A stretch of 64,000 nucleotides of DNA from contig NZ_CP064786.1 in NCBI RefSeq assembly GCF_017094485.1, positions 806,001 through 870,000 of the forward strand. Reading direction: 5' to 3'. The stretch is from Natranaeroarchaeum sulfidigenes (GTDB lineage Archaea; Halobacteriota; Halobacteria; Halobacteriales; Natronoarchaeaceae). Below, piece by piece: positions 1 through 64,000 of this stretch (within the stretch, counting starts at the first letter, position 1; each line of letters begins with the position of its first letter). The notes under the pieces are model-generated. The model saw nothing but the letters and a program-made list of their open reading frames with translations. It ran no database searches and had not been told where the DNA came from. The translations under genes were made by a program, and so were the position numbers.

Positions 1-251
1 GTCTCGATGAGACCGATCTGGCGTTTCCAGCGACCGACGAAGAGATCGTCGACGCCATCCAGAACGAGTCCATCCCGTTCAACACCCACGGTTTCACCGT
101 CGATCTTCGAACTGCACTCGACGAAACGGGGCGCTCGGAGTTCGACTCGGAACAGGACCTGCTCAATGCCCTGTATCCCGTCTTCGAGGAGCGACGGAAC
201 TCGACGTCGGTCGGACTGCTGGCACAGGTCCGCGAGATGCTTCCGTTCTAG
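1..251 (+). CDS. Hypothetical protein, C-terminal fragment (cut by window start)
   Basis: An open frame enters from the window edge (codons start at base 3) and stops with TAG at 249-251, leaving about 82 residues. The fragment is acidic and reads as a compact soluble domain, with the stretches FPATDEEIVDAI, FNTHGFTVDLRTAL and DLLNALYPVFEERR. It has no membrane segment and no recognised catalytic motif. It resembles small haloarchaeal proteins of unknown function, but I cannot name the family from this portion. It converges on the AglJ-like gene, with 11 bases between the stops. A forward frame that begins with an ATG at base 7 is only a shadow. Confidence 0.6.
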   Translation, partial: LDETDLAFPATDEEIVDAIQNESIPFNTHGFTVDLRTALDETGRSEFDSEQDLLNALYPVFEERRNSTSVGLLAQVREMLPF

Positions 252-262
252 ACCGACCGTAC

Positions 263-1180
263 TCACTCGTCGTCCTCCGCGATCCGCTCGATGCGCCGTC
301 GCTGTTCCCGGTGCAGCGTGACGATCATATCAGAGAGGATACCGAACATTAGTATCTGGACTCCCAGCAATATCGTAAATGCGGACAGCAACGCAAGCAC
401 CTCGTGGCTGATCCCCTCGAAGAACCAGCGGTAGCCGACGTAGAGGCCGAGGACAACGCCGACTGTACCGCTCGTCAACCCGATCGAGCCGTAGTACAGC
501 ATCGGGTTGTTGAGTTTGGCAAGTCGATAGAGTGTGAGGAAGATCACTGCGCCATCTCGGATCGGATTGAGGTTCGTTTCCGAGCCATCGGGCCGTGGCT
601 CGTACGTGATTGGGACGACTTCGATGTCGATCCCCTGGCGGACACACTCGACTGCCAGTTCAGTCTCGATCCCGAACCCGTTAGCCGAAAGGTCCAGTTG
701 ACGGACAGAGTCTGCGGTGAACGCCCGGTAGCCGCTGAGCACGTCGGTGAGATCTCGGTGATGAACTGCGGCAAACGTCCGGTTGATCAGTCGGTTACCG
801 AACCGGTTGAGCCGCGACATCGCCCCTGGTGTCATATCCGCAAACCGGTTGCCGATGACGTGTTCTGCTCGCCCCTCCCTGAGCGGTTCGAGCATTTTCT
901 CGGCGTCCCCTGGCCGATACGTCCCGTCCCCGTCAACGAGCAGCACGTACTCGGTCTCGATTCGGTTGAGGGCTTCCGACACAGCCTGGCCTTTCCCATC
1001 GCCGCGCTGTTCGAGGACGTCAGCTCCGTGTTCGCGTGCGATCGATTGCGTTCCATCAGTCGATCCGCCATCTATTACGAGGATCGTCTCGTACCCTTCC
1101 GATCGAAACCCATCGATCACGTCACCGATCGTCGTGGCCTCGTCGAGGGTTGGGATCAACACACAGACGTCCTCGGTCAT
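263..1180 (-). CDS. aglJ: AglJ-like family 2 glycosyltransferase (S-layer N-glycosylation)
   Basis: This is a 305-residue GT-A glycosyltransferase. The N-terminus (VCVLIPTLDEATTIGDV) is the usual GT2 nucleotide-sugar entry strand, and the DGD at residues 83-85 is the metal-binding DXD-type motif. Two hydrophobic segments near residues 230-255 and 260-290 anchor it to the membrane. Family knowledge: AglJ adds the first hexose to dolichol phosphate in haloarchaeal S-layer glycan assembly, so the cytoplasmic face of the membrane is the expected site. I chose the ATG at 1180 because it puts MTEDVCVLIP at the start, as in relatives; an in-frame GTG at 1246 would add 22 unlikely residues. It is divergent from a sugar-nucleotide synthesis gene, which fits glycan assembly. 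A dolichol-phosphate mannosyltransferase-like role is the alternative. Confidence 0.8.
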   Translation of the reverse strand: MTEDVCVLIPTLDEATTIGDVIDGFRSEGYETILVIDGGSTDGTQSIAREHGADVLEQRGDGKGQAVSEALNRIETEYVLLVDGDGTYRPGDAEKMLEPLREGRAEHVIGNRFADMTPGAMSRLNRFGNRLINRTFAAVHHRDLTDVLSGYRAFTADSVRQLDLSANGFGIETELAVECVRQGIDIEVVPITYEPRPDGSETNLNPIRDGAVIFLTLYRLAKLNNPMLYYGSIGLTSGTVGVVLGLYVGYRWFFEGISHEVLALLSAFTILLGVQILMFGILSDMIVTLHREQRRRIERIAEDDE

Positions 1181-1364
1181 CGTTTCCGGATGCTCGCCAC
1201 GCCCGCAAAAACCTTGCTGGTCATCGTTTTGCTGTTCCTGTGGCACCGAGTTGACGAACCCAGCACCGCTGCCACGCCAAAGTATTCAAACCAGTACGAG
1301 GACATTCACCCGTGACTCACACAGACAACGGCGGAGAGACCCCGACCGCCCAGCCCTCCACAAC

Positions 1365-1372
1365 TGGGGTGA
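1365..1372 (+). promoter_or_regulatory. Shine-Dalgarno site for the GlmU-like gene
   Basis: GGGGTGAT lies 7 nt before the ATG at 1380 and matches the anti-Shine-Dalgarno end of archaeal 16S rRNA (GGAGGTGAT) at all but one position. It implies a leadered transcript, unlike most genes here, and decides the start among several in-frame upstream codons. Confidence 0.6.
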
Positions 1373-1379
1373 TAGAACG

Positions 1380-2582
1380 ATGAAAGCTGTCGTTCTCGCC
1401 GCAGGTGAAGGAACGCGGATGCGACCGCTGACCGCGACCAGACCCAAGCCGATGCTTCCGGTTGCCGGCAAACCATTGGTCGAGCACGTCCTCGATATCG
1501 CTGCCGAACACGTCGACGGCTACGTCCTCGTTGTCGGGTATCGGGCAGACTCGATCCGTTCGCACCTCGGGGACGAACACCTCGGCAAGCCGATTACGTA
1601 CGTCGAACAGACCGAACAGCGGGGCACAGCACACGCGATCGAAGAAGCTGGACCACACATCAGCGAGCGGTTCCTTGCGCTCAACGGAGATGTGATGATC
1701 GATGACGGGCTCGTCGCCAAGCTGGCCGACGCCGAGACCAGCGCCATTGCCACGATGCGCGTCGATGATCCGACCGCATACGGCGTCATTTCCCGAGATG
1801 GCGACCGGGTAACTGGGATCGTCGAGAAGCCGTCCGATCCCCCCTCGAATCTCGCCAACCTCGGGCTGTACAGCTTCGAACCGGAGATCTTCGAGTACAT
1901 CGACCGGACGGGACGCAGCGAGCGCGGCGAGTACGAGATCACGGACTCGATCGAACTCGCGATCGAGGACAGTCGACCGGTCGTCGCTGTCGAACACGGC
2001 GGGCGCTGGCTCGACGTGGGAAGACCGTGGGAGCTGCTCGACGCCAACGAACGATTGCTCGATACCCTCTCGCGTCGGATCCACGGGACGGTCGAGGACG
2101 GCGCGACGATCCAGGGCGAGGTCATCGTCGAGGAGGGCGCTTGTGTCCGTTCCGGGGCGTACGTCGAGGGGGCGGTCCTCATTCAGTCCGGGGCTGACGT
2201 CGGGCCGAACGCCTACGTCCGCGGAGCGACAGTGGTCGGGAGAAACGCCCGCGTCGGCAACGGCGTCGAGATCAAAAACTCGATACTGCTCGACGACGCC
2301 AGCGTCGGCCACCTTTCATATGTGGGCGACTCGGTGATCGGTGCCGACGCGAACCTCGGGGCAGGAACCATCGTCGCCAATCTCCGTCACGACAACAAGC
2401 CGGTCCAGATGGCGGTCAAAGGTGAGCAGGTCGACACAGGTCGCCGAAAGCTCGGGGTCGTCCTCGCCGATGGCGTGAAGACCGGGATCAACACGAGCCT
2501 CAACGCTGGCACAAAACTCGGCGTCGGCGCGATGACCCGTCCCGGCGAGGCGGTGATGTCGGACCGGGGCGACGGGTTGTAG
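1380..2582 (+). CDS. Bifunctional sugar-1-phosphate nucleotidylyltransferase/acetyltransferase (GlmU-like)
   Basis: 400 residues in two domains. Residues 1 to about 230 form a nucleotidyltransferase: the signature LAAGEGTRMRP (about 6-16), KPMLPVAGKP, and the Mg-site region LALNGDVMI. Residues about 240-400 are a left-handed beta helix of hexapeptide repeats with GLGAGT-type turns (NLGAGTIVANL) and an acetyl-CoA-type C-terminus. Family knowledge: archaeal enzymes of this layout activate glucose-1-P or GlcNAc-1-P with UTP/dTTP and acetylate the amino sugar, feeding UDP-GlcNAc or related donors to glycan assembly. The start is set by the Shine-Dalgarno site at 1365-1372. It is divergent from the AglJ-like glycosyltransferase, which supports a role in N-glycan precursor supply. 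The exact sugar specificity cannot be read from sequence; AglF-type glucose-1-P uridylyltransferase is an alternative name. Confidence 0.85.
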   Translation: MKAVVLAAGEGTRMRPLTATRPKPMLPVAGKPLVEHVLDIAAEHVDGYVLVVGYRADSIRSHLGDEHLGKPITYVEQTEQRGTAHAIEEAGPHISERFLALNGDVMIDDGLVAKLADAETSAIATMRVDDPTAYGVISRDGDRVTGIVEKPSDPPSNLANLGLYSFEPEIFEYIDRTGRSERGEYEITDSIELAIEDSRPVVAVEHGGRWLDVGRPWELLDANERLLDTLSRRIHGTVEDGATIQGEVIVEEGACVRSGAYVEGAVLIQSGADVGPNAYVRGATVVGRNARVGNGVEIKNSILLDDASVGHLSYVGDSVIGADANLGAGTIVANLRHDNKPVQMAVKGEQVDTGRRKLGVVLADGVKTGINTSLNAGTKLGVGAMTRPGEAVMSDRGDGL

Positions 2583-2789
2583 GTGCGCCCTCGACAGATC
2601 GCTATTCCCCACAGGTTCAAATACGATTCCGCGGCCAGCCTCGCGTATGCCCTGACGAATCATCACGGGGCGGTCAGCGTGGCGTGACCACCTGCTTCGT
2701 GACTCCGGAACGCGTCACCAGTTCGCCACGACTTCACAGTGTCGAAACACGTCGTAACCTATTGGGCCGTCCGCGTTGCATGTTCGAGT

Positions 2790-4250
2790 ATGACCACCTA
2801 CGACGCCGATGGCATCACGCTGCACAAGGTACGGGACTACGTCTGGGAGATCCCACAGGAAGGGGATATGCGCACGCCGGCGCGTGTCCTCGCCAGCGAG
2901 CAGTTGCTCGACGAGATCTCGGAGGACAAGACCCTCCAGCAACTGAAAAACGCGACGCATCTCCCCGGCATGACCAAACACGCGATCTGTATGCCCGACG
3001 GCCACCAGGGGTATGGGTTTCCCGTGGGGGGCGTGGGAGCACTCGACGCCGAAAGCGGCTGTATTTCGCCGGGAGCGGTCGGCTATGACGTGAATTGCGG
3101 AGTTCGAATGATGACGACTAACCTCACGTACGAGGACGTGAAAGGCCACGAGGAGGAGCTCGTCGACTCGCTCTTTGCCAACGTTCCATCGGGTCTTGGC
3201 GGCGGCGGAATCGTCGAAAGCGACATCGACACCGTCGAAGCCATCCTCGAAAACGGCGTCGAGTGGGCCGTCGAAGAAGGCTACGGCGTCGAAGCCGACC
3301 TGCTGGCCTGCGAGGACGAAGGGCGTCGCCCCGACGCCGATCCATCCGCGATCTCACAGAAGGCGAAAGATCGCGGCAAAAACCAGATCGGGAGCCTCGG
3401 GAGCGGGAACCACTTCCTCGAAGTCCAGCGCGTCACTGATGTCTTCCGCGAGGACGTCGCCGACGAGTTCGATCTCCGCGAGGACCAGATCGTCGTCCTG
3501 ATCCACTGCGGGAGCCGCGGGCTGGGCCACCAGACCTGCAACGACTACCTCCGCAAGATCGAGAAAACCCACAGCGGGCTCCTCCAGCAGCTACCGGACA
3601 AAGAGCTGGCCGCCGCGCCTGCCGGGTCGAAACTCGCCGAGGAGTACTACGGCGCGATGTGTGCCGCGATCAACTTCGCGTGGGTGAACCGCCAGCTCAT
3701 CATGCACCGCACGCGGCGGGTGTTCGAGCGCGTTTTCGACCGGACGTGGGAACAGATGGAGATGGAACTGCTCTACGACGTGGCCCACAACATCGCCAAG
3801 AAGGAGACCCACACCGTCGACGGTGAGGACCGGGAGCTGTACGTCCACCGGAAGGGGGCGACCAGAGCGTTCCCTGCCGGGCATCCCGAGGTTCCGGCGG
3901 CCTATCGTGACGTCGGCCAGCCGGTCATCATCCCCGGCAGCATGGGCGCGGGCAGCTACGTCTTGCGCGGTGGCGACCGCTCGATGGAAGAGACGTTCGG
4001 CTCGACAGCACACGGCGCGGGGCGTCTCATGTCCCGGACGCAGGCCAAAAACGAGTTCTGGGGCGGCGACGTCCAGGACGATCTGCGCGAGTCCCAGCAG
4101 GTGTACGTGAAAGCCCAGAGCGGAGCAACAGTGGCAGAAGAGGCACCCGGTGTCTACAAAGACGTCGACGAAGTGGTCCGGGTCTCGGACGCGCTCGGAA
4201 TCGGCGATAAAGTCGCCCGGACGTTCCCCGTGTGCAACATCAAGGGATAG
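2790..4250 (+). CDS. rtcB: tRNA-splicing ligase RtcB
   Basis: A 486-residue, full-length archaeal RtcB with no intein. It joins the 2',3'-cyclic phosphate end of a 5' tRNA exon to the 5'-OH of the 3' exon, using GTP and Mn2+. Visible motifs are PDGHQGYGFPVG (69-80), GYDVNCGVRM with metal ligands D100 and C103, GSLGSGNHFLEV, HCGSRGLGH, PGSMGAGSYV, and a C-terminal STAHGAGR block whose His is the guanylylated residue in the family. The ATG at 2790 gives MTTYDADGITL, matching the usual N-terminus; the open frame upstream to 2739 has no support. Haloarchaea splice introns from some tRNAs, so the enzyme is expected to be essential. It stands alone between unrelated genes. Confidence 0.95.
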   Translation: MTTYDADGITLHKVRDYVWEIPQEGDMRTPARVLASEQLLDEISEDKTLQQLKNATHLPGMTKHAICMPDGHQGYGFPVGGVGALDAESGCISPGAVGYDVNCGVRMMTTNLTYEDVKGHEEELVDSLFANVPSGLGGGGIVESDIDTVEAILENGVEWAVEEGYGVEADLLACEDEGRRPDADPSAISQKAKDRGKNQIGSLGSGNHFLEVQRVTDVFREDVADEFDLREDQIVVLIHCGSRGLGHQTCNDYLRKIEKTHSGLLQQLPDKELAAAPAGSKLAEEYYGAMCAAINFAWVNRQLIMHRTRRVFERVFDRTWEQMEMELLYDVAHNIAKKETHTVDGEDRELYVHRKGATRAFPAGHPEVPAAYRDVGQPVIIPGSMGAGSYVLRGGDRSMEETFGSTAHGAGRLMSRTQAKNEFWGGDVQDDLRESQQVYVKAQSGATVAEEAPGVYKDVDEVVRVSDALGIGDKVARTFPVCNIKG

Positions 4251-4286
4251 CTCCGCCCCATCGCAATAGCTGCCTGTACGGTCGTG

Positions 4287-5180
4287 CTACTCCCGCGTCC
4301 GAAGGTAGTGAAACACGTACGTCTGGACGTAGCCCGCGTAGTCGTCGCCGTCGCCGACGCCGAACCGGCGGCGAATCGCCCGGGAGGTGTCGGCGTAGCT
4401 GCCGCGATCACAGTCGGGAAAGTACTCTTCGATTGCGGTCCTGATCCACGTATCCAGCGGAACAGCCTCCAGATAGTCGAGGGAGAACAACAGGACGCAG
4501 TCAGCGACTTTGTCACCGACGCCGACGAACCGCGTCAGGCTCTCGCGGGCGTCCTCGTAGGGGAGTCCGAGCGCTTCGTTCGGGTGGGCCTCGCCCTCTG
4601 CAACCATCTCCGCGGTCCGTACCACGTACGGCGCACGGTAACCCAGTCCGAGCTCGCGGAGCTCTGATTCAGTCGCCCCAGCGAGTTCCTCGGGCGTCGG
4701 AAAGGCGTGATACGTCCGCCCGTCGAACGCGATCTCTCGACCGTATTCGCGAGCCAGCGTCGTCGTCATCGAGTGGATGCGCTCGACCCGCATCTGCTGG
4801 GAGAGAATAAACGAGATTAGCGTGGGGAATGACGGATCGTTGACGAGTCGGAGTCCCTTCGCGTACTCGTAAGCCTCGTCGAGCATCGGCTCGTCGGGCG
4901 CAGCCCCGAAGATTCCGTCCAGATCGTCGTCGAGCCGTAACAGTTCCCTGACCAGTCCCTCTGCATCCGTGCTGGCGTGCCAGTCGATTGTCGACTCCGT
5001 CTGTCGGACCCGGATCACGTCGCCGTCGACGACGGTGTAGTACCAGGGTGAGCCCTCATCGGCGTTCTCGTACATCCGTCCATCCTCGCGTCGCCAGAGA
5101 TACGACTGGCCGCTTTCGAGGGTGATATGTAGATCCATCCCGCCCGACAGCGACGCCGTCGGTATCGCACCCGTAGGCAT
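4287..5180 (-). CDS. 8-oxoguanine DNA glycosylase/AP lyase (OGG1-like)
   Basis: 297 residues. It excises oxidised guanine from DNA and can nick the abasic site. The N-terminal beta domain (LESGQSYLWRRED) is the OGG_N fold; a helix-hairpin-helix-GPD domain occupies roughly residues 110-290. The catalytic pair is visible: K224 in FVGVGDKVADC and D243 in VPLDTWIR, in the spacing expected for OGG1. There is no C-terminal iron-sulfur Cys cluster, so it is not EndoIII/MutY. The ATG at 5180 is preferred; a second ATG at 5138 (MDLHITL) would remove 14 residues but still keep the domain. It converges on rtcB, with a 36-base gap. Confidence 0.88.
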   Translation of the reverse strand: MPTGAIPTASLSGGMDLHITLESGQSYLWRREDGRMYENADEGSPWYYTVVDGDVIRVRQTESTIDWHASTDAEGLVRELLRLDDDLDGIFGAAPDEPMLDEAYEYAKGLRLVNDPSFPTLISFILSQQMRVERIHSMTTTLAREYGREIAFDGRTYHAFPTPEELAGATESELRELGLGYRAPYVVRTAEMVAEGEAHPNEALGLPYEDARESLTRFVGVGDKVADCVLLFSLDYLEAVPLDTWIRTAIEEYFPDCDRGSYADTSRAIRRRFGVGDGDDYAGYVQTYVFHYLRTRE

Positions 5181-5352
5181 TACTGGTGGGTGGGACGAGG
5201 GATGCTTGTGGGTTTCGAGTCGGCGTCCTTGCTGTTACTATAGAATGTTACAATATTACACTCCGTCAGGCGGCCCCACCCTCCGGAGCTCTCCAGCTTT
5301 CGCCTCCCGCAGTCGGTGGATTCAAGCGCCCGCTGGCTGAACTACCGACACG

Positions 5353-6792
5353 ATGACGCTGCAGGTCACGAACTCCCTGACGGGCGAGACGGAGCCGTTC
5401 GAGCCACAGGATCCCGACTCGGTGCTCCTGTACTACTGTGGCCTGACGGTTTCGGACCTTCCACATCTCGGTCACGCCCGTTCGTGGGTTCACGTCGACG
5501 TAATGCACCGCTGGCTGGAGCAGTTGGGCTACGACGTCCGCCACGTCGAGAACTTCACGGACGTCAACGAGAAGATCGTCGCCAGAGTCGGTGAGGAGTT
5601 CGGCGACACCGAACCCGAGGTCGCCCGTCACTTCGTGGGCGAGACGATCGAGGACATGCGCTCGCTGAATCTCAAACGTGCCGACGTCTACCCACGAGTA
5701 AGCGAGCACGTTCCCGAGATCATCGACCTCGTCGAAACCCTGATCGACCAGGGCCACGCTTACGAAGCCAGCGGCTCGGTCTACTTCGACGTCTCGACGT
5801 TCGACGAGTACGGCAAGCTCTCGAATCAGGATCTAGAGGAGATCGAATCGCAGGGCGACCCCGACGAACGCTCCGAGAAGCGAAACCCCGCCGACTTCGC
5901 GCTCTGGAAGGCGGGCGAGGCCCACCCTGACGACGCCGACTCCGGTGGGCAGACCTGGGAGTCGCCGTGGGGCGAGGGCCGTCCCGGCTGGCACATCGAA
6001 TGCTCCGCGATGAGCACGACGCATCTCGACGACTCGATCGACATCCACGTCGGCGGGCAGGACCTGATCTTCCCGCACCACGAAAACGAGATTGCCCAGA
6101 GCGAGGCCGCGACCGGCGAGCAGTTCGCCCGCTACTGGCTCCACGTCAACCTGCTCGAAACCGATGGCGAGAAAATGTCGTCCAGCCTGGAGAACTTCTT
6201 TACCGTCCGCAACGCCATGGGCGAGTTCGGCCCGAACGCCATCCGGATGTTCCTGCTCTCGGCGGCCTTCGACAGCAAACAGACCTACAGCGAGGCGGCC
6301 CTCGACGAGGCTGTCGAGCGCTGGGAGCGCCTCGACCGTGGCTACCGGACCGCCGTCGAGGCCGCCGACAGTCCCGACGCCGGGACGAAAGTCCGCGACG
6401 AGCAGCTCCACGAGACCGTTCAGGACGCCCGATCGGAGTTCAAGGCGGCGATGAACGACAACTTCAACACCCGCGAGGCGCTGGCCGCGCTGCTGGAGAT
6501 CGCCGGTGCGGTGAACAAACACGTCGAATCGGACCGCTACGACTATCAGGGCCTCACCGACGCCATCGACGCCTTCGAGACGCTCGGCGGCGAGGCGCTT
6601 GGCTTCGCCTTCGACGGCGACACCGGCGGGGACGTCCGACTCGCCGAAGAACTGGTCGAGCTCGTGCTGGACGTCCGCGAGGACGAACGGGAGGCCGGTA
6701 ACTACGAGCGTGCTGACGCGTTGCGTGACGATCTGGAAGCGCTCGGGGTTACTGTAGAAGATGGGGATGACGGCGTCGAGTACCGGTTCTAG
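5353..6792 (+). CDS. cysS: Cysteinyl-tRNA synthetase
   Basis: 479 residues, a class I aminoacyl-tRNA synthetase charging tRNA-Cys. The HIGH motif appears as PHLGHAR (H38, H41) and KMSKS as EKMSSSLENF. Zinc ligands expected in this family are present: C29 in YYCGLTVS, the Cys in WHIECSAM, and HHENE. The DALR-type anticodon-binding region and an acidic C-terminus (VEDGDDGVEYRF) complete the protein. Acid-rich surface insertions are typical of halophiles. Its stop codon interlocks with that of the convergent adhesin gene: both share the tetranucleotide CTAG at 6789-6792. Confidence 0.95.
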   Translation: MTLQVTNSLTGETEPFEPQDPDSVLLYYCGLTVSDLPHLGHARSWVHVDVMHRWLEQLGYDVRHVENFTDVNEKIVARVGEEFGDTEPEVARHFVGETIEDMRSLNLKRADVYPRVSEHVPEIIDLVETLIDQGHAYEASGSVYFDVSTFDEYGKLSNQDLEEIESQGDPDERSEKRNPADFALWKAGEAHPDDADSGGQTWESPWGEGRPGWHIECSAMSTTHLDDSIDIHVGGQDLIFPHHENEIAQSEAATGEQFARYWLHVNLLETDGEKMSSSLENFFTVRNAMGEFGPNAIRMFLLSAAFDSKQTYSEAALDEAVERWERLDRGYRTAVEAADSPDAGTKVRDEQLHETVQDARSEFKAAMNDNFNTREALAALLEIAGAVNKHVESDRYDYQGLTDAIDAFETLGGEALGFAFDGDTGGDVRLAEELVELVLDVREDEREAGNYERADALRDDLEALGVTVEDGDDGVEYRF

Positions 6793-9700
6793 CTGATCTC
6801 GATCACGTCGACACCGATGTCGATTTCGTCTTCGAGGTCGATATCCTCGACGTCGCCTGAACCGATATCGTCACCGATGTCGATGTCCCCGCCGTCAACG
6901 TCAGGATCGGAGCTACCGACACCGCGTTCGGGTTCGTCGATGTCGACAGTGATCGTGTCCTCCTGGTCATCTTCGGTTCGTACTGTGAGTTCCTGACCGT
7001 CACCTTCGTCCTGAATGCTGGTCGGCCATGTGATGGTACGGTCGACTTCCTCGTCCGTTCCGAGCGTGCTGTCGATCGTCACTTCCTCACTCGCGACGAT
7101 GTCTCCATCGGGACCGATCAGCGTTATTGTTTGCGTCTCGGTCGCATCCTCGTCCCTGTCGGCGTACCGACTCGTGATCGTCGTGCTCACGTCGACCTCC
7201 TCGCCTGCGGTGACGCTGGTCGTGGATTCGTCCTCGTTGATGTCGACCTCGAACTGGCCTTCCGCGGCGAGTTCCCAGGCGAAGCGCGGGTAATCGCCCG
7301 GGATGGCGACCCACGGATTGTCTTCGTGGTCCTCTTCGAAATCAAGGTCTCCAAGTTTGTCATCTTGGTTTACATCGAACCCTTGCATCATCTCGTCGGA
7401 GCGTTCCTGCATATCATCGGTGAATTGAGCCCCTGGGTCGACTGAGCCCCAAGCATCGTCTGTGGCGCTCGTTTCCCAGTAAACACTGGAATCGAACACA
7501 TCCTCTCCGCCAGCTCCTCGCGGTGGATCTTCGATGAGTCCAGTAATTGCCCCAGCAGTGTCCGGGTTATTTGTTGCTGTTACATCACCGACGAAGTACA
7601 TTTGCTCGAATTCGGACGCATAACGTGATGAAGTGCCCATCAACCCACCGACGTTCTCCGGCCCAGTGACATCAGCCTGCGCGTACCCCGTATCGACCGT
7701 CGTGTACCAAGAGGGACGTCCAACAATTGCCCCAATACCACGGTCAACTTCAGCGCCAGTGCTCCCACCAGTAACCTCACCCACAGCAACGATGCGGTTA
7801 GATAAGTCTGCATTGTTTGCTCGTCCCACGACAATTGCGGCGCGTTGTTCGTCGGCAGTTACCGTCCCTTCAACTGACACATCCTCCACAGTCCCAGCGA
7901 AGTTTCCAGCAAGCCCGCCGACTTCTTTATTTCCAGCAACATCGATATCACTCAAACGCAACCGTTCAACGTATGCACCGTCACCTACACTCCCCTGATT
8001 TTGATTATTGTCCAGCCCAGCGACCCCGATCAAGCCAACTCCATCTTCAGACGGTCTATCTATGCTCAATCCACGGATTTCGTTCCCATCGCCATCTAGG
8101 GTGCCAGTGAAGTCAGAACTCTCACTACCGATCGGCTCGAATCCTTGCTCCTCTCCGAATAGCTGTGGGTTCCAGTACTCGGTCCCGTGCGCATCAATAT
8201 CGTTTGCGAGCCGGTAGTTCTCGTCCAACCCGTGCTCGTTGATACACTGTAGCTGATCGACAGTCTCGATCAGGTAGAAATCGTCTTCGTCCTGCTCGTA
8301 GTCGACATCTCCACAGACGGGGCCATCCCGCTCAACTACCAGCACTTCATCCGCTTCGGCATCGACGACGTTGTTAGCCTGATCGTACGTTTCCAGGTGC
8401 AGGCGGTGCGTGATCACGTCAGCATCGGTGTCGTACTCGAACGACACCGTTCCCTCACCGTCATCGAGATCGCTCACGACCGTTTCCGTCTCTCCGGAGT
8501 CGTTCAACTGCAGGACGTGATCGTCCGGCGCGTCGCCGGTCGTCGTGATATCGACGTCGACAGTCGCCGACTCACCCTGTTCGATCGGGCCGTCGATACT
8601 GACATCCTTGATGTCGACGAACGGGTCGATGTCGTCAGGTTCGGCTATCGTTTGGCTATCGGTCGCTGTGGTCACCGTAATCGCGCCATCGTCGGCCGGG
8701 ACGACCTCGCCCCAGGTGAGCGACACGTCGTTCGCAGTCCCGCGATTGTCGATCTCCACCTCATTGCTGTCGACGAACTGGTCATCGAAATCCGTGAGCA
8801 GGACGAACTGCTCGTCCGCTGGCCCCTGATTGTCGATATCAACGTTCACCGAGAGCGGACTACCAGCTTTAATCGCGCCGTCGATCTCGTGGCCGGTAAT
8901 CTCGAACTCGGATGGTTCGTCGACGACGAGGAACGCACCCGCTTCGTCTAACTCATCGTCCTCAGTCGCGATCGTGTATTCATACAGTTCCCCGCTATCG
9001 CTGCCGTCGAGATCGTCAACCGTTAATTCGACCTCCTTCGACTCACCGGAGTCGAGTGTGGTCTCTTTTGTATCGCTCTGTGGTTCTCCGTCGATATCAA
9101 GGGTGATATCCTGGGTTTCCTGCTCCGGATACTGATTGGTGATCTCGGCCTTGATTGTCACGTCGTCTTCGCTACTCACGATGTGGGGGTTTTCCCCGAT
9201 CCAGTCGTCTTCCGGAACCCCGAGATCATCGGTGATCCGGAACGCCTCTACGGCATTCGGTGCGGTAACCGTCCCGTCATACTCGACCTCGTCGCCGCCA
9301 ATGACGCTCTCGGTGGACAGGGTGAAATCGTACTCCCCTTCTGGGAAACTGGACTCGTCGAGTTGCCACCCGACGGTTTCCGTTTCGCCCTGGTCGAGAT
9401 CGAGACCGTCACGCATGATCGGATCCGCTACACCCTCGATTTCCAGTTCGATATCCTGCGTATCCGATGAGTCGTCGATGTTCGTGATGTCCGCACGTAT
9501 CCGAATTTCGCCGTCGACGGTCTCCGTTTGAACTTCCTCAAAGACGAATCCCCCGTCGATGTCATTTGTGTCGGTGTAGTAGAACCAGCCTTCGTGGTCC
9601 TGTTCACCCGGGTCGGTTTCGATTCGATATTCGTACCGTTCCCCCTCTGTCAAGTCCAACGCTCGGTCTCCGTTGGATCTTGGGTTGAAGAACGCGTTCC

Positions 9701-10724
9701 CACTGTTGTCGACGTTTCCATCATCGTCGATACGTAGCCATTCGTTGTTGTTAGCGCCAACCACTACCTCCTCGTCGGGAGAGAGCTCGTCATCGTAAGC
9801 GACCCGCTCGTCCTCCAGCAGGGTGCCGTCAGTTTCGCACACCGACAGCTCCATCTCCGGTGTTACTGCGTCGTCTTCGGCGTTAATAAGCAGTGGATCG
9901 GCGAAAATCTGGTTGTCATTCGTTTCGACGACGTGATTGTTCGGCGTATCGAGTCCGTATCCGTCGTCGGTTTTAATAAGGATCCCATCCTCTCCGTCCC
10001 CGCGGTAAATTGTGGCTTCGACTTCGTCATCGTCGAGGTCCGTCGTGATACTCCAGACCGATGCATCCTGATTCTGGAAGTGTCGCTCCCACGCTTCAGC
10101 ATGCTCGCTCTCGACGGTTAGCTCCAGTTTTGGATCCTCGTCCGGATCGACAAACTCGTCGATGACGGTGTCGAGGTCATCCTGTGTGTCCTCATCAAGA
10201 TCGATCTCTGGGCCCGTTTCAATCCGGAGTTCGTCACTCGAATGACCTGCCTCGCCGTCGAACCCACTCAACTGGATATCGATACCTTCATCGTCGATTC
10301 GGATGTCAGGTGGTGACGAAATCGTCGTGTGGCCATCCTGCGTTCGGAAGATACCCCCGCCTTCCAGCGTCACGTGGCCAGTGTCAGTGTCACGAACGAG
10401 TGACTGCAGTGGGATTTCGGCCTTCTCGCCTCCGCTTTCTAGCATGACGGTTGCATCCCCTCCCACACGAACATCCTCGTTAGTCGAAACAAACGAGTTG
10501 AACGCATCCTGGCTGGTGCTTGCAGCATGTAACTCGGACTGGATGGTCTGCATGTCCGTTTCCGCCTCCTCGAAATCCTGTTGGTCCTCGATCGTCTCCA
10601 TCAGACTCATCCCCGCAAGAACAGTGAGTGTGGCACTCATAAGAACGAGTCCCACAAGTAAAATCACGGCGACAACGGGGGTAATCCCCCGGTCTTTCCG
10701 GAGTGTGATGGAGTCCCAATTCAT
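6789..10724 (-). CDS. Giant surface protein with type IV pilin-like signal, CARDB-like and GLUG-like repeats
   Basis: 1311 residues, very acidic. Residues 1-40 hold a class III (pilin/archaellin) signal: a charged head ending KDRG, then the hydrophobic ITPVVAVILLVGLVLMSATL, as in archaeal Pilin_N proteins processed by a PibD-type peptidase. Residues about 45-200 look like the haloarchaeal pilin-like domain often annotated DUF7289. From about 370 to 790 there are several Ig-like CARDB-type repeats (phrases such as VEQGESATVDVDI). About 800-1140 opens with YLIETVDQLQCINEHGLD and continues with GLUG-type repeats (GGLAGNFAGTVEDVSV, GGLMGTSS) found in adhesins. Another CARDB-like unit and an Asp-rich tail follow. 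Start: ATG at 10724, because the frame's earlier start is a TTG at 10730. No PGF-CTERM anchor is present. Probable role: adhesin displayed through a pilus-type N-terminus. Confidence 0.75.
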   Translation of the reverse strand: MNWDSITLRKDRGITPVVAVILLVGLVLMSATLTVLAGMSLMETIEDQQDFEEAETDMQTIQSELHAASTSQDAFNSFVSTNEDVRVGGDATVMLESGGEKAEIPLQSLVRDTDTGHVTLEGGGIFRTQDGHTTISSPPDIRIDDEGIDIQLSGFDGEAGHSSDELRIETGPEIDLDEDTQDDLDTVIDEFVDPDEDPKLELTVESEHAEAWERHFQNQDASVWSITTDLDDDEVEATIYRGDGEDGILIKTDDGYGLDTPNNHVVETNDNQIFADPLLINAEDDAVTPEMELSVCETDGTLLEDERVAYDDELSPDEEVVVGANNNEWLRIDDDGNVDNSGNAFFNPRSNGDRALDLTEGERYEYRIETDPGEQDHEGWFYYTDTNDIDGGFVFEEVQTETVDGEIRIRADITNIDDSSDTQDIELEIEGVADPIMRDGLDLDQGETETVGWQLDESSFPEGEYDFTLSTESVIGGDEVEYDGTVTAPNAVEAFRITDDLGVPEDDWIGENPHIVSSEDDVTIKAEITNQYPEQETQDITLDIDGEPQSDTKETTLDSGESKEVELTVDDLDGSDSGELYEYTIATEDDELDEAGAFLVVDEPSEFEITGHEIDGAIKAGSPLSVNVDIDNQGPADEQFVLLTDFDDQFVDSNEVEIDNRGTANDVSLTWGEVVPADDGAITVTTATDSQTIAEPDDIDPFVDIKDVSIDGPIEQGESATVDVDITTTGDAPDDHVLQLNDSGETETVVSDLDDGEGTVSFEYDTDADVITHRLHLETYDQANNVVDAEADEVLVVERDGPVCGDVDYEQDEDDFYLIETVDQLQCINEHGLDENYRLANDIDAHGTEYWNPQLFGEEQGFEPIGSESSDFTGTLDGDGNEIRGLSIDRPSEDGVGLIGVAGLDNNQNQGSVGDGAYVERLRLSDIDVAGNKEVGGLAGNFAGTVEDVSVEGTVTADEQRAAIVVGRANNADLSNRIVAVGEVTGGSTGAEVDRGIGAIVGRPSWYTTVDTGYAQADVTGPENVGGLMGTSSRYASEFEQMYFVGDVTATNNPDTAGAITGLIEDPPRGAGGEDVFDSSVYWETSATDDAWGSVDPGAQFTDDMQERSDEMMQGFDVNQDDKLGDLDFEEDHEDNPWVAIPGDYPRFAWELAAEGQFEVDINEDESTTSVTAGEEVDVSTTITSRYADRDEDATETQTITLIGPDGDIVASEEVTIDSTLGTDEEVDRTITWPTSIQDEGDGQELTVRTEDDQEDTITVDIDEPERGVGSSDPDVDGGDIDIGDDIGSGDVEDIDLEDEIDIGVDVIEIS

Positions 10725-10849
10725 TAGCAATCGATTGCCTCCAATATTACTAAAACATTCCGGGATGAGAAAATTACGTCTGATACAGTAAATATAGGGA
10801 GTCTCTCTATTATAACGACCCGACCTTGACCGTTAAACCGGAGTTGAAT
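10725..10849. promoter_or_regulatory. AT-rich intergenic promoter region upstream of the giant adhesin
   Basis: About 125 bases, much richer in A+T than the neighbours, upstream of the adhesin start. Reading the minus strand it contains TATA-like stretches near 10785-10815 (tattataatag, tatattta). No small gene or stable RNA is evident. Confidence 0.4.
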
Positions 10850-12721
10850 CTACTCCAAATTTACTCGCTCGCTATCGACCTCCTGAACGCGAATCCCCTT
10901 CGATCGGAGGTGCTGCAACTGGCGTTGTGCGAAGTCCTCCTCGGTCGTCCCGCGAGTCGCCAGCACGTACACTCGGGACTTTCCTGCGGGACGCATCGTC
11001 CGCCCCGCACGCTGGGAGCCCTGCCGACGTGACCCACCAAGTCCGGAGGAAAGAATTGCCAGATCGGCGTCCGGGAGATCGATCCCTTCGTCGCCCACGC
11101 GCGAGACGATCAACGTGTCCCGCTCGCCCTGCCGGAACTGGGAAAACAGTTTCTCCCTGCGCGCGTGGCGCATCTCGCCGCTGATGAACGGGATCGATAG
11201 CGCCTCTGCCAGGGCATCGCCCTGATCGATGTAATCCGCGAAGATGAGCGCCTTCGCATTGCCGTGCTCGCCGAGGATCGACCGTATTTCGTCGGTCTTG
11301 AGTGGGTTGGCCGCCGCAAGCTGGCGTTTTTCGTGACTCTCCGCGGTGGCGTACTCGTCCTGATAGGTCTCCTCGTCCCAGGGTACGTACCGGATCTCGA
11401 CTTTGGGCTCCTGGACGTAGCCAGCGTCGAACAGTTCGTCCCAGTCGGTGCCGATCGGCGGGCCGACAAGGGTGTAGATATCCTGCTCGCGCTCGTCCTC
11501 GCGGATCGGGGTCGCCGAGAGGCCGAGCCGGTGGCGGCTCTGCAACTCGCCGGTCCGCCGGTAGACGTCGGATGGAACGTGATGGACCTCATCGTAGACG
11601 ATCAGGCCCCATCGCCGACTGTCGAACAGCGAGCGGTGCCGATCCATCCCTGCGGTGCGATAGGTTGCAATCGTGATCGGCCTGATCTCTTTCGCGCCGC
11701 CATGGTACTGACCGATCTGCTCTGCCGTGAGGTCGGTCCGTGCGAGCAATTCGTCGCGCCACTGGCTCGCCAGTTCGCGGGTCGGCACGAGGATCAGCGT
11801 CTCGCCGCCAACCGCCTCCATAATTCCCATCGCAGCGACGGTCTTGCCGCTTCCCGGCGGGCCGACGAGGACGCCCGACCCGGAGTCGACGAACCGGCTG
11901 ACCCAGTCGCGCTGATATCCGCGCAAGTCGAGATCGAGCGAGATGTCGAGCGGGTCGCCAGTCTCCAGCTCTCGGTTATCCTGGACGGGATAGCCCGCCT
12001 CGTAGAGCCTCCGCTTGATCGAAGCCTCCGATCCCTCGGCGACCCAGCTTTCGGTGTCCGAGATTGGCGCACGGAGCTGGCTCTCGTCGAGTTCCTGTCT
12101 GGCGACGTTGCCCATCAGCTCGGCGCTCACGGCTTCGAGGACGGTGTAGCCGTCCTCGTGCGTGCGGAGGCGGAACTGACGGGCTCTGTTCCACTGATCT
12201 TTGATCCATTCTTCCAGTTCGGGCTGACGCTCGGGGAGCACCTGCCGGATCGTGCGGAGCAGGCGGTCGAAGCTCTCGTAGGGCGCTTGCCAGATGTCTT
12301 CCTTCCGGATCTCGTAGCGGTAGGCTTCTGCGCCGGAGACGTCGACGAGATGGGCGAACTGCGAGAGCTGTGCGCGGGTGAACTGGGTTGGTTTGTCGAC
12401 GACTATCTCGCGGCGTCTGGGGAACGGGATGACGCGTTCGCGGTCGGCGAGCTCGCCCCAGTCAGTCGGGAACCAGACGACTGGGTCGGTTTCGACGTCG
12501 ATGCGCTGGAGCTCCCCCGACCCGACGAGATTGTCGAGCGCGCCGTCGGCTTCGGCGTGGCTCCAGTCGGCTTCACGGGCGAGCTCACTGGCAGTGATGA
12601 CCGGTCGGCCGACGGCTTCGAGCGCGTCGTAGAAGCTGCTGATCGAGAGGGTCCGGGGGGTATTAGTGTCGTCCGAGTCGGCAGGCGATTCGTCGGGCGG
12701 CGAGGGCTCGTCCTCTGTCAC
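10850..12721 (-). CDS. XPB/Rad25-like superfamily 2 DNA helicase
   Basis: 623 residues. Residues about 25-100 form an N-terminal winged-helix-like region, about 105-250 a damage-recognition-like domain, and about 255-610 the two RecA lobes. Walker A is GPPGSGKT (287-294), the DExH box is DEVHH (377-381), motif III is LSATP, directly followed by RED, the R-E-D triplet characteristic of XPB. Motif VI reads QRAGRTMRP. Family knowledge: archaeal XPB is an ATP-dependent 3'-5' translocase linked to nucleotide excision repair, often paired with the nuclease Bax1; no Bax1 gene is adjacent here. The ATG at 12721 gives an acidic leader (MTEDEPSPPD) typical of halophiles. Confidence 0.88.
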   Translation of the reverse strand: MTEDEPSPPDESPADSDDTNTPRTLSISSFYDALEAVGRPVITASELAREADWSHAEADGALDNLVGSGELQRIDVETDPVVWFPTDWGELADRERVIPFPRRREIVVDKPTQFTRAQLSQFAHLVDVSGAEAYRYEIRKEDIWQAPYESFDRLLRTIRQVLPERQPELEEWIKDQWNRARQFRLRTHEDGYTVLEAVSAELMGNVARQELDESQLRAPISDTESWVAEGSEASIKRRLYEAGYPVQDNRELETGDPLDISLDLDLRGYQRDWVSRFVDSGSGVLVGPPGSGKTVAAMGIMEAVGGETLILVPTRELASQWRDELLARTDLTAEQIGQYHGGAKEIRPITIATYRTAGMDRHRSLFDSRRWGLIVYDEVHHVPSDVYRRTGELQSRHRLGLSATPIREDEREQDIYTLVGPPIGTDWDELFDAGYVQEPKVEIRYVPWDEETYQDEYATAESHEKRQLAAANPLKTDEIRSILGEHGNAKALIFADYIDQGDALAEALSIPFISGEMRHARREKLFSQFRQGERDTLIVSRVGDEGIDLPDADLAILSSGLGGSRRQGSQRAGRTMRPAGKSRVYVLATRGTTEEDFAQRQLQHLRSKGIRVQEVDSERVNLE

Positions 12722-13037
12722 TGGTCGTTCTAGTGGCGCCCGCGGTCAAACGCGTTTCGTCGTCGACCGGTCGCTTTGCTATCGGCTGCCACCGCGGACC
12801 GCCTGCCCTCCCCCGTCGGCGCGCATACAGCGCGCCTCGGCCATGTGTTGCTGGCCGTGAAAGTGCAAGCCTGTAGTGGATGTGTCGATAGAAGCATCGC
12901 TGATTGGTTTGAGCCGACTCGATATCAAATCGGGCTGATCGCTCTCTCGGACGTTGTTTCGGTAGAAGTTGTGCGTGGGTGCAGTCCCAAGAGGAATGCA
13001 CCGTGCATCGACTTCGGCGGTGTGGCCGCCAATGCGA
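12722..13037. other. Intergenic stretch without a recognisable gene
   Basis: About 316 bases between the XPB-like gene and tRNA-Leu. Open frames here lack haloarchaeal codon bias and acidic composition. I see no tRNA, no clear repeat and no convincing promoter except what may serve the XPB-like gene. Confidence 0.5.
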
Positions 13038-13122
13038 TGCGTGGGACCGGATTTGAACCGGCGGACCTCTACAGGACAGCGCCCTCAACGCTGCGCCGTT
13101 GGCCTAGCTTGGCTACCCACGC
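13038..13122 (-). tRNA. tRNA-Leu (GAG)
   Basis: Read on the minus strand, the 85-nt sequence folds as a class II tRNA. The acceptor arms GCGTGGG and CCCACGC pair, followed by discriminator A as required for Leu. The anticodon stem CAGCG/CGCTG closes the loop TTGAGGG, giving anticodon GAG. A long variable arm (TCCTGTAGAGG region) and a T-arm with GGTTCAAATCC follow. No intron and no encoded CCA. Confidence 0.95.
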
Positions 13123-13158
13123 CCGCTGTCTTACTGCACTCCGTTCTATTCCACGGGT

Positions 13159-13168
13159 GAATAAAAGG
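13159..13168 (-). promoter_or_regulatory. TATA box of tRNA-Leu
   Basis: CCTTTTATTC on the minus strand, centred about 41 nt upstream of the mature tRNA 5' end, predicts a start near 13138 and a short 5' leader of about 16 nt to be removed by RNase P. Confidence 0.5.
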
Positions 13169-13239
13169 GCTTTCGTTTGGCGGCGGGGGGACAGTCGTTA
13201 CCACGCGGAGACGTACCGCGGTTTTGTCAGCCGCTCGGC

Positions 13240-13279
13240 GTACGGAAAGAGACCAAACGGTACGGAAAGAGACCAAACG
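13240..13279 (+). repeat. Perfect 20-bp tandem duplication
   Basis: The 20-mer GTACGGAAAGAGACCAAACG occurs twice with no spacer (13240-13259 and 13260-13279), ending 30 bases before the start of the membrane protein at 13310. It lies between a tRNA promoter and that gene's start, so it may carry a duplicated operator or may be a recent slippage event. Confidence 0.9.
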
Positions 13280-13309
13280 TTTTGTAACTCGGATTACTGG
13301 GACACTGTA

Positions 13310-14326
13310 ATGGATCGTCGGCTACTGCTTGGGTTTGCAGGTGCGGGTATTGCGCTCGTGCTCCTCGTCTACGCTGTCGGCTGGGACGATGTATTCGATG
13401 CTGCGGGGGACGCATCGTTATCGATATATGCGCTCGCGTTTGTCGCCGCAGGCGTCTGTCAGGTATTTCGGAGTATGGTCTGGTATCGGTTACTCGGGAT
13501 CATCGGTGAAAGCACACCACGTCTTCTCGTTCTGCGGATCTTCCTGACTGGGATGTTCCTCAAGTACGTCACCCCGTACGGCCAGGTCGCGGCAGGGCCG
13601 GGTATTGCCTACGTTCTCTCCCAGTACACCAACAGCGAGTACGAGTCCGACCTGGCGACGGTCGTAAGTGCGGACTTTCTGAACTACGTGCCCTATTATA
13701 CGTTCGGAACCGTCGGCTTTGTGTACTTCGTCGTCGGACAATCCCGGTTGCCGAATCTGGGTCTCTACTACGTGGCCGTCCCGTTGCTCGTAGCAGCGGT
13801 CGGTGGACTGCTGGCCGTTTTCTGGTCTCGACGCGGCATCGTCCAGCGTGGGGTTGTGGGGGTCACAGGGGGTGTCCGGGCGCTCGTGGCCTACGTTTCG
13901 ACGAATCTGGCGGAACGAATCAGCGAGGAGGCGGTGCGTGAACGGCTCGCCGGGTTCTACGAAACGCTCGACCTGGTGTCAAAAGACCGCCGGAGCGTGG
14001 CCGCGGCAGTTGTCTACGCGCACGTCGGTTGGTTCTTCCTTATGCTTCCCGTTTACATCGTCGCGCTCGCGCTTGGGACCCACATTCCACTTGGGCTGGC
14101 GTTCCTGGTCGTCGCACTGAGCAAGCTAGGCTTTCTGGTACCTCTCCCGGGTGGTCTGGGCGGCGTCGAGTTCGTTCTTGCCGGAATGATCACGCTCGTC
14201 ACTGGATTGTCGCCCGCGACTGCCACGGCGATTGCGATCCTCTATCGACTCACTGCGTACTGGCAAACTATCGCACTGGGTGGGCTCTGTTCGGCGTCGC
14301 TCTCCGTGAGTGGACAGCCCGCCTGA
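13310..14326 (+). CDS. Lysylphosphatidylglycerol synthase TM-region / AglD C-terminal-like membrane protein
   Basis: 338 residues with about eight hydrophobic segments (for example VYIVALALGTHIPLGLAFL) and the family's conserved patches: an early QVFRSMVWYRLL, KYVTPYGQVAAGPGIAYVL, and a late PLPGGLGGVEFVLAGM. This pattern identifies the LPG_synthase_TM (UPF0104) superfamily, whose members include flippase-like proteins and the C-terminal half of haloarchaeal AglD. There is no attached catalytic domain, so it is a stand-alone membrane domain; a role in handling lipid-linked substrates is inference. The ATG at 13310 gives MDRRLLLGFAGAG; the much longer frame upstream crosses tRNA-Leu and is not real. 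The tandem repeat at 13240-13279 sits in its upstream region. Confidence 0.8.
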   Translation: MDRRLLLGFAGAGIALVLLVYAVGWDDVFDAAGDASLSIYALAFVAAGVCQVFRSMVWYRLLGIIGESTPRLLVLRIFLTGMFLKYVTPYGQVAAGPGIAYVLSQYTNSEYESDLATVVSADFLNYVPYYTFGTVGFVYFVVGQSRLPNLGLYYVAVPLLVAAVGGLLAVFWSRRGIVQRGVVGVTGGVRALVAYVSTNLAERISEEAVRERLAGFYETLDLVSKDRRSVAAAVVYAHVGWFFLMLPVYIVALALGTHIPLGLAFLVVALSKLGFLVPLPGGLGGVEFVLAGMITLVTGLSPATATAIAILYRLTAYWQTIALGGLCSASLSVSGQPA

Positions 14327-14428
14327 GTGGGGTCGTCTGGACGGCCGGCCACCGCAAGCGGTGTGTTTCCCACCGGCACGTTTCGACACTACTAACTCGG
14401 GTTCTGCGAAAGTAGATGACGAGTCAGA

Positions 14429-15576
<1,148 letters not shown>

Positions 15577-15577
<1 letters not shown>

Positions 15578-16446
15578 TGTCCGTTCTGGTAGATGAAGAC
15601 ACACGCGTTGTCGTACAGGGGATCACCGGCGGTGAAGGGAAGTTCCACGCCGGACAGATGATCGAGTACGGGACCAACGTCGTCGCCGGTGCGGTACCTG
15701 GCCGCGGCGGGCAGGAAGTCCACGGTGTGCCGGTCTACGACACCGTCGAGGCGGCAGCACGCGAGGAAGACGCCGACGCATCCGTCATCTTCGTTCCGCC
15801 AGCGTTCGCGGGTGACGCCATCTTCGAGGCACTTGACTCACCACTCGACCTTGCGGTCGCCATCACCGAAGGAGTCCCAACCCAGGATATGGCGAAGGTA
15901 AACAAACGCCTCACCGAGACCGATACGCGCCTGATCGGCCCGAACTGTCCGGGCATCATCACCCCGGGCGAGTCGAAACTCGGCATCCTGCCGGGCAACA
16001 TCTTCTCCCCGGGGAACGTCGGGCTCGTTTCGCGTTCGGGTACGCTGACCTACCAGGTCGTGGATAACCTCACTGACCGTGGACTCGGCCAGTCCACCGC
16101 CATCGGCATCGGCGGGGACCCGATCATCGGGACGACCTTCATCGACGCGCTCGAAGCGTTCGAGTCCGACCCCGACACCGATGTCGTCGTGATGTGCGGC
16201 GAGATCGGTGGCGAGGACGAGGAACAGGCTGCCAAGTACATCGCAGAGAACATGGACACGCCGGTCACTGGCTTCATCGCGGGCCGCACCGCGCCGCCGG
16301 GGAAACGGATGGGCCATGCCGGTGCGATCGTCTCCGGTTCCGGTACCGGCACCGCGGAGTCGAAAATCAACGCGCTCAACGACGCCGGCGTTCCAGTCGG
16401 TGATACGCCGGAAGAAGTCGCCGACGCTGTCGAGGACCTGCTGTAG
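15577..16446 (+). CDS. sucD: Succinyl-CoA synthetase, alpha subunit
   Basis: 289 residues. It binds CoA through an N-terminal Rossmann domain ([15 protein letters not shown]) and carries the phosphohistidine near the C-terminus, in [15 protein letters not shown]. The [13 protein letters not shown] and PNCPGIITP blocks are those of the family. It is the second gene of the sucCD operon, with a 1-base overlap. It converges on the AhpD-like gene, with 15 bases between stops. Confidence 0.96.
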
Positions 16447-16461
16447 AACCCGTCTCCGTTT

Positions 16462-16794
16462 TCACTCGTCAGTGTAATCCTCGATCCAGCTTAGCCCTGC
16501 CATCGCTTCAGGAAACCCGAGCGTCGGGATCGCAAGAATACCGACGTGTTCGAGCGCTTTGGGGTCGATCCCCTCGTCGAGACCGCGCCGTGTATGCGAG
16601 TGGACTGCCCCTTCGGACTGCGCGCCAACGGCGAGCGCGAGCTTCACGATCCGTTTCGTCTCGTCGTCGATGGGGCCGGCCTCCGAACAGGCTTTACCAA
16701 GGTCCGAGTACGCCTCCCATACCTCGGGCTGTTCGCTCGCGAGTCGACCCGGCACTGACGGCAGTTCGTCCGTGTCGTCAATTTCGTCAGCCAT
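16462..16794 (-). CDS. Carboxymuconolactone decarboxylase/AhpD-like protein lacking the CXXC pair
   Basis: 110 residues, all helical, with the CMD/AhpD core: IVKLALAVGAQSEGAVHSHTRRGLDEG then LEHVGILAIPTLGFP appear in order. In peroxidase-type AhpD proteins the segment before the conserved His carries CXXC; here it reads QSEGAVHSH, with no cysteine. A thiol peroxidase mechanism is therefore unlikely, and the protein belongs with cysteine-less members of unknown chemistry. The ATG at 16794 (MADEIDDTDEL) gives an acidic start; the frame runs upstream to 16821 without support. Confidence 0.75.
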   Translation of the reverse strand: MADEIDDTDELPSVPGRLASEQPEVWEAYSDLGKACSEAGPIDDETKRIVKLALAVGAQSEGAVHSHTRRGLDEGIDPKALEHVGILAIPTLGFPEAMAGLSWIEDYTDE

Positions 16795-16917
16795 ACCAGT
16801 ACTATCGCGGCGCGCTATCAAGATAGCTTGGGTTCGTTCATCGGGTGACCCGTGAATTTGCGTAACAATCGGCGGTCTTCGGAGGATTGATGCTCCGCTG
16901 AGCGATAGCTCTCAGCC

Positions 16918-17403
16918 ATGGACACTGTCGAGTACGAGCCTATCGGAACGATCTTCACCCCCTTCGAAGACCCCGATGGAATGCCGATTCAGCCATCCGG
17001 GGACGAAGCAGCGCGGGGGACAGTAGTCCTCGAACCCCAGTACGCCGAGGGTCTAGCTGATCTCGACGGGTTCTCACACTGTATCCTCCTGTATCACTTT
17101 CACGCCGGCGAGGACGGTGCCTCGATGAGTGTAGAACCGTTCCTCGACGAAACGGAGCGCGGACTCTTTGCAACTCGCGCTCCGCGTCGCCCTAACCGGA
17201 TCGGGCTGTCAGTTGTTTCCGTGGAATCTATCGACGACAACGAGCTCGCTGTCGGGGATGTCGACGTAGTGGACGGAACGCCATTGCTCGATATCAAACC
17301 GCTCGTTTCGGGGTTCGATATTCCCTCGTCCACCGACGACGGGTGGGTTGCGGAGAGTCACGATGACGTCGAGGCGAAAACAGCAGATGACCGGTTTCTG
17401 TGA
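16918..17403 (+). CDS. trmO: tRNA m6t6A37 methyltransferase TrmO (TsaA/UPF0066)
   Basis: 161 residues. The family uses S-adenosylmethionine to methylate t6A37 of certain tRNAs. The N-terminal phrase EPIGTIFTPF, the central FSHCILLYHFH, the diagnostic RAPRRPNRIGLSVV and the C-terminal DGTPLLDIKPLV are all present and correctly spaced. The beta-barrel core is complete, with only a short C-terminal extension. The ATG at 16918 follows a GGAGG element, but that element sits directly before a three-codon ATG-CTC-CGC-TGA ORF at 16889-16900. Confidence 0.88.
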   Translation: MDTVEYEPIGTIFTPFEDPDGMPIQPSGDEAARGTVVLEPQYAEGLADLDGFSHCILLYHFHAGEDGASMSVEPFLDETERGLFATRAPRRPNRIGLSVVSVESIDDNELAVGDVDVVDGTPLLDIKPLVSGFDIPSSTDDGWVAESHDDVEAKTADDRFL

Positions 17404-17448
17404 TCCGTCTGGCTCCAGATCGCCAGGCCAGTTTCCGCTCGAAATACG

Positions 17449-17964
17449 CTAGTCCGACTCATCTCTCGAGGACAGTGGCTCCGCCGGAACGCCGGCGACT
17501 GTCTCACCCGGCGGGATGTCTTCTGTGACCAGCGAGTTCGCCGCAACCTGTGCGCCCGCTCCGATCTCGACACCCGGAAGGACGACTGCGCCCGCTCCGA
17601 TCATCGCCCGCTCGCCAACGACAACCTCACCAAGTCGGTACTCGTCCTGCAAGAACTCGTGGCAGAGTATCGTTGCGTCGTAGCCGATGATTGCGTGGTC
17701 CTCGACGGTAATCAACTCAGGCCAGAAGACATCCGGCGTCGATTCGAGTCCCCACGAGACGCCCTTGCCGACGCTCACGCCGAGGCGGCGGAGCAGCCAG
17801 CTTTTCAGTTTGAGGCTGGGAGAGATCCGGCAGAGAACGATAACGACATAGTTGAGCATGATCCGCAGGGGGTGTTTCGCGTCGGGCCAGTGCTGGAGCG
17901 AGTTCAGCGGGCCGGGTGTCCCGTGATACGAAAGGCGGCCGTGGCGTGATCCTCGATCTGTCAC
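17449..17964 (-). CDS. Left-handed beta-helix (hexapeptide) acyltransferase
   Basis: 171 residues. A hydrophobic, possibly membrane-associated segment (LRIMLNYVVIVLCRISPSL, about 33-51) precedes a hexapeptide-repeat beta helix from about residue 85, with repeats such as ITVEDHAIIG, VVVGERAMIG and AVVLPGVEIGAGAQVAANS. The C-terminus AGVPAEPL resembles the maltose/galactoside O-acetyltransferase type. The start is a GTG at 17964, supported by a TATA box at 17989-17997. The acceptor substrate cannot be inferred; a cell-surface sugar or lipid head group is plausible. Confidence 0.75.
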   Translation of the reverse strand: MTDRGSRHGRLSYHGTPGPLNSLQHWPDAKHPLRIMLNYVVIVLCRISPSLKLKSWLLRRLGVSVGKGVSWGLESTPDVFWPELITVEDHAIIGYDATILCHEFLQDEYRLGEVVVGERAMIGAGAVVLPGVEIGAGAQVAANSLVTEDIPPGETVAGVPAEPLSSRDESD

Positions 17965-17988
17965 ATCTGTGGGGTTCTGCGTGGGGGA

Positions 17989-17997
17989 GTATAAACT
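17989..17997 (-). promoter_or_regulatory. TATA box of the acyltransferase gene
   Basis: GTTTATACT on the minus strand, centred about 29 nt before the GTG at 17964, gives a nearly leaderless transcript and supports that start. Confidence 0.55.
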
Positions 17998-18028
17998 GGT
18001 CGCCCGACTGGCAACCAGAACAGCCGTG

Positions 18029-21000
18029 CTACATGAACCCGCCGAGCCCCGTCTGCTCCTGGCCGCTTTTGACCTCCGACCAGGAGATATCGAGCGCTTC
18101 GAGAACGCGCTCGATCGGTCCCTTGAGCGTCTTGTCGAGCATCTTCTCGTAGTCGATCTCGAACTCCTCTGGGATCTGATCGTCGTACTCGAAACAGATT
18201 ACGTCCGGGTCGCGTTTGAACTCGCCGTAGAGGAGATCGGTCTGCGGATCGAACCCTTCCTCTCGTTCCATCCGCTCGAAGAAACTCGGATGGACCTTTT
18301 TGAGGTAGAGCCGTTTCGGCTTCGATCCACTGGAGAAGTTCGTCCCCAGCAGCTCGTTGGCGTACTTCGCCCCCCGGACCTGCGCCGTGTCGGTGTCGTA
18401 GTTGTCGAGTTTCTTGCCGATCCCACCGGGGATCCCGATCTCGTCCAGCGAAACCTCGCCAGCCTGCACCTCCTGAATGATGTCGTGGACGTAGGTCTTG
18501 ACGTCCTCGATATCCTCACCGCGGACGATCCGGGTGATCACTTCCAGCTGGACCTCTTTGGTGATCTGGGCAATATCGGAACGCTGGTACTCGAACCCGG
18601 TGATGTCGATGTCGTCGACGTCTTTGCCCTCCTTCCAGACGATGTGGCCCGCGTAGCGTTTCTTCTTGCCCGCCTGGAAGAATCGCCGATAGAGCTTCTC
18701 GAACTCGATCTGGAAGCGGTGCTCGGCAGCGTTCAGCTCGTCACGCGCGAACCGGTCGTACGCGGAATTGATGTGCTCCTCGATCTCGAAGGATTGCTCG
18801 ATGGCGTCGTCAGTTTCGATATCAGGACCGAGTTCGAGCATCACGGAGTCGGTGTTGTGCAGGACGACACCGCCAACCCCGTCGACGAAGTTCTCGTTCT
18901 CGGCAACGCTCAGGTCGTATACGTAGCCGTCGTGTTCGACTTCGCGGACGACAGGCTCTCGGCCCGATCGATAGAACTCACACGTGCGGATCGTGTAGCT
19001 TCCCTTTTCAGACCGGTATTTGAGCGAGTGCTTGCGTCCGCGCTGGGTAAGCAGCATCGAGAGTCCTGCCGCGAGTTCCCGACTCACGGTCTCGTAGTCG
19101 AAGTTCCGTTCGCAATATCCCTCGGAGTACCGCGGGAACTCACGGGAGCCGTCCCCTTCGACGAGGACGTCGATAAACAGGTCCTGAAGCTCCGATGGAA
19201 GATGGAAAACGAAAGAGGGGATACGTTTACCCCTGGATGACTGCCCTGCGAACTCGCGGAAGAACACCGCCGAAAGCTCATTCATCATCTGGAGTTTCAA
19301 CGTCCCGTCGTCGTAGACGTAGTCGTCGCCGTCGTCGGACGCGATAGCACGCTCGTCCCGGCTGTCAGAAGCCGTGATCCCGGCAGTTGCACCCTCGAAC
19401 AGTCTCCGGTAATCGTCCTGAAGTCCTTCTAGCCACTCCCGCCGGGACTCGGCAACCGACGCGCCGAACTTCGCCTCTGTCGTCTCAACTGTCGAGGCGC
19501 TCCCCTCGGAAATGTAGGCGGCGAGCAGGCGGACGAGCGCTCGACCGTCCTCGGAATCGATGTCGATGTGCCGCTGGACAGAGATAGTCGACTCGACGTC
19601 GTCGTGGTGTTCGTGTCCGAACCAGACTCGATTGTCGTCCGCATGGATGCGCTTGGTTTTCGAGATTGCGTTCTCGCTGCCCACACTCCGACCGTCCTCG
19701 TACTCACGGACATATCCGTCAAGCACCTCGTAGACATCGATGGTCTCGATCGGCTCGACCGATGGGACGGTAGGTACACGGAGCGGTTCGTCGACATCCT
19801 CTGGCTTCGCTTCGACGTACTTGCCGTCGTCCTCGACGACGAACGAGTGATCTCGTGTCACCGTCGACTCGCCGAACTTGTGCTGGAGTCGACAGACCGG
19901 TTTGTCCGTTTCGTGACGGATCACGCCCTCGATCGGCTGCCACTCGGCTTCTCCGGTTTCGGACAGCGATAACGCTTCCCAGCCGTCGAGTGTCCGGCGA
20001 TCCTTCCCGGTCGTCGCTGTAGCGACTGTCCCGCCGTCAGCACTGATGAGAACCTCGCCAGCGGCGTCGAGATCGCTTCCCGTCTCGAACAACTCTTCGA
20101 TCGGCCTGATTCGAACGGCTCCGGTGGGGTCCCGCACCACGATCGGTCGATCACCGGTGACACTATCCCCATATGTCACATCGTAGTCAAGTTCGTTCGC
20201 AGCCTCTTCGGTGAACTCGATTACCTCACGTCCCGTTGCAGTCACTGCTGCACCCATTTCCTTGTCGTACAGACGGAACCGATCCCATCCCAGAACACCG
20301 TAGAGCGAATTCATAATAACCTTGACAGCTCCCTGCTGCTGGTCGTATCTGGCGTAGGCCTCGCTGTCGGGATCGTGCTCGTTCCGGAGCTCTTTCTTGT
20401 TCTCGCGTTCGGTCAGCAGTTCGTCGACCATCTCCCGGATGATCCCGTCCGGCTCCTTGCGGAAGTGCGTCCCGTTGGGTGCACGGTAGGTCTCGTCACC
20501 GTACTCGTCGGGATCTACTTTCGTCTCGGGCGAGGCGTTTGTCGTCACCATGCACATGGGGTATAGACTCTTCAGGTCAAGCACGGTGACGTTTTCTTTA
20601 ACACCGGTAATCGGGTCAAAGACGGCACCTCCCTCGTAATCCTCCCCCTCGTGTTTCCCTTTTGAGGGAAGCGAGAAATTGCCGTGTACCTTGTGCAGGA
20701 CGTACATGTCGACTGCGTCGCCGGGTGTCGGTGCGTCTTCAAGCTTGCAGCCGACGAACGTTCGGACCTCGTCCCAGAACTCGACGATATTCTGTTTGCG
20801 ATCCAGTTCGACACAAAGTTCGACGTCCCGGAGGTTGTACTCTAGAAGCTGTTCGGGATCGTCCTCCCAGAGATCGCCGATATCACCGGTGTACCGTTCC
20901 TTGCCGACGCCGAGCTCCTGTTCGCCGACGGCGTCGAGCCGGTAAGATTCGAGCTCGGTGAACTGGGTGCGCTTGTAGGCATAGAGCAGATCGAAGACGA

Positions 21001-22078
21001 CCCGTCCCTTGATATCCGGGCCGCCCCACCCACCGGCCCAGACTTCGCCAACGCGGGAGAGGCGATCGTACGAGAGGCCGAGATTCTCGAGTCGGTTGAC
21101 CAGATACGGCGCGTCGAAGTCCTCGAAGTTCCAGCCCGTGAGGACGTCCGGATCGGTGTCTCCGAGATAGTCCAGAAACGCCTCCAGCAGCGCCTCCTCG
21201 CTGTCGAACGTTCTGACCTCGTAGTCGGCCTCGTCGGTGAGCGGATCGTAGCCCTCCAGGGCGTCTGGAGCATCGACGCCGCCGACCGGTGCGTCGTAGA
21301 GCCAGAGGATGTACTCGTCGTCGTAGGAGTCGTGGCTCGCCAGACAGATGATCGGCTGTTCGGCGTCCTCGGGTTCGGGGAAGCCGTGTCGGTCGTCGAC
21401 CTCCAGGTCGAACGTGTTGACGCGCGGTGTCGCGGTCATCTCGGCCGCCTCGACTTCCTCGTGGGCGACGATCAACGCACCCTCCTCGTCCCGGCGCACA
21501 GGCACCTCGACGCCGCTCTGAATGTCTTTGTCGATCAGGAACCGGTTCGGAAAGAGAATGTCGGCCTCGTAGTGATCGAACTCGTCACGGACCTCCCCGA
21601 CGTCCCGCGGCGTTCGGCCGTAGATTTTCGTGAGGTGTTCCCCGCGAATGCTCTCGAAGGGCTCGCCGTTCTCGTCGGTCTCGTCGGAGTCGACCAGGCC
21701 GTCGTACTCCTCTTCGGGTGGGCGTTCGAGGGTATCTGTAGGAGCATAGAAGTACGGCTGGAAGCCGAGCACTCTGACGTGATGTGGGTCGTCGTCCTCG
21801 TCCCGGCCGAACACGTTGATGATGGGCCGCTCGTGTTGCCCTCGCCCCGCGATCGTGTAATCGATCTGCATCACGGAGAGCCGTATCGTCTCGGCTGGTT
21901 CGCCGTACCGAGCATCGAGGCCGTCCCGCGTCGGATCGATCGTTTCGATCCCGCTTCCGTCGCCGTCTCCGGCCACAGCCCGGGCTTCCGCGGCGAGATC
22001 CCGCTCGTCGTCGCTGGAGGACGAGTCATCCTCCCCCAAACCGAACTCGGCAAGTCCCGTCTGCCCGTCGTCAGTCAT
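18029..22078 (-). CDS. polB: Family B DNA polymerase (PolB) with intein
   Basis: The 1349-residue product is a 912-residue polymerase interrupted by a 437-residue intein. Exonuclease motifs are NTFDLEVDD (Exo I), LTGWNFEDFDAPYLV (Exo II) and YNLRDVELC (Exo III). Polymerase motifs are VLDLKSLYPM (A), KVIMNSLYGVLGW (B) and motif C, which is split as YGD|TDS around the intein. The replicative polymerase therefore works only after protein splicing restores YGDTDS. The acidic N-terminal 50 residues and a Pro/Gly-rich C-terminal end (GQEQTGLGGFM, a PIP-like tail) are typical of haloarchaeal PolB; the tail probably binds PCNA. The ATG at 22078 starts an acidic leader. Confidence 0.95.
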   Translation of the reverse strand: MTDDGQTGLAEFGLGEDDSSSSDDERDLAAEARAVAGDGDGSGIETIDPTRDGLDARYGEPAETIRLSVMQIDYTIAGRGQHERPIINVFGRDEDDDPHHVRVLGFQPYFYAPTDTLERPPEEEYDGLVDSDETDENGEPFESIRGEHLTKIYGRTPRDVGEVRDEFDHYEADILFPNRFLIDKDIQSGVEVPVRRDEEGALIVAHEEVEAAEMTATPRVNTFDLEVDDRHGFPEPEDAEQPIICLASHDSYDDEYILWLYDAPVGGVDAPDALEGYDPLTDEADYEVRTFDSEEALLEAFLDYLGDTDPDVLTGWNFEDFDAPYLVNRLENLGLSYDRLSRVGEVWAGGWGGPDIKGRVVFDLLYAYKRTQFTELESYRLDAVGEQELGVGKERYTGDIGDLWEDDPEQLLEYNLRDVELCVELDRKQNIVEFWDEVRTFVGCKLEDAPTPGDAVDMYVLHKVHGNFSLPSKGKHEGEDYEGGAVFDPITGVKENVTVLDLKSLYPMCMVTTNASPETKVDPDEYGDETYRAPNGTHFRKEPDGIIREMVDELLTERENKKELRNEHDPDSEAYARYDQQQGAVKVIMNSLYGVLGWDRFRLYDKEMGAAVTATGREVIEFTEEAANELDYDVTYGDSVTGDRPIVVRDPTGAVRIRPIEELFETGSDLDAAGEVLISADGGTVATATTGKDRRTLDGWEALSLSETGEAEWQPIEGVIRHETDKPVCRLQHKFGESTVTRDHSFVVEDDGKYVEAKPEDVDEPLRVPTVPSVEPIETIDVYEVLDGYVREYEDGRSVGSENAISKTKRIHADDNRVWFGHEHHDDVESTISVQRHIDIDSEDGRALVRLLAAYISEGSASTVETTEAKFGASVAESRREWLEGLQDDYRRLFEGATAGITASDSRDERAIASDDGDDYVYDDGTLKLQMMNELSAVFFREFAGQSSRGKRIPSFVFHLPSELQDLFIDVLVEGDGSREFPRYSEGYCERNFDYETVSRELAAGLSMLLTQRGRKHSLKYRSEKGSYTIRTCEFYRSGREPVVREVEHDGYVYDLSVAENENFVDGVGGVVLHNTDSVMLELGPDIETDDAIEQSFEIEEHINSAYDRFARDELNAAEHRFQIEFEKLYRRFFQAGKKKRYAGHIVWKEGKDVDDIDITGFEYQRSDIAQITKEVQLEVITRIVRGEDIEDVKTYVHDIIQEVQAGEVSLDEIGIPGGIGKKLDNYDTDTAQVRGAKYANELLGTNFSSGSKPKRLYLKKVHPSFFERMEREEGFDPQTDLLYGEFKRDPDVICFEYDDQIPEEFEIDYEKMLDKTLKGPIERVLEALDISWSEVKSGQEQTGLGGFM
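18854..20164 (-). other. PolB intein at motif C (pol-c site) with LAGLIDADG-type homing endonuclease
   Basis: Residues 639-1075 of the PolB precursor. It begins with Ser1 (SVTGDRPIVV) and ends VVLHN, followed by extein Thr, so the splice junctions YGD/S and HN/T are canonical. Block B is STVTRDHSFVV, with the TXXH-type His. Two dodecapeptide motifs of a DOD endonuclease are visible: LVRLLAAYISEGS and LQDLFIDVLVEGDGS, each with its acidic residue (Glu), so the nuclease may be active. Blocks F/G are DGYVYDLSVAENENF and GGVVLHN. Family knowledge: pol-c is a recurrent intein site in archaeal PolB genes. Confidence 0.95.
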
Positions 22079-22201
22079 GTCCGTCCGGTAGGTCCCCCTC
22101 CGTTAAAAACCACCGCAATCCACCAGTACGGAGGCCGATGTCGCACCCAGTAGGGACACTCTTGCCGGTGGGCTTTTGTCAATACTGGCTGATTCCCAGG
22201 T

Positions 22202-22660
22202 ATGGCCGGCAAGTACTACGAGGAATTCGAGGTCGGCGAGCGAATCGTACACGAGAAACGACGGACGATAAGTGAGAGCGACAACCAGCGGTTTTGCGAC
22301 CTGACGATGAACCAACAGCCGCTCCATCTCGACGCCGAGTTTGCCGCCGAGACGGAGTTCGGCGAGCGCGTGGTCAACGGACTGTACACGATGAGCCTCG
22401 CCGTCGGGCTGACCATCCCCGAGACGACGGACGGGACGATCGTTGCGAACCTCGCCTACGACGACGTCGAGCATCTTGCCCCGGTGTTCCACGGCGATAC
22501 GATCCGCGCGGAGACGACTGTCACGGACAAGCGAGAGACCAGCGACGGCGAGCGTGGGATCGTCGCAATGGCTGTAGCGGTGTTCAATCAGGACGACGAG
22601 GAGGTCTGTCGGTTCAAGCGGACGGTCCTCTCGGAGAAGCGTCCGGACAGCACATCGTGA
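22202..22660 (+). CDS. MaoC-like hot-dog dehydratase
   Basis: 152 residues. The MaoC/(R)-hydratase signature appears as DNQRFCDLTMNQQPLHLD (hydratase catalytic Asp and His region) followed by FGERVVNGLYTMSLAVGL. The single hot-dog domain, without an SDR or acyl-carrier fusion, suggests a homodimeric enoyl-CoA hydratase or dehydratase acting on CoA thioesters; its substrate is not determined by sequence. It is divergent from polB, with about 120 bases between starts. Haloarchaea use such enzymes in polyhydroxyalkanoate and methylaspartate-cycle chemistry, but no partner gene is adjacent. Confidence 0.75.
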   Translation: MAGKYYEEFEVGERIVHEKRRTISESDNQRFCDLTMNQQPLHLDAEFAAETEFGERVVNGLYTMSLAVGLTIPETTDGTIVANLAYDDVEHLAPVFHGDTIRAETTVTDKRETSDGERGIVAMAVAVFNQDDEEVCRFKRTVLSEKRPDSTS

Positions 22661-22797
22661 ATTAACGGATCACACCGTATTCGGGGAATACTGGTGTAAT
22701 ATACAAATACAACTCCGAAGTAGACGGAAGAAATTAAATCTGTGAAGTAATTGATTACCATAATTATTATCAGTCCGTAGTCTAACTGGGTGGTACA
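22661..22797 (+). promoter_or_regulatory. AT-rich promoter region of the secreted amylase
   Basis: About 137 bases of strongly AT-rich sequence (for example ccataattattatcag near 22758-22773) directly upstream of the GTG at 22798. Several TATA-like hexamers occur, the best about 27-35 nt before the start. It contains no other gene. Confidence 0.5.
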
Positions 22798-25683
22798 GTG
22801 CAACGTAGAACATTCATCACCAGTCTCGCCGCTGTCGCCGGTTTGACGGCAACCGGTGTCCCCGCCGCTGCGGACCACACGGAGAACCGATCGGAGCTCG
22901 ATCTGGAGACAGACGACGGCTCTCATCACCCCGGCCCCCCACGGTTTACACATAAGGGACGCGGATTCGTCAACCCGAACTTCGATGAGGAAAATATCCG
23001 GGACGACCTCGCGCCACGGAACCCGGACGGCGACGCAGAGTACTCCTGGTCGGTCGTCGATGCCCCGGCTGACTCCTCGGCAACCCCCACTGACGCCGCG
23101 GTCGCCGAGTTCGAGCCGGACGTTCCGGGCGAGTATACCCTCGAACTCGACGCGCCCGACGGTACACACGAGCTGACGGTCCGTGTCTTCCCCGAGGAAG
23201 ACGAGGACGATCCACGTCCGCGCGTGGATCTCGATGCCGAAGTCGTCGAGGGACAGGTCCTGCTCTCGGCGAATGCGATGGCCCCAGACCGCGAGGATGT
23301 CATCGACGAGCAGGTCGACGTTGAGTTCTACGTCGACGATCGGGACAAAGACGTGCTCGCAGGCAACGGGACGATCTCCGCGTCGGAGATCACCGACCCG
23401 GTCCGGGTCCACGCCGTCGCGGTCGGTGACCGCCATTCCGTTGCGGACATGATCAAGCTCGTTCCCGAGGGTGACGATTTGCACGTCGAACACCCGTACA
23501 AAGCTCCTGACTGGGTCGAAAACTCGATTATCTACTCCATTTTCACGCGGCGCTTCCCCGAACAGGAGCTCGACGGCGAAACGATCGCCACGGACGACAC
23601 GCCCGGATTCGACGAGATTGCCGGCAGACTCGACCATCTCGACGAGCTCGGCGTCGACGTTCTGTGGATGACGCCCTTTGTGCCGACCGACCGCGGGTTC
23701 GGAACGCCAGAGGCGGAAGGCGGCCCCCACGGGTACCACAAGACCGACTACTTCGACGTCGATCCGGATCTCGGAACGATGGAAGACTTCGAGAACCTGG
23801 TCGACGAGGCACACGACCGCGACATCAAGGTCGTCTTCGACCTCGTCATCAACCACGCCTCCGAGAATCATCCGTTCTTCCAGGCGGCGCTCGACGAGAG
23901 CCACGAAGAGCATGAAAAGTACTACGACTGGTTCCGCTGGGACGATGACGGCAACCGCGAGGCGTACTACGGCTGGGACGGGATCCCGAACCTCGATCAC
24001 GAAAACCCTGAAGTCCGCGAGTGGTGTCTCGACGTCGTCGACTTCTGGGCACCCAAAGTCGATGGCTTTCGCGCCGACATCGCGTGGGGCGTGCCAAACC
24101 ACTTCTGGAAGGAGATTTACCAGCGGGTCACCGAGTACGACTCCGACTTCTTCATGCTCGACGAGACGCTGCCGTACGACGAAGAGTTCGGTGCGGGCGG
24201 CTTCGACGTCCACTACGACAACCACCTCCACGGCGCGCTCGGCGCTGCTGCGGAAGGAACGGCAGAGGAAGTCCTCGAAGCCTACGAGGACCGGTTCCGG
24301 AACGGCGCACATCCCGAGTCGCTGTTCATGCAGTACATAGAGAACCACGACACGGACCGGTATCTCGAACAGCACGGCTTCATGGCACAGCTGGCTGCCG
24401 GGACGGCGACGTTTACCCTCCCCGGCGTCCCGATGATCTACTACGGGCAGGAGACTGGCCTGACCGACTGGCGTGAGCCGATGAACTGGGGCGACTTCGA
24501 CGAGAACACCTTGGAGTTCTACCAGCAGCTCGTCGACCTGCGCAAGTCCCATCCCGCCCTCCAGCATCACGCCCGGGTCGAACGGATCGACTACGAAGCG
24601 GATTCGGACTCCACGCTCGCGTACGCACGCTACGATCCCGAGACGGATCGACGCGTCGTCGTCTTGCTCGATTTCAGTGACGACACACAGACCGTCCGGA
24701 TCGGCGATTACGTCGAATCGGAAAACCTCATCACTGGCGACGATGCCGGGCTCGAGGTCAATGAGGAACACGAGTACGTCGAGATCGATGTCCCGACTGG
24801 AATCGTCCTCGAAGCCGACGAGCCGACCGACTTCAGCCTGCCGGGGAACGTCATCGCGGAGTTCGAACAGCCCGAAGGAACTGATTTCGGTCCGGGCAAC
24901 TACACCTACCCCGGTACGGAAGAGATCCCCGAAGGCGAGTTCGATCTCGCGGGCGTAACCATTGAAGAAACAGACGAGACGTTCCGTTTCGAGTTCGAGT
25001 TCCATAACGAGGTGTCGAACCCATGGGACAACGACAGCGGCGTCTCACACCAGCACATTCAGGTATATCTCAACGATCCGGAGGTCGACGACGGGGAAAC
25101 GGAGGCCCGAACCGGCGTCAACGCCGAACTCGCCGCACCGTACCAGCACGTCCTGACCGCCGGGCCGGGGGAACACACAGTCTACGATGCCGACGGCGAC
25201 ATCGTCGGTGAGGAGGGCGACTACAGCTACGATCCCGACGAGGATCCGAACACTATCGTCGTCGAGTTCGACAAGCACGCGATCGATTACCTGCCCGAAG
25301 CCGGTATGGCCGTGATCGTCATGAGCTACGACGGCTACGGTGACGGCGGCGTCCGGGCAGTCGAATCCGAGGCCAGCGAGTGGCAGTTCGGCGGCGCGGA
25401 ACACGGCACGGCCCCGAACGTCATCGATCTACTGACTGCCGAGGACGTCGACAACGAGGACGCACTCGCGTACGACGAGGACAATTACGCACAGATCCCC
25501 TACGTCGCGCTCGGTGACGAAGAGATCGACGAGGAAGACGGAGAGGAGGAAGACGACGACGCTGACGACGAGGACGATGGACTGCCCGGCTTCGGCGTCG
25601 CTGCCGGTGCGGCGGGCGTCGCTGGCGGGGCGGTATACGCCGCGAACCGCGTGCTCGGTGCCGACGAAAACACAGAGGAGTAA
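22798..25683 (+). CDS. Secreted GH13 alpha-amylase family enzyme with Tat signal, glucodextranase-like C domain and PGF-CTERM-like anchor
   Basis: 961 residues from a GTG start. Residues 2-25 are a Tat signal (QRRTFITSLAAVAG). An immunoglobulin-like N domain fills about 40-230, as in neopullulanase/cyclomaltodextrinase-type enzymes. The GH13 barrel follows: region I DLVINHASENH, region II GFRADIAWG with nucleophile D427, general acid E456 in FMLDETL, and D518 in NHDTD. Residues about 690-900 resemble the glucodextranase C-terminal binding module (SNPWDNDSGVSHQHIQVYL). An acidic linker and LPGFGVAAGAAGVAGGAVY then basic residues form a PGF-CTERM-type tail, normally cut and lipid-linked by archaeosortase A. 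The predicted role is starch, pullulan or cyclodextrin hydrolysis at the cell surface. It has no adjacent sugar transporter. Confidence 0.88.
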   Translation: MQRRTFITSLAAVAGLTATGVPAAADHTENRSELDLETDDGSHHPGPPRFTHKGRGFVNPNFDEENIRDDLAPRNPDGDAEYSWSVVDAPADSSATPTDAAVAEFEPDVPGEYTLELDAPDGTHELTVRVFPEEDEDDPRPRVDLDAEVVEGQVLLSANAMAPDREDVIDEQVDVEFYVDDRDKDVLAGNGTISASEITDPVRVHAVAVGDRHSVADMIKLVPEGDDLHVEHPYKAPDWVENSIIYSIFTRRFPEQELDGETIATDDTPGFDEIAGRLDHLDELGVDVLWMTPFVPTDRGFGTPEAEGGPHGYHKTDYFDVDPDLGTMEDFENLVDEAHDRDIKVVFDLVINHASENHPFFQAALDESHEEHEKYYDWFRWDDDGNREAYYGWDGIPNLDHENPEVREWCLDVVDFWAPKVDGFRADIAWGVPNHFWKEIYQRVTEYDSDFFMLDETLPYDEEFGAGGFDVHYDNHLHGALGAAAEGTAEEVLEAYEDRFRNGAHPESLFMQYIENHDTDRYLEQHGFMAQLAAGTATFTLPGVPMIYYGQETGLTDWREPMNWGDFDENTLEFYQQLVDLRKSHPALQHHARVERIDYEADSDSTLAYARYDPETDRRVVVLLDFSDDTQTVRIGDYVESENLITGDDAGLEVNEEHEYVEIDVPTGIVLEADEPTDFSLPGNVIAEFEQPEGTDFGPGNYTYPGTEEIPEGEFDLAGVTIEETDETFRFEFEFHNEVSNPWDNDSGVSHQHIQVYLNDPEVDDGETEARTGVNAELAAPYQHVLTAGPGEHTVYDADGDIVGEEGDYSYDPDEDPNTIVVEFDKHAIDYLPEAGMAVIVMSYDGYGDGGVRAVESEASEWQFGGAEHGTAPNVIDLLTAEDVDNEDALAYDEDNYAQIPYVALGDEEIDEEDGEEEDDDADDEDDGLPGFGVAAGAAGVAGGAVYAANRVLGADENTEE

Positions 25684-25718
25684 GAGCGTCGGTTCCTCGT
25701 TTCGTCGCCGATTCTCTG

Positions 25719-26321
25719 TTACTGGACGCCAGTCGTCGTGACGGCCGCCGCTGACGACCCATCATTATGCCAGTAGTCGAGCGGTTCACCCCACGCCACA
25801 GGTGGAATCTCGTCATCGCCGTCGTCTGCCGCTTCGACCTCCCGCTGGAGATCCTGCGCGTCGAAATCCGGTTCGCGGGTAAGTCGTTCGACCAGTGCTG
25901 GCGTGACGGCGATTCGGCACTTGTCCGGCTGTCTCACCCAGGTGTCCTCGTCCTGGACCAAATGGATGTCGTAGTTCCGGACGTGGGTATCGGTGTACTC
26001 CGGATGGACCGCTTCGAGAACGCCCGCGGCGATCCGATAGCCGGTCGCACGATCCGGCTCGTCGTCAGTATCCAGCGTGACTTCGATAATCGGGACAACG
26101 ATCGGATCGCCATCTCGATGCGTATTCACCTCTGGTGTCTTATGGACGCTCGGTGGTTCCGCAACGAGATCCGCGTCCCGACCCAGTGCTACTGTCTCCA
26201 GTGCGGACTGTGCGGCCTTCGTCGATTCCGAGGTCGTGTCCCAGTCCGGAACGTATATGAAGAGAACAATCAGGACCAACAGGAGTACGACGCCACCAGC
26301 GATCAATATCCCGGTCGTCAT
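25719..26321 (-). CDS. Membrane-anchored hypothetical protein
   Basis: 200 residues. A single N-terminal hydrophobic helix (ILIAGGVVLLLVLIVLFIYV, residues 5-24) is followed by an acidic domain facing outside. That domain has phrases such as VVPIIEVTLDTDDEPDRATGYR and IAVTPALVERLTREPDFD, and no known catalytic motif. It may be a lipoprotein-like accessory of the divergent metallo-beta-lactamase gene at 26436, with which it shares a 114-base promoter region. A TATA-like aattatatt around 26344-26352 supports leaderless transcription from about 26322. Function unknown. Confidence 0.65.
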   Translation of the reverse strand: MTTGILIAGGVVLLLVLIVLFIYVPDWDTTSESTKAAQSALETVALGRDADLVAEPPSVHKTPEVNTHRDGDPIVVPIIEVTLDTDDEPDRATGYRIAAGVLEAVHPEYTDTHVRNYDIHLVQDEDTWVRQPDKCRIAVTPALVERLTREPDFDAQDLQREVEAADDGDDEIPPVAWGEPLDYWHNDGSSAAAVTTTGVQ

Positions 26322-26405
26322 GGTGCGGTATTTATTCGATCAGAATATAATTCCTTTGCAGTCGTACGGAAAATCAACGTCTCTGGAGTCGAGAAACGCC
26401 CGGAG

Positions 26406-26411
26406 GTTTAT
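26406..26411 (+). promoter_or_regulatory. TATA-like box of the metallo-beta-lactamase lipoprotein gene
   Basis: GTTTAT, about 27 nt upstream of the ATG at 26436, places transcription start on the start codon and supports that ATG over the longer open frame. Confidence 0.5.
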
Positions 26412-26435
26412 GCGACAGAGTACCGTCAAAAGGGT

Positions 26436-27467
26436 ATGCACCGCGGGCTCCTCGTCGTCTGCGTCAGCCTCCTGCTCGTCACGGCAGGCTGTGTCGGCGA
26501 CATCCCCGTCGATGCAGCCGATGATGAACAGACCGCGTCCCTCGGCGATACCGAGGACGAAGCGACCGAGCCGCTCGACGACGCCGTCGAGATCCACCAT
26601 ATCGACGTCGGACAGGCCGACGCGACCCTGCTGATCGAACCCGGAGGTGAAACGATGCTGATCGACACCGGAGACTGGCGACAGGACGGTGAGGAAGTCC
26701 TCGCCTATCTCGACGAACAGGATGTCGAGCGGATCGATCACCTCGTGGCGACCCACGGCCATGCCGACCACATCGGCGGCCACGAGGCGGTGATCGATTA
26801 CTACGAGGAAGACGCAGAGGGGATCGGAACAGCCTACGACAGCGGTGTTGCACATACCTCCGCGACATACGATCGGTATCTCGATGCTGTCGAGCGCCAC
26901 GACGTCGATCTTCGTACTGTCGAGGACGGCGATAGCTTCGCGTTCGGCGAGACGACCGTCGAGGTATACAACCCTCCTGCAGGCGATTCAGGTACTGATC
27001 TTCACGAGAACAGCGTTACGCTGTCGGTCGAAATCGGCGGGACGAGCTATCTTACGACCGGAGACGCCGAACAGGACGCCGAACAGCGCATGGTCGACGC
27101 GCACGGCGATGAACTCGATGCTGAACTCTATCAGGCCGGCCATCACGGCTCCTCGACCAGTTCGACCGAGCCGTTCCTGGATGCCGTCAAGCCCGAGGTT
27201 GCCGTGATCTCCAGCGCGCTCGATAGCCAGTACGGTCATCCCCACGACGAGGTCATGGAGTCGTTCGCCGGTCGTGACATCGAGACCTACTGGACCGGCG
27301 TCCACGGAGATATCGTAGTTTATACTGATGGCGAGGAGACGACCGTCACGACCGAACACGACGAGACCACCGACCCTGCCGAGCTGGTAGAACACAAGCC
27401 CGAGGACGACACGGCGGCGATCACATCACCGGACACTCAAGCCCCTGTCGTGGCTAGTATCCACTGA
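26436..27467 (+). CDS. ComEC-type metallo-beta-lactamase lipoprotein
   Basis: 343 residues. The signal MHRGLLVVCVSLLLVTAGC ends in a lipobox, so it is probably a lipid-anchored exported protein. The catalytic domain from about residue 50 has the MBL metal motif THGHADHIGGH, a GDAEQDAEQR turn and GHHGSSTSS, the set that defines the ComEC/Rec2-like subgroup of extracellular MBL proteins (nuclease or phosphodiesterase-like). The start is supported by the TATA box at 26406. It overlaps the next gene by one base (TGATG), forming a two-gene operon with a DUF3006-type protein, a combination common in haloarchaea and Bacillota. Confidence 0.82.
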   Translation: MHRGLLVVCVSLLLVTAGCVGDIPVDAADDEQTASLGDTEDEATEPLDDAVEIHHIDVGQADATLLIEPGGETMLIDTGDWRQDGEEVLAYLDEQDVERIDHLVATHGHADHIGGHEAVIDYYEEDAEGIGTAYDSGVAHTSATYDRYLDAVERHDVDLRTVEDGDSFAFGETTVEVYNPPAGDSGTDLHENSVTLSVEIGGTSYLTTGDAEQDAEQRMVDAHGDELDAELYQAGHHGSSTSSTEPFLDAVKPEVAVISSALDSQYGHPHDEVMESFAGRDIETYWTGVHGDIVVYTDGEETTVTTEHDETTDPAELVEHKPEDDTAAITSPDTQAPVVASIH

Positions 27468-27745
27468 TGAGTGAAACGTACGACGCCGTCCTCGATCGGA
27501 TCGTCGACGGCGAACACGCAACGCTCCTGCTCGAAGCCGACGGTGCAGTCGTCGACGAGTACGTGATAGACGTGCTGGAGGTGCCTGAAGACGGACGTCA
27601 CGAGGGGGCAGTGTTTCGAGCGACGGTCGAAGACGCCACCCTCACCGACCTCAGCTACCAACCGGATGAGACGACGGACCGAAAAAAGAGCGCTCAGGAT
27701 CGGCTCGATCGACTGTCCCGGCCACTTTCGGACGACGAGTCCTAG
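27467..27745 (+). CDS. DUF3006-like small protein
   Basis: 92 residues, acidic. It opens YDAVLDRIVDGEHATLLLE, followed by a short beta-strand pair and a basic linker (ETTDRKKSAQDRLDRL). This is the pattern of DUF3006 proteins, which are nearly always encoded beside ComEC-like metallo-beta-lactamases, as here with a one-base overlap. Its biochemical role is unknown; a regulatory or partner subunit is a reasonable inference. Its TAG stop interlocks with the convergent gene's stop through CTAG at 27742-27745. Confidence 0.75.
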   Translation: MSETYDAVLDRIVDGEHATLLLEADGAVVDEYVIDVLEVPEDGRHEGAVFRATVEDATLTDLSYQPDETTDRKKSAQDRLDRLSRPLSDDES

Positions 27746-28476
27746 CTCACTCGAACCGTCATGAGATCCTCGGCGAACCGGACCTCGCCCTCATACTGTG
27801 CCGCGATCGCGTCGAGCATCTCGTCGTGGCGGCCGTCGGTGTGGGGGTACAGATGCGTGAGATAGACACGGCCGTACTCGTGGCCCGACAGGACGTTCCC
27901 CAGCTCGGTCGGCGTCGGGTGGTTGTCGACGTCGACGTCGTCCGGGAACGAGCAGTCGTGGACGAAGACGGCCGAGCCGTCTGCAAAGTCGGCCAGCCCC
28001 TCGAACGCCTCGGTGTCCCCGCTCAGCGTGAGTCGATCGTCGAACCGATAGGCGAGCGTCCGTTTCGAGTGCCTGACCTCACGTGCGCTCAGATCGAACC
28101 CCGAGATCACGTGTTCGCCGGATGCGATTTCGCGGATACTCACGTCGATTCGCCCATCAAGGTAATCGTGGACCTCGAACAGTCCGTCGACCAGCGCTTT
28201 CGTCCCACGTGGCCCGACGACCGTGAGATGTTCTTCACCGGCGAGCCACCGTGCTTTGAGCAGCGGAAAGAGATCCGCGACGTGATCGAGGTGGTGGTGC
28301 GTGAGCAATACCGTAGCGACTGCCTCGTAGCCGACGCCGCTTTGCTGGAGCCGCTGTAGCGTCCCAGCACCACAGTCGACGAGCAGTCGTCGGTCGTCGT
28401 CACGCAGCAGCGTCGCCGATTGATACCGTTCGCCGGTCGGCATCGCGCTGCCGGTCCCCAGAAATGTGACGCGCAT
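27742..28476 (-). CDS. RNase Z-like metallo-beta-lactamase fold hydrolase
   Basis: 244 residues. MRVTFLGTGSAMPTGERYQSA opens the fold, LLTHHHLDHVADLF is the HXHXDH metal motif, LTLSGDTEAFEGL and VHDCSFPDDVD provide further ligands, and VYLTHLYPHTD the final His. This places it with ElaC/RNase Z-type and arylsulfatase-like MBL hydrolases. It lacks the flexible exosite arm of true RNase Z, so its substrate is uncertain. The ATG at 28476 fits the family start; the upstream frame extends over the promoter of the divergent DUF7504-like gene. Confidence 0.72.
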   Translation of the reverse strand: MRVTFLGTGSAMPTGERYQSATLLRDDDRRLLVDCGAGTLQRLQQSGVGYEAVATVLLTHHHLDHVADLFPLLKARWLAGEEHLTVVGPRGTKALVDGLFEVHDYLDGRIDVSIREIASGEHVISGFDLSAREVRHSKRTLAYRFDDRLTLSGDTEAFEGLADFADGSAVFVHDCSFPDDVDVDNHPTPTELGNVLSGHEYGRVYLTHLYPHTDGRHDEMLDAIAAQYEGEVRFAEDLMTVRVS

Positions 28477-28540
28477 GGATAGATGCACGTCGTCGCTCAC
28501 ATAATCTCTTGTGACTCGCTCGTCGTTGTTCCAGAATACA

Positions 28541-28547
28541 TTTATAC
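28541..28547 (+). promoter_or_regulatory. TATA box of the DUF7504-like gene
   Basis: TTTATAC, with its centre 25 nt before the ATG at 28569, predicts a leaderless transcript and settles that start over an out-of-frame ATG at 28562. Confidence 0.6.
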
Positions 28548-28568
28548 GCATCTTCCAAGATATGACCT

Positions 28569-29141
28569 ATGGCCGACGACGAGAAATTAACCACCGGACA
28601 ATCGTCCACAGCTCCCTCCCAGAAAGCGGGGACCAGCGCGTTGATACTCATTCCCGGAGATCAAAGCGACATCGAATACACCGAGCGGTTCGTGCGAGCC
28701 CGGTCGGTCGACGACCTGCTCGTACTCGCCTGTGGTCCGGATCCGACGCCAGCGATCGAACGCACCGAGCGGCTCAGTGTGGACGGACGAAAACGCCTGC
28801 TGACCGATGCGGACTCCGACCTCACGGCCGACGATATGACTGTCAAACGGCTCTCGGACCCCACGAACCTGAGCACTACGGGTATCGAGATCAGTTCGCT
28901 CCTCGATGACGCGGGCGGGACCGTCGTCTGCGTCCACTCGCTGACCGCACTGCTCGAAGATATCGAAACCGAACGCCTCTTCCGGTTCTTGCACATCCTC
29001 ACCAGTCGCATTGCTGCTGCCGACGCGGTCGGCCAGTTCTACCTCGACGCCGCCGCCCACGACGACCAGACGATCTACATGCTACGCAGTGCCTTCGATA
29101 CCGTCGTCGAGACGGAGACCGTCCCCCGATTCTCAAACTGA
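28569..29141 (+). CDS. DUF7504-like degenerate RecA/KaiC-fold protein
   Basis: 190 residues. Its order of segments recalls a RecA/KaiC core from which Walker A has been lost: ALILIPGDQSD, DLLVLACGP, LSTTGIEISSLL, then TVVCVHSLTALLEDIETERLFRFLHILTSR (a Walker B-like strand and helix) and FYLDAAAHDDQTIYMLRSAFD. This matches the haloarchaeal DUF7504 layout as I know it. Such proteins occur near signalling genes and probably act by protein contact, not ATP hydrolysis. The gene is leaderless from a TATA at 28541. It precedes the DUF7503-like peptide gene, 184 AT-rich bases away, and a second Walker-less RecA-fold gene lies at 37214. Confidence 0.65.
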   Translation: MADDEKLTTGQSSTAPSQKAGTSALILIPGDQSDIEYTERFVRARSVDDLLVLACGPDPTPAIERTERLSVDGRKRLLTDADSDLTADDMTVKRLSDPTNLSTTGIEISSLLDDAGGTVVCVHSLTALLEDIETERLFRFLHILTSRIAAADAVGQFYLDAAAHDDQTIYMLRSAFDTVVETETVPRFSN

Positions 29142-29325
29142 TCCGGAACGACGTCCGCCGGTGGTTAGTCCTTATTTCCGAGTAATAGTGGCTTAAACAG
29201 CTCTATTCGACTGCTGATAGTATTTAAAAAATACTTTCTCTTGAATATAGTATAATCCATTATTTTTACTGTAAGTATACTTTAAATATCTTTATTTCCA
29301 TCGGCAATTACCATTGGTATGTACC
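29142..29325 (+). promoter_or_regulatory. AT-rich regulatory region with AGTAT palindromes
   Basis: This 184-base stretch is the most AT-rich in the window. AGTATTT-AAA-AAATACT is a perfect 7-bp-arm inverted repeat at 29219-29235, and related AGTATA/TATACT words recur at about 29250 and 29274-29283. TATA-like tttaaatatctttat occupies 29281-29295, about 35 nt before the ATG at 29326. The 16-bp motif described at 29302-29317 lies between this TATA and the start codon. Confidence 0.6.
29293..29317 (+). promoter_or_regulatory. Shared promoter motif, copy 1 (CGGYAATTWCCATTGG)
   Basis: Bases 29293-29317 match 33176-33200 at 19 of 25 positions, in the same orientation. The core CGGCAATTACCATTGG (29302-29317) differs from the other copy at only two of 16 bases. 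It sits 9-24 nt before the ATG of the DUF7503-like gene, near the expected transcription start, so it could act as an operator. Confidence 0.6.
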
Positions 29326-29463
29326 ATGGCAGACAGCAACAACGGCAAGATGGAATCGTTCCTCAGAGAACACCCGCGGATGATCGGCGTGCTGTTCACG
29401 ATACTGCTGGCGCTCAGTCAGGTTGGTGGAGCGGCGGCGGCGATGGCAAAAACAATTGATTAG
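29326..29463 (+). CDS. DUF7503-like 45-aa membrane peptide
   Basis: 45 residues. A short polar head with the phrase FLREHPRMIGVLF leads into one hydrophobic helix (VLFTILLALSQVGGAAAAM, about residues 22-40) and a tiny tail, KTID. The head plus single helix resembles small haloarchaeal DUF7503 proteins; no function is established. The ATG at 29326 has a good TATA region upstream. Its TAG at 29461-29463 interlocks with the TAA of the convergent CHAT gene (29460-29462). Given the location, it could be the membrane partner or the proteolytic target of the CHAT protein; that is inference. Confidence 0.7.
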   Translation: MADSNNGKMESFLREHPRMIGVLFTILLALSQVGGAAAAMAKTID

Positions 29464-31532
29464 TCTGAAGAAAGTTCCGCCGTTAATTCTGTACTCCATC
29501 GCAGCCGACCGTTCATTTTCATAGGTGCCATTTCGAGCTGCAAAAACCGTAATAGCTCTTCACGCGTCATTTTAACCGGATCTAGCGGTCCAGAATTGAT
29601 TTTATAACTAGAAATCGATTCGACGTTCGGCTGTATCAACCCACCCATCCCGCCAGAAGTAGTTGGGAAAGCCTCAAGAGTAAGCTCGTACTCGTCTGCC
29701 TGTTCTTCAATATGGCCGAGCAACGGCGTCCCACTCTCAGCCTGCGTAATCGCCAACCCGCCGTCACCGATCACGAGGTACTGGCTGCCGACGATACTTT
29801 CCCCTTTGGCGATCTGTAACGCGGCACGAAGCGGGAATCCGGAGTTAAGCAAGCGTGCGAGCGTCGAACCGATACGGATTGCGCCTGAGTTGATGACGTC
29901 GCTTAGCGTGACGACGCCGCCGATCGCGCCATTTTCGATCAGCGCCCGCCCCTGATGGTAGGACTGGCAGGCGTTGAGCAGGAACGCATCGACGGCCACG
30001 CTATCGAGTTCACTTGCGTCGAGGAGACCGTCGGTGCAGCGAAAGCCGCCGTCCTCGATGTGGCCGATGTAGTGGAGAAAGTCGGCAGGCTGGGCGAGCG
30101 CGTCCGCGAGTTCCTCGGTCGTCAGATCGTGGCTCATCGAGACCTCGAAGGGCAGGCGTTCGCGCGAACCGTACACCTCGTCGACGACGCCGCGTTCGCG
30201 GTCCATCCGGTCGTCGTTACAGATGACTGTGATCGAGATGTCTCCGCTGGACGGCTCGCGGTCGAACCGGTTGCGATAGGCTTCGGGAATCGCTTTGCTC
30301 AGGCCGACCGGGGTCTCGTCGCCGATCCAGGCCTGCTCGACTGCGTCGTCGTCTTCGTCTAGCTGGACGTAGGTTGTGTCGGGGGACTGCCCGGTGGCGC
30401 TTCGGGTGTCAGCACCGCGGGTGTACGCCCCCATGCCAGTGTCCTCGACGGACGAGCGGGAGAGTTCCTGCGGATCGGCGATTCGGACGATCGCGAGGTC
30501 GTTGATCAGGTACGGCAGAGTTTCGATCGTCCCTGCGGTCGGCGAGACGTGTGTCGTGAGCTTCCAGTCGGGGAGCAGGTCATCGACGTCGCTGTAGGCC
30601 ACAGCGTCGAGATACGTCGCCAGGCGATCCGCTGGCGGGAGTTCGTAGAGCCTGTTGAAGGGCAGTTCGATCCGCTCTTCGAGACGCGATCGTTCCCGCA
30701 GCGGGACCGGATACAACCCCTCCGTGCGTGTCACACAGTCGAGGAAGAACACCTGCTTGAGCGTGCGGGCGACGCGCTCCTCGTAGGTTGGTGCTGCGAT
30801 TAGCTCCTGTGTGTAGCCGTCGCCCGTCACGATTCGTGGCTCCTCCCCGGGGCACATCGTCGCACCGAGGTAGTACGCCAGCGGCGCGGCGGGGAACACG
30901 TGTTCGTACGTGAGCGGAACCTGCAGTTCGATTTCCGTATCGGGCGCAGTGATTCCGTCCGGGATCGAAAGTCGTTCGCCGAGTTCGATCTCCGGCGGAT
31001 GGCCACGAAGGGTGGGCAGCGAGCGTTCAGGCGAAGTGGTTTTCAGCGAGGAGCCAAGCGCCGACACCGTTTGCATAATATCTCTCGGCTGCTCGGTCGT
31101 GGTAATCGTTCCCGCTGGCTGTTCGTGTTTCGACCGTGCGCCGATCGAGACGTCGGTGGGCTTCCCGAAGTCGATCACCAGCTGCTCGTCGTCCGAGCTG
31201 AACTCGATCGCACTCTCCACACGAATGTACACTTTGAGCGGGAGCGAGAGTTCGATCTCGTACTCGCCGTCCGGCAGTGACCCGTCTGAGAAATGTTCGA
31301 TCTGCGTGACGACGCTGCCGGAGCCGTCCCGTACGAGCGTCGCGGGGACGGTGGGGAGGGTTATGCGCTTACAGTGTATCTGCACGGCGGCGTCGACGGG
31401 AAATCGAAAGCGCGCGCTGTCGGCATCGCTGACCGACTGTCGTTTCGGCGTGTTCAGCGTGTAATGAACGCGCTCGATCGGGTCGACGATTTCTACCCCG
31501 CCAGACTCGCGCGCTGTGAATTCGATATTCAT
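29460..31532 (-). CDS. CHAT-domain (caspase-like) protein
   Basis: 690 residues. The last third is a CHAT peptidase domain: catalytic His491 in DFLHYIGHIEDGGF and Cys522 in FLLNACQSYHQG, in the expected order, followed by ALIENGAIGGVVTLSDVINSG, which lines the pocket in CHAT proteins. The first 430 residues match no family I can name: an N-terminal beta-rich part (IEFTARESGGVEI) and a helical middle (ERVARTLKQVFFLDCV). The C-terminal 100 residues are also unassigned. Start: ATG 31532, chosen because GGAGGTG lies 9 nt upstream; an in-frame GTG at 31544 is possible. Family knowledge: CHAT proteins include separases and bacterial defence proteases activated by sensor proteins. Target and trigger here are unknown. 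Confidence 0.8.
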   Translation of the reverse strand: MNIEFTARESGGVEIVDPIERVHYTLNTPKRQSVSDADSARFRFPVDAAVQIHCKRITLPTVPATLVRDGSGSVVTQIEHFSDGSLPDGEYEIELSLPLKVYIRVESAIEFSSDDEQLVIDFGKPTDVSIGARSKHEQPAGTITTTEQPRDIMQTVSALGSSLKTTSPERSLPTLRGHPPEIELGERLSIPDGITAPDTEIELQVPLTYEHVFPAAPLAYYLGATMCPGEEPRIVTGDGYTQELIAAPTYEERVARTLKQVFFLDCVTRTEGLYPVPLRERSRLEERIELPFNRLYELPPADRLATYLDAVAYSDVDDLLPDWKLTTHVSPTAGTIETLPYLINDLAIVRIADPQELSRSSVEDTGMGAYTRGADTRSATGQSPDTTYVQLDEDDDAVEQAWIGDETPVGLSKAIPEAYRNRFDREPSSGDISITVICNDDRMDRERGVVDEVYGSRERLPFEVSMSHDLTTEELADALAQPADFLHYIGHIEDGGFRCTDGLLDASELDSVAVDAFLLNACQSYHQGRALIENGAIGGVVTLSDVINSGAIRIGSTLARLLNSGFPLRAALQIAKGESIVGSQYLVIGDGGLAITQAESGTPLLGHIEEQADEYELTLEAFPTTSGGMGGLIQPNVESISSYKINSGPLDPVKMTREELLRFLQLEMAPMKMNGRLRWSTELTAELSSD

Positions 31533-31541
31533 GAGGCCGAA

Positions 31542-31548
31542 CACCTCC
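31542..31548 (-). promoter_or_regulatory. Strong Shine-Dalgarno of the CHAT gene
   Basis: GGAGGTG on the minus strand, 9 nt before the ATG at 31532. With a TATA-like gtttattcac at about 31595-31604 it implies a leader of roughly 40 nt. Confidence 0.6.
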
Positions 31549-31653
31549 CACCGAGACGGGTACTACCCATGTAGAACCCATCTACGAAGAGGATGTGAAT
31601 AAACATACCGACGACAGTCAACATTCAACTCTATTAGTGTGTGAACCGGTGGT

Positions 31654-33129
31654 TCACTTCGCCTCCACATCAGCAATCGGTAACGAGATCGTCACGGCCG
31701 TACTGGCTCCCTCGTCGACATCGACTGCGAGTTGCCCGCCCGAAACCGAGACGATCCAGTTGACGATCCACAGACCCAGTCCACTGCCGTGATCAAGCGG
31801 TGTCTCAGCGTTCCCGTTAAGGACTGCCCGTTCCGACTCTGGCAGTCCCGGTCCGTCGTCGAGCACACTGATCCGCGCCCAGTCACCCTCCGATTCGACT
31901 TCGAGCTCGATGTCCGTACCAGGGGGCGTATGATCGATCGCGTTTTCGACCAGTTCGGAGACCGCGGCGACCAGTCGGGAATCGCCGTTAACCCAGCACC
32001 GTTCTGGGGTTGTTACCCGTATTTCTGTGGAGGGAGTCTCCCTGCGAACATCCCGTCGTACGCGCTCGGCGACCTGTACGAGATCGATCGCAGTCGGATC
32101 GACGTTGTCCCATGTTTCCCGGAGGGTGCTTGCCGTGTCGCCCAGTCCGACGAGACTTTCGGCTGCCCGTCTGATCTCTTCGCCGACTTCCGCCGCACGC
32201 TGGTCGTCGACCTCGGAGAGTAGCCGTTCGACGTTCCCGAGGATTATGTTCATATCGTTGCGGAGGTTGTGACGGAGCACGCGGTTGAGTACTTTGACCT
32301 GTTGTTCCCGACACCGTTTGTTCGTTACGTCGGTGTACGTGATCCAGAGATCGGCTTCGCAGTGGTGGGATTCGACCATCCGAACGAGGTAATCCCGTCG
32401 CCCATATCGCGTATCCCGGCGAAGCACGCGTTCGATGGTTTCTCCGGCGACTGCTCGATTGGTGAGGTCCGCGGTGTACTCTCTTGACACGTCCGGGACG
32501 ATCAGTTCTTCGAGTCGCCTGTCCGTCACGTCTTCCGGTTCGAAACCGAACTCCGTCTCGAACGCAGTGTTGGTATGTCTCACGATCCGTTTTCCGTCGG
32601 TGACATCGACCGATACTGTTGGTTCCGGAACACAATCGATACCGACGAGGCCGTGTTGCTGTCGATGGTCCCTCGGAGTACTGATAGTGTTGTGGATTCG
32701 CGCACCCAGAGATGCAGTCGTTGCACAGGGCGAAACTACGTCGGTGATCGCCCTCCAGACGCTGGACGGAACGCTTGACTCATCGGATGTTATGTACAGA
32801 ATCGGCGTCTTGCACGTTGTCTCTCCCTCAACCACCCTGTCCGGAAGCTTTCCCTGCTCGACGATGGCGAGATCGAATTCCGCGATCGTCACGTCGTGGG
32901 CAGTATCTACCGTTGTCAGTGTGGCAGCGTCGGACAGCGCGGACAGAACCGTCGTTCGATAGCCCTCGGTGTCTGTCAAGAGAACCACTGCTGGGGAGGA
33001 ACGGGAGGGCCGAGTCTCCGCGAACCGTTCCACGCTACTGTGGTCTGTCATCGGCAGCCTCCGGGAGAGGGCGGTCGTAGTGCTCTGACATGGCTGAACT
33101 GTGGCCCGGCGTTCGGGGGTCTGGGACAT
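31654..33129 (-). CDS. Soluble PAS histidine kinase with receiver-like N domain
   Basis: 491 residues, no transmembrane segment. About 45-145: a receiver-like domain (AVVLLTDTEGYR, EFDLAIVEQG) without a clear phosphoacceptor Asp. About 165-275: a PAS domain (IVRHTNTAFETEFGFEPEDV). About 280-350: dimerisation and phosphoacceptor helix with VLRHNLRNDMNII, the haloarchaeal H-box. About 370-485: HATPase_c with N box VENAIDHTP, G1 DDGPGLP and G2 GSGLGLWIVN. The start at 33129 is preferred because TTATAA at 33172-33177 would put transcription near 33148; an in-frame ATG at 33051 is possible. No cognate response regulator is adjacent, so output may go through the divergent winged-helix protein or a distant partner. 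Confidence 0.85.
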   Translation of the reverse strand: MSQTPERRATVQPCQSTTTALSRRLPMTDHSSVERFAETRPSRSSPAVVLLTDTEGYRTTVLSALSDAATLTTVDTAHDVTIAEFDLAIVEQGKLPDRVVEGETTCKTPILYITSDESSVPSSVWRAITDVVSPCATTASLGARIHNTISTPRDHRQQHGLVGIDCVPEPTVSVDVTDGKRIVRHTNTAFETEFGFEPEDVTDRRLEELIVPDVSREYTADLTNRAVAGETIERVLRRDTRYGRRDYLVRMVESHHCEADLWITYTDVTNKRCREQQVKVLNRVLRHNLRNDMNIILGNVERLLSEVDDQRAAEVGEEIRRAAESLVGLGDTASTLRETWDNVDPTAIDLVQVAERVRRDVRRETPSTEIRVTTPERCWVNGDSRLVAAVSELVENAIDHTPPGTDIELEVESEGDWARISVLDDGPGLPESERAVLNGNAETPLDHGSGLGLWIVNWIVSVSGGQLAVDVDEGASTAVTISLPIADVEAK

Positions 33130-33171
33130 CTGACTCGCCAGGCCACGAATAGCCTATCGTGCCCCCGCAAC

Positions 33172-33200
33172 TTATAATTGCCGACGGTAATTTCCATTGG
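33172..33200 (-). promoter_or_regulatory. Kinase promoter with shared motif copy 2 and AATTRCCG palindrome
   Basis: On the minus strand CCAATGGAAATTACCG (33185-33200) leads into GTCGGCAATTATAAG, so the motif adjoins the TATA box TTATAA (33172-33177), where TFB and TBP would bind. Bases 33176-33192 (AATTGCCGACGGTAATT) form an inverted repeat with one mismatch. The 25 bases 33176-33200 match those at 29293-29317 at 19 positions. Confidence 0.6.
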
Positions 33201-33283
33201 CTGTTGATTTCGGCGTTCCCGGTCAGTAGAAAAGGGATGGTTACTTATCGGGCGCCAACTATCATTACTCAAGGAGTACAACC

Positions 33284-33640
33284 GTGAAACTGCGACAGCC
33301 AACAGACTTCCTGATACTGGAAGCATTACACGCCTACGGACGCAACGTCGCTCCGAATCTCGCTCACATCACCGGCAAGAGCCGAAAGAACGTCAACAAC
33401 CGGTTACCCGTGCTCGAGGATTACGGACTGGTCGAAAAGATCGGCCCTGCCGAGCGCTCGGGCCTGTACGAAATAACTGACCGTGGAGGTGTCGTCCTTC
33501 AGTGCCGCGACGAGTACGACTCGAGTGCCGACTTCGAGGGATTGGTCGAGCGACGTCTGGAGGCGAACGGCCCGGCGGGAGCCAGTGCAGCCATGGCTCG
33601 CGGTGCAGACGACTCCAGCGACGAAGCCAGCGAACAGTAG
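33284..33640 (+). CDS. PhiH1-repressor-like winged-helix DNA-binding protein
   Basis: 118 residues starting at GTG 33284. A winged helix-turn-helix occupies residues about 5-75: FLILEALHAYGRNVAPNLA, KSRKNVNNRLPVLEDYGLVE (recognition helix) and SGLYEITDRG (wing). This is the arrangement of the haloarchaeal phage phiH1 repressor family. The C-terminal tail is low-complexity and acidic. AAGGAG at 33271-33276 is a Shine-Dalgarno 7 nt before the start, and TTACTTATC near 33241-33249 could serve as TATA. It is divergent from the histidine kinase and shares a 154-base intergenic region holding the palindromic motif, a likely autoregulation site. Confidence 0.8.
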   Translation: MKLRQPTDFLILEALHAYGRNVAPNLAHITGKSRKNVNNRLPVLEDYGLVEKIGPAERSGLYEITDRGGVVLQCRDEYDSSADFEGLVERRLEANGPAGASAAMARGADDSSDEASEQ

Positions 33641-33693
33641 TTTTCCTCGGCCCGACCAAACGCACTTGGGCGACCGACTCTCAGTAGCAGATA

Positions 33694-36462
33694 ATGGGCT
33701 GGAAAGAGCTGATCGAGCGCGTCGGTAAGACCACTATCGACAGTCAGTCTGTCACCGACGGCGACGTTCTAGAACGACTCGATCCGCTCGTCCAGGAATG
33801 GTGGGTGCGGGAGTTCGGCGAGTACGTCGACGAGAACAAGGGCTTTTTTACGCCGCCTCAGAAGCGGGCCATCCCACTGATCGACGACGACGAGCATACG
33901 CTGATCTGTGCGCCGACGGGCAGCGGCAAGACGCTCGCCAGCTTCACTGCAATCATCGACGAACTGTTCACCCGAGAACGGGAGCAGGGTCTCGACAATT
34001 CGGTCTACTGTCTGTACGTCTCTCCGCTGAAATCCCTCGCGAACGATATCCACCGGAACCTGACCGTCCCACTCGACGGCATCGCCGAGATCGAACGCGA
34101 ACGGGCAGACACCGACAACGCATCGAATATCCGCCACGCGATTCGTCACGGCGATACGAAAGACAGTGAGCGCCAGCGGATGCTCGAGGAGACGCCACAC
34201 ATCCTCAACACGACGCCCGAAACGCTCGCAATCTTGCTCAACTCTCCGAAATTCCGCGAGAAACTCCGGACAGTGGAGTACGTCGTGGTCGACGAGATCC
34301 ACGCACTGGCATCGGGAAAGCGCGGCACGCACCTGAGCGTGAGTCTCGAACGGCTCGAAGCACTCGCCGACGGCTCGCCCACTCGTATCGGCTGTTCGGC
34401 GACGATCGATCCACTCTCGACCGTTGCGGAGTTCCTCGTCGGACAGGCAGAACCCGGCAGCGACTCCCGGCCGTACGAAATCGTCGACGCGCGGTTTGCC
34501 CGCGAGTTCGACATCCAACTGCAGTCACCGACCGCCGACCTGATCCACACCCGGCGTGACGTGATTCAGGACCGATTCTACCGCAAGCTACACGACCTGA
34601 TCGACGACCACACCAACACGCTCGTTTTTACGAACACCCGATCAGGGGCCGAGCGCGTCCTGCACAACCTCCGCGAGCGTTTCGAGGGGTACGATGAGGA
34701 GAACTCCGGCTGTCACCATGGCAGTCTCTCGAAGGACGAACGCGAACGGATCGAAGGGGCTCTCAAAGACGGATCGCTGGAGTTCGTGTCGACCTCGACG
34801 AGCCTCGAACTGGGAATCGACATGCCACACGTCGATCTCGTGGTACAGGTCGGGAGTCCGAAGTCCGTTGCCTCGCTGCTCCAGCGCGTCGGACGGGCGG
34901 GCCACCGCGTCGGCCAGACCGTCACCGGGCGGGTGATCGCCCTCGATCGCGACGAACTCATCGAGTGTGCGGTCATGCTCAAAACGGCCGAGGAGGGGTT
35001 CGTCGACAGTGTCGATATCCCGTCGAAGCCACAGGACGTTGCAGCCCAACACGTCTACGGGATGGCGATCGGGGAGATCCGCCCCGAGGCAGAAGTTCTA
35101 CACATTCTACGCCGAGCCTACCCCTACAGAGACTACACCGACGAGGAGTTCGAGCAACTCGCTCGCTACCTGACGGCCGACTACGAGGGACTCGAAGCAA
35201 AGAACGTCTACGCCAAGATCTGGCGCGACCGTAACGATCCACCGGAGGGCGAACATCACCACGAAGAGTTTCCCGTCGGACTGCCGTTGATCGGAAAACG
35301 CGGCCGACTCGCACGCGTTATTTATATGACCAATATCGGGACGATCCCCGACTCGTTTAGCTGTGACGTCTTCACTCGTGCGAGCGACGAGTGGGTCGGA
35401 CAGCTCGACGAAACGTACCTCGACACCCTCGAACCGGGTGACGTCTTCGTCCTCGGCGGCTCGAACTTCGAGTACCGGTATCGGCGTGGATCGAAAGTCT
35501 ACGTCGATCGAACGAGCGCCCGGCCGACAGTCCCCTCGTGGTACTCCGAGCGCCTTCCGCTCTCGTACGATCTTGGAAAAGAGGTCCTGCGATTCCAGCG
35601 TGAGATCGTCGACAAGTACGAGGAAGGTGACGCGGCCTCCGTCCGTCACTGGCTCCGACAGTTCCCGCTCGACGACGACAGTGTCCGTGCGATCGCACGA
35701 ATCTTCGAACACCAGATCCGTTATGCGGGCGTCGAGAGCGTCAGCACCGACGAGCGACTGGCGATCGAAGTCGAGCGGGACCACGACGAGTACGAGCGGC
35801 GATTTCACGTCCACTCGAACTACGGCCGACAGTTCAACGACGGCCTCTCGCGTTTGCTCGCCTATCGCTGTGCACAGGAGACGAACGCCAACGTGACCGT
35901 CGCCGTCGCGGATAACGGTTTTACCATCTCGATGCCACTGAACCGAAAAGTCGACGTACAGGGTATCATAGAAGATACTGCCCCCGAGAACGCCAGGGAA
36001 CTCTTACGGGCGAGTCTCGACGGGACCGACCTCCTCCAGCGGTATTTTCGGATCAACGCAACGCGTTCGCTGATGATCCTCAAACGGTACAAGGGCTACG
36101 AGAAGTCCGCGAGCGAACAGCAGGTATCCAGCGAGATGTTGCTCGGGTTCGCACAGGACCTGGATGAGTTCGCCGTTATCGAGGAAACGTATCGCGAGAT
36201 TATCGAGGACAAACTCGATCTCGACGGGATCGAGGAGATACTGGATGCGATCCAGCGCGGCGACATCGACGTCGTCAGTCAGCCGGTAAACTCGCCGACA
36301 CCGCGCGCGTTCGGACTGGCCACGCTGTCCGCCAGTGATGTCGTACTGGCGGAGGACGAAAGCGCCGTCCTGCAGTCGTTCCACGAGCGCGTGATGGACG
36401 AAATCGACGACCCGGAGCGAGCAGCTGACCGTGTGGGTAGAACGGCGGGCGCCGAGGAGTAG
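33694..36462 (+). CDS. Lhr-type superfamily 2 helicase
   Basis: 922 residues. Walker A is APTGSGKT (73-80), motif II DEIHALASGKRG, motif III GCSATIDP, motif VI LLQRVGRAGHR; then comes a winged-helix domain and the long Lhr-specific C-terminal region (SCDVFTRASDEWVGQLDETYL, EPGDVFVLGGSNFEYRYRRG, RDHDEYERRFHVHSNYGR). Those blocks and the length mark an Lhr-Core helicase, which unwinds DNA and RNA:DNA hybrids 3'-5' and is linked to archaeal DNA repair. The ATG at 33694 begins MGWKELIERVG. It is co-directional with the winged-helix gene, with a 53-base gap. Confidence 0.9.
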   Translation: MGWKELIERVGKTTIDSQSVTDGDVLERLDPLVQEWWVREFGEYVDENKGFFTPPQKRAIPLIDDDEHTLICAPTGSGKTLASFTAIIDELFTREREQGLDNSVYCLYVSPLKSLANDIHRNLTVPLDGIAEIERERADTDNASNIRHAIRHGDTKDSERQRMLEETPHILNTTPETLAILLNSPKFREKLRTVEYVVVDEIHALASGKRGTHLSVSLERLEALADGSPTRIGCSATIDPLSTVAEFLVGQAEPGSDSRPYEIVDARFAREFDIQLQSPTADLIHTRRDVIQDRFYRKLHDLIDDHTNTLVFTNTRSGAERVLHNLRERFEGYDEENSGCHHGSLSKDERERIEGALKDGSLEFVSTSTSLELGIDMPHVDLVVQVGSPKSVASLLQRVGRAGHRVGQTVTGRVIALDRDELIECAVMLKTAEEGFVDSVDIPSKPQDVAAQHVYGMAIGEIRPEAEVLHILRRAYPYRDYTDEEFEQLARYLTADYEGLEAKNVYAKIWRDRNDPPEGEHHHEEFPVGLPLIGKRGRLARVIYMTNIGTIPDSFSCDVFTRASDEWVGQLDETYLDTLEPGDVFVLGGSNFEYRYRRGSKVYVDRTSARPTVPSWYSERLPLSYDLGKEVLRFQREIVDKYEEGDAASVRHWLRQFPLDDDSVRAIARIFEHQIRYAGVESVSTDERLAIEVERDHDEYERRFHVHSNYGRQFNDGLSRLLAYRCAQETNANVTVAVADNGFTISMPLNRKVDVQGIIEDTAPENARELLRASLDGTDLLQRYFRINATRSLMILKRYKGYEKSASEQQVSSEMLLGFAQDLDEFAVIEETYREIIEDKLDLDGIEEILDAIQRGDIDVVSQPVNSPTPRAFGLATLSASDVVLAEDESAVLQSFHERVMDEIDDPERAADRVGRTAGAEE

Positions 36463-36470
36463 TCCCGGGG

Positions 36471-36478
36471 TTTATATA
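36471..36478 (+). promoter_or_regulatory. TATA box for the MinD/ParA-like gene
   Basis: TTTATATA, centred 25 nt upstream of the GTG at 36500, gives a strong leaderless promoter in the few bases after the Lhr gene stop. Confidence 0.75.
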
Positions 36479-36499
36479 CGATCCCGCACCAGACACCCC

Positions 36500-37141
36500 G
36501 TGATCGCCATCGCAGGCGGGAAAGGCGGCTGCGGCAAAACGACGACGACAGTAGCAATAGCGCGAGCAATCGTTGCGGGGAGTGACTCGCCAGTAATCGG
36601 CGTCGAGGGGGACTGGGATATGCCAGACCTCCGCTCGCTAGCGCAAACAGCCCCGCTTCGATCGCTACCTGTCCGCTCGATCCGAGTCGAGGAGTTGAGG
36701 GACCGATGTGCTGGCCCCGGAGTAACCATCCTCGAAGCACCAGAAACGGCGACGCCACAGGGACGCCAGCAGATCTTTGAGCGGGTCGAGGAGTTCTGTG
36801 GAGGTCATCCGGCACAGACAGTGATCGACTGTCCCGCGGGTGCTGGTAGGGACGCCGCAGTTCCCATCGAGGTTGCATCAGGAATTCTGCTGGTCTCGAC
36901 CGCGGAACCGGCGAGTCTCCGAGATACTGCAAAGACCGCGGCGATGGCCGAACAGCTCGGCTCGCCGGTCATCGGGGCTGTTATTACCGGGGCAGATACC
37001 GTCCCCGAGGGGGCGGAACGACTCCTCGGTACCAGCAGGATTATTCCGATTCCAGATACCAGGCGACCGCTACGATCCCCGGAGGTCAGACGGACCTACG
37101 AACACGTGGTCGGCCAACTGGAGATCAGTAACATTGGATGA
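36500..37141 (+). CDS. MinD/ParA-like P-loop ATPase
   Basis: 213 residues from GTG 36500. It starts MIAIAGGKGGCGKTTTTVA, a deviant Walker A with the signature lysine (KGGXGKT). It continues with GVEGDWDMPDLRSL (switch-like Asp), TVIDCPAGAGRDA (Walker B-like) and LVSTAEPASLRDTAKTA, all as in MinD/ParA proteins. It is shorter than MinD and has no obvious amphipathic membrane-targeting tail. The start is fixed by the TATA at 36471-36478; the open frame to 36431 overlaps Lhr and is not used. It is followed 72 bases later by a RecA-fold gene on the same strand. Role: probably spatial positioning or partition; partner unknown. Confidence 0.78.
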   Translation: MIAIAGGKGGCGKTTTTVAIARAIVAGSDSPVIGVEGDWDMPDLRSLAQTAPLRSLPVRSIRVEELRDRCAGPGVTILEAPETATPQGRQQIFERVEEFCGGHPAQTVIDCPAGAGRDAAVPIEVASGILLVSTAEPASLRDTAKTAAMAEQLGSPVIGAVITGADTVPEGAERLLGTSRIIPIPDTRRPLRSPEVRRTYEHVVGQLEISNIG

Positions 37142-37213
37142 TTGACTACTCTGGCCAGTACTCTGGTAAGAGGCAAAGAACTATGTACTAAACGAAACTA
37201 TGCTACCCAGACA

Positions 37214-37840
37214 ATGACGGGGCGGCTGGATACGGGAATCGACGTTCTCGACAGGAAGCTCAACGGAGGTATTCCTCCGGGGAGCATTATCGCCTTTAGT
37301 GCCTCCCCAGCTAGTCAGTCGGAACTACTTCTGTACCAGTTGACCGCTGCGCGCGGGTCGCTCTATCTCACGAGCCAGCGAAACGATCAGGCCGTCAGGG
37401 ATGCCATCGAATCGACCAGCGCCCCGACCGGCAGTCCAACGGTACGAGATATCAGCGGCAACGAACCGCTCGATCAGGCGAACCGACTGATCCGTGCGCT
37501 TCCGGAAGGTGCGAATCTCATCATTGATCCGGTCGACGCGCTCGAACGGCGGGAGCCAAGCCGCTATCAGAACTTCCTCAACGACCTGCAAAACCACATG
37601 GTGAATACGGGCAGTATCGCGATTCTTCATTGCCTCTCCGGTCATTCCATCCCCGACAACCGGGATACGACAAAACACATGGCCGACATCGTGTTCGATC
37701 TGACGACGACAGTGCGAGGTACGGATGTCGAGAACAGGCTCTCGGTTCCGAAGTTCCGGGGCGGGCAAGCCCTCACTGAGACGATCAAACTCGAAATGAA
37801 AGACGAGGTTGCGATCGATACGAGCCGGGATATCGCCTGA
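37214..37840 (+). CDS. RAD55/KaiC-fold protein lacking Walker A
   Basis: 208 residues. The fold opens as in RecA/KaiC proteins: GRLDTGIDVLDRKLNGGIPPGSI. The P-loop that should follow (PGXGKT) is replaced by SASPASQSELL, so ATP binding in the usual way is unlikely. Later strands include LYLTSQRNDQ, ANLIIDPVDALER (Walker B-like) and SIAILHCLSG. The ATG at 37214 is the natural start; the frame extends upstream through a TTG at 37142. It stands next to the MinD-like gene, so the pair may act together. It is the second Walker-less RecA-fold protein within 10 kb (compare 28569). Confidence 0.65.
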   Translation: MTGRLDTGIDVLDRKLNGGIPPGSIIAFSASPASQSELLLYQLTAARGSLYLTSQRNDQAVRDAIESTSAPTGSPTVRDISGNEPLDQANRLIRALPEGANLIIDPVDALERREPSRYQNFLNDLQNHMVNTGSIAILHCLSGHSIPDNRDTTKHMADIVFDLTTTVRGTDVENRLSVPKFRGGQALTETIKLEMKDEVAIDTSRDIA

Positions 37841-37894
37841 GCTACAGCAGGCGCTCACCACTCGATCGACTCGGGAAAACGACTGCCTGCGACG

Positions 37895-38827
37895 TTACTC
37901 TTCTGCGTTTTCGAGCTCTTCGACGATCTCGTCGGCGTCGACGTCGGCGTCTTCGAGCGCATCCTCGATGTCGCCGCCGCCCATACCGCCCATCATACCG
38001 CCCATACCGCCCATCATACCGGCTCCCTCACCGAGGGTCTCTTGGATGATGATACGATCGAGGTCGAGTTTCTGGGTGACATCGCCCGCGATCTGCTGTT
38101 TCGAGAACATCCACTGCTGGTTCATCGAGAGCTGTGGCGTCGCCTCGATGTACAGCGTCTCCTTTTCGACAGTCTGGAGCTCCGTTTCCGGCTCGGCGTC
38201 CTCGTCGTCTTCCTCGTCCTCGTTCTCGACGAGGACCTCTTCCTCTTCTTCGTCCGTCTCGATCCACATCTCGAGGTCGGTGTCGACGTACATGCCGATC
38301 AGGCCTTTGGCCTTCTCGACGCGGTCCTCGACGAGTTCGAGGATCTCGTACTCGTACTCGACGTCCTGACCCGCGAGTGGGTGATTGAAGTCGACGCGAG
38401 CACGACCGCCGATGATCGCTTCGACGTGGCCGTGCTCGCCATCGAGATCGACGTGAGCGCCGGGGTACCGATCGTCTTCGGGGATCTTGTCGGCGCTGAC
38501 CGTGCGGACCTCGTCGGGGTCGCGTTCGCCGAACGCTTCCTCTGCGGGGACGACGACCTCGCCCTCGTCGCCGACCTCGCCGCCCTTGATCGCGTCCTCG
38601 ACGCTCTCGAAGATATGGCCCTCGCCCAGAACGATCACGCGCGGCTCGAAGCTCTGTTGCTGGTCGTCGACGCCTTCCTCCTCTGCGACTTCCTGAGAGG
38701 TCGTGTCGACGAGCTGTCCGTTCTCGACGGTGCGCGCGGTGTAGGCGATGCGGACGAAGTCGCCGTCCGCAAGTCCTTCTGACTGGTCGTCGTTCGATTC
38801 CGGTTCTGCCTCTTGATCGTCGCTCAT
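37895..38827 (-). CDS. FKBP-type peptidyl-prolyl isomerase, SlyD-like (long archaeal form)
   Basis: 310 residues. The FKBP domain (about 20-100 plus 150-175) includes DFVRIAYTARTVENGQLVDTT and YEYEILELV; the IF (insert-in-flap) chaperone domain lies between, with PEDDRYPGAHVDLDGEHG and ARVDFNHPLAGQDVEYE. A long C-terminal extension is Glu/Asp-rich, then has Met-Gly repeats (GAGMMGGMGGMMGG) and an acidic end. Archaeal long-form SlyD proteins are cytoplasmic chaperone-isomerases. The Met-Gly repeats may contact hydrophobic clients or metal. The ATG at 38827 starts MSDDQEAEPESN. Confidence 0.88.
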   Translation of the reverse strand: MSDDQEAEPESNDDQSEGLADGDFVRIAYTARTVENGQLVDTTSQEVAEEEGVDDQQQSFEPRVIVLGEGHIFESVEDAIKGGEVGDEGEVVVPAEEAFGERDPDEVRTVSADKIPEDDRYPGAHVDLDGEHGHVEAIIGGRARVDFNHPLAGQDVEYEYEILELVEDRVEKAKGLIGMYVDTDLEMWIETDEEEEEVLVENEDEEDDEDAEPETELQTVEKETLYIEATPQLSMNQQWMFSKQQIAGDVTQKLDLDRIIIQETLGEGAGMMGGMGGMMGGMGGGDIEDALEDADVDADEIVEELENAEE

Positions 38828-38950
38828 ACCCTAAACGTTTCCCGTTCGGCATTTAAACACCACGTTTCGGTCCCGTCAGCGGTACGTCGTGCAGCGCAGT
38901 TCCGGATGGCAACCGACGCCCCTTTTCGCCCTGAAGTCGTTCGGCAGGTC

Positions 38951-39496
38951 ATGTACGAGGTCGAACTGAAAGTCCGTGCTGATCACGAGACGGTCCTACA
39001 GCGGCTCGACGAACTGGACGCGGATCGTGAGAATCACATCCAACAGGAAGACACCTACTACGATGCACCCCACCGTAATTTCGCTCAGACCGACGAGGCA
39101 CTCCGGATTCGGTGTGTCAGTAGGCCGGGAGACGATTCTTCGGCCGAGCGCGTGACCTACAAAGGACCGCTTCTCGAAGCCGAATCCAAGTCACGAGAGG
39201 AGTTCGAGACCCGCGTTGAGGACGGGGAGACGATGAACGAGATACTGCACCGACTCGGCTTTTCGCCTGCGGCGACAGTCACAAAGGAACGAACCGAGTT
39301 CGCGTTCGACGGGTACACGGTAACGCTGGACGCCGTCGAGGGGCTCGGCGAGTTCGTCGAGGTCGAAACGGAGACCGAGTCGGCAGACATCGAGACGGCG
39401 CGTGAGGGCGCGCGGGCGGTCCTCGACCGACTGGGCCTCGATTCCGACGAACAGATCCGGACATCATATCTCGGATTATTGCTTGCCGATGAATAG
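38951..39496 (+). CDS. CYTH-domain protein (class IV adenylate cyclase / triphosphatase type)
   Basis: 181 residues. It opens with MYEVELKVRA, the EXEXK motif that binds triphosphate metal in the CYTH tunnel fold, followed by DTYYDAPHRNF, ALRIRCVSR (Arg residues of the tunnel), YKGP, VTKERTEFAF and FVEVETETE. Family knowledge: archaeal members hydrolyse thiamine triphosphate or inorganic triphosphate, or make cAMP; the activity cannot be chosen from sequence. The ATG at 38951 is chosen because the motif begins two residues later; the open frame continues upstream to 38813. Confidence 0.8.
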   Translation: MYEVELKVRADHETVLQRLDELDADRENHIQQEDTYYDAPHRNFAQTDEALRIRCVSRPGDDSSAERVTYKGPLLEAESKSREEFETRVEDGETMNEILHRLGFSPAATVTKERTEFAFDGYTVTLDAVEGLGEFVEVETETESADIETAREGARAVLDRLGLDSDEQIRTSYLGLLLADE

Positions 39497-39578
39497 GCAG
39501 GAGTATAACTGATAAACATCATACGATGCTCGGTGGTTTCCGCAAGTTATAGAACGACCGGCGTCGAAGGTCCGTATA

Positions 39579-40784
39579 ATGACAGAACGGAACATTCGGG
39601 TCGAGCCGATCGACCGCCGTGCAGTCGAGGATCAGGACGTCGAGATCGTGGAACGAAAGGGGATCGGACACCCTGACTCGATCTGTGATGGGATCGCCGA
39701 GCACGTCGCGCAGGCGCTTGCACGCGAGTATATCGATCGGGTAGGCAAAGTCCTGCACTACAACACAGACGAGACCCAGCTGGTCGCCGGTAACGCCGCG
39801 CCCGCGTTCGGCGGCGGCGAAGTTCTCGAGCCCATCTATCTACTGATCGTCGGCCGTGCGACCAAGGAGTACGAGGGGACGAAGATCCCGGCCGAGCGGA
39901 TCGCGCTCGAAGCCGCCCGCGAGTATCTCAACGAGAACATCCCCCAGCTAGACGTCGGCACGGACATTATCGTCGACGTCAAACTCGGCGAGGGAAGCGG
40001 CGACCTGCAGGAGGTCTTCGGCGAGGAGGGTGCGACCGTTCCGATGGCCAACGACACGAGCTTCGGCGTCGGCCACGCTCCCCTCACCGAAACAGAGGAG
40101 ATCGTCCTGAACGCCGAGCGGAGCCTCAATGGTCCCTACGCCGCCGACAATCCCGAGGTCGGTCCGGACGTGAAGATCATGGGCAAACGCGAGGGCGACG
40201 AGATCAACATTACAGTCGCCGCAGCGATCATCGACGAGCATATCGAGGACCTCGACGAGTACGACGACGCCGTCACGAGAATTCACGATCACGTCGTCGA
40301 TCTGGCGACCGAGTACACCGACCGCGACGTGACGGTCGACGTCAACACGGCGGACAACTACGAGGACGGCTCCATCTACCTCACCACGACCGGCACGAGC
40401 GCGGAGCAGGGTGACGACGGCTCCGTGGGTCGCGGGAACCGCGCAAACGGCCTGATTACGCCGAACCGTTCGATGTCGATGGAAGCGACCAGTGGCAAGA
40501 ACCCGGTCAACCACATCGGGAAGATCTACAACCTGCTGTCGACAGAGATTGCAGAAAGCGTCGTCGACGACGTCGACGGCATCCGCGATCTGCGCGTGCG
40601 ACTGCTCAGCCAGATCGGTCGTCCGATCGACGAGCCCCACGTGGCCGACGTGCACGTCGTCGCAGCGGACGGCGTGGAGCTCGACGACGTCGAGGACGAG
40701 ATCACGGAGATCGTCGACGAGCAGCTTGCAGACGTCACCGCGATCACCCAGCGGGTTATCGACGGCGAGTTGACCACCTTCTAG
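39579..40784 (+). CDS. mat: S-adenosylmethionine synthetase, archaeal type
   Basis: 401 residues. The archaeal AdoMet synthetase family (unrelated in motif detail to MetK) is recognised by [69 protein letters not shown] and [12 protein letters not shown]. It makes S-adenosylmethionine from methionine and ATP in the cytosol, supplying all methyltransferases, including the TrmO and the class I methyltransferase in this window. Full length, no insertion. The ATG at 39579 begins [11 protein letters not shown]. Confidence 0.95.
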
Positions 40785-40823
40785 CCGAAATTCCCAATAC
40801 TCCCCGACTCCCAGACCCCGATA

Positions 40824-41339
40824 GTGACCCGCGTCTGTCTCGTCGGCTCCCCGGACGTCGTCCTCAAGTACGAACTGCTCTCGCGTGAGACGTCCCGGGA
40901 AGCCCTCTCGACGTACGACCTCTCGGAACCGTTCGAGAACACCGTCGCGCTCGACACCGTCAGCGTCGGCGCTGCGGTCTCGCTGCTGAACGACCTCAAC
41001 TGGTATCTCGTCCGCTTCGTCGATACCGTCCTCGTCAGGGAGCCGTCGATCAGCGAGGACGAATGGCTCTCCCGCGATCTCGCCGAGGCCGTCCGGTCGA
41101 ATCGAATCTCCCCCGAGGAGACGGGTACGTATCTCAAGCTCTACGGCGTCGAAACAGCGGACGGCACAGAGGCTGACGAGACGGCAAGCGACGGCGGCGC
41201 GGTCCAGACCGAGCGGAAGCCACAGCTCGTCGAACCGCTCTACGTCCGGCGAACCGACGGTGACCACCCCGAGTACGACCTGCGCGATGTCGAGGAGACC
41301 GTCGTCGTCAGAGTGTCGGAGTCGGAGTTCGAGTTGTGA
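40824..41339 (+). CDS. DUF5804-like haloarchaeal protein
   Basis: 171 residues from GTG 40824. It begins MTRVCLVGSPDVVLKYELLSRETSREAL, followed by SVGAAVSLLNDLNWYLVRFV and a LYVRRTDGDHPEYDLRDVEE strand near the C-terminus. This is the pattern of a conserved haloarchaeal family (DUF5804) of unknown function. It has no membrane segment and no catalytic motif that I can see. Co-directional with mat, with a 39-base gap. Confidence 0.65.
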   Translation: MTRVCLVGSPDVVLKYELLSRETSREALSTYDLSEPFENTVALDTVSVGAAVSLLNDLNWYLVRFVDTVLVREPSISEDEWLSRDLAEAVRSNRISPEETGTYLKLYGVETADGTEADETASDGGAVQTERKPQLVEPLYVRRTDGDHPEYDLRDVEETVVVRVSESEFEL

Positions 41340-41367
41340 TCCCGGAGGCCAGGCGAAGGGAGTCAGG

Positions 41368-42243
41368 ATGATCGCGAGCGAGCGCGTCCCCGCAGCGAAC
41401 GCCCGATACGCCACCATCGACGAGTCTCGCGTCCACTATCTGGAAGCAGGAGTTGGGAACGACCCGGAGGAGCCGCCGATCGTGCTGCTCCACGGGAGCG
41501 GGATCGACGACGCCGCACTCTCGTGGAAACACACAATCGAGTTCCTCGCGAACGACTGCGGACGGCGGGTCTATGCACCCGACTGGCCGGGGTACGGCGA
41601 GAGCGACGACCCGAAAGAGACGACGACTGAATACTACGTCGGCGTGCTCTCGGACTTCCTGGACTCGCTGAGCCTCGACACCGCGATACTCGTGGGTATC
41701 TCGATGGGTGGGAGCGCCGCGCTGGGCTACGCGCTCGACAGCCCGGAACGGGTCTCACGGCTCGTGATCGTCGACAGCTATGGACTCCGTAATGCAGTCC
41801 CCGGCGGAACAGGTTCGTACCTGCTGGCAAACACGCCCTTCGCGAACCTGTTCGGGCGGCAGTTCGCCGCGGCCACCGAAGCGGGGACTCGACTCGCGAT
41901 CGGTGCGTTCGTCCACGATCCCGCGGCGCTCGACGATGGGTTCGTCCAAGAGGTCACCGAACGACTCCGCCAGCCGGGTGCAGGAAGTGCCTTCTTCTCG
42001 TTCATGCGCGAGGAGTTCCGACCCGACGGCGTCCGCACGGACTACTCGGATCGACTCTCGGAACTTCGGATTCCAACGCTGCTCGTACACGGTGCGGAGG
42101 ATCCGCTCGTCCCGGTCGAGTGGTCGGAGACGGCCGCTGTGTCGATCCCCGACGCAAGACTCGCGGTGATCGATCGATGCGGACACTGGCCGCCGCGGGA
42201 GCGTCCTGACGCGTTCCAGGACGTGCTGGCCGAGTTCATATAG
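41368..42243 (+). CDS. Alpha/beta hydrolase
   Basis: 291 residues. The catalytic triad is visible: nucleophile Ser in LVGISMGGSAAL, Asp in LVHGAEDPLVP, His in IDRCGHWPPRERPDAF; the oxyanion strand is IVLLHGSGIDD. The cap region (about 150-210) includes FGRQFAAATEAGTRLA. It resembles lactone or ester hydrolases of the HGX class. The ATG at 41368 (MIASERVPAANARYA) is preferred over a longer frame that overlaps the preceding gene. Substrate unknown. Confidence 0.78.
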   Translation: MIASERVPAANARYATIDESRVHYLEAGVGNDPEEPPIVLLHGSGIDDAALSWKHTIEFLANDCGRRVYAPDWPGYGESDDPKETTTEYYVGVLSDFLDSLSLDTAILVGISMGGSAALGYALDSPERVSRLVIVDSYGLRNAVPGGTGSYLLANTPFANLFGRQFAAATEAGTRLAIGAFVHDPAALDDGFVQEVTERLRQPGAGSAFFSFMREEFRPDGVRTDYSDRLSELRIPTLLVHGAEDPLVPVEWSETAAVSIPDARLAVIDRCGHWPPRERPDAFQDVLAEFI

Positions 42244-42314
42244 CCGACAGAATCACCACGGCCAGCCCGGCGAGGGGTTCATGCGATTGCCGCCCCTACC
42301 AACGGCCAGCACAG

Positions 42315-43529
42315 ATGTCGGATGACATATCCTGTCGAAATGACCCCATCCCCGATCGGTACGGTTCGATCGACCGCAGGACGCTACTCCAAGCGTGTGG
42401 GGCCGGCGGCGTAGTCGGTCTCGCGGGCTGTTACGGCCCTGCCGAATCCCCGGCAATCGAGGGAGCATCGGTCGAGACTGTCGTCGATGGCCTCGTCCAT
42501 CCCTGGGGGATGGAGTTCCTGCCCGGAGACCGTGCCGTCGTCACGGAGCGCGACGGCGCGCTGATGCTTGTCGACATTGAGGCCGAATCGGCCGACCCGA
42601 TCGACGGCGCTCCGGAGGTCTCGACGGCGGGACAGGGCGGGCTGCTCGATATCGCCCTTCACCCGGACTATCCGGATTCTAACTGGCTCTATCTTACCTA
42701 TGCAGGGAGCGACGAGAACGGCGACACAGCGACGATGGTCGGTCGTGGCCGCCTCGATCCCGACGCGGTAGCACTTGCCGAGTTCGAGCGCCTCCACGCC
42801 GCCGAGCCGTTCCTCGATAGGAGTAACCACTACGGCTCGCGGGTCGTGTTCGGCGAGGACGGCGCGGTATACGTCACCACCGGCGATCGACAGTTCAAGG
42901 ATTTCGGCCCGGAGCACGTGTCACAGGATACGACGAACGAACTCGGCGCGACGCTCCGGCTCGATCCGGATGGATCGATTCCGGAGGACAACCCATTCGT
43001 CGACGACCCCGACGTTCGGGATGCGATCTTCAGCTACGGCCACCGGAACGCACAGGGCATGACGATCCATCCCGACACTGGCGATATCTGGCAGAGCGAA
43101 CACGGTGAGGAGGACGGCGACGAACTGAACATCGTCGAGGGCGGCGAAAACTACGGCTGGCCGATCGCGAGCTACGGGTGCGAGTACGGGTCCGACGAGC
43201 CGGTGGGGGACCGGCCCGACGAGCGCGACGACGTGGTAGAGCCCGTCTATTACTGGGAGTGTGGCTCCGGCGGCTTCCCGCCCGCGGGAATGACGTTTTA
43301 TGATGGCGAAGCGTTCCCGGACTGGCAGGGTGACCTGTTCGTCGGTAACCTCGCCGGACAGTATCTCGGCCGGTTCACTGTCGACGGCCGTGATGTGCGG
43401 GAACGCGACCCGCTGCTGGCGGATCACGGCTGGCGAATTCGGGATGTCGACGTGCATCCCGAAACCGGCTACCTGTACGTGCTCGTCGACGACGGTGACG
43501 CACCGGTCGTTCGGCTGGTGCCGGACTGA
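42315..43529 (+). CDS. PQQ-dependent aldose sugar dehydrogenase-like lipoprotein
   Basis: 404 residues. A Tat-type signal (DRRTLLQACGAGGVVGLAGC, about residues 20-39) ends in a lipobox, so the protein is probably exported folded and lipid-anchored. The catalytic beta-propeller resembles soluble glucose/aldose dehydrogenases: GLVHPWGMEFLPGD, GQGGLLDIALHPDYP, NHYGSRVVFGEDGAVYVTTGD, FSYGHRNAQGMTIHP and the WQSEHGEEDGDELNIV metal/cofactor region, then GENYGWPIASYG. Such enzymes oxidise aldose sugars with PQQ and pass electrons to the membrane chain. No PQQ biosynthesis gene is nearby. Confidence 0.85.
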   Translation: MSDDISCRNDPIPDRYGSIDRRTLLQACGAGGVVGLAGCYGPAESPAIEGASVETVVDGLVHPWGMEFLPGDRAVVTERDGALMLVDIEAESADPIDGAPEVSTAGQGGLLDIALHPDYPDSNWLYLTYAGSDENGDTATMVGRGRLDPDAVALAEFERLHAAEPFLDRSNHYGSRVVFGEDGAVYVTTGDRQFKDFGPEHVSQDTTNELGATLRLDPDGSIPEDNPFVDDPDVRDAIFSYGHRNAQGMTIHPDTGDIWQSEHGEEDGDELNIVEGGENYGWPIASYGCEYGSDEPVGDRPDERDDVVEPVYYWECGSGGFPPAGMTFYDGEAFPDWQGDLFVGNLAGQYLGRFTVDGRDVRERDPLLADHGWRIRDVDVHPETGYLYVLVDDGDAPVVRLVPD

Positions 43530-43548
43530 TCGAACGTCTCTGATCGGA

Positions 43549-44451
43549 TCAATCGAACATCCCCGTCGACATATACCGCTCGCCGCTGTCCCAGTAGACG
43601 GTAACGACCAGCGGATCCTCGACGCCGTCCTCGACGAGTCGCCTGGCGACCCGTTTCGCCACGAGGTTCGTCCCGCCGCTGGACTGGCCGACGAAGATCC
43701 CTTCCTCACGTGCGAGACGGCGACACTCGGCTTCGGCGGCGTCGATCGAGACTGTTTCCACGTCGTCGAGCAGGTCAGTATCGAGGTTCTCGCTGACAAA
43801 GCCCGGACCCATTCCCTGGAAGTCGTCGTCCCCCGACTCCCCTGTGGAAAGCACGGCGTTTTCCTCGGGTTCGACGGCGACGATCTCCAGGTCGGGGAAC
43901 GCCTCGCGGAGCCGTCGTCCCGTGCCGCTGATTGTCCCGCCGGTGCCGACGCCCGCGACGAAGGCGTCGATCTCACGGTCGCCGACCTGTTCGAGGATCT
44001 CCACGCCGGTCGTTTCGTAGTGTGAGTTGGGATTGGCCGGGTTCTCGAACTGTCCTAGCTGGGTGGCACCGGCCGCTTCGAGTTCGTCGGCACGCTCGCG
44101 CGCCGCGGAGATGTCTCCGTCGACGAGTTCGATGTCAGCGCCGTAGGCTCGCATAATCTGTCGACGCTCCTCGGATTTGCCCTCCGGCATCACGAGCGTC
44201 AGGTCGTAGCCCCTCGCGGCGGCGACCAGTGCGAGACCGATCCCCGTGTTCCCACTGGTCGGCTCGACGAGAGTGTCGCCCGGTTCGATCGCACCGGCGT
44301 CCTCGGCGGCCCGAACCATCGCCAGTGCGGGCCTGTCCTTTGCCGACCCGCCGGGGTTGAACGACTCGATCTTCGCCGCAAGCGTCGCGCCCTCCGGCGC
44401 GTTGACCTCCACGAGCGGCGACCCGATCGTCTCGAGGATGCTCGTCTTCAT
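43549..44451 (-). CDS. cysK: Cysteine synthase (O-acetylserine sulfhydrylase type)
   Basis: 300 residues, PLP fold type II. The Schiff-base lysine is in SFNPGGSAKDRPAL, the substrate loop is PTSGNTGIGLAL, and the phosphate-binding loop is VGTGGTISGTGR. FVGQSSGGT near the C-terminus binds the pyridine ring. It makes cysteine from O-acetylserine and sulfide, although archaeal relatives can use O-phosphoserine. The end GERYMSTGMFD is typical. It converges on the sugar dehydrogenase, with a 19-base gap. Confidence 0.92.
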   Translation of the reverse strand: MKTSILETIGSPLVEVNAPEGATLAAKIESFNPGGSAKDRPALAMVRAAEDAGAIEPGDTLVEPTSGNTGIGLALVAAARGYDLTLVMPEGKSEERRQIMRAYGADIELVDGDISAARERADELEAAGATQLGQFENPANPNSHYETTGVEILEQVGDREIDAFVAGVGTGGTISGTGRRLREAFPDLEIVAVEPEENAVLSTGESGDDDFQGMGPGFVSENLDTDLLDDVETVSIDAAEAECRRLAREEGIFVGQSSGGTNLVAKRVARRLVEDGVEDPLVVTVYWDSGERYMSTGMFD

Positions 44452-44545
44452 TTACCGACCCGTTGACGGGCGAGGCCTAAAGAGTACGCGGATCGGCCGC
44501 TCGCCGAGCGTGGTGGTTATATCGATCCGGCACGAACGCCGGGGT

Positions 44546-44920
44546 ATGAGTCTCGAAACCATGGAGCCCACGCCGACGTGGGATGCCGAGGCACACGCCG
44601 AGACGGTCGACGTCCTCGAACAGTTAGACGATCTGACGTTCAAGATCTGGGGCGCGGACTGGTGCAAGGACTGTCGGGCCGAACTCCCTGACTTCGCGGC
44701 CGCGCTCGACGCTGCAGGCGTGGATGAGGATCGGATCGAGCAGTACGAGGTCGACCGGGACAAGAACGGTCCGCTCACCGAGGAGTACGAGGTCGAACTG
44801 ATCGCGACGATCGTCGTCGAGCGCGACGGCGGGGAGATCGCCCGGTTCGAAGAAGAAGAGCCAGTGCCCGCAGCAATCTATCTCGCCGACCAACTACGGG
44901 AGTCAGAACTGGCTCACTGA
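44546..44920 (+). CDS. Thioredoxin-like protein with WCKDC motif
   Basis: 124 residues. The thioredoxin fold is short but complete: TFKIWGADWCKDCRAELPDF holds redox cysteines C40 and C43 (CXXC = CKDC). The usual cis-Pro region appears as VELIATIVVERDGGE. The WCKDC motif marks proteins that accept electrons from a non-standard reductase; an arsenate- or sulfur-linked role is possible. The ATG at 44546 gives MSLETMEPTPTW; the frame continues upstream into the divergent cysK gene, which argues against a longer start. Its last 7 bases overlap the stop of the convergent membrane gene. Confidence 0.75.
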   Translation: MSLETMEPTPTWDAEAHAETVDVLEQLDDLTFKIWGADWCKDCRAELPDFAAALDAAGVDEDRIEQYEVDRDKNGPLTEEYEVELIATIVVERDGGEIARFEEEEPVPAAIYLADQLRESELAH

Positions 44921-45180
44921 TTGTCAGCGTCGGTCTCGGAGGTGTCCTCGCCGGGATTGACCAGCCAGTCTTTGAGTTTGAACCCGACGAACAGACCGCC
45001 GACGAGTAACACCGCTGTGGCGGTGATCGGATCGATGAGGACGGAGACGACGTTGTAGACGACGAGTGCGCCGAACCAGACGACCCCAGCGAGCAGCAGG
45101 ATCTGGAGCCATCCGTTGCGCATGCGCTCGCCGGGCGTGTCGCCCGTGATGGACCACCACGAGTCAGAACCATCACTCAT
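44914..45180 (-). CDS. Small two-helix membrane protein
   Basis: 88 residues. Two hydrophobic helices are visible: LQILLLAGVVWFGALVVYNVV (about 25-45) and ATAVLLVGGLFVGFKL (about 54-69). A polar head, SDGSDSWWSITGD, and an acidic tail complete it. No family recognised with confidence. It overlaps the convergent thioredoxin-like gene by 7 bases at the 3' end and is divergent from the gene at 45300. Confidence 0.7.
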   Translation of the reverse strand: MSDGSDSWWSITGDTPGERMRNGWLQILLLAGVVWFGALVVYNVVSVLIDPITATAVLLVGGLFVGFKLKDWLVNPGEDTSETDADNQ

Positions 45181-45263
45181 CGTTCCACACTCGAATCATT
45201 GTCGAAGTACATGCAAAGAGCACGGGTAAGCGTAGCGTTTCTCTGTCACACCGGACGGGAGCA

Positions 45264-45271
45264 TTTAATTA
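45264..45271 (+). promoter_or_regulatory. TATA box of the membrane protein at 45300
   Basis: TTTAATTA, centred about 32 nt before the ATG at 45300, gives a very short leader. Confidence 0.5.
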
Positions 45272-45299
45272 CGGGCACAACCCACACTCGACCAACTGA

Positions 45300-46025
45300 A
45301 TGTCCACTCGCTCCGATGGCCCGTGGCCTGACCGTGCCGAGACCGTCGATCATCCCGTGACGCTGACGGTTCTCGGCGTGGACCGCGGCGACAGCGGGTT
45401 ACCCGAGGAGCTTCCCGATGCCGTCCCGGAGGATGCGGACGCGATCATCATCGACCGCCCGGCGGGGGCGCTCTCCCGGCGAGCACGATGGAGTGCATAC
45501 GCACGCAACCCCGCGTTGGCACTGCTCGGTATCGCTTCGGCAATCGCCCTGGCCAGTGACTACCTGAGCTACGGGACGACGGATCGGTCGTTCGACCAGC
45601 AAGCAGTGACGGATCTCTCGGCGGGTCGGTCGATCCCGGTCCATTTCGTGGGGCAGTCGCCGCTCGCAGCCGTCGGTTCGGTGCCACACCTCTGGCACGT
45701 GGGGGGCTGGATCGTGACGCTAATTCTGTTCGTCGCCGCGGTGTACGGGCTACTCTCACCCGGCATGGGTGGAGTCCTCTTTGCCGTCGCTGCGCTCGGG
45801 CTGGCGGGCGCGTACATTCTGGCGTATCTCGGATCCAGACTCGAACGCCAGTCCGAACGACTGTTTTCGGAGATCAAGCGGCTCGCAGACGAGAACGGGT
45901 ACGACCACCCGGTCGCTGTCGTCCGGCGTCGCCACCGTCTCTCGCTGACCGATCACGCGAAAGAGGCCCGGATACGAACCAGCGATTGGGCGGTCAGTCC
46001 GACAGACGCCGACGACTGGACGTGA
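45300..46025 (+). CDS. Haloarchaeal membrane protein of unknown function
   Basis: 241 residues. An acidic, soluble N-terminal part (about 1-65; LTVLGVDRGDSGLPEELPD, then DADAIIIDRPAG) leads to about three hydrophobic segments: ALALLGIASAIALASDYLSY, GGWIVTLILFVAAVYGLL and VLFAVAALGLAGAYILAYL. A basic, polar C-terminus follows (VVRRRHRLSLTDHAKEARIR). There is no catalytic motif. The N-terminal part is faintly reminiscent of TraB/PrgY-like proteins, but the match is too weak to use. TATA at 45264 supports the ATG at 45300. Confidence 0.6.
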   Translation: MSTRSDGPWPDRAETVDHPVTLTVLGVDRGDSGLPEELPDAVPEDADAIIIDRPAGALSRRARWSAYARNPALALLGIASAIALASDYLSYGTTDRSFDQQAVTDLSAGRSIPVHFVGQSPLAAVGSVPHLWHVGGWIVTLILFVAAVYGLLSPGMGGVLFAVAALGLAGAYILAYLGSRLERQSERLFSEIKRLADENGYDHPVAVVRRRHRLSLTDHAKEARIRTSDWAVSPTDADDWT

Positions 46026-46064
46026 CTGGAAGGGTTTACAACCGTTCATCCCCATCCTCCTGTC

Positions 46065-46817
46065 GTGCGAATCGAGAATAGTTTCATCCCGGTCCAGGGT
46101 ATCGGCGAGTCGACCGAACGAAAGCTCTGGGCCAACGGGATCACACACTGGGACGAGTTCGACGGCTCGGTCGTCGGTCCGACGCGCGCGGATCGCATCG
46201 AGACGTTCATCAGCGAGGCGTGGACGCATCTCGACGACGGTGACGTGACCTTCTTCGATCGGTGCCTGCCCGCAGGCGAGCGCTGGCGGCTCTACGAGAA
46301 CTTTCGCGAGGACACCTGCTTTTTCGACATCGAGACCACCGGACTCGACCACCATCGCGACCGCGTGACGACCGTGAGCTTCCACCGGGACGGCGAGACG
46401 ACGACGCTCGTGCAGGGTGAAGACCTCACCGCCGAACGGATCGCGCGCCAGTTCGAGGACGCCAAACTGATGGTGACGTTCAACGGCAAACGGTTCGACG
46501 TACCCTTCCTCGAAACCTCCTTCGGCGTCGATCTGGACGTTCCCCACGTCGACCTGATGTACCCGTGTCGACAGCTGGGCTACTCCGGCGGGCTCAAACA
46601 GATCGAAGGGGACGTGGGTGTCGAGCGAGACGAGCCGGATATCACTGGCAAGGATGCGGTCCGCCTCTGGCACGAGTACGAGCGCGGCAACGAGAACGCA
46701 CTGGAGACGCTGGTCTCGTACAACCGTGATGACGCGGTGAACCTTCAGTCGCTGATGGAGACGGTGTCCGACGAGCTTCACCGGGATGTCTTCGAGACGG
46801 CCTGCCAGCAGTCCTGA
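46065..46817 (+). CDS. RNase H-like 3'-5' exonuclease domain protein (YprB type)
   Basis: 250 residues from GTG 46065. A helix-hairpin-like start (FIPVQGIGESTERKLWANGI) is followed by a DnaQ-type exonuclease core: FFDIETTGLD (Exo I, D and E), VTFNGKRFDVPFL (Exo II, D) and LVSYNRDDAVNL (Exo III, D). The same Exo signatures define YprB-type ribonuclease H-like proteins. It probably acts as a cytosolic nuclease on DNA or RNA. A gggtttaca element near 46032-46040 serves as TATA and favours this start. Confidence 0.8.
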   Translation: MRIENSFIPVQGIGESTERKLWANGITHWDEFDGSVVGPTRADRIETFISEAWTHLDDGDVTFFDRCLPAGERWRLYENFREDTCFFDIETTGLDHHRDRVTTVSFHRDGETTTLVQGEDLTAERIARQFEDAKLMVTFNGKRFDVPFLETSFGVDLDVPHVDLMYPCRQLGYSGGLKQIEGDVGVERDEPDITGKDAVRLWHEYERGNENALETLVSYNRDDAVNLQSLMETVSDELHRDVFETACQQS

Positions 46818-46838
46818 TTCGGGCGCCTATCAGCCCGT

Positions 46839-47573
46839 TCACTCCTGCTGGACGCCGTGTTCGAGCCGTCCGATCCCCTCGATCTCTATCTCGACACGAT
46901 CCCCGTCCGTGAGCGGTCCCACGCCCTCGGGCGTCCCGGTCGAGATCACGTCTCCGGGTTCGAGGGTCATGTAGGTCGTGATCTCTTCGATCAGATCGGG
47001 AATCGAGAAGATCAGCCGATCCCGCGTCGAGTCCTGCCTGAGTTCGCCGTCGACCCAGAGCCGAATCCGGGCGTCTTCGGATACGTGTTCGGGATCGGCA
47101 ACGACCGGACCGATCGGTGCCGCGCCGTCAAACGCCTTGCCCCTTACCCAGTTGGTCTCGCGACGCTGGTCATCGCGGTTCGAGATGTCGTTGACGATCG
47201 TAAAGCCCTCGACGATATCCATCGCGTCCGCGGCATCGACGTCCCGGCACTGCTCGCCGATCACGACGCCGAGTTCGGCCTCGTGCTCGATCTTGTCTTT
47301 CCCGGCCGGGAGCGTCACCGTATCGCCGTGCCCGGCCAGCGTATTCGGGGGCTTCAGGAAGAGCAGCGGTCGGTCCGGAACGTCCTCGCCACGCTCGGCA
47401 GCGTGGTCGGCGTAGTTCCGACCGATACAGACTACTTTGTCCGGTGTCGACGGCGGGAGTATATCGACGGCTGACGTATCGTACCGGCTGTCGCCGAACG
47501 CAACGATACCCTCGTCCGTGAGCTCGCCACGGCGGATCGACCCGGCAGGGTCGCGAAAGCGGATCGTTCTCAT
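46839..47573 (-). CDS. Fumarylacetoacetate hydrolase family protein
   Basis: 244 residues. The FAH core shows KVVCIGRNYADHAAERG, PLLFLKPPNTLAGHG, the metal ligands in EHEAELGVVIGE, FTIVNDISNRDDQRR and the C-terminal DVISTGTPEGVGPL. Such enzymes cleave or isomerise beta-keto acids, often as 5-carboxymethyl-2-hydroxymuconate isomerase or oxaloacetate/acylpyruvate hydrolases; the substrate is not decided here. The ATG at 47573 gives MRTIRFRDPAGS. It converges on the exonuclease-like gene. Confidence 0.86.
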   Translation of the reverse strand: MRTIRFRDPAGSIRRGELTDEGIVAFGDSRYDTSAVDILPPSTPDKVVCIGRNYADHAAERGEDVPDRPLLFLKPPNTLAGHGDTVTLPAGKDKIEHEAELGVVIGEQCRDVDAADAMDIVEGFTIVNDISNRDDQRRETNWVRGKAFDGAAPIGPVVADPEHVSEDARIRLWVDGELRQDSTRDRLIFSIPDLIEEITTYMTLEPGDVISTGTPEGVGPLTDGDRVEIEIEGIGRLEHGVQQE

Positions 47574-47641
47574 ACCGGTCTCTTGTCGTGGTGGGCGTTA
47601 AATCTTCAGAAACCATCAGGTCGACCGAAACGTCCACGCCG

Positions 47642-48106
47642 TCAGTCTGCGCCGACCGCAGCAGTTCCCGATTCGGCGCGCATCGAGCGCCAGTACGCCT
47701 GCAGGTACGCGCCGATAAACATCCCCGCGACGCCGATCAGGATCGGGTAGTTACCGACTCCGAGGCTGGCGTAGGCCGCGCCGGGACAGATCCCCGAGAG
47801 CCCCCAGCCGACGCCGAAGATCGACCCACCCGAGAGGACGTTGCCGTCCATCGATTTGAGGCGGCGTTCGTACGGCCGACCGGTCAGCGGGGCGTTCTCG
47901 CGGAACCGCATCGCGAGGAAGATGGTCCCCGCCGTCACCGTCGCCGCACCGCCCATCACGAAGACGAGGCCGAGATCGACTAGCTGGAGGAAGGAGAGAA
48001 CGACCTCGGGCTGAGCCATGTGGCTGAAGCCAAGCCCGAAGCCAAAGAGAATGCCGCCAGCGAATATCAGCGCCATGAACACGCCACTCTGTTCGTCGTC
48101 GGTCAT
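47642..48106 (-). CDS. YeeE/YedE-type sulfur transporter subunit (second half)
   Basis: 154 residues with about four transmembrane helices. The conserved core is GGSIFGVGWGLSGICPGAAYASLGVG, whose Cys resembles the sulfur-carrying Cys of YeeE/YedE (TsuA) transporters. The family moves thiosulfate or another sulfur compound by Cys relay. It follows its partner gene by one base (48108-48671), so the two short proteins are probably a heteromeric version of a full-length YeeE. No rhodanese or TusA gene is beside it. Confidence 0.85.
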   Translation of the reverse strand: MTDDEQSGVFMALIFAGGILFGFGLGFSHMAQPEVVLSFLQLVDLGLVFVMGGAATVTAGTIFLAMRFRENAPLTGRPYERRLKSMDGNVLSGGSIFGVGWGLSGICPGAAYASLGVGNYPILIGVAGMFIGAYLQAYWRSMRAESGTAAVGAD

Positions 48107-48107
48107 T

Positions 48108-48671
48108 CTACGGACTCACCCCTGCGGCCTGCACGAGCAGTGCAGTCCCGATCGCCACGATCATGAACGTCGCAACGTTGGCGATCGACGTCTGTGAGAG
48201 GGATCCGACGCCACAGACGCCGTGGCCGGAGGTACAGCCCTTTCCGAGCCGCGTTCCGATCCCGATCAGGACGCCGCCACCGAGGAGCCGCCACCAGCTA
48301 ACCTCGGTCGTCCAGATCGTCACGCCGCCGACGTCCTGCAGCTGACCCGCCGTTGCTGGCTGATGGAGCGAACTCGATACGAGCCCGGACTGGAAGGTGA
48401 GCGCGTAGATACCCGCGCCGAGAACGATGCCCAGCGTAAACACGACGCGCCAGTCGCGTGACGTGACGAACCGGTGCTGTTGTAACCGGGGGAGCTTTGA
48501 GCCGTACGACAGCGTCGACTCCAGAAACGTGCTCGCTCCCGCGGTGATCCCTGTACCGAGATAGATCACCGAGACGCCGAGCCCGATGAAGACGCCGCCG
48601 ATCAGGTAGTGCCAGATGTGGTTCGGAAACAGTGCCTCAAACGTGAGGGTCGCAAGGAGTGGGTCGATCAT
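48108..48671 (-). CDS. YeeE/YedE-type sulfur transporter subunit (first half)
   Basis: 187 residues with about five transmembrane helices (for example YLIGGVFIGLGVSVIYLG). The YeeE signature LGKGCTSGHGVCGVGSLS carries two cysteines typical of this family. It is upstream of the partner by one base, and translational coupling is likely. The pair is a split YeeE/YedE arrangement. The start is ATG 48671; the gene runs antisense to the tRNA-Glu that follows at 48852. Confidence 0.87.
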   Translation of the reverse strand: MIDPLLATLTFEALFPNHIWHYLIGGVFIGLGVSVIYLGTGITAGASTFLESTLSYGSKLPRLQQHRFVTSRDWRVVFTLGIVLGAGIYALTFQSGLVSSSLHQPATAGQLQDVGGVTIWTTEVSWWRLLGGGVLIGIGTRLGKGCTSGHGVCGVGSLSQTSIANVATFMIVAIGTALLVQAAGVSP

Positions 48672-48851
48672 GCGTGAATATTCGGTAGTGAGGGGTACAA
48701 TGTGCGCGTTCCGTATGTCGGTTCCGATCCGCTGGGAAGCGTCAGGATCGGGAGACGGACCCGCGAAAGAGGTTCACATGGCGACCCCGGAACGACAGGT
48801 TTAAGCGAAATAGCCAGCAACTCGAAGATACGCTTCGTACGAGCGAAGTGC

Positions 48852-48926
48852 GCTCCGTTGGTGTAGTCCGGCCAATCATTTCGGCCTTTCGAGCCGATGA
48901 CCTGGGTTCAAATCCCAGACGGAGCA
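48852..48926 (+). tRNA. tRNA-Glu (UUC)
   Basis: 75 nt on the plus strand including discriminator A. Acceptor arms GCTCCGT and ACGGAGC pair over seven bases; the anticodon loop CTTTCGA is closed by CGGC/GCCG, giving anticodon TTC. The T-arm is CTGGGTTCAAATCCCAG. No intron, no encoded CCA. A gtttaag element at about 48799 could be its promoter. A 23-bp copy of its 3' end lies 104 bases downstream. Confidence 0.93.
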
Positions 48927-49032
48927 CTACAGCGAACGCAGTGAGCGAAGCGCGCACGTTCTGGGATTTGAACTACGCAAACGCGAGCGAAGCGAGCGTT
49001 TGCATTCGAGTTCAAATCCCAGACGGAGCACT
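48906..49032 (+). repeat. Alternating copies of the tRNA-Glu T-arm separated by GAGCGAAGCG cores
   Basis: Copy 1 is the tRNA 3' end (48906-48928). A core rich in GCGAACGCAGTGAGCGAAGCG follows (about 48930-48953). Copy 2 is inverted: tctgggatttgaact, 48960-48974. A second core, GCGAGCGAAGCGAGCG, lies near 48982-48997, flanked by gcaaacgc (48977-48984) and its inverse gcgtttgc (48996-49003). Copy 3 is direct (49009-49032) and repeats 23 bases of copy 1 at offset 104. Copies 2 and 3 pair over 15 bp into a large hairpin. It can be read as a residual att-like duplication or as fold-back template switching. Confidence 0.85.
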
Positions 49033-49064
49033 TCTTGCCGATACGCGAGTAATACCGGGATCGA

Positions 49065-50063
49065 TCACCACCCTGTGAGCGCCTCGCTCGCCGGGGCAAA
49101 CTCGATCTCGGTCCCCAGTCCCGCCTCGCGAGCGCGTTCGTACACCAGCGCGCCACCAGCGACGGTCTCGATACCGGTTCCGCCGCTGTCGAAGACCGTG
49201 ATCTCGTCCGAAGAGGTACGTCCTTTCGCTTTCCCGGCGATGATCTCACCCAGTTCTGCGTGGACGTGATCTTCGTCGACGGCTCCCGACTCGGCCGCGT
49301 GGAGGAACGACCCGGCGTCGATCTCGGTCCGCTCGCGGAGGTCGGGCACGTAGGTCGCGCGCTCGATCGTCGTGGCGTCGAGTTCGCGTTTGTCGGCGCT
49401 ATACTGGCCCATCGCGGTGACGTGTGTTCCTGGCTCTAACAGGTCGCCGTCAAAGACAGGCTGGCTGGCGTTTGTCGCGGTGATCACCACGTCAGCACTT
49501 TCGACCGCGGCCGCGCTGGAGTCGACTGCTCGCACGGCGGGATCGAGCAGCTCGTCCAGCTCCTCGGCGAACGACTCGCGGTGTTCGCGGGTCGGTGAGA
49601 ACACGTCCACACGCTCGAACTCCCGGACTGTCACCGTTGCCCGGAGCTGACCGCGTGCCTGCGGCCCGCTTCCGATAACTGCGAGCGTCTCGACGTCGTC
49701 CCGGGCCAACGCGTCGACGCCGACCGCGCCCGCCGCGCCGGTCTTGAACGGGTTCATGCTCGCGCCATCGAGAACCGCGAGGGGTTCCCCGGTTTCGGCG
49801 TCGAACAGCGGCGTCATGAACCACGCGTCGCGCTCGCCAAAGCCTGCGGCGTACATGTACCCGCCCATCACGCCGGTATCGGGGAGCACGGCGGCGTAGT
49901 CGGTAAGCATTCCCGGCGGATCACGCTGGAGCAGCTTGGTTCGTGGGCGTGCAGGCGCGCCCTCGCCATGCTGTCGGTACCCCTCGTGGACGGTCTCGAC
50001 GAACGCGCGGGACGTGGCCAGTCCGTCGACGTCGTTACTGGAGAGAAACAGTGCAGTCGTCAT
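49065..50063 (-). CDS. Ornithine cyclodeaminase/mu-crystallin family protein
   Basis: 332 residues. The NAD-binding site is LAVIGSGPQARGQLRA; the family framework is seen in GYMYAAGFGERDAW, LDGASMNPFKTGAAGAVG and VVITATNASQPVFDG. The late block ITVFDSGGTGIETVAGG is also conserved. Members act as ornithine cyclodeaminase, alanine dehydrogenase or ketimine reductase; the substrate cannot be assigned. The ATG at 50063 (MTTALFLSSNDVDG) is adopted. Confidence 0.85.
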   Translation of the reverse strand: MTTALFLSSNDVDGLATSRAFVETVHEGYRQHGEGAPARPRTKLLQRDPPGMLTDYAAVLPDTGVMGGYMYAAGFGERDAWFMTPLFDAETGEPLAVLDGASMNPFKTGAAGAVGVDALARDDVETLAVIGSGPQARGQLRATVTVREFERVDVFSPTREHRESFAEELDELLDPAVRAVDSSAAAVESADVVITATNASQPVFDGDLLEPGTHVTAMGQYSADKRELDATTIERATYVPDLRERTEIDAGSFLHAAESGAVDEDHVHAELGEIIAGKAKGRTSSDEITVFDSGGTGIETVAGGALVYERAREAGLGTEIEFAPASEALTGW

Positions 50064-50113
50064 GAGACCCAGTAGGGGCGCATCCGAAAAGAGTGCTCTG
50101 CCAGGTCAGGTCG

Positions 50114-50539
50114 CTACTCGCCGCCAAGCAGCTGGACGAGGGCGAGTCGCCACGGAACGACGACAACGATTACAGTACCGGTGATTACGAGTGGGAACGG
50201 CCAGGCCGTGCCGCCCGCGAAGTACGGTGAGGCGCGCAAGAGGAGTCCAACGTTGACTGCGGCGAGTGCGGTAAGAGTAGTGAGCCGCGCGGCGACTCGT
50301 GGGACCGTCAGTACGCCTGGACGGTAGAGTCCCGCGAGGCCAGCACAGAGTAGCCAGCCGACCGCAAACGGGATGACCGTTTCGAGGGTGGTGAAGGGGT
50401 CCGTGAGCCCAGCGAGCCCGTGGTGTTCCACGATACCGGCCGCAACGACCAGCGAGACGACCAGTAGATCGCCTGCGAGCACAGCGAACTGTCGAGTATC
50501 GTCGGTTGCGCCGTCGAGGCGGGAAGAGAGCGTGGACAT
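50114..50539 (-). CDS. DUF3054-like membrane protein
   Basis: 141 residues with about four hydrophobic segments: FAVLAGDLLVVSLVVAAGIV, LETVIPFAVGWLLCAGLAGLY, LTTLTALAAVNVGLLL and FPLVITGTVIVVVVPWRLAL. The W-R ending and spacing match the DUF3054 family of small archaeal and actinobacterial membrane proteins. Function unknown. Located 50 bases upstream (minus-strand sense) of the ornithine cyclodeaminase-like gene, so co-transcription is possible. Confidence 0.72.
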   Translation of the reverse strand: MSTLSSRLDGATDDTRQFAVLAGDLLVVSLVVAAGIVEHHGLAGLTDPFTTLETVIPFAVGWLLCAGLAGLYRPGVLTVPRVAARLTTLTALAAVNVGLLLRASPYFAGGTAWPFPLVITGTVIVVVVPWRLALVQLLGGE

Positions 50540-50608
50540 AGCGGTTCGTTACGACTCAACAGATATGGCTCTGCTGGAAGCGGCCGGGACACCGGATCGC
50601 GATCTGTG

Positions 50609-52003
50609 TTACGCTGACTGCCGATGCAGTCGATACCGATCGAAGAACAGATCCACACCGTCTCCGGTATCAACGAACTCCACGGGCATCGGCCGACCGG
50701 ACCGTGGGGCGGTGAACGTCCAGACGCGATCGGCGGTGCCAGCATCACCTGTAAGTGTCGGGTCGTCGGGCACGAGGACATGCTCCTCTTCGATAGGTCC
50801 TGCTGCGATGTCTACTGACAGGTACCCACCTTCGTCAGTCACTGTCGCGGAGATGATGCCACGATAGGATTCGTATCTGCCAGTGAGGGCGTCGACACGG
50901 CTGCGATACCCCAACTCCGGGACGACCTGTTCCGGTGAATCGTCTTCCAGTATCGCGACGATACCGTCAAGCACTACCGTCGGGTGGAGCTCCGGCTGTG
51001 AGGCACAACAGAGTGCGATCCCCAGGTCCCGTTCCGGCAGCAACCCGATAGCGGACGAGGAGGTGAGCAGTGATCCACCGTGGCCGACGACTACAGTCTC
51101 GGCGACCGTTCGTCTTGACCAGCCGTAGCCGTACGCATCGCCATACCGAGGGAGTGGATCGACGTGGCTATCGTGGGCGCGGCCGAGGAGTGCGCTGTCG
51201 ACCAGCGTCACACCGTCGAGCTCCCCGCCCTGTAAGTTACATCTGAGGTACTTGCCTAACTCACGAGGTGACGAGATGAGTCCACCAGCTGCCCGGGAGA
51301 GTTGGCGGGCCGGAAACCGGGTCGGCTCGAATCCGTTTTCAACGGATCGGTGTGGCGTGGCGTGGTCATCGTCGGCCGCGAAGGCCTCGGCATCGAACGT
51401 CGACCGTTCCATCCCAAGCGGGTCGAGGATCTCCGCCTCGACGTATTCGTCGAACGGACGATCAGCGACGGATTCGAGAGCGTGAGACAGGAGTATATAG
51501 GCCGTGTTGCTGTACTGAAACCGATCCTGTGAGTGCTGGTCCCGCTCGGCTCCGGCATCGCCCAGAAACTGATACAGGTCGTCACGATCGCTCAGCGGAA
51601 TACCGATCTCGCCGAGATCCGCGAGTCTGGCGAGGAGCACTTCGGAGGTGCCCAGATTCGGCAAGCCGGAGCTGTGTGTGAGCAGTTCTTCGATCGTGAT
51701 CTCGTCCGCGCCCTCGAACGCGACCCGGGTGTGCCGGGTGATCGGGTCGTCGAGTGCGAGCTTACCGCGTTCTACCTGCTGGAGGACGGCGAGCGTCGCG
51801 AACGACTTTGTGACGGAGGCAACGCCGTACAGCGTATCGGGTGTAGCTGGGGTGTTCGAGTCGATATCCCGCGACCCGAAGCCGGCAGCATACTGTTCGG
51901 TAGTATCGTCGGTCACCACCAGACTCGCCCCCGGCGCGCCGGTCTCAGCGAGCCAGTCGTACACGAGGTCGTCGATCGCATCGGTTTGCGCTGTCGTGAC
52001 CAT
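50609..52003 (-). CDS. Serine hydrolase of the class C beta-lactamase fold
   Basis: 464 residues. The catalytic motifs are ASVTKSF (SXXK; S63, K66), YSNTAY (YXN) and GHGGSL (HGG in place of KTG). A C-terminal lipocalin-like beta domain (about 360-464; ALTGRYESYRGIISATV) is common in this family. It lacks a signal peptide, so the enzyme is probably cytoplasmic, unlike bacterial penicillin-binding relatives. It may hydrolyse esters or amides; the class is known for EstB-type esterases and D-aminopeptidases. Confidence 0.83.
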   Translation of the reverse strand: MVTTAQTDAIDDLVYDWLAETGAPGASLVVTDDTTEQYAAGFGSRDIDSNTPATPDTLYGVASVTKSFATLAVLQQVERGKLALDDPITRHTRVAFEGADEITIEELLTHSSGLPNLGTSEVLLARLADLGEIGIPLSDRDDLYQFLGDAGAERDQHSQDRFQYSNTAYILLSHALESVADRPFDEYVEAEILDPLGMERSTFDAEAFAADDDHATPHRSVENGFEPTRFPARQLSRAAGGLISSPRELGKYLRCNLQGGELDGVTLVDSALLGRAHDSHVDPLPRYGDAYGYGWSRRTVAETVVVGHGGSLLTSSSAIGLLPERDLGIALCCASQPELHPTVVLDGIVAILEDDSPEQVVPELGYRSRVDALTGRYESYRGIISATVTDEGGYLSVDIAAGPIEEEHVLVPDDPTLTGDAGTADRVWTFTAPRSGRPMPVEFVDTGDGVDLFFDRYRLHRQSA

Positions 52004-52077
52004 ACGTCGGCTGTCGGAGGCAGCACAAAAAGCGTTATGCGCGGTCGACGGTTCTTGTCGTGAGAACGTGCCGACGC

Positions 52078-52653
52078 TCAGACTGGCTTTACCCCGACTA
52101 CTGTGTAGCCAAACCCACGCTCGGGGACGCTCGCGTCAAGTCCGGTATCGTCGACCATCGCCGCCAGTTCGTCGGGGCCGAAAAACGTCGAGTCGAATCC
52201 GACCAGGTGTTCGCCCGCCACGAGCGCTCGACCGCGGATCGTGTTCGGATCGAACTCGCGGATCACCAGCACGCCACCGGGCGCAAGTACACGAACCGCC
52301 TCCGCGATCGCCTCGCGTGGTCGGCCGATGTGATGGAGCGCATCGACGATCGTGACAGCGTCGACTGATTCGTCGGTGATCGGTAATCGTGCGGCGTCGC
52401 CACGGACGCCCGGTACTCCGGACGCAGCTGCTTCGGCGAGCATCGCCCCGGAGGCATCGACGACTGTCCAGTCAACGTCCGGGATCGCACGGGCGGCCCG
52501 CCCGGTACCGCCACCGACGTCGAGGCCAGTAGCCGTCTCCCGCTCCGCGAGATCGAGGCCACGGCGGAGCACGTCGGGGGCCGCTTCGGGCATGAACAGG
52601 TCGTAGACCCCGGCAAACAGATCGAAGTGTCTCACGTCGCCGTGTCCGGCCAT
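52078..52653 (-). CDS. Class I SAM-dependent methyltransferase
   Basis: 191 residues. The Rossmann motif I is TGLDVGGGTGRAARAI, motif II-III VDWTVVDASGAML, motif IV VTIVDALHHIG, and post-IV LAPGGVLVIREFDP. This matches the UbiE/Methyltransf_11 class. No membrane segment. The ATG at 52653 (MAGHGDVRHFDLF) is used because the upstream frame to 52824 overlaps the promoter of the divergent thioesterase gene. The acceptor substrate is unknown. Confidence 0.8.
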   Translation of the reverse strand: MAGHGDVRHFDLFAGVYDLFMPEAAPDVLRRGLDLAERETATGLDVGGGTGRAARAIPDVDWTVVDASGAMLAEAAASGVPGVRGDAARLPITDESVDAVTIVDALHHIGRPREAIAEAVRVLAPGGVLVIREFDPNTIRGRALVAGEHLVGFDSTFFGPDELAAMVDDTGLDASVPERGFGYTVVGVKPV

Positions 52654-52745
52654 GAGTGGTGATTGCCCTCGAATGAACAAAAAGGTCGGCACGATCGCGC
52701 CGAATCCGGGAATTATTGAGTTCACCCGACCTACGATGCCGCTGT

Positions 52746-53180
52746 ATGCCAACGCTGATGGACACCTACATCGAGAACCGGTATCGCGTCCAGCCCAACC
52801 ACGCGAACAACTACGAGACCGCACACGGGGGGAACGTAATGAAGTGGATGGACGAGGTTGGCGCGATGTCGGCGATGCGGTTCGCGGGTCATTCCTGTGT
52901 CACGGCGAACGTCGACGAACTCGACTTTCAGCGGTCGATCCCGATCGGTGACAACGTGCTCGTCGAGGCGTACGTGTACGAGGCCGGGCGCACGAGCGTT
53001 CGGGTACATCTGCGTACCTATCGCGAAGATCCCCGGACGGGTGAGTGCGAACAGACGACCGAATCCAATTTCGTGTTCGTCGCACTGGAGAACGGTTCCC
53101 CGACTGAAGTACCGGAGTTGACCGTCGAATCGGAGCGTGGCGAGGAGTTTCGTCAGCGTGCGCTCGAATACGACCCCTGA
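52746..53180 (+). CDS. Acyl-CoA thioesterase, single hot-dog domain
   Basis: 144 residues. The hot-dog signature of the acyl-CoA thioesterase (BACH/YciA) family is NHANNYETAHGGNVMKWMDEVG, with the Asn and Asp/Glu that act on the thioester, followed by MRFAGHSCVTANVDELDF and VLVEAYVYEAGRTSV. The single domain should form a hexamer or dimer of dimers. AATTATT at 52711-52717 provides a TATA 30 nt before the ATG at 52746, so the transcript is nearly leaderless. Confidence 0.85.
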   Translation: MPTLMDTYIENRYRVQPNHANNYETAHGGNVMKWMDEVGAMSAMRFAGHSCVTANVDELDFQRSIPIGDNVLVEAYVYEAGRTSVRVHLRTYREDPRTGECEQTTESNFVFVALENGSPTEVPELTVESERGEEFRQRALEYDP

Positions 53181-53192
53181 CAGAAAGCCAAT

Positions 53193-53200
53193 AGATATAT
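53193..53200 (+). promoter_or_regulatory. TATA box of the membrane protein at 53227
   Basis: AGATATAT, centred about 30 nt upstream of GTG 53227, supports the leaderless GTG start. Confidence 0.6.
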
Positions 53201-53226
53201 GATTTCCTGATGGTAATCCGGGGGTA

Positions 53227-54522
53227 GTGAAACGAACAGTCAGTATCGCCCTGGCAGTGATCGTAATAGCGGTTAGCATCTCGGCGGCGATGTCGTTTAT
53301 CGCACCGCCGACAGCCGATCTGATCGCGCCACAAGAGGACGAAGAACCGGAACTCGTCCAGCTTGAAGGCAGCGAGAGCAGTTTCTACCCCTACCTGAGT
53401 GCGGCCGAAGAACATCGAAAGGGAAGCTCAATCAACGTGGTCGTCCGTGCGGATCTGGACACGACGCTCCGGATAATGGCGGACGACGGGGACTGGAACG
53501 TGACCGACGGACACGAACACGAACTCGGTCCCGAAGAGCTCTCCGCCGATCAGATCCAGATCAACACCACCGACGGGACGTCGATGGAATGGGACGAAGC
53601 CGGTGGAGCGACCCGGTACGCGTTTATCGACGATACGGCCCGGGGCAATGACGCCGAGTTCGTCACCGAGTCGGCACAGGTCCACTTCGGCGATTACTAC
53701 GGCCACCGGTACCACATCCGGATGTACGAAGCCCCCCATCAGGACGACGAGTGGGTGATCATGCAGGCCCACGACGAGCACTTCGACTGGTTCACGCTAC
53801 GCCACGCGGTCCACGGCAATGACGAGGCCCAGACTCGAGTAGAGCAGGACTTCATGCAACAGGAGTTCGTCGACGACGTCTGGCGGAAGCACGTCGGGAA
53901 CGACGAGCCGTACGACAACGACGGGTGGATGACCGTCGTCGAACTCGCGTGGGTGATGCCGTTGCTGCTGATGGGTGCGCTCGGTCGCCAGCGGATCAGA
54001 GACACGGGACTGTCCCTGTGGGGACGTCTGAACTCGGTCGACCGACAACGCATCCGGGCGGCGTACGATCGGTTGACCCTGAACCACTTTCTGGTGTTTG
54101 GTTCGATCGTCGGGCTATATTTCGGGGTCCGGGTCAGCGGCATTCTGCTCGAGTGGTACGTCCCGGCGCTCTCGATGCACGGCATCGCGATGGTACTGTA
54201 CCCCTTCATCGCGATCGGTATCCCCGCCGTGACGTATCTGACCGCCCGCCGGATGACCAGACGGATGGACGCAGGGGTCGTCGCCGCAGGCGCACTGGCA
54301 ACCGCCGTCGTGCTCGATCTTCTGTCGCTGTCGGTCGACATGATGCCCATCGGGATCGTCATCCAGCGCGCTGGCGTCGTGCTCGCGCTCGGATTGATCG
54401 CGATCGGTGCGACGGACCGTGCGAACAGACAGGACAACGAAACGTTGCCAAATGACTGGCTGGTAGTCGGTGTGACCATCTGGGTCGCCCTGCTCGTCGC
54501 GACGCTGATGGGCTGGATCTAG
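53227..54522 (+). CDS. Multi-pass membrane protein with an extracytoplasmic domain
   Basis: 431 residues from GTG 53227. One N-terminal helix (ALAVIVIAVSISAAMSFIA, about 8-26), then about 200 acidic residues rich in His and Asp (DGHEHELGPEELS, RYHIRMYEAPHQDDEW, MQAHDEHFDWF), which should lie outside the cytoplasm. The second half has five or six helices, such as TVVELAWVMPLLLMGAL and FGVRVSGILLEWYVPAL. The His-rich patches could bind a metal. No family name is certain. The TATA at 53193 fixes the start. Confidence 0.65.
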   Translation: MKRTVSIALAVIVIAVSISAAMSFIAPPTADLIAPQEDEEPELVQLEGSESSFYPYLSAAEEHRKGSSINVVVRADLDTTLRIMADDGDWNVTDGHEHELGPEELSADQIQINTTDGTSMEWDEAGGATRYAFIDDTARGNDAEFVTESAQVHFGDYYGHRYHIRMYEAPHQDDEWVIMQAHDEHFDWFTLRHAVHGNDEAQTRVEQDFMQQEFVDDVWRKHVGNDEPYDNDGWMTVVELAWVMPLLLMGALGRQRIRDTGLSLWGRLNSVDRQRIRAAYDRLTLNHFLVFGSIVGLYFGVRVSGILLEWYVPALSMHGIAMVLYPFIAIGIPAVTYLTARRMTRRMDAGVVAAGALATAVVLDLLSLSVDMMPIGIVIQRAGVVLALGLIAIGATDRANRQDNETLPNDWLVVGVTIWVALLVATLMGWI

Positions 54523-54540
54523 GTCCCGGTCGGAAGGCCA

Positions 54541-54548
54541 ATTTTAAG
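54541..54548 (+). promoter_or_regulatory. TATA box upstream of the leader ORF and HTH gene
   Basis: ATTTTAAG, centred 28 nt before the ATG at 54573, places the transcription start on or just before the leader ORF, not on the HTH gene, which begins 44 bases later. Confidence 0.6.
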
Positions 54549-54572
54549 CACGTCGCTCCCAGTACGTATTGT

Positions 54573-54620
54573 ATGGACATGCCGTCAGATCTCTCCGACT
54601 CGTGGGGGCGATATCGATGA
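54573..54620 (+). CDS. 15-codon leader ORF overlapping the HTH gene start
   Basis: ATG at 54573 opens the peptide MDMPSDLSDSWGRYR and stops with TGA at 54618-54620. The stop overlaps the HTH gene's ATG at 54617 as ATGA. With TATA at 54541-54548 the leader would be translated leaderlessly and hand ribosomes to the HTH gene by termination-reinitiation. The peptide sequence has no known motif. It may be a real peptide or a regulatory uORF. Confidence 0.5.
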   Translation: MDMPSDLSDSWGRYR

Positions 54621-54967
54621 GCGTCTCGACTGCCGAGGCGGAGTTATCCGAAGAGGAGCGAGCGGGGCTCGAACTGGTCCGTGAGACCGGAGGCATCCAT
54701 CAGAGTGATCTCTGGAAGGAACTGGACGTCTCCTCCCGACAGGGGAGCCGGATCGTCGATTCGCTTGCAGAAAAGGAGTTGGTCAACCGGGAAGAGACCG
54801 TGTATGAAGGGCATAACACCTACTATGTGTCACCGACTGCGAAGGATCTCGACTTCGCGCTGTTGATGGCGGGCGATATGCTCTCTCCGTTTATCGGCGA
54901 GGAGGAGATCGATCCACAGAGCGACGCCTTTTCCCAGTGGATGATGAACCTGGCCTACGAGGAGTAA
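54617..54967 (+). CDS. Winged-helix transcription regulator (MarR-like)
   Basis: 116 residues. The winged helix spans residues about 10-75: EEERAGLELVRETGGIHQSDLWKEL, SSRQGSRIVDSLAEKELVN (recognition helix) and the wing EGHNTYYVSP. A short C-terminal helix region follows (FALLMAGDMLSPFIGEE). The start ATG at 54617 overlaps the TGA of a 15-codon leader ORF. No ligand-binding domain is evident. Its downstream neighbour at 55011 has its own promoter. Confidence 0.75.
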   Translation: MSVSTAEAELSEEERAGLELVRETGGIHQSDLWKELDVSSRQGSRIVDSLAEKELVNREETVYEGHNTYYVSPTAKDLDFALLMAGDMLSPFIGEEEIDPQSDAFSQWMMNLAYEE

Positions 54968-54980
54968 TCCCGCTCGTAGC

Positions 54981-54988
54981 TTTATATC
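54981..54988 (+). promoter_or_regulatory. TATA box of the small protein at 55011
   Basis: TTTATATC, centred 26 nt before the ATG at 55011, gives a leaderless transcript. Confidence 0.7.
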
Positions 54989-55010
54989 CTCTCGCGCTCT
55001 ACTGACAGGT

Positions 55011-55220
55011 ATGGCGCTAGAACGATTACGCACTCCGTCGCTGTCGGGCAGTGAAACCGAAGAAGCCGAAGAAACGCAAACCGAATCCGACGAGCAAGAC
55101 GAACAGGAATCGAGTAGTTCACGCTTTGGCAAACTCAAAAAGACGCTCGGCGTGGCGCTCGCGGCCGTCGTCGCAGTCGTTACGTTCCGCAAACTCCGGA
55201 ATCGCGGCGGCGACGAGTAG
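55011..55220 (+). CDS. Small single-helix membrane protein (acidic head, basic tail)
   Basis: 69 residues. A polar, Glu/Ser-rich head (about 1-40) is followed by KLKKTLGVALAAVVAVVTF, one probable membrane helix, and a basic tail RKLRNRGGDE. The layout repeats in the 68-aa protein at 56247, so the two may be distant relatives. No known function. Leaderless start supported by the TATA at 54981. Confidence 0.65.
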   Translation: MALERLRTPSLSGSETEEAEETQTESDEQDEQESSSSRFGKLKKTLGVALAAVVAVVTFRKLRNRGGDE

Positions 55221-55237
55221 CGGTTACCTCCTGCGAA

Positions 55238-56140
55238 TCATTTTTCGAGATGTCCCACCAGTAGCTCCGTCACTGCCTCCGACTCCTCCTGATGGACCCA
55301 GTGGGTGGCCTCCGGGAAGCGCTCGACGCGACCGTTCGGGCAGTACTGGCGGCTCATCGGCGCGAGATCCGGAACCAGTGCGGTGTCCCGCTCACCCCAG
55401 ACGATGAGCGTCGGGGCCTCGACCTGCTCGCCGTCGGACGTGCTCCCCGAGAGCAGATCCGTCGGGTGCAGCCCGGCCGCCCGATACCAGCTGATGAGGC
55501 CGGACAGCGATCCTGCAGTACGCCAACTCGCGCGGTACCGCTCGATATCGACCGGGGTGAACGCTACGGCAGAGCCGCTCTCCAGCAAGGCGTCGCTCAA
55601 CAGTCGGTACTCGTCTCGGGCGAGTGCCCATTCCGGAAGTACGGGGAGCTGAAAGAAGAAGACGTACCAGCTACGGCGGAGTTGTTCCGCGCTGGACCGT
55701 AGTGCTTCACGGAACGCGGCGGGATGCGGGACGTTGATGATACCGAGTCGATCGACGAATTCGGGGTGTGTGATCCCCAGTTGCCAGGCGATGACCGCAC
55801 CCCAGTCGTGGCCGACAACGTGAGCTGACTCCCGGCCCTCCGATCCGATGAGTGCCCGGATATCCGCGGTGAGTTCGTCGACTCGATAGGCATCGGTACT
55901 TCGTGGCGAGTCGCTCAGATTATACCCCCGCTGGTCCGGGACGACGACTCGATACCCGGCGGCGACCAGCGGCTCGATCTGCTCGCGCCAGCCGTACCAG
56001 AAATCCGGAAACCCGTGGAGCAAAATGACGAGCGGGTCCTCCGGATCACCAGCAGCGACAACGTGCAGGTCGACACCGTTGACAGTTCGCATCGTTGATT
56101 CGATGCCGGGTAGGTCGAGGAGGCTCGCGTCAGTTCGCAT
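55238..56140 (-). CDS. Epoxide hydrolase-like alpha/beta hydrolase
   Basis: 300 residues. The nucleophile is Asp112 in VVGHDWGAVIAWQL, the HDW signature of epoxide hydrolases and haloalkane dehalogenases, with LLHGFPDFWYGWREQI as oxyanion block and WGERDTALVP and EATHWVHQEE completing the triad. A cap domain occupies about 130-210 (FREALRSSAEQLRRSW, FFFQLPVLPEWAL). A tttatttt sequence about 30 nt upstream of the ATG at 56140 acts as TATA. Substrate unknown, probably epoxides or aliphatic halides. Confidence 0.83.
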   Translation of the reverse strand: MRTDASLLDLPGIESTMRTVNGVDLHVVAAGDPEDPLVILLHGFPDFWYGWREQIEPLVAAGYRVVVPDQRGYNLSDSPRSTDAYRVDELTADIRALIGSEGRESAHVVGHDWGAVIAWQLGITHPEFVDRLGIINVPHPAAFREALRSSAEQLRRSWYVFFFQLPVLPEWALARDEYRLLSDALLESGSAVAFTPVDIERYRASWRTAGSLSGLISWYRAAGLHPTDLLSGSTSDGEQVEAPTLIVWGERDTALVPDLAPMSRQYCPNGRVERFPEATHWVHQEESEAVTELLVGHLEK

Positions 56141-56246
56141 AGGCCATAGTTTGTGAATGAAAATAAATGCGTTCGGATGGGACCGGTGCTGGTAGGCGTG
56201 TTCAGCCGTCGCGCGGCTTAAGCCATCGGACCACATACCTGTAGAC

Positions 56247-56453
56247 GTGATATCGAATACAGGCGTTCTCAGGCGAGTTCTGGGCGCTGAAACCGACGAG
56301 ACGGAAACCGACGGGGAGGATGACGGTGCAGAGCGACCGGCTCCAAAGCTCCGATCGAAACTCGGCCTGTTTCTCGCTCTCGTTGTGCTGACCGCGCTTG
56401 GGGAAGCGACGGTGCGGGGAATCCGAAAGCAACGGCGAAAACGAGCGGCCTGA
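56247..56453 (+). CDS. Small single-helix membrane protein (acidic head, basic tail)
   Basis: 68 residues from GTG 56247. An acidic head (ETDETETDGEDDG) is followed by a helix (LGLFLALVVLTALGEATV) and a strongly basic tail (RGIRKQRRKRAA). The layout matches the protein at 55011. It is divergent from the epoxide hydrolase and converges on gatA, with two bases between the stops. Function unknown. Confidence 0.6.
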   Translation: MISNTGVLRRVLGAETDETETDGEDDGAERPAPKLRSKLGLFLALVVLTALGEATVRGIRKQRRKRAA

Positions 56454-56455
56454 GA

Positions 56456-57721
56456 TCAGTCGAGAGCCGATCCGGCGCGGATGATTGCTTCTTCACCAAA
56501 GGCAGGTCCGACGAACTGGATCCCGACCGGCAGACCGTCGGCCTCGCCTGCCGGAACGGAGATGGCGGGCAGGTCGGCGAGGTTGACCGGCGTCGTGTTC
56601 GCGTCCGCGAGATACATCTTCAATGGGTCGTCGAGACTCTCGCCGAGCTCGAAGGGCGTGATCGGCATCGTCGGGCTGGCGAGAACGTCCGCTTCCGAGA
56701 GCGCCTCGTCGAAGTCCTGTTTGACCCACGCCCGGGCGTCCTGGGCTTTCTTGTAGTATTTATCTTGATAGCCTGCAGACAGAGCGAAGGTACCGAGCAG
56801 GATACGTCGTTTTACCTCGTCGCCAAAGCCCTCGCGTCGTGCCGCCGAGAACGCTTCGTTCCAGTTGCCCTCGAAGCCGCCGGACTGGCCGTATCGGACG
56901 CCGTCGAAGCGAGCGAGGTTCGAGGAGGCTTCTGACATCGCGATTACGTAGTAGGCTTCCACGGCGTGCTTGACCGAGGGCAGGCTCACCTCGTGATAGC
57001 TCGCGCCCTGCGCTTCGAGTTCGTCGATGGCGCTCCAGAACTGCTCGACGACGCCCTCGTCGGCACCCTCGACGAGTTCGGTGGGGACGCCAATCTGGAG
57101 TCCGTCGACATCGCCATCAGCGGCGGCGGCGTAGTCGACCTCGGGGCGTTCGCGTGTCGTCGCGTCGTTCGGATCCTCCCCCGCGATGACATCGAGTAGT
57201 TCGGCGGCCTCCTCAACGCTCGGGGCGAGCGGGCCGACCTGTTCCAGACTGTTGCCGTAGGCGATCAGCCCGTACCGTGAGACCAGCCCGTATGTGGGCT
57301 TGATGCCGACGACACCACAGAAGGCGGCGGGACAGCGGACCGAACCGCCGGTGTCGGTTCCGAGCGCAAGGTCGGCCTCACCAGCGGCGACGGCGGCCGC
57401 AGAGCCGCCCGAGGACCCCCCGGGAACGTGTCCCGGTGCAGCAGGGTTGTCGGTCGCGCCGAACGCGGACGTTTCGGTTGTCGTTCCCATTCCGAACTCG
57501 TCCATGTTCGTCTTCCCGTTGATCGTCGCACCGGCGTCTTTCAGGCGTTCGACGACGGTAGCATCGTAGGGTGGAACGTACTCATCAAGCATCCCGGAGC
57601 CACAGGTCGTCCGGACGCCCTCTGTGGAAATATTGTCCTTGACTGCGACGGTTTTTCCGGAAAGTTCCCCCTCGCCCTCACCGTCGATCCGTTCTTCGGT
57701 GATGTAGACGTTCTCCGTCAT
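56456..57721 (-). CDS. gatA: Glu-tRNA(Gln)/Asp-tRNA(Asn) amidotransferase subunit A
   Basis: 421 residues. The amidase Ser-cisSer-Lys triad is present: Lys28 in GKTVAVKDNIS, the cis-Ser in GGSSGGSAAAVA, and the Ser in GTDTGGSVRCPAA. GatA transfers ammonia to mischarged Glu-tRNA(Gln) or Asp-tRNA(Asn). The start ATG 57721 overlaps the gatC stop by four bases (ATGA), so the pair is coupled; gatB must lie elsewhere. Compared with longer relatives the C-terminus is compact. The frame beyond 57721 is a shadow. Confidence 0.93.
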   Translation of the reverse strand: MTENVYITEERIDGEGEGELSGKTVAVKDNISTEGVRTTCGSGMLDEYVPPYDATVVERLKDAGATINGKTNMDEFGMGTTTETSAFGATDNPAAPGHVPGGSSGGSAAAVAAGEADLALGTDTGGSVRCPAAFCGVVGIKPTYGLVSRYGLIAYGNSLEQVGPLAPSVEEAAELLDVIAGEDPNDATTRERPEVDYAAAADGDVDGLQIGVPTELVEGADEGVVEQFWSAIDELEAQGASYHEVSLPSVKHAVEAYYVIAMSEASSNLARFDGVRYGQSGGFEGNWNEAFSAARREGFGDEVKRRILLGTFALSAGYQDKYYKKAQDARAWVKQDFDEALSEADVLASPTMPITPFELGESLDDPLKMYLADANTTPVNLADLPAISVPAGEADGLPVGIQFVGPAFGEEAIIRAGSALD

Positions 57722-57996
57722 GAGACGTTCGGACCCTTGAAGTAGCCGTCCTCGCTCGATTCGGCGTTCGACAGCGCTTCTTCCTGTGTCAGACTCTCGT
57801 GCTCTTCGTCCGGTCGCATCACGTTGACCAGTTCGGCTTCGCGGTCGACCTCTGGCACTTCCTCGATCGTCTCGAAATAATCGAGGATGTCGGCGAACTG
57901 CTCGGCGAACTGGTCGACCTCGTCGTCGTCGAGATCGACCCGCGCGAGCTCCGCGACGTGACGGACGGTGTCGGGTCCGGCGGGATGGTCGCTCAT
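57718..57996 (-). CDS. gatC: Glu-tRNA(Gln)/Asp-tRNA(Asn) amidotransferase subunit C
   Basis: 92 residues. GatC wraps round GatA and GatB and helps the ammonia channel fold. The motif VRHVAELARVDLDDDEVDQFAEQFADILDYFETI is split over residues 11-45, followed by VPEVDREAELVNVMRPDEE and the ending GYFKGPNVS, all typical. Overlaps gatA by four bases. The ATG at 57996 starts MSDHPAGPDTV. Confidence 0.9.
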   Translation of the reverse strand: MSDHPAGPDTVRHVAELARVDLDDDEVDQFAEQFADILDYFETIEEVPEVDREAELVNVMRPDEEHESLTQEEALSNAESSEDGYFKGPNVS

Positions 57997-58161
57997 ACAC
58001 GAGGTGACTGGTGGATCGGGAGTAAGGGTTTCGATCCCTGCATTCAATTGCGAGGAGCGGTCGTGCGCGGGTGTGTCCATACCGCGGTGGCTTTAAGTTG
58101 CTGCCGTCGCAACAGAAGGTTGGAACAAAGCGTTTTCCGCCCGCAGTTACCCCCAAAAGCA

Positions 58162-59148
58162 ATGACTGACACAACGATTCGAGAGCACTCGAACACGCGC
58201 GAGCACGCGCGTAGACAGAAAAGAAAGCAGACCAGCCAGGACGATGAGGAGCAACTGGCCTGTCCGGAGTGTGACGGACAGCTCGTCTCCGACGAAGAGC
58301 GCGGTGAGACCGTCTGTGTCGATTGTGGTCTGGTTGTCGACGCGGACGAGATCGACCGCGGCCCGGAGTGGCGGGCGTTCGACTCCAAGGAGAAAGACCA
58401 GAAGTCCCGCGTCGGTGCACCGACGACGAAGATGATGCACGACGACGGACTGTCGACGAACATCGGCTGGCAGAACAAGGACGCCTACGGACGGTCGCTT
58501 TCCTCCCGCCAGCGCGAGAAGATGCAGCGGCTTCGAACGTGGAACGAACGGTTCCGAACCCGAGATGCGAAGGAACGCAATCTCAAGCAGGCGCTGGGCG
58601 AAATTGACAGGATGGCCTCGGCTCTCGGACTACCAAAGAGCGTCCGGGAGACGGCAAGTGTCATCTATCGGCGTGCGCTCGACGAGGACCTCCTTCCGGG
58701 ACGATCGATCGAGGGCGTCGCAACGGCGTCGTTGTACGCCGCAGCGCGACAGGCCGGAACGCCACGCAGCCTCGACGAAATAAACGCGGTGAGTCGCGTC
58801 GACCGTGCCGAAGTCGCCAGGACGTACCGCTATATCGTCCGCGAACTCAATCTGGAAATCCAGCCTGCCGATCCCGAACAGTACGTCCCCCGATTCGCGT
58901 CGGATCTCGACATCTCGGAGGAGGCGGAACGCCGCGCCCGGGACCTGCTCAAAACGGCCAAGGAACAGGGCATCCATAGCGGCAAGAGCCCAGTCGGTCT
59001 CGCCGCCGCCGCAGTCTACGCCGCCTCCCTGCTGGTCAACGAGAAAGTGACCCAGAACACGGTCAGCGAGGTTGCGAACATCTCCGAGGTGACGATCCGC
59101 AATCGATATCACGAACTGCTCGAAGCAGACGGTCACGCGCCAGACTGA
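58162..59148 (+). CDS. tfb: Transcription initiation factor B (TFB)
   Basis: 328 residues. An N-terminal zinc ribbon has C34-P-E-C37 and C52-V-D-C55. The B-reader/linker part (EWRAFDSKEKDQKSRVGAP) and B-finger follow, then two cyclin repeats: one from about 125 (KERNLKQALGEIDRMA, SVRETASVIYRRALDEDLL) and one from about 225 (YVPRFASDLDISEEAERRA, SPVGLAAAAVYAASLL). TFB binds the BRE and TATA-bound TBP and recruits RNA polymerase. Haloarchaea carry several TFBs with different promoter sets; this one is full length. The ATG at 58162 begins MTDTTIREHSNTRE. Confidence 0.95.
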   Translation: MTDTTIREHSNTREHARRQKRKQTSQDDEEQLACPECDGQLVSDEERGETVCVDCGLVVDADEIDRGPEWRAFDSKEKDQKSRVGAPTTKMMHDDGLSTNIGWQNKDAYGRSLSSRQREKMQRLRTWNERFRTRDAKERNLKQALGEIDRMASALGLPKSVRETASVIYRRALDEDLLPGRSIEGVATASLYAAARQAGTPRSLDEINAVSRVDRAEVARTYRYIVRELNLEIQPADPEQYVPRFASDLDISEEAERRARDLLKTAKEQGIHSGKSPVGLAAAAVYAASLLVNEKVTQNTVSEVANISEVTIRNRYHELLEADGHAPD

Positions 59149-59214
59149 TCGAGTTCCCTTCTCCTCCGGGTCGAAAACGACGGCTACAAACGACACCTCC
59201 CCCAGACGAGAGGT

Positions 59215-59685
59215 ATGGAGACCACTCGACACTTCGTCGCGACCGTGTTCGTTGTCCACGACGGCGCAACGGCGTTACACGAGCACGAAAAGCTGGACAT
59301 GTGGCTCCCGCCGGGCGGGCACATCGACCGGGACGAACTACCGCACGAAGCGGCACTCCGGGAACTCGAAGAAGAAACAGGTCTTGATGTTGACCTGATC
59401 AGCGAAGCCGAGGGGACGGAATCCGATACTGCTCGTCCACTTCCACAACCCGAGCAGTTCAAACTCGAAGATATCGACCGGATCGACGGTGAGGTCGCCC
59501 ACCAGCACATCGACTTCGTCTACTACGCCCGGGCCACCGATCGATCAATCGATCCCGCAGCTGGCGAGGCCCCTCCCGACGCATGGCAATGGTTCACGAA
59601 AGCTGAGCTTCGCAACCGTCGCGACGAACTCGAAGCGGACGTGGTTGCGGCCGGGATCGACGCTATAGAGACTGTCGAGGAGTAA
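59215..59685 (+). CDS. Nudix hydrolase
   Basis: 156 residues. The Nudix box GX5EX7REUXEEXGU is complete: GGHIDRDELPHEAALRELEEETGLD is split over residues 34-58, with the metal-binding Glu residues in REL-EEE. It hydrolyses nucleoside diphosphate derivatives; the tail is acidic and the substrate is undecided. The ATG at 59215 begins METTRHFVATVF. It converges on the phosphotransferase gene. Confidence 0.85.
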   Translation: METTRHFVATVFVVHDGATALHEHEKLDMWLPPGGHIDRDELPHEAALRELEEETGLDVDLISEAEGTESDTARPLPQPEQFKLEDIDRIDGEVAHQHIDFVYYARATDRSIDPAAGEAPPDAWQWFTKAELRNRRDELEADVVAAGIDAIETVEE

Positions 59686-59711
59686 TCACAACGGCTGAGG
59701 ATGGCGATCCC

Positions 59712-60815
59712 TTACAACGATACGTCGCCCGATCCTTCAGCCATTTCCAGGGTTCGTTTCGCCAGCCGGGGGACGCCCTCGCGCATCTTCGGGTAGAGCG
59801 GGTCGGCGGCGTTACCTTCCAGATGGCGGCGGAAGAACATCTCACCGAGCGCTGCCATCTTGTAGGCGGCCAGTACCCGGTAGAACCGCAACTGATCGGC
59901 TTCGATGTCGCTTTGCTTCTCGTATCGGTCGATCAGATCGCCTCGCGAGAGATACCCCTCCTTTGCGGTAAAGGTCGGCATCAGTTCGGGGATCGGCGGG
60001 TCGCGATCGCCGGGATCCTGCCAGAACAGAAGCAGAAGGCCGAGATCAGTCAGTGGGTCACCGAGCGTCGAGAGCTCCCAGTCGAAGACTGCGGTCAGTT
60101 CCGGCGACGTTCCCGGTGCGAACATGAGGTTGTCGAGCTTGAAATCTCCGTGGACCAGTGTGTGCGGGTGCTCCTCGGGGGCGTGCTCGGTAAGCCATGA
60201 CATCAACTCGTACACCTCCGGCACTTCCCGTTCCTCGCCGGTGACGTCGAACGCCCAGGTGAACTGCTCGGACCAGCGCCGGACCTGACGCTCGGTGAAC
60301 CCGTCGGGATAGCCAAAGTCGTCGAGACCGACCGCCGCAGGATCGACCGAATGAATCGCCGCCAGCGTGTCGATGACTTCCTGGCTCAGTCCTTTACGAG
60401 CCGCCGGGTTATTGAAGCGTTCGGGTTCCGAGGTTCGCAGTACGTCGCCGTGCTGGCGCTCCATCAGGTAAAATGCCGCACCGAGAACGTCCTCGTCCTC
60501 GCAGGCGAGCACGGTCGTCGGAACCGGAACGGGTGTTTCCTGTAACGCGTCCATCACTCGATACTCGCGGGTCACCTCGTGTGCCGTCTCGGCCGTCTCA
60601 CCCGCAGGCGGGCGGCGGAGTACGAGTTCGCGGTCGCCCCACTCCACGAACAGCGTCTCGTTCGAGTGGCCCTGCTCGTGACGCATCACGTCGAATCGCT
60701 CGGCGGAGCCGAGTTCGGCAGTGAGATAGGCCGAGAGAGCGTCCTCGTCGACGAGACGGTCCAGATACTCCTCGCTCACGCCAAACCACGCTCCACATGT
60801 TGTTCGTTCATACAT
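59712..60815 (-). CDS. Aminoglycoside phosphotransferase-like kinase (ACAD10/11 N-domain type)
   Basis: 367 residues. The kinase motifs are LVHGDFKLDNLMF (Brenner motif, catalytic Asp and Asn) and AVFDWELSTLGDPLTDLGLL (DFG-equivalent). FYLMERQHGDVL and DTLAAIHSVD are typical of the APH family. In ACAD10/11 proteins such kinases are linked to an acyl-CoA dehydrogenase for 4-hydroxy-acid degradation, and here an acyl-CoA dehydrogenase gene lies 708 bases away on the other strand (61523). The start is taken as ATG 60815; GTG 60779 (VSEEYLDRLVDED) is a plausible alternative. Confidence 0.8.
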   Translation of the reverse strand: MYERTTCGAWFGVSEEYLDRLVDEDALSAYLTAELGSAERFDVMRHEQGHSNETLFVEWGDRELVLRRPPAGETAETAHEVTREYRVMDALQETPVPVPTTVLACEDEDVLGAAFYLMERQHGDVLRTSEPERFNNPAARKGLSQEVIDTLAAIHSVDPAAVGLDDFGYPDGFTERQVRRWSEQFTWAFDVTGEEREVPEVYELMSWLTEHAPEEHPHTLVHGDFKLDNLMFAPGTSPELTAVFDWELSTLGDPLTDLGLLLLFWQDPGDRDPPIPELMPTFTAKEGYLSRGDLIDRYEKQSDIEADQLRFYRVLAAYKMAALGEMFFRRHLEGNAADPLYPKMREGVPRLAKRTLEMAEGSGDVSL

Positions 60816-60899
60816 TCATCATTGTGGACTGGTATCAAATAGCTTGGGCTGGAGACGCTCCGGGAGAAAACATATATCGGCCGTCCGTTATCACCGTGT

Positions 60900-61442
60900 A
60901 TGCCCGGAGCACGCATCACGACCGACGGCGACGTGACGCTCAGGTCGCTCGAAGCCGAAGACCTCGATTTTCTCCAGCGCTCGTTTGCGAACCCGGAGAT
61001 CCGGTACCCGCTTGGGAACCCACTTGGCAGTCGCAAGAAACTGGAACAGCGACACGAGGACGGCGAGACTCCCCAGTTCCTTGTCTGTCTGGACGATGCG
61101 GGACCGGGGACGCCCGACGAAGACGAGGTAGAACGCATCGGCGCAGTGTCAGTCGACGACGTCGAGTGGCGACGGCCGGATCTTGGGTACTGGCTAAAAC
61201 CCGAGGTACACGGTCAGGGTTACGGGAAACGCGCAGTGGGCCTCGTCATCGACTACGTCTTTCGGACCCACGACCACCCGGCAGTGGGTGCCTGTGCCTA
61301 CGAGTTCAACGAGGCCTCACGTGGCCTCCTCGAATCGCTCGGCTTCGTGGAAGAGGGCCGAACTCGCCGGGATCGGTTCATTGACGGCGAGTACGTCGAC
61401 ACCGTCCAGTACGTACTGTTGCGCGAGGACTGGCGAACCTGA
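60900..61442 (+). CDS. GNAT family N-acetyltransferase (RimJ/RimL-like)
   Basis: 180 residues. The acetyl-CoA P-loop HGQGYGKRAV (QXXGXG/A) is near residue 104, with LGYWLKPEVHG before it and FNEASRGLLESLGFVEEGR after; the arrangement is the RimJ/RimL (Acetyltransf_3) type. A catatatcgg element centred 25 nt upstream of the ATG makes the transcript leaderless. Acceptor: protein or small-molecule amine, undecided. Confidence 0.82.
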   Translation: MPGARITTDGDVTLRSLEAEDLDFLQRSFANPEIRYPLGNPLGSRKKLEQRHEDGETPQFLVCLDDAGPGTPDEDEVERIGAVSVDDVEWRRPDLGYWLKPEVHGQGYGKRAVGLVIDYVFRTHDHPAVGACAYEFNEASRGLLESLGFVEEGRTRRDRFIDGEYVDTVQYVLLREDWRT

Positions 61443-61522
61443 GTCAGACGGAGAAGCGGTCCCTGTTCGGTCACTGTGTGACTCGGGAACACACTTTTCA
61501 CGTATTACAACGATAAACAATT

Positions 61523-62743
61523 ATGAAATTCACGTACGACGATCCAGAGCGGGGCCATGCGGTTGCCGAGCGCACCCGCGAGTTCGTCGACGAGGTCGTC
61601 CTGCCGGTCGAACGCGAGTATCTCGGTCGGGGGCCAGTCCCGGGAGAGGAAATCGAGCGGCTTCGGGCGGTGGCGCGCGATCGAGACCTCTACGCGCCGC
61701 AGGTTCCCGAAGAACACGGCGGGCTCGGGCTGGATTTCCGCGAGATGCTACCCGTGTTCGAGGAGGCGGGGCGCAGTTTACTCGGCCCGGCCGCACTGCG
61801 CTGTTCCGCGCCCGACGAGGGGAACATCCACACTATCGAACTCGTGGGGACCGACGAACAGAAAGAGCGCTGGCTCGACCCGCTCGTCGCCGGTGACGCC
61901 CACTCGGCGTTCTCGATGACAGAGCCGCCACAGGGCGGGGGATCGGACCCGAAGATGATTGCCACGACCGCCGAAAAAGACGGTGACGAGTGGGTGATCG
62001 ACGGCCACAAGTGGTGGACCACCGGCGGGAGCGAGGCCGACGTACTGATCGTGATGGCACGAACCGACCAGGACGCCCACCCGTACTCGGGCACCTCGAT
62101 GTTTCTCGTCCCCACCGACGCCGAGGGCGTCGAGATCGTGCGCGATATCCCACATCTCGGCCCCGACCTCGTGGAGATCGGCCACGCCGAGGTCAAGTAT
62201 CACGACGTTCGGGTCCCCGAGGAGAACCTTCTGGGCGCGGAAAACGCCGGCTTCGCCATCGCTCAGCAGCGGCTCGGCCCCGCACGGCTGACCCACTGCA
62301 TGCGTTTTCTGGGGATGGCCGACCGCGCGCTCGACATCGCGACGGCTTATGCAAGCGACCGCGAGGCCTTCGGCGAACCTCTCGCCGAAAAGCAGGCGAT
62401 CCGCTTTGACGTCGCCGAGCATCGGATCCAGTTACACGCCGCCCGGACCATGGTGCGCCACGCCGCAGAGCAAATCAGGCAGGGCGAGGACGCCCGGATC
62501 GAGGTGGCGATGTGCAAGACGTTCGCCGCGAATGCGACCCAGCAGGCCGTCGACTCGGCACTCCAGTACTGCGGCGGCACCGGGATTAGCCGTGACCTCC
62601 CGCTCGCGGACTTCTACGAGAGCGTCCGCCAGTTCCGCATCATCGACGGCGCGGACGAGGTCCACAAACGGTCGATCGCCCGCGAGGCCTTCGCCGATCC
62701 ACCGATGGAGGAGCTAGAGACGATTACGCGGTTCGCAAAATAA
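61523..62743 (+). CDS. Acyl-CoA dehydrogenase (ACAD10/11-like)
   Basis: 406 residues. Motifs: FSMTEPPQGGGSDPKMI (FAD-interacting strand), GHKWWTTGGSEADVLIVMARTD, VPEENLLGAENAGFAIAQQRLGPARL and the C-terminal DGADEVHKRSIAREAF, which lines the flavin and holds the catalytic region. The phrases GPARLTHCMRFLGMADRALD and QYCGGTGISRDLPLADFYE match the ACAD10/11 clade. It oxidises acyl-CoA to enoyl-CoA in fatty-acid breakdown. It pairs with the kinase at 59712, with a GNAT gene between. Confidence 0.88.
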   Translation: MKFTYDDPERGHAVAERTREFVDEVVLPVEREYLGRGPVPGEEIERLRAVARDRDLYAPQVPEEHGGLGLDFREMLPVFEEAGRSLLGPAALRCSAPDEGNIHTIELVGTDEQKERWLDPLVAGDAHSAFSMTEPPQGGGSDPKMIATTAEKDGDEWVIDGHKWWTTGGSEADVLIVMARTDQDAHPYSGTSMFLVPTDAEGVEIVRDIPHLGPDLVEIGHAEVKYHDVRVPEENLLGAENAGFAIAQQRLGPARLTHCMRFLGMADRALDIATAYASDREAFGEPLAEKQAIRFDVAEHRIQLHAARTMVRHAAEQIRQGEDARIEVAMCKTFAANATQQAVDSALQYCGGTGISRDLPLADFYESVRQFRIIDGADEVHKRSIAREAFADPPMEELETITRFAK

Positions 62744-62807
62744 CGAAGCCGGTCTGGAGTTAGTACGGTTACAGAAGGTAGTACAAGAGAGCTAGTTGAA
62801 CAACGTA

Positions 62808-63242
62808 TCAGGGGGTTTGTGCACGGATCTCTGATTGCTCGCCACTGGCTACATACAGATAGACTGCACAGACTGCGAGCACGGCCTCGGTAGCTTTCGT
62901 GATCACCGCGAGTGGATTGAGAGATCCATCCATGTAGAACGCTTCTACACCCCAGCCCTGTACCGGGAACAGTGCCAGAATCGTTACGAACGCGTAGATG
63001 GCTGCGACAATAAACAACCAGCGTCGCCAGAACCGAGTCACGTACAGTACAGCCCCTCCCATAAACCCGAGACCATTGAGAATAAACAGAACAGCAAGTA
63101 GCTGACTCATTTCGACGGCATTCGTCGATGCTACAAGATGTAGTACACCCGTGATCAGTGCCATCAGAATGGCAACATACCCGATCGGGTTGGACGGACG
63201 ATTGAAAACTGACTCTTGATTCGCTGAATGGGTTGTACCCAT
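62808..63242 (-). CDS. Four-helix membrane protein, DUF7475-like (tentative)
   Basis: 144 residues. Four hydrophobic segments are visible: VAILMALITGVLHLVAS, LLAVLFILNGLGFMGGAVLYV, LFIVAAIYAFVTILALF and AVLAVCAVYLYVA. The second carries the LNGLGFMGG motif and is followed by TRFWRRW, seen in a haloarchaeal family that I recall as DUF7475. Start: ATG 63242 or ATG 63260; the frame's earliest codon is an ATT. The gene is less G+C-rich than most neighbours. Confidence 0.6.
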   Translation of the reverse strand: MGTTHSANQESVFNRPSNPIGYVAILMALITGVLHLVASTNAVEMSQLLAVLFILNGLGFMGGAVLYVTRFWRRWLFIVAAIYAFVTILALFPVQGWGVEAFYMDGSLNPLAVITKATEAVLAVCAVYLYVASGEQSEIRAQTP

Positions 63243-63596
63243 AGTCACAATATTGTGCATAACCAATAGGAAAAACTCTTGGTTCGATCATCGAATCAAA
63301 GGGGGATCACCGGTTCGCTGATAGAGTGTTACCCATATTCTACGGCATGTAGTTATAAAAGCCACACTCTGAGCCACAGCCATGGAGAGGTGTAGTGATA
63401 CACGGTATTGCAGTGTTAATCAATTATACCTCGTTATTTATCTCACTGGCGCAGCGCCGAATGCTCGGCCTCTTCCTTGCGCCCAGTTTCTGTCGGTGCA
63501 CTATATTCCCGCCCGTAGCCCACACTACAACAAATGAAGTATTACACTACAGTTTTCGATGTGTGGCGCTTCTTCTCGCTACAACCAGAGAGCAAC
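63243..63596. other. AT-richer intergenic region with an isolated consensus TATA box
   Basis: About 354 bases. TTATAAAA at 63353-63360 is the best TATA-like octamer here, and an ATG at 63382 lies exactly 25 nt from its centre. AGAGTGT (63323-63329) and its inverse ACACTCT (63364-63370) bracket it. The candidate reading frame from 63382 is listed separately; otherwise no gene is clear. Confidence 0.45.
63382..63537 (+). CDS. Candidate 51-codon small ORF or noncoding transcript
   Basis: From ATG 63382 to TGA 63535-63537, 51 residues. The peptide has three cysteines and is rich in Tyr and Leu (for example VNQLYLVIYLTGAAP); its composition is neutral to basic and so atypical for a haloarchaeon. 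The start position is exactly leaderless relative to the TATA at 63353-63360. Coding is uncertain; the promoter may drive a small RNA. Confidence 0.3.
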   Translation: MERCSDTRYCSVNQLYLVIYLTGAAPNARPLPCAQFLSVHYIPARSPHYNK

Positions 63597-64000
63597 TCAC
63601 CCGACGATCCGCAGCAGACTCTCCATTCCGTACCACGATGCGGCGGCGATCGCGGCGGACCAGAGGACGAGACTCCCCGTCATCCAGGCAAACACTCGCT
63701 GGCGCGAGGATCCAAAGGCAAGCCCCAGCACTGCGGCAAGATGTGCGCCGGTCGTTACCGGCGCGGCCAGCGCGACGCCCGGTAGGCCGTATTTGTCCCA
63801 GATCCGACGGGCGCGACGCACCGTCTTCGAGTCCGATTCGTCAGTCGGATCGCCGTATCGTCGTCGAACGAACTCGAGGCTCCAGTCGGAGGCGACGACC
63901 ACGAGGTAGACCGTCGAGAGATTCCCCGTCGCCGCGGCGAGGCCGACGAGAAGCGGGTCGAGCCCAACTGCGACGCCAAAGGGGATGACCACGAGCACCT
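63597..64000 (-). CDS. Small multidrug export protein-like membrane protein (5' end beyond window)
   Basis: At least 134 residues; the reading frame is still open at the window edge. It has several hydrophobic helices (VVIPFGVAVGLDPLLVGLAAATG, AALAAPVTTGAHLAAVLGLAFG near the end). The DPLLVGLAAATGNL phrase and the RRARRIWDKYGLPGVALAAP segment resemble the Sm_multidrug_ex family (small multidrug exporter, PF06695). Substrate and true start unknown; the first visible start codon at 63998 is a GTG and need not be the real one. Confidence 0.7.
   Translation of the reverse strand, partial: VLVVIPFGVAVGLDPLLVGLAAATGNLSTVYLVVVASDWSLEFVRRRYGDPTDESDSKTVRRARRIWDKYGLPGVALAAPVTTGAHLAAVLGLAFGSSRQRVFAWMTGSLVLWSAAIAAASWYGMESLLRIVG

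Follow-up and report, generated by a model that had tools for sequence, protein, structure and literature searches.

Behind the tRNA-Glu(UUC) gene of Natranaeroarchaeum sulfidigenes, a haloarchaeon with a chromosome of 3.04 Mb, we found a short unit in which the 3′ end of the tRNA is repeated in inverted and then in direct orientation around hairpins. We consider this block as one member of a haloarchaea-wide set of miniature, integrase-less tRNA-tail units propagated via site-specific recombination at tRNA 3′ ends, a reading to which we assign a probability of about 0.5. There is direct support for the architecture, the specificity of the units for their own tRNA, their exact presence or absence between sister species, the sharing of hairpins and the two-sided pairing, and also for the substitution of a different unit at a given tRNA and for a tRNA-Tyr integrase element with unit ends. 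Taken together, the units give the impression of a genome-wide class of miniature mobile elements that has not been described, rather than of a single accident.

The block at the tRNA-Glu(UUC) 3′ end

Coordinates are positions in the window, i.e. the whole stretch of 64,000 nt that was analysed, unless the chromosome is named. The host gene lies on the forward strand at 48852–48926/7 (ARAGORN; Rfam RF00005, 59.4 bits). Its own 3′ end, from the T-loop to the discriminator base plus CT (D1, 48906–48928, forward strand), recurs as a direct copy (D2, 49010–49032, forward strand) identical at 23 of 23 positions. Between the two there are a forward-strand linker with hairpin A (48929–48959), whose mirror-type loop GAACGCAGTGAG falls in the motif match at 48934–48945, then the T-loop and 3′ T-stem strand in inverted orientation (I, 48960–48974, reverse strand), and then hairpin B (48975–49008, forward strand), with 48977–48984 paired to 48996–49003 around the loop GAGCGAAGCGA. 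The whole unit (hairpin A, I, hairpin B and D2) takes up 104 bp of the forward strand (48927–49030), and the direct copies are 104 bp apart. Precisely, the unit ends at the discriminator base and the 23-bp repeat runs two bases (CT) further; the tRNA 3′ end is duplicated at both borders and the tRNA gene stays intact.

An earlier note, made from the sequence of the window, had described the order direct, inverted, direct, and this order holds: next to the perfect direct repeat, I is complementary to 49009–49023 at 15 of 15 positions. By sequence comparison, it is also complementary to 48906–48919, i.e. to the tRNA T-arm, at 14 of 14 positions, as the note had proposed, and the outer copies are indeed att-like. 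Through this complementarity a transcript might, as the note also suggested, interfere with the folding or 3′ processing of the tRNA. The palindrome-like cores it had pointed out (GAGCGAAGCG, at 48944–48953 and 48985–48994) fold as hairpins, with mirror-like loops GAACGCAGTGAG before I and GAGCGAAGCGAG after I, each within a hairpin. The 199-nt tRNA-Glu stretch had a folding z of −5.7 and its score was matched by none of the shuffles. In the Rfam search of the block the tRNA was the sole match, with none for the unit.

The hairpin A linker has a 38-bp near copy (92%) at 2363478 of the chromosome, in an unannotated GC-rich region; this copy is kept in the sister species and had no match in Rfam. 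Partial copies (30–47 bp) of the 3′ half of the other tRNA-Glu, tRNA-Glu(CUC), were found at chromosome positions 1549286–1549332 and 1670450–1670479, at distances of ~88 and ~210 kb from the gene; they probably represent att sites belonging to larger integrated elements.

Units behind other tRNAs and across the Halobacteria

We considered the tRNAs of this genome (44, RF00005), of the sister species (43) and of two species from another genus of the family (45 and 43). For this genome, the analysis covered stretches around tRNAs and other features. An 11-mer of the own-tRNA acceptor was present at most 300 nt downstream of 21/44, 25/43, 25/45 and 18/43 tRNAs, respectively, versus a mean of 0–0.1 in the flanks of other tRNAs and 0 in the upstream flanks. 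An inverted segment was present behind 21, 25, 17 and 17 tRNAs, versus ~5.5 by chance, a level due to the resemblance of T-loops to each other. Similar hairpin units stand behind about half of the tRNA genes; the remaining tRNAs, about half per genome, have no unit. A DNA similarity search with the tRNA-Glu locus also matched other tRNA flanks, in this genome and in the sister species.

The four genomes hold 96 units of 99–154 nt (median 120, including D), in the order hairpin A, I, hairpin B and D, where D corresponds to tRNA positions ~52–73, the last 21–24 nt. The interior between the repeats, ~80–130 bp long, encodes no integrase and no gene. Units also occur in tandem, e.g. behind Phe, Leu(UAA), Arg(CCU) and His, and half-units are shared in tandem at Phe, Arg-CCU and Ser-UGA. 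Behind the intron-bearing tRNA-Met(CAU), at ~2047.8 kb, two units carry the unusual T-loop of that very tRNA, TTCGGAGC; this tRNA had escaped both the RF00005 search and Rfam at the gathering cut-off.

Other repeats of this genome were recorded alongside. A second type of insert, ~50–60 bp long and lacking I, "ATCGACTCCGTCGATCGTAGTTCGCAAACAAACCGCGTTTGCTCACTCC", splits D at ATCCC(G) in the tRNA-Asp, Arg(UCU), Gly(UCC) and Ala(CGC) flanks; it contains GTAG and is REP-like, and a related insert is present three times behind Arg(UCU) with a period of 75 bp. At ~335.9–336.2 kb, tandem copies of the 3′ end (~73 bp) of a protein-coding gene have mirror-loop hairpins between them, and this is an event of the same style as the tRNA units. 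The genome has 43 mirror-loop motifs, and many of the inspected ones away from tRNAs had no strong surrounding hairpin; Rfam gave no match for other mirror-loop loci.

Within the units, I pairs with D across the T-loop and part of the 3′ T-stem, and this inverted pair occupies an internal position and the right end, not both termini. At positions that distinguish the two T-stem strands, I is the complement of positions 61–65 (27 positions) rather than of 49–53 (5 positions). On these counts, a derivation of I from a copied T-arm, as its 5′ T-stem strand, was rejected. The hairpins are not tied to one tRNA: 7 hairpin A clusters and 14 hairpin B clusters span two or more tRNAs, 14 of the 19 A clusters with several members are combined with more than one hairpin B, and families of both recur at different tRNAs and in different genera.

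Covariation was evaluated for one hairpin B class of 24 sequences, with the invariant internal-loop sequence GTCGCA, GACCGTC. In this class 98.6% of cells were paired and 7 of 13 pairs had two-sided changes, with 46 two-sided cells against 12.6 in shuffled sets and 0–11 in slid controls, and with a covariation score of 0.373 against 0.138 when shuffled. Folding also depends on the strand. Mirror loops in the four genomes stand in the tRNA-sense orientation 88 times and in antisense 15 times (p = 1e-13), and the tRNA-sense strand is the better folder of the two in most of the 96 units: in 83 when RNA energies are used, in 69 with the DNA setting. Strand bias and two-sided changes together therefore mean that one-strand folding matters for the units, as DNA or as RNA. 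A scarcity of wobble pairs, tried as a sign of DNA-level pairing, was dropped, since canonical tRNA stems (3.5%) are as wobble-poor as hairpin B (2.9%).

For the distribution we used a strict hairpin pattern, GGATTTGAAC-N25-50-GTTCAAATCC, with the reversed pattern as control. The pattern was present in 42 of 98 genomes of the order, representing 28 of 42 genera, and the control was 0 everywhere. In a scan of GTDB genomes, the matches listed were mainly in named Halobacteria, among them Halorubrum, Haloarcula, Natronococcus, Haloferax, Halorientalis, Halosimplex and other genera. At least 95 of the 130 listed matches in named genomes were behind a tRNA on the same strand (median gap 62 nt), and at least 73 of the tRNA-linked listed matches had a D matching over at least 16 nt, with at least 25 tRNA species represented. 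Listed matches in Bifidobacterium and some other bacteria either had no adjoining tRNA or were inside one; of 7 matches in viral contigs, none was a haloarchaeal unit with a tRNA.

Exchange of units, the tRNA-Tyr element and the competing explanations

With few exceptions, each tRNA of this genome has a single counterpart in the sister species. The units of tRNA-Gly(CCC) (104 bp), tRNA-His (116 bp) and tRNA-Leu(UAA) (116 bp) are present in this genome with an empty site in the sister species, and the reverse is the case for tRNA-Cys (100 bp), whose empty site has a T-run directly 3′ of the tRNA. Every one of these filled-versus-empty junctions ends at the discriminator base. The ~80 bases between the direct copies at tRNA-Glu had been judged too little for an element, an objection that falls with these units of similar size, exactly present or absent at four other tRNAs. 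Homologous recombination between 22-bp repeats could also give a clean loss, so that each of these differences may be a gain or a loss. Some tRNA pairs carry a different unit in each species with D and I unchanged. At tRNA-Glu the sister species locus is filled, and so no empty site was found there; the first 74 nt are common, followed by a different hairpin B and an extra half-unit, i.e. a mosaic. The extra units of one species are not consistently nearest the tRNA (by eye, ~6 target-proximal versus 4 distal differences). At tRNA-Leu(UAG) the units and the tail are identical in both species, where most other flanks diverge, which on this sequence comparison would reflect either recent transfer or strong constraint.

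An integrase-bearing element between direct copies had been named as the outcome that would reduce the block to an att scar. At tRNA-Glu there is none: the 21-mer was exact in 52 of 195 genomes of the order and present in 2–3 copies in 14, none flanking a larger element, and in these 14 adjacent copies were always 67–246 bp apart. At tRNA-Tyr of the same genome such an element does exist. Here the units sit 4.8 kb from the tRNA, and between them lies a 4,774-bp element flanked by 22-bp direct copies of the tRNA-Tyr end; in the sister species a unit is directly behind tRNA-Tyr, without the element. Compared with the neighbouring 135-bp unit, the first 20 bp of the element are 90% identical and the last 102 bp 96% identical; the element might have taken over these ends from the array of units. 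Next to D it encodes a tyrosine integrase (PF00589, 2e-9; PHROG integrase, 3e-25), which among sequenced viruses is closest to the integrases of HHPV4 and SNJ2 (48%) and whose relatives are in 208 of 243 genomes of the order. Most of the best 30 relatives had a tRNA-end copy (at least 20/23) at most 280 nt upstream, mainly of Phe, Tyr, Ile and Arg, and thus att-type recombination occurs at these tRNA ends. At several of these 30 loci, hairpins are inserted just before GGTTCAAATCC; no clear I was found at any of the 30 (best 9/14), and I is a property of the units, not of each integrase element.

According to the site-specific recombination model, the units would enter and leave at the tRNA 3′ end, with D and the tRNA serving as att sites; the enzyme acting on them in trans may be a tyrosine integrase from the SNJ2/pleolipovirus family or a related one. 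The tRNA would survive insertion because D rebuilds its 3′ end. The match of I and D to the host tRNA might arise if recombination were restricted to the unit's own tRNA, or by correction of I against D after insertion, and hairpin cassettes may swap between tRNAs via the common T-loop sequence. Several observations count against this model: integrase loci outside the units mostly lack I, the known pleolipoprovirus att is unlike D, and a strand-biased folding (88:15) is not expected of a plain double-stranded att site. A variant with a new kind of hairpin element takes tRNA genes as attI-like landing sites, where the attC-like hairpin of the sense strand (I-spacer-hairpin B-spacer-D) would be recombined as single-stranded DNA, the arms being rewritten for each tRNA and the cassettes circulating across Halobacteria; we regard this as improbable.

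The same strand bias fits a unit that acts as RNA, namely as 3′ trailer of the tRNA transcript, in which I-hairpin B-D would mimic the T-arm and acceptor strand and the fold would modulate termination, RNase Z cleavage or turnover. The units are always downstream on the tRNA strand, the sense excess of mirror loops reaches 51 to 1 in the units of named genomes among the matches listed, beside the 88:15 given above, and the sense strand folds better (83/96) with hairpin B pairing kept by two-sided changes (7/13). It is nevertheless hard to reconcile with such a role that half of the tRNAs lack a unit, that sister species differ by whole units at one tRNA and that a T-run directly follows the tRNA in the tRNA-Cys empty site; moreover, an exact acceptor copy in D would not be needed. 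We hold both the trailer and its regulatory effect to be rather unlikely.

Hardly less doubtful is a passive origin, in which the palindromic T-arm would give rise to the units through template switching or snap-back, slippage and gene conversion would spread and remove them, and near-palindrome correction would maintain I as the complement of D. It would give the direct-inverted-direct order, the tandem shared half-units at Phe, Arg-CCU and Ser-UGA and the mosaic of tRNA-Glu units between this genome and the sister species. By itself, however, it does not explain why families of hairpins A and B recur across tRNAs and genera, nor does it explain the strand bias or the precise insertion to the discriminator base behind many tRNAs, and D cannot derive from I, because I stops short of positions 66–73. 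As a single event, the fold-back template switching suggested in the earlier note is disfavoured, given that 18–25 tRNAs per genome share the architecture and several tRNAs have hairpins in common; fold-back may help to keep I matched, yet it leaves the class as a whole unexplained. Least probable to us is that the units are simple att scars left by ordinary integrated viruses or plasmids, with hairpins that are nothing special. D does have the extent of att repeats, and integrase elements are present at tRNA-Tyr, Phe, Ile and Arg, but such scars would not be expected to have a fixed length (median 120, 99–154) with I and hairpin families in most units, and a larger element was present at tRNA-Glu in 0 of the 52 genomes holding the exact repeat.

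Comparison with known systems

If the units are mobile, they would rank with the smallest known site-specific integrative units and would preserve, throughout Halobacteria, a natural record of how tRNA att sites have recombined; how the inverted arm comes to match its target is a sharp mechanistic question that can be tested. An RNA function would instead make them a large class of tRNA trailers. In both cases, the way in which haloarchaeal att sites, proviral borders and the 3′ flanks of tRNAs are annotated is affected.

Integron attC sites are imperfect inverted repeats around an internal hairpin, fold on one strand and give tandem arrays by a fixed target. The units share the imperfect inverted repeat around a hairpin, the one-strand folding and the tandem arrays at a fixed target; however, their boxes TTTGAAC and GTTCAAA do not fit RYYYAAC/GTTRRRY, they have no gene cassettes and, by eye, their arrays had no clear polarity of growth.

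The link to SNJ2-type tyrosine-integrase elements and pleolipoproviruses (PMC8371274, PMC7911831) is the like integrase encoded by the tRNA-Tyr element, an element with the same ends as a unit. Unlike those elements, the units are gene-less, with an inverted T-arm, structured hairpins and a D of 21–24 nt. The published pleolipoprovirus att sites are 13–15 nt long, 3′ of the integrase (PMC7911831), and the attP regions of known pleolipoviruses that we examined had 13–15 nt of tRNA and no I. REP elements (PMC12306157, PMC3733652) are similar as short intergenic palindromes, whereas they are dispersed in intergenic DNA without a tie to tRNA 3′ ends or target-matched arms; a look through the text of PMC12306157 gave no haloarchaeal REP entry.

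Among haloarchaeal elements that lack a transposase, SMR-A and the PATEs of Haloquadratum come closest to the units (PMC3119063). SMR-A resembles the units in its ~110 bp, inverted repeats, absence of a transposase, unexplained mobilisation and haloarchaeal host. It has a conserved sequence and no target duplication, with palindromes of IS605-type elements as targets (PMC3119063), whereas the units rebuild 21–24 nt of the target tRNA, have tRNA-specific arms and, differently from SMR-A and MITEs, lack terminal inverted repeats. PATEs, with the terminal palindromes of the IS605 type, are likewise non-coding with palindromes near their ends, but they cause no target duplication and a tie to tRNAs is not described for them (PMC3119063), while the units duplicate 21–24 nt. 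In the open-access literature searched, which leaves out most subscription papers, we found no description of such tRNA-tail units, and SMR-A and PATEs lack target duplication and tRNA specificity; we therefore class the units among tRNA-targeted integrative elements. They resemble the tyrosine-integrase elements of this kind in that both borders carry the repeated tRNA 3′ end and that exact empty sites exist (Gly(CCC), Cys, Leu(UAA), His), and they differ in that the units encode no integrase, the tRNA-Tyr element being the only one that does.
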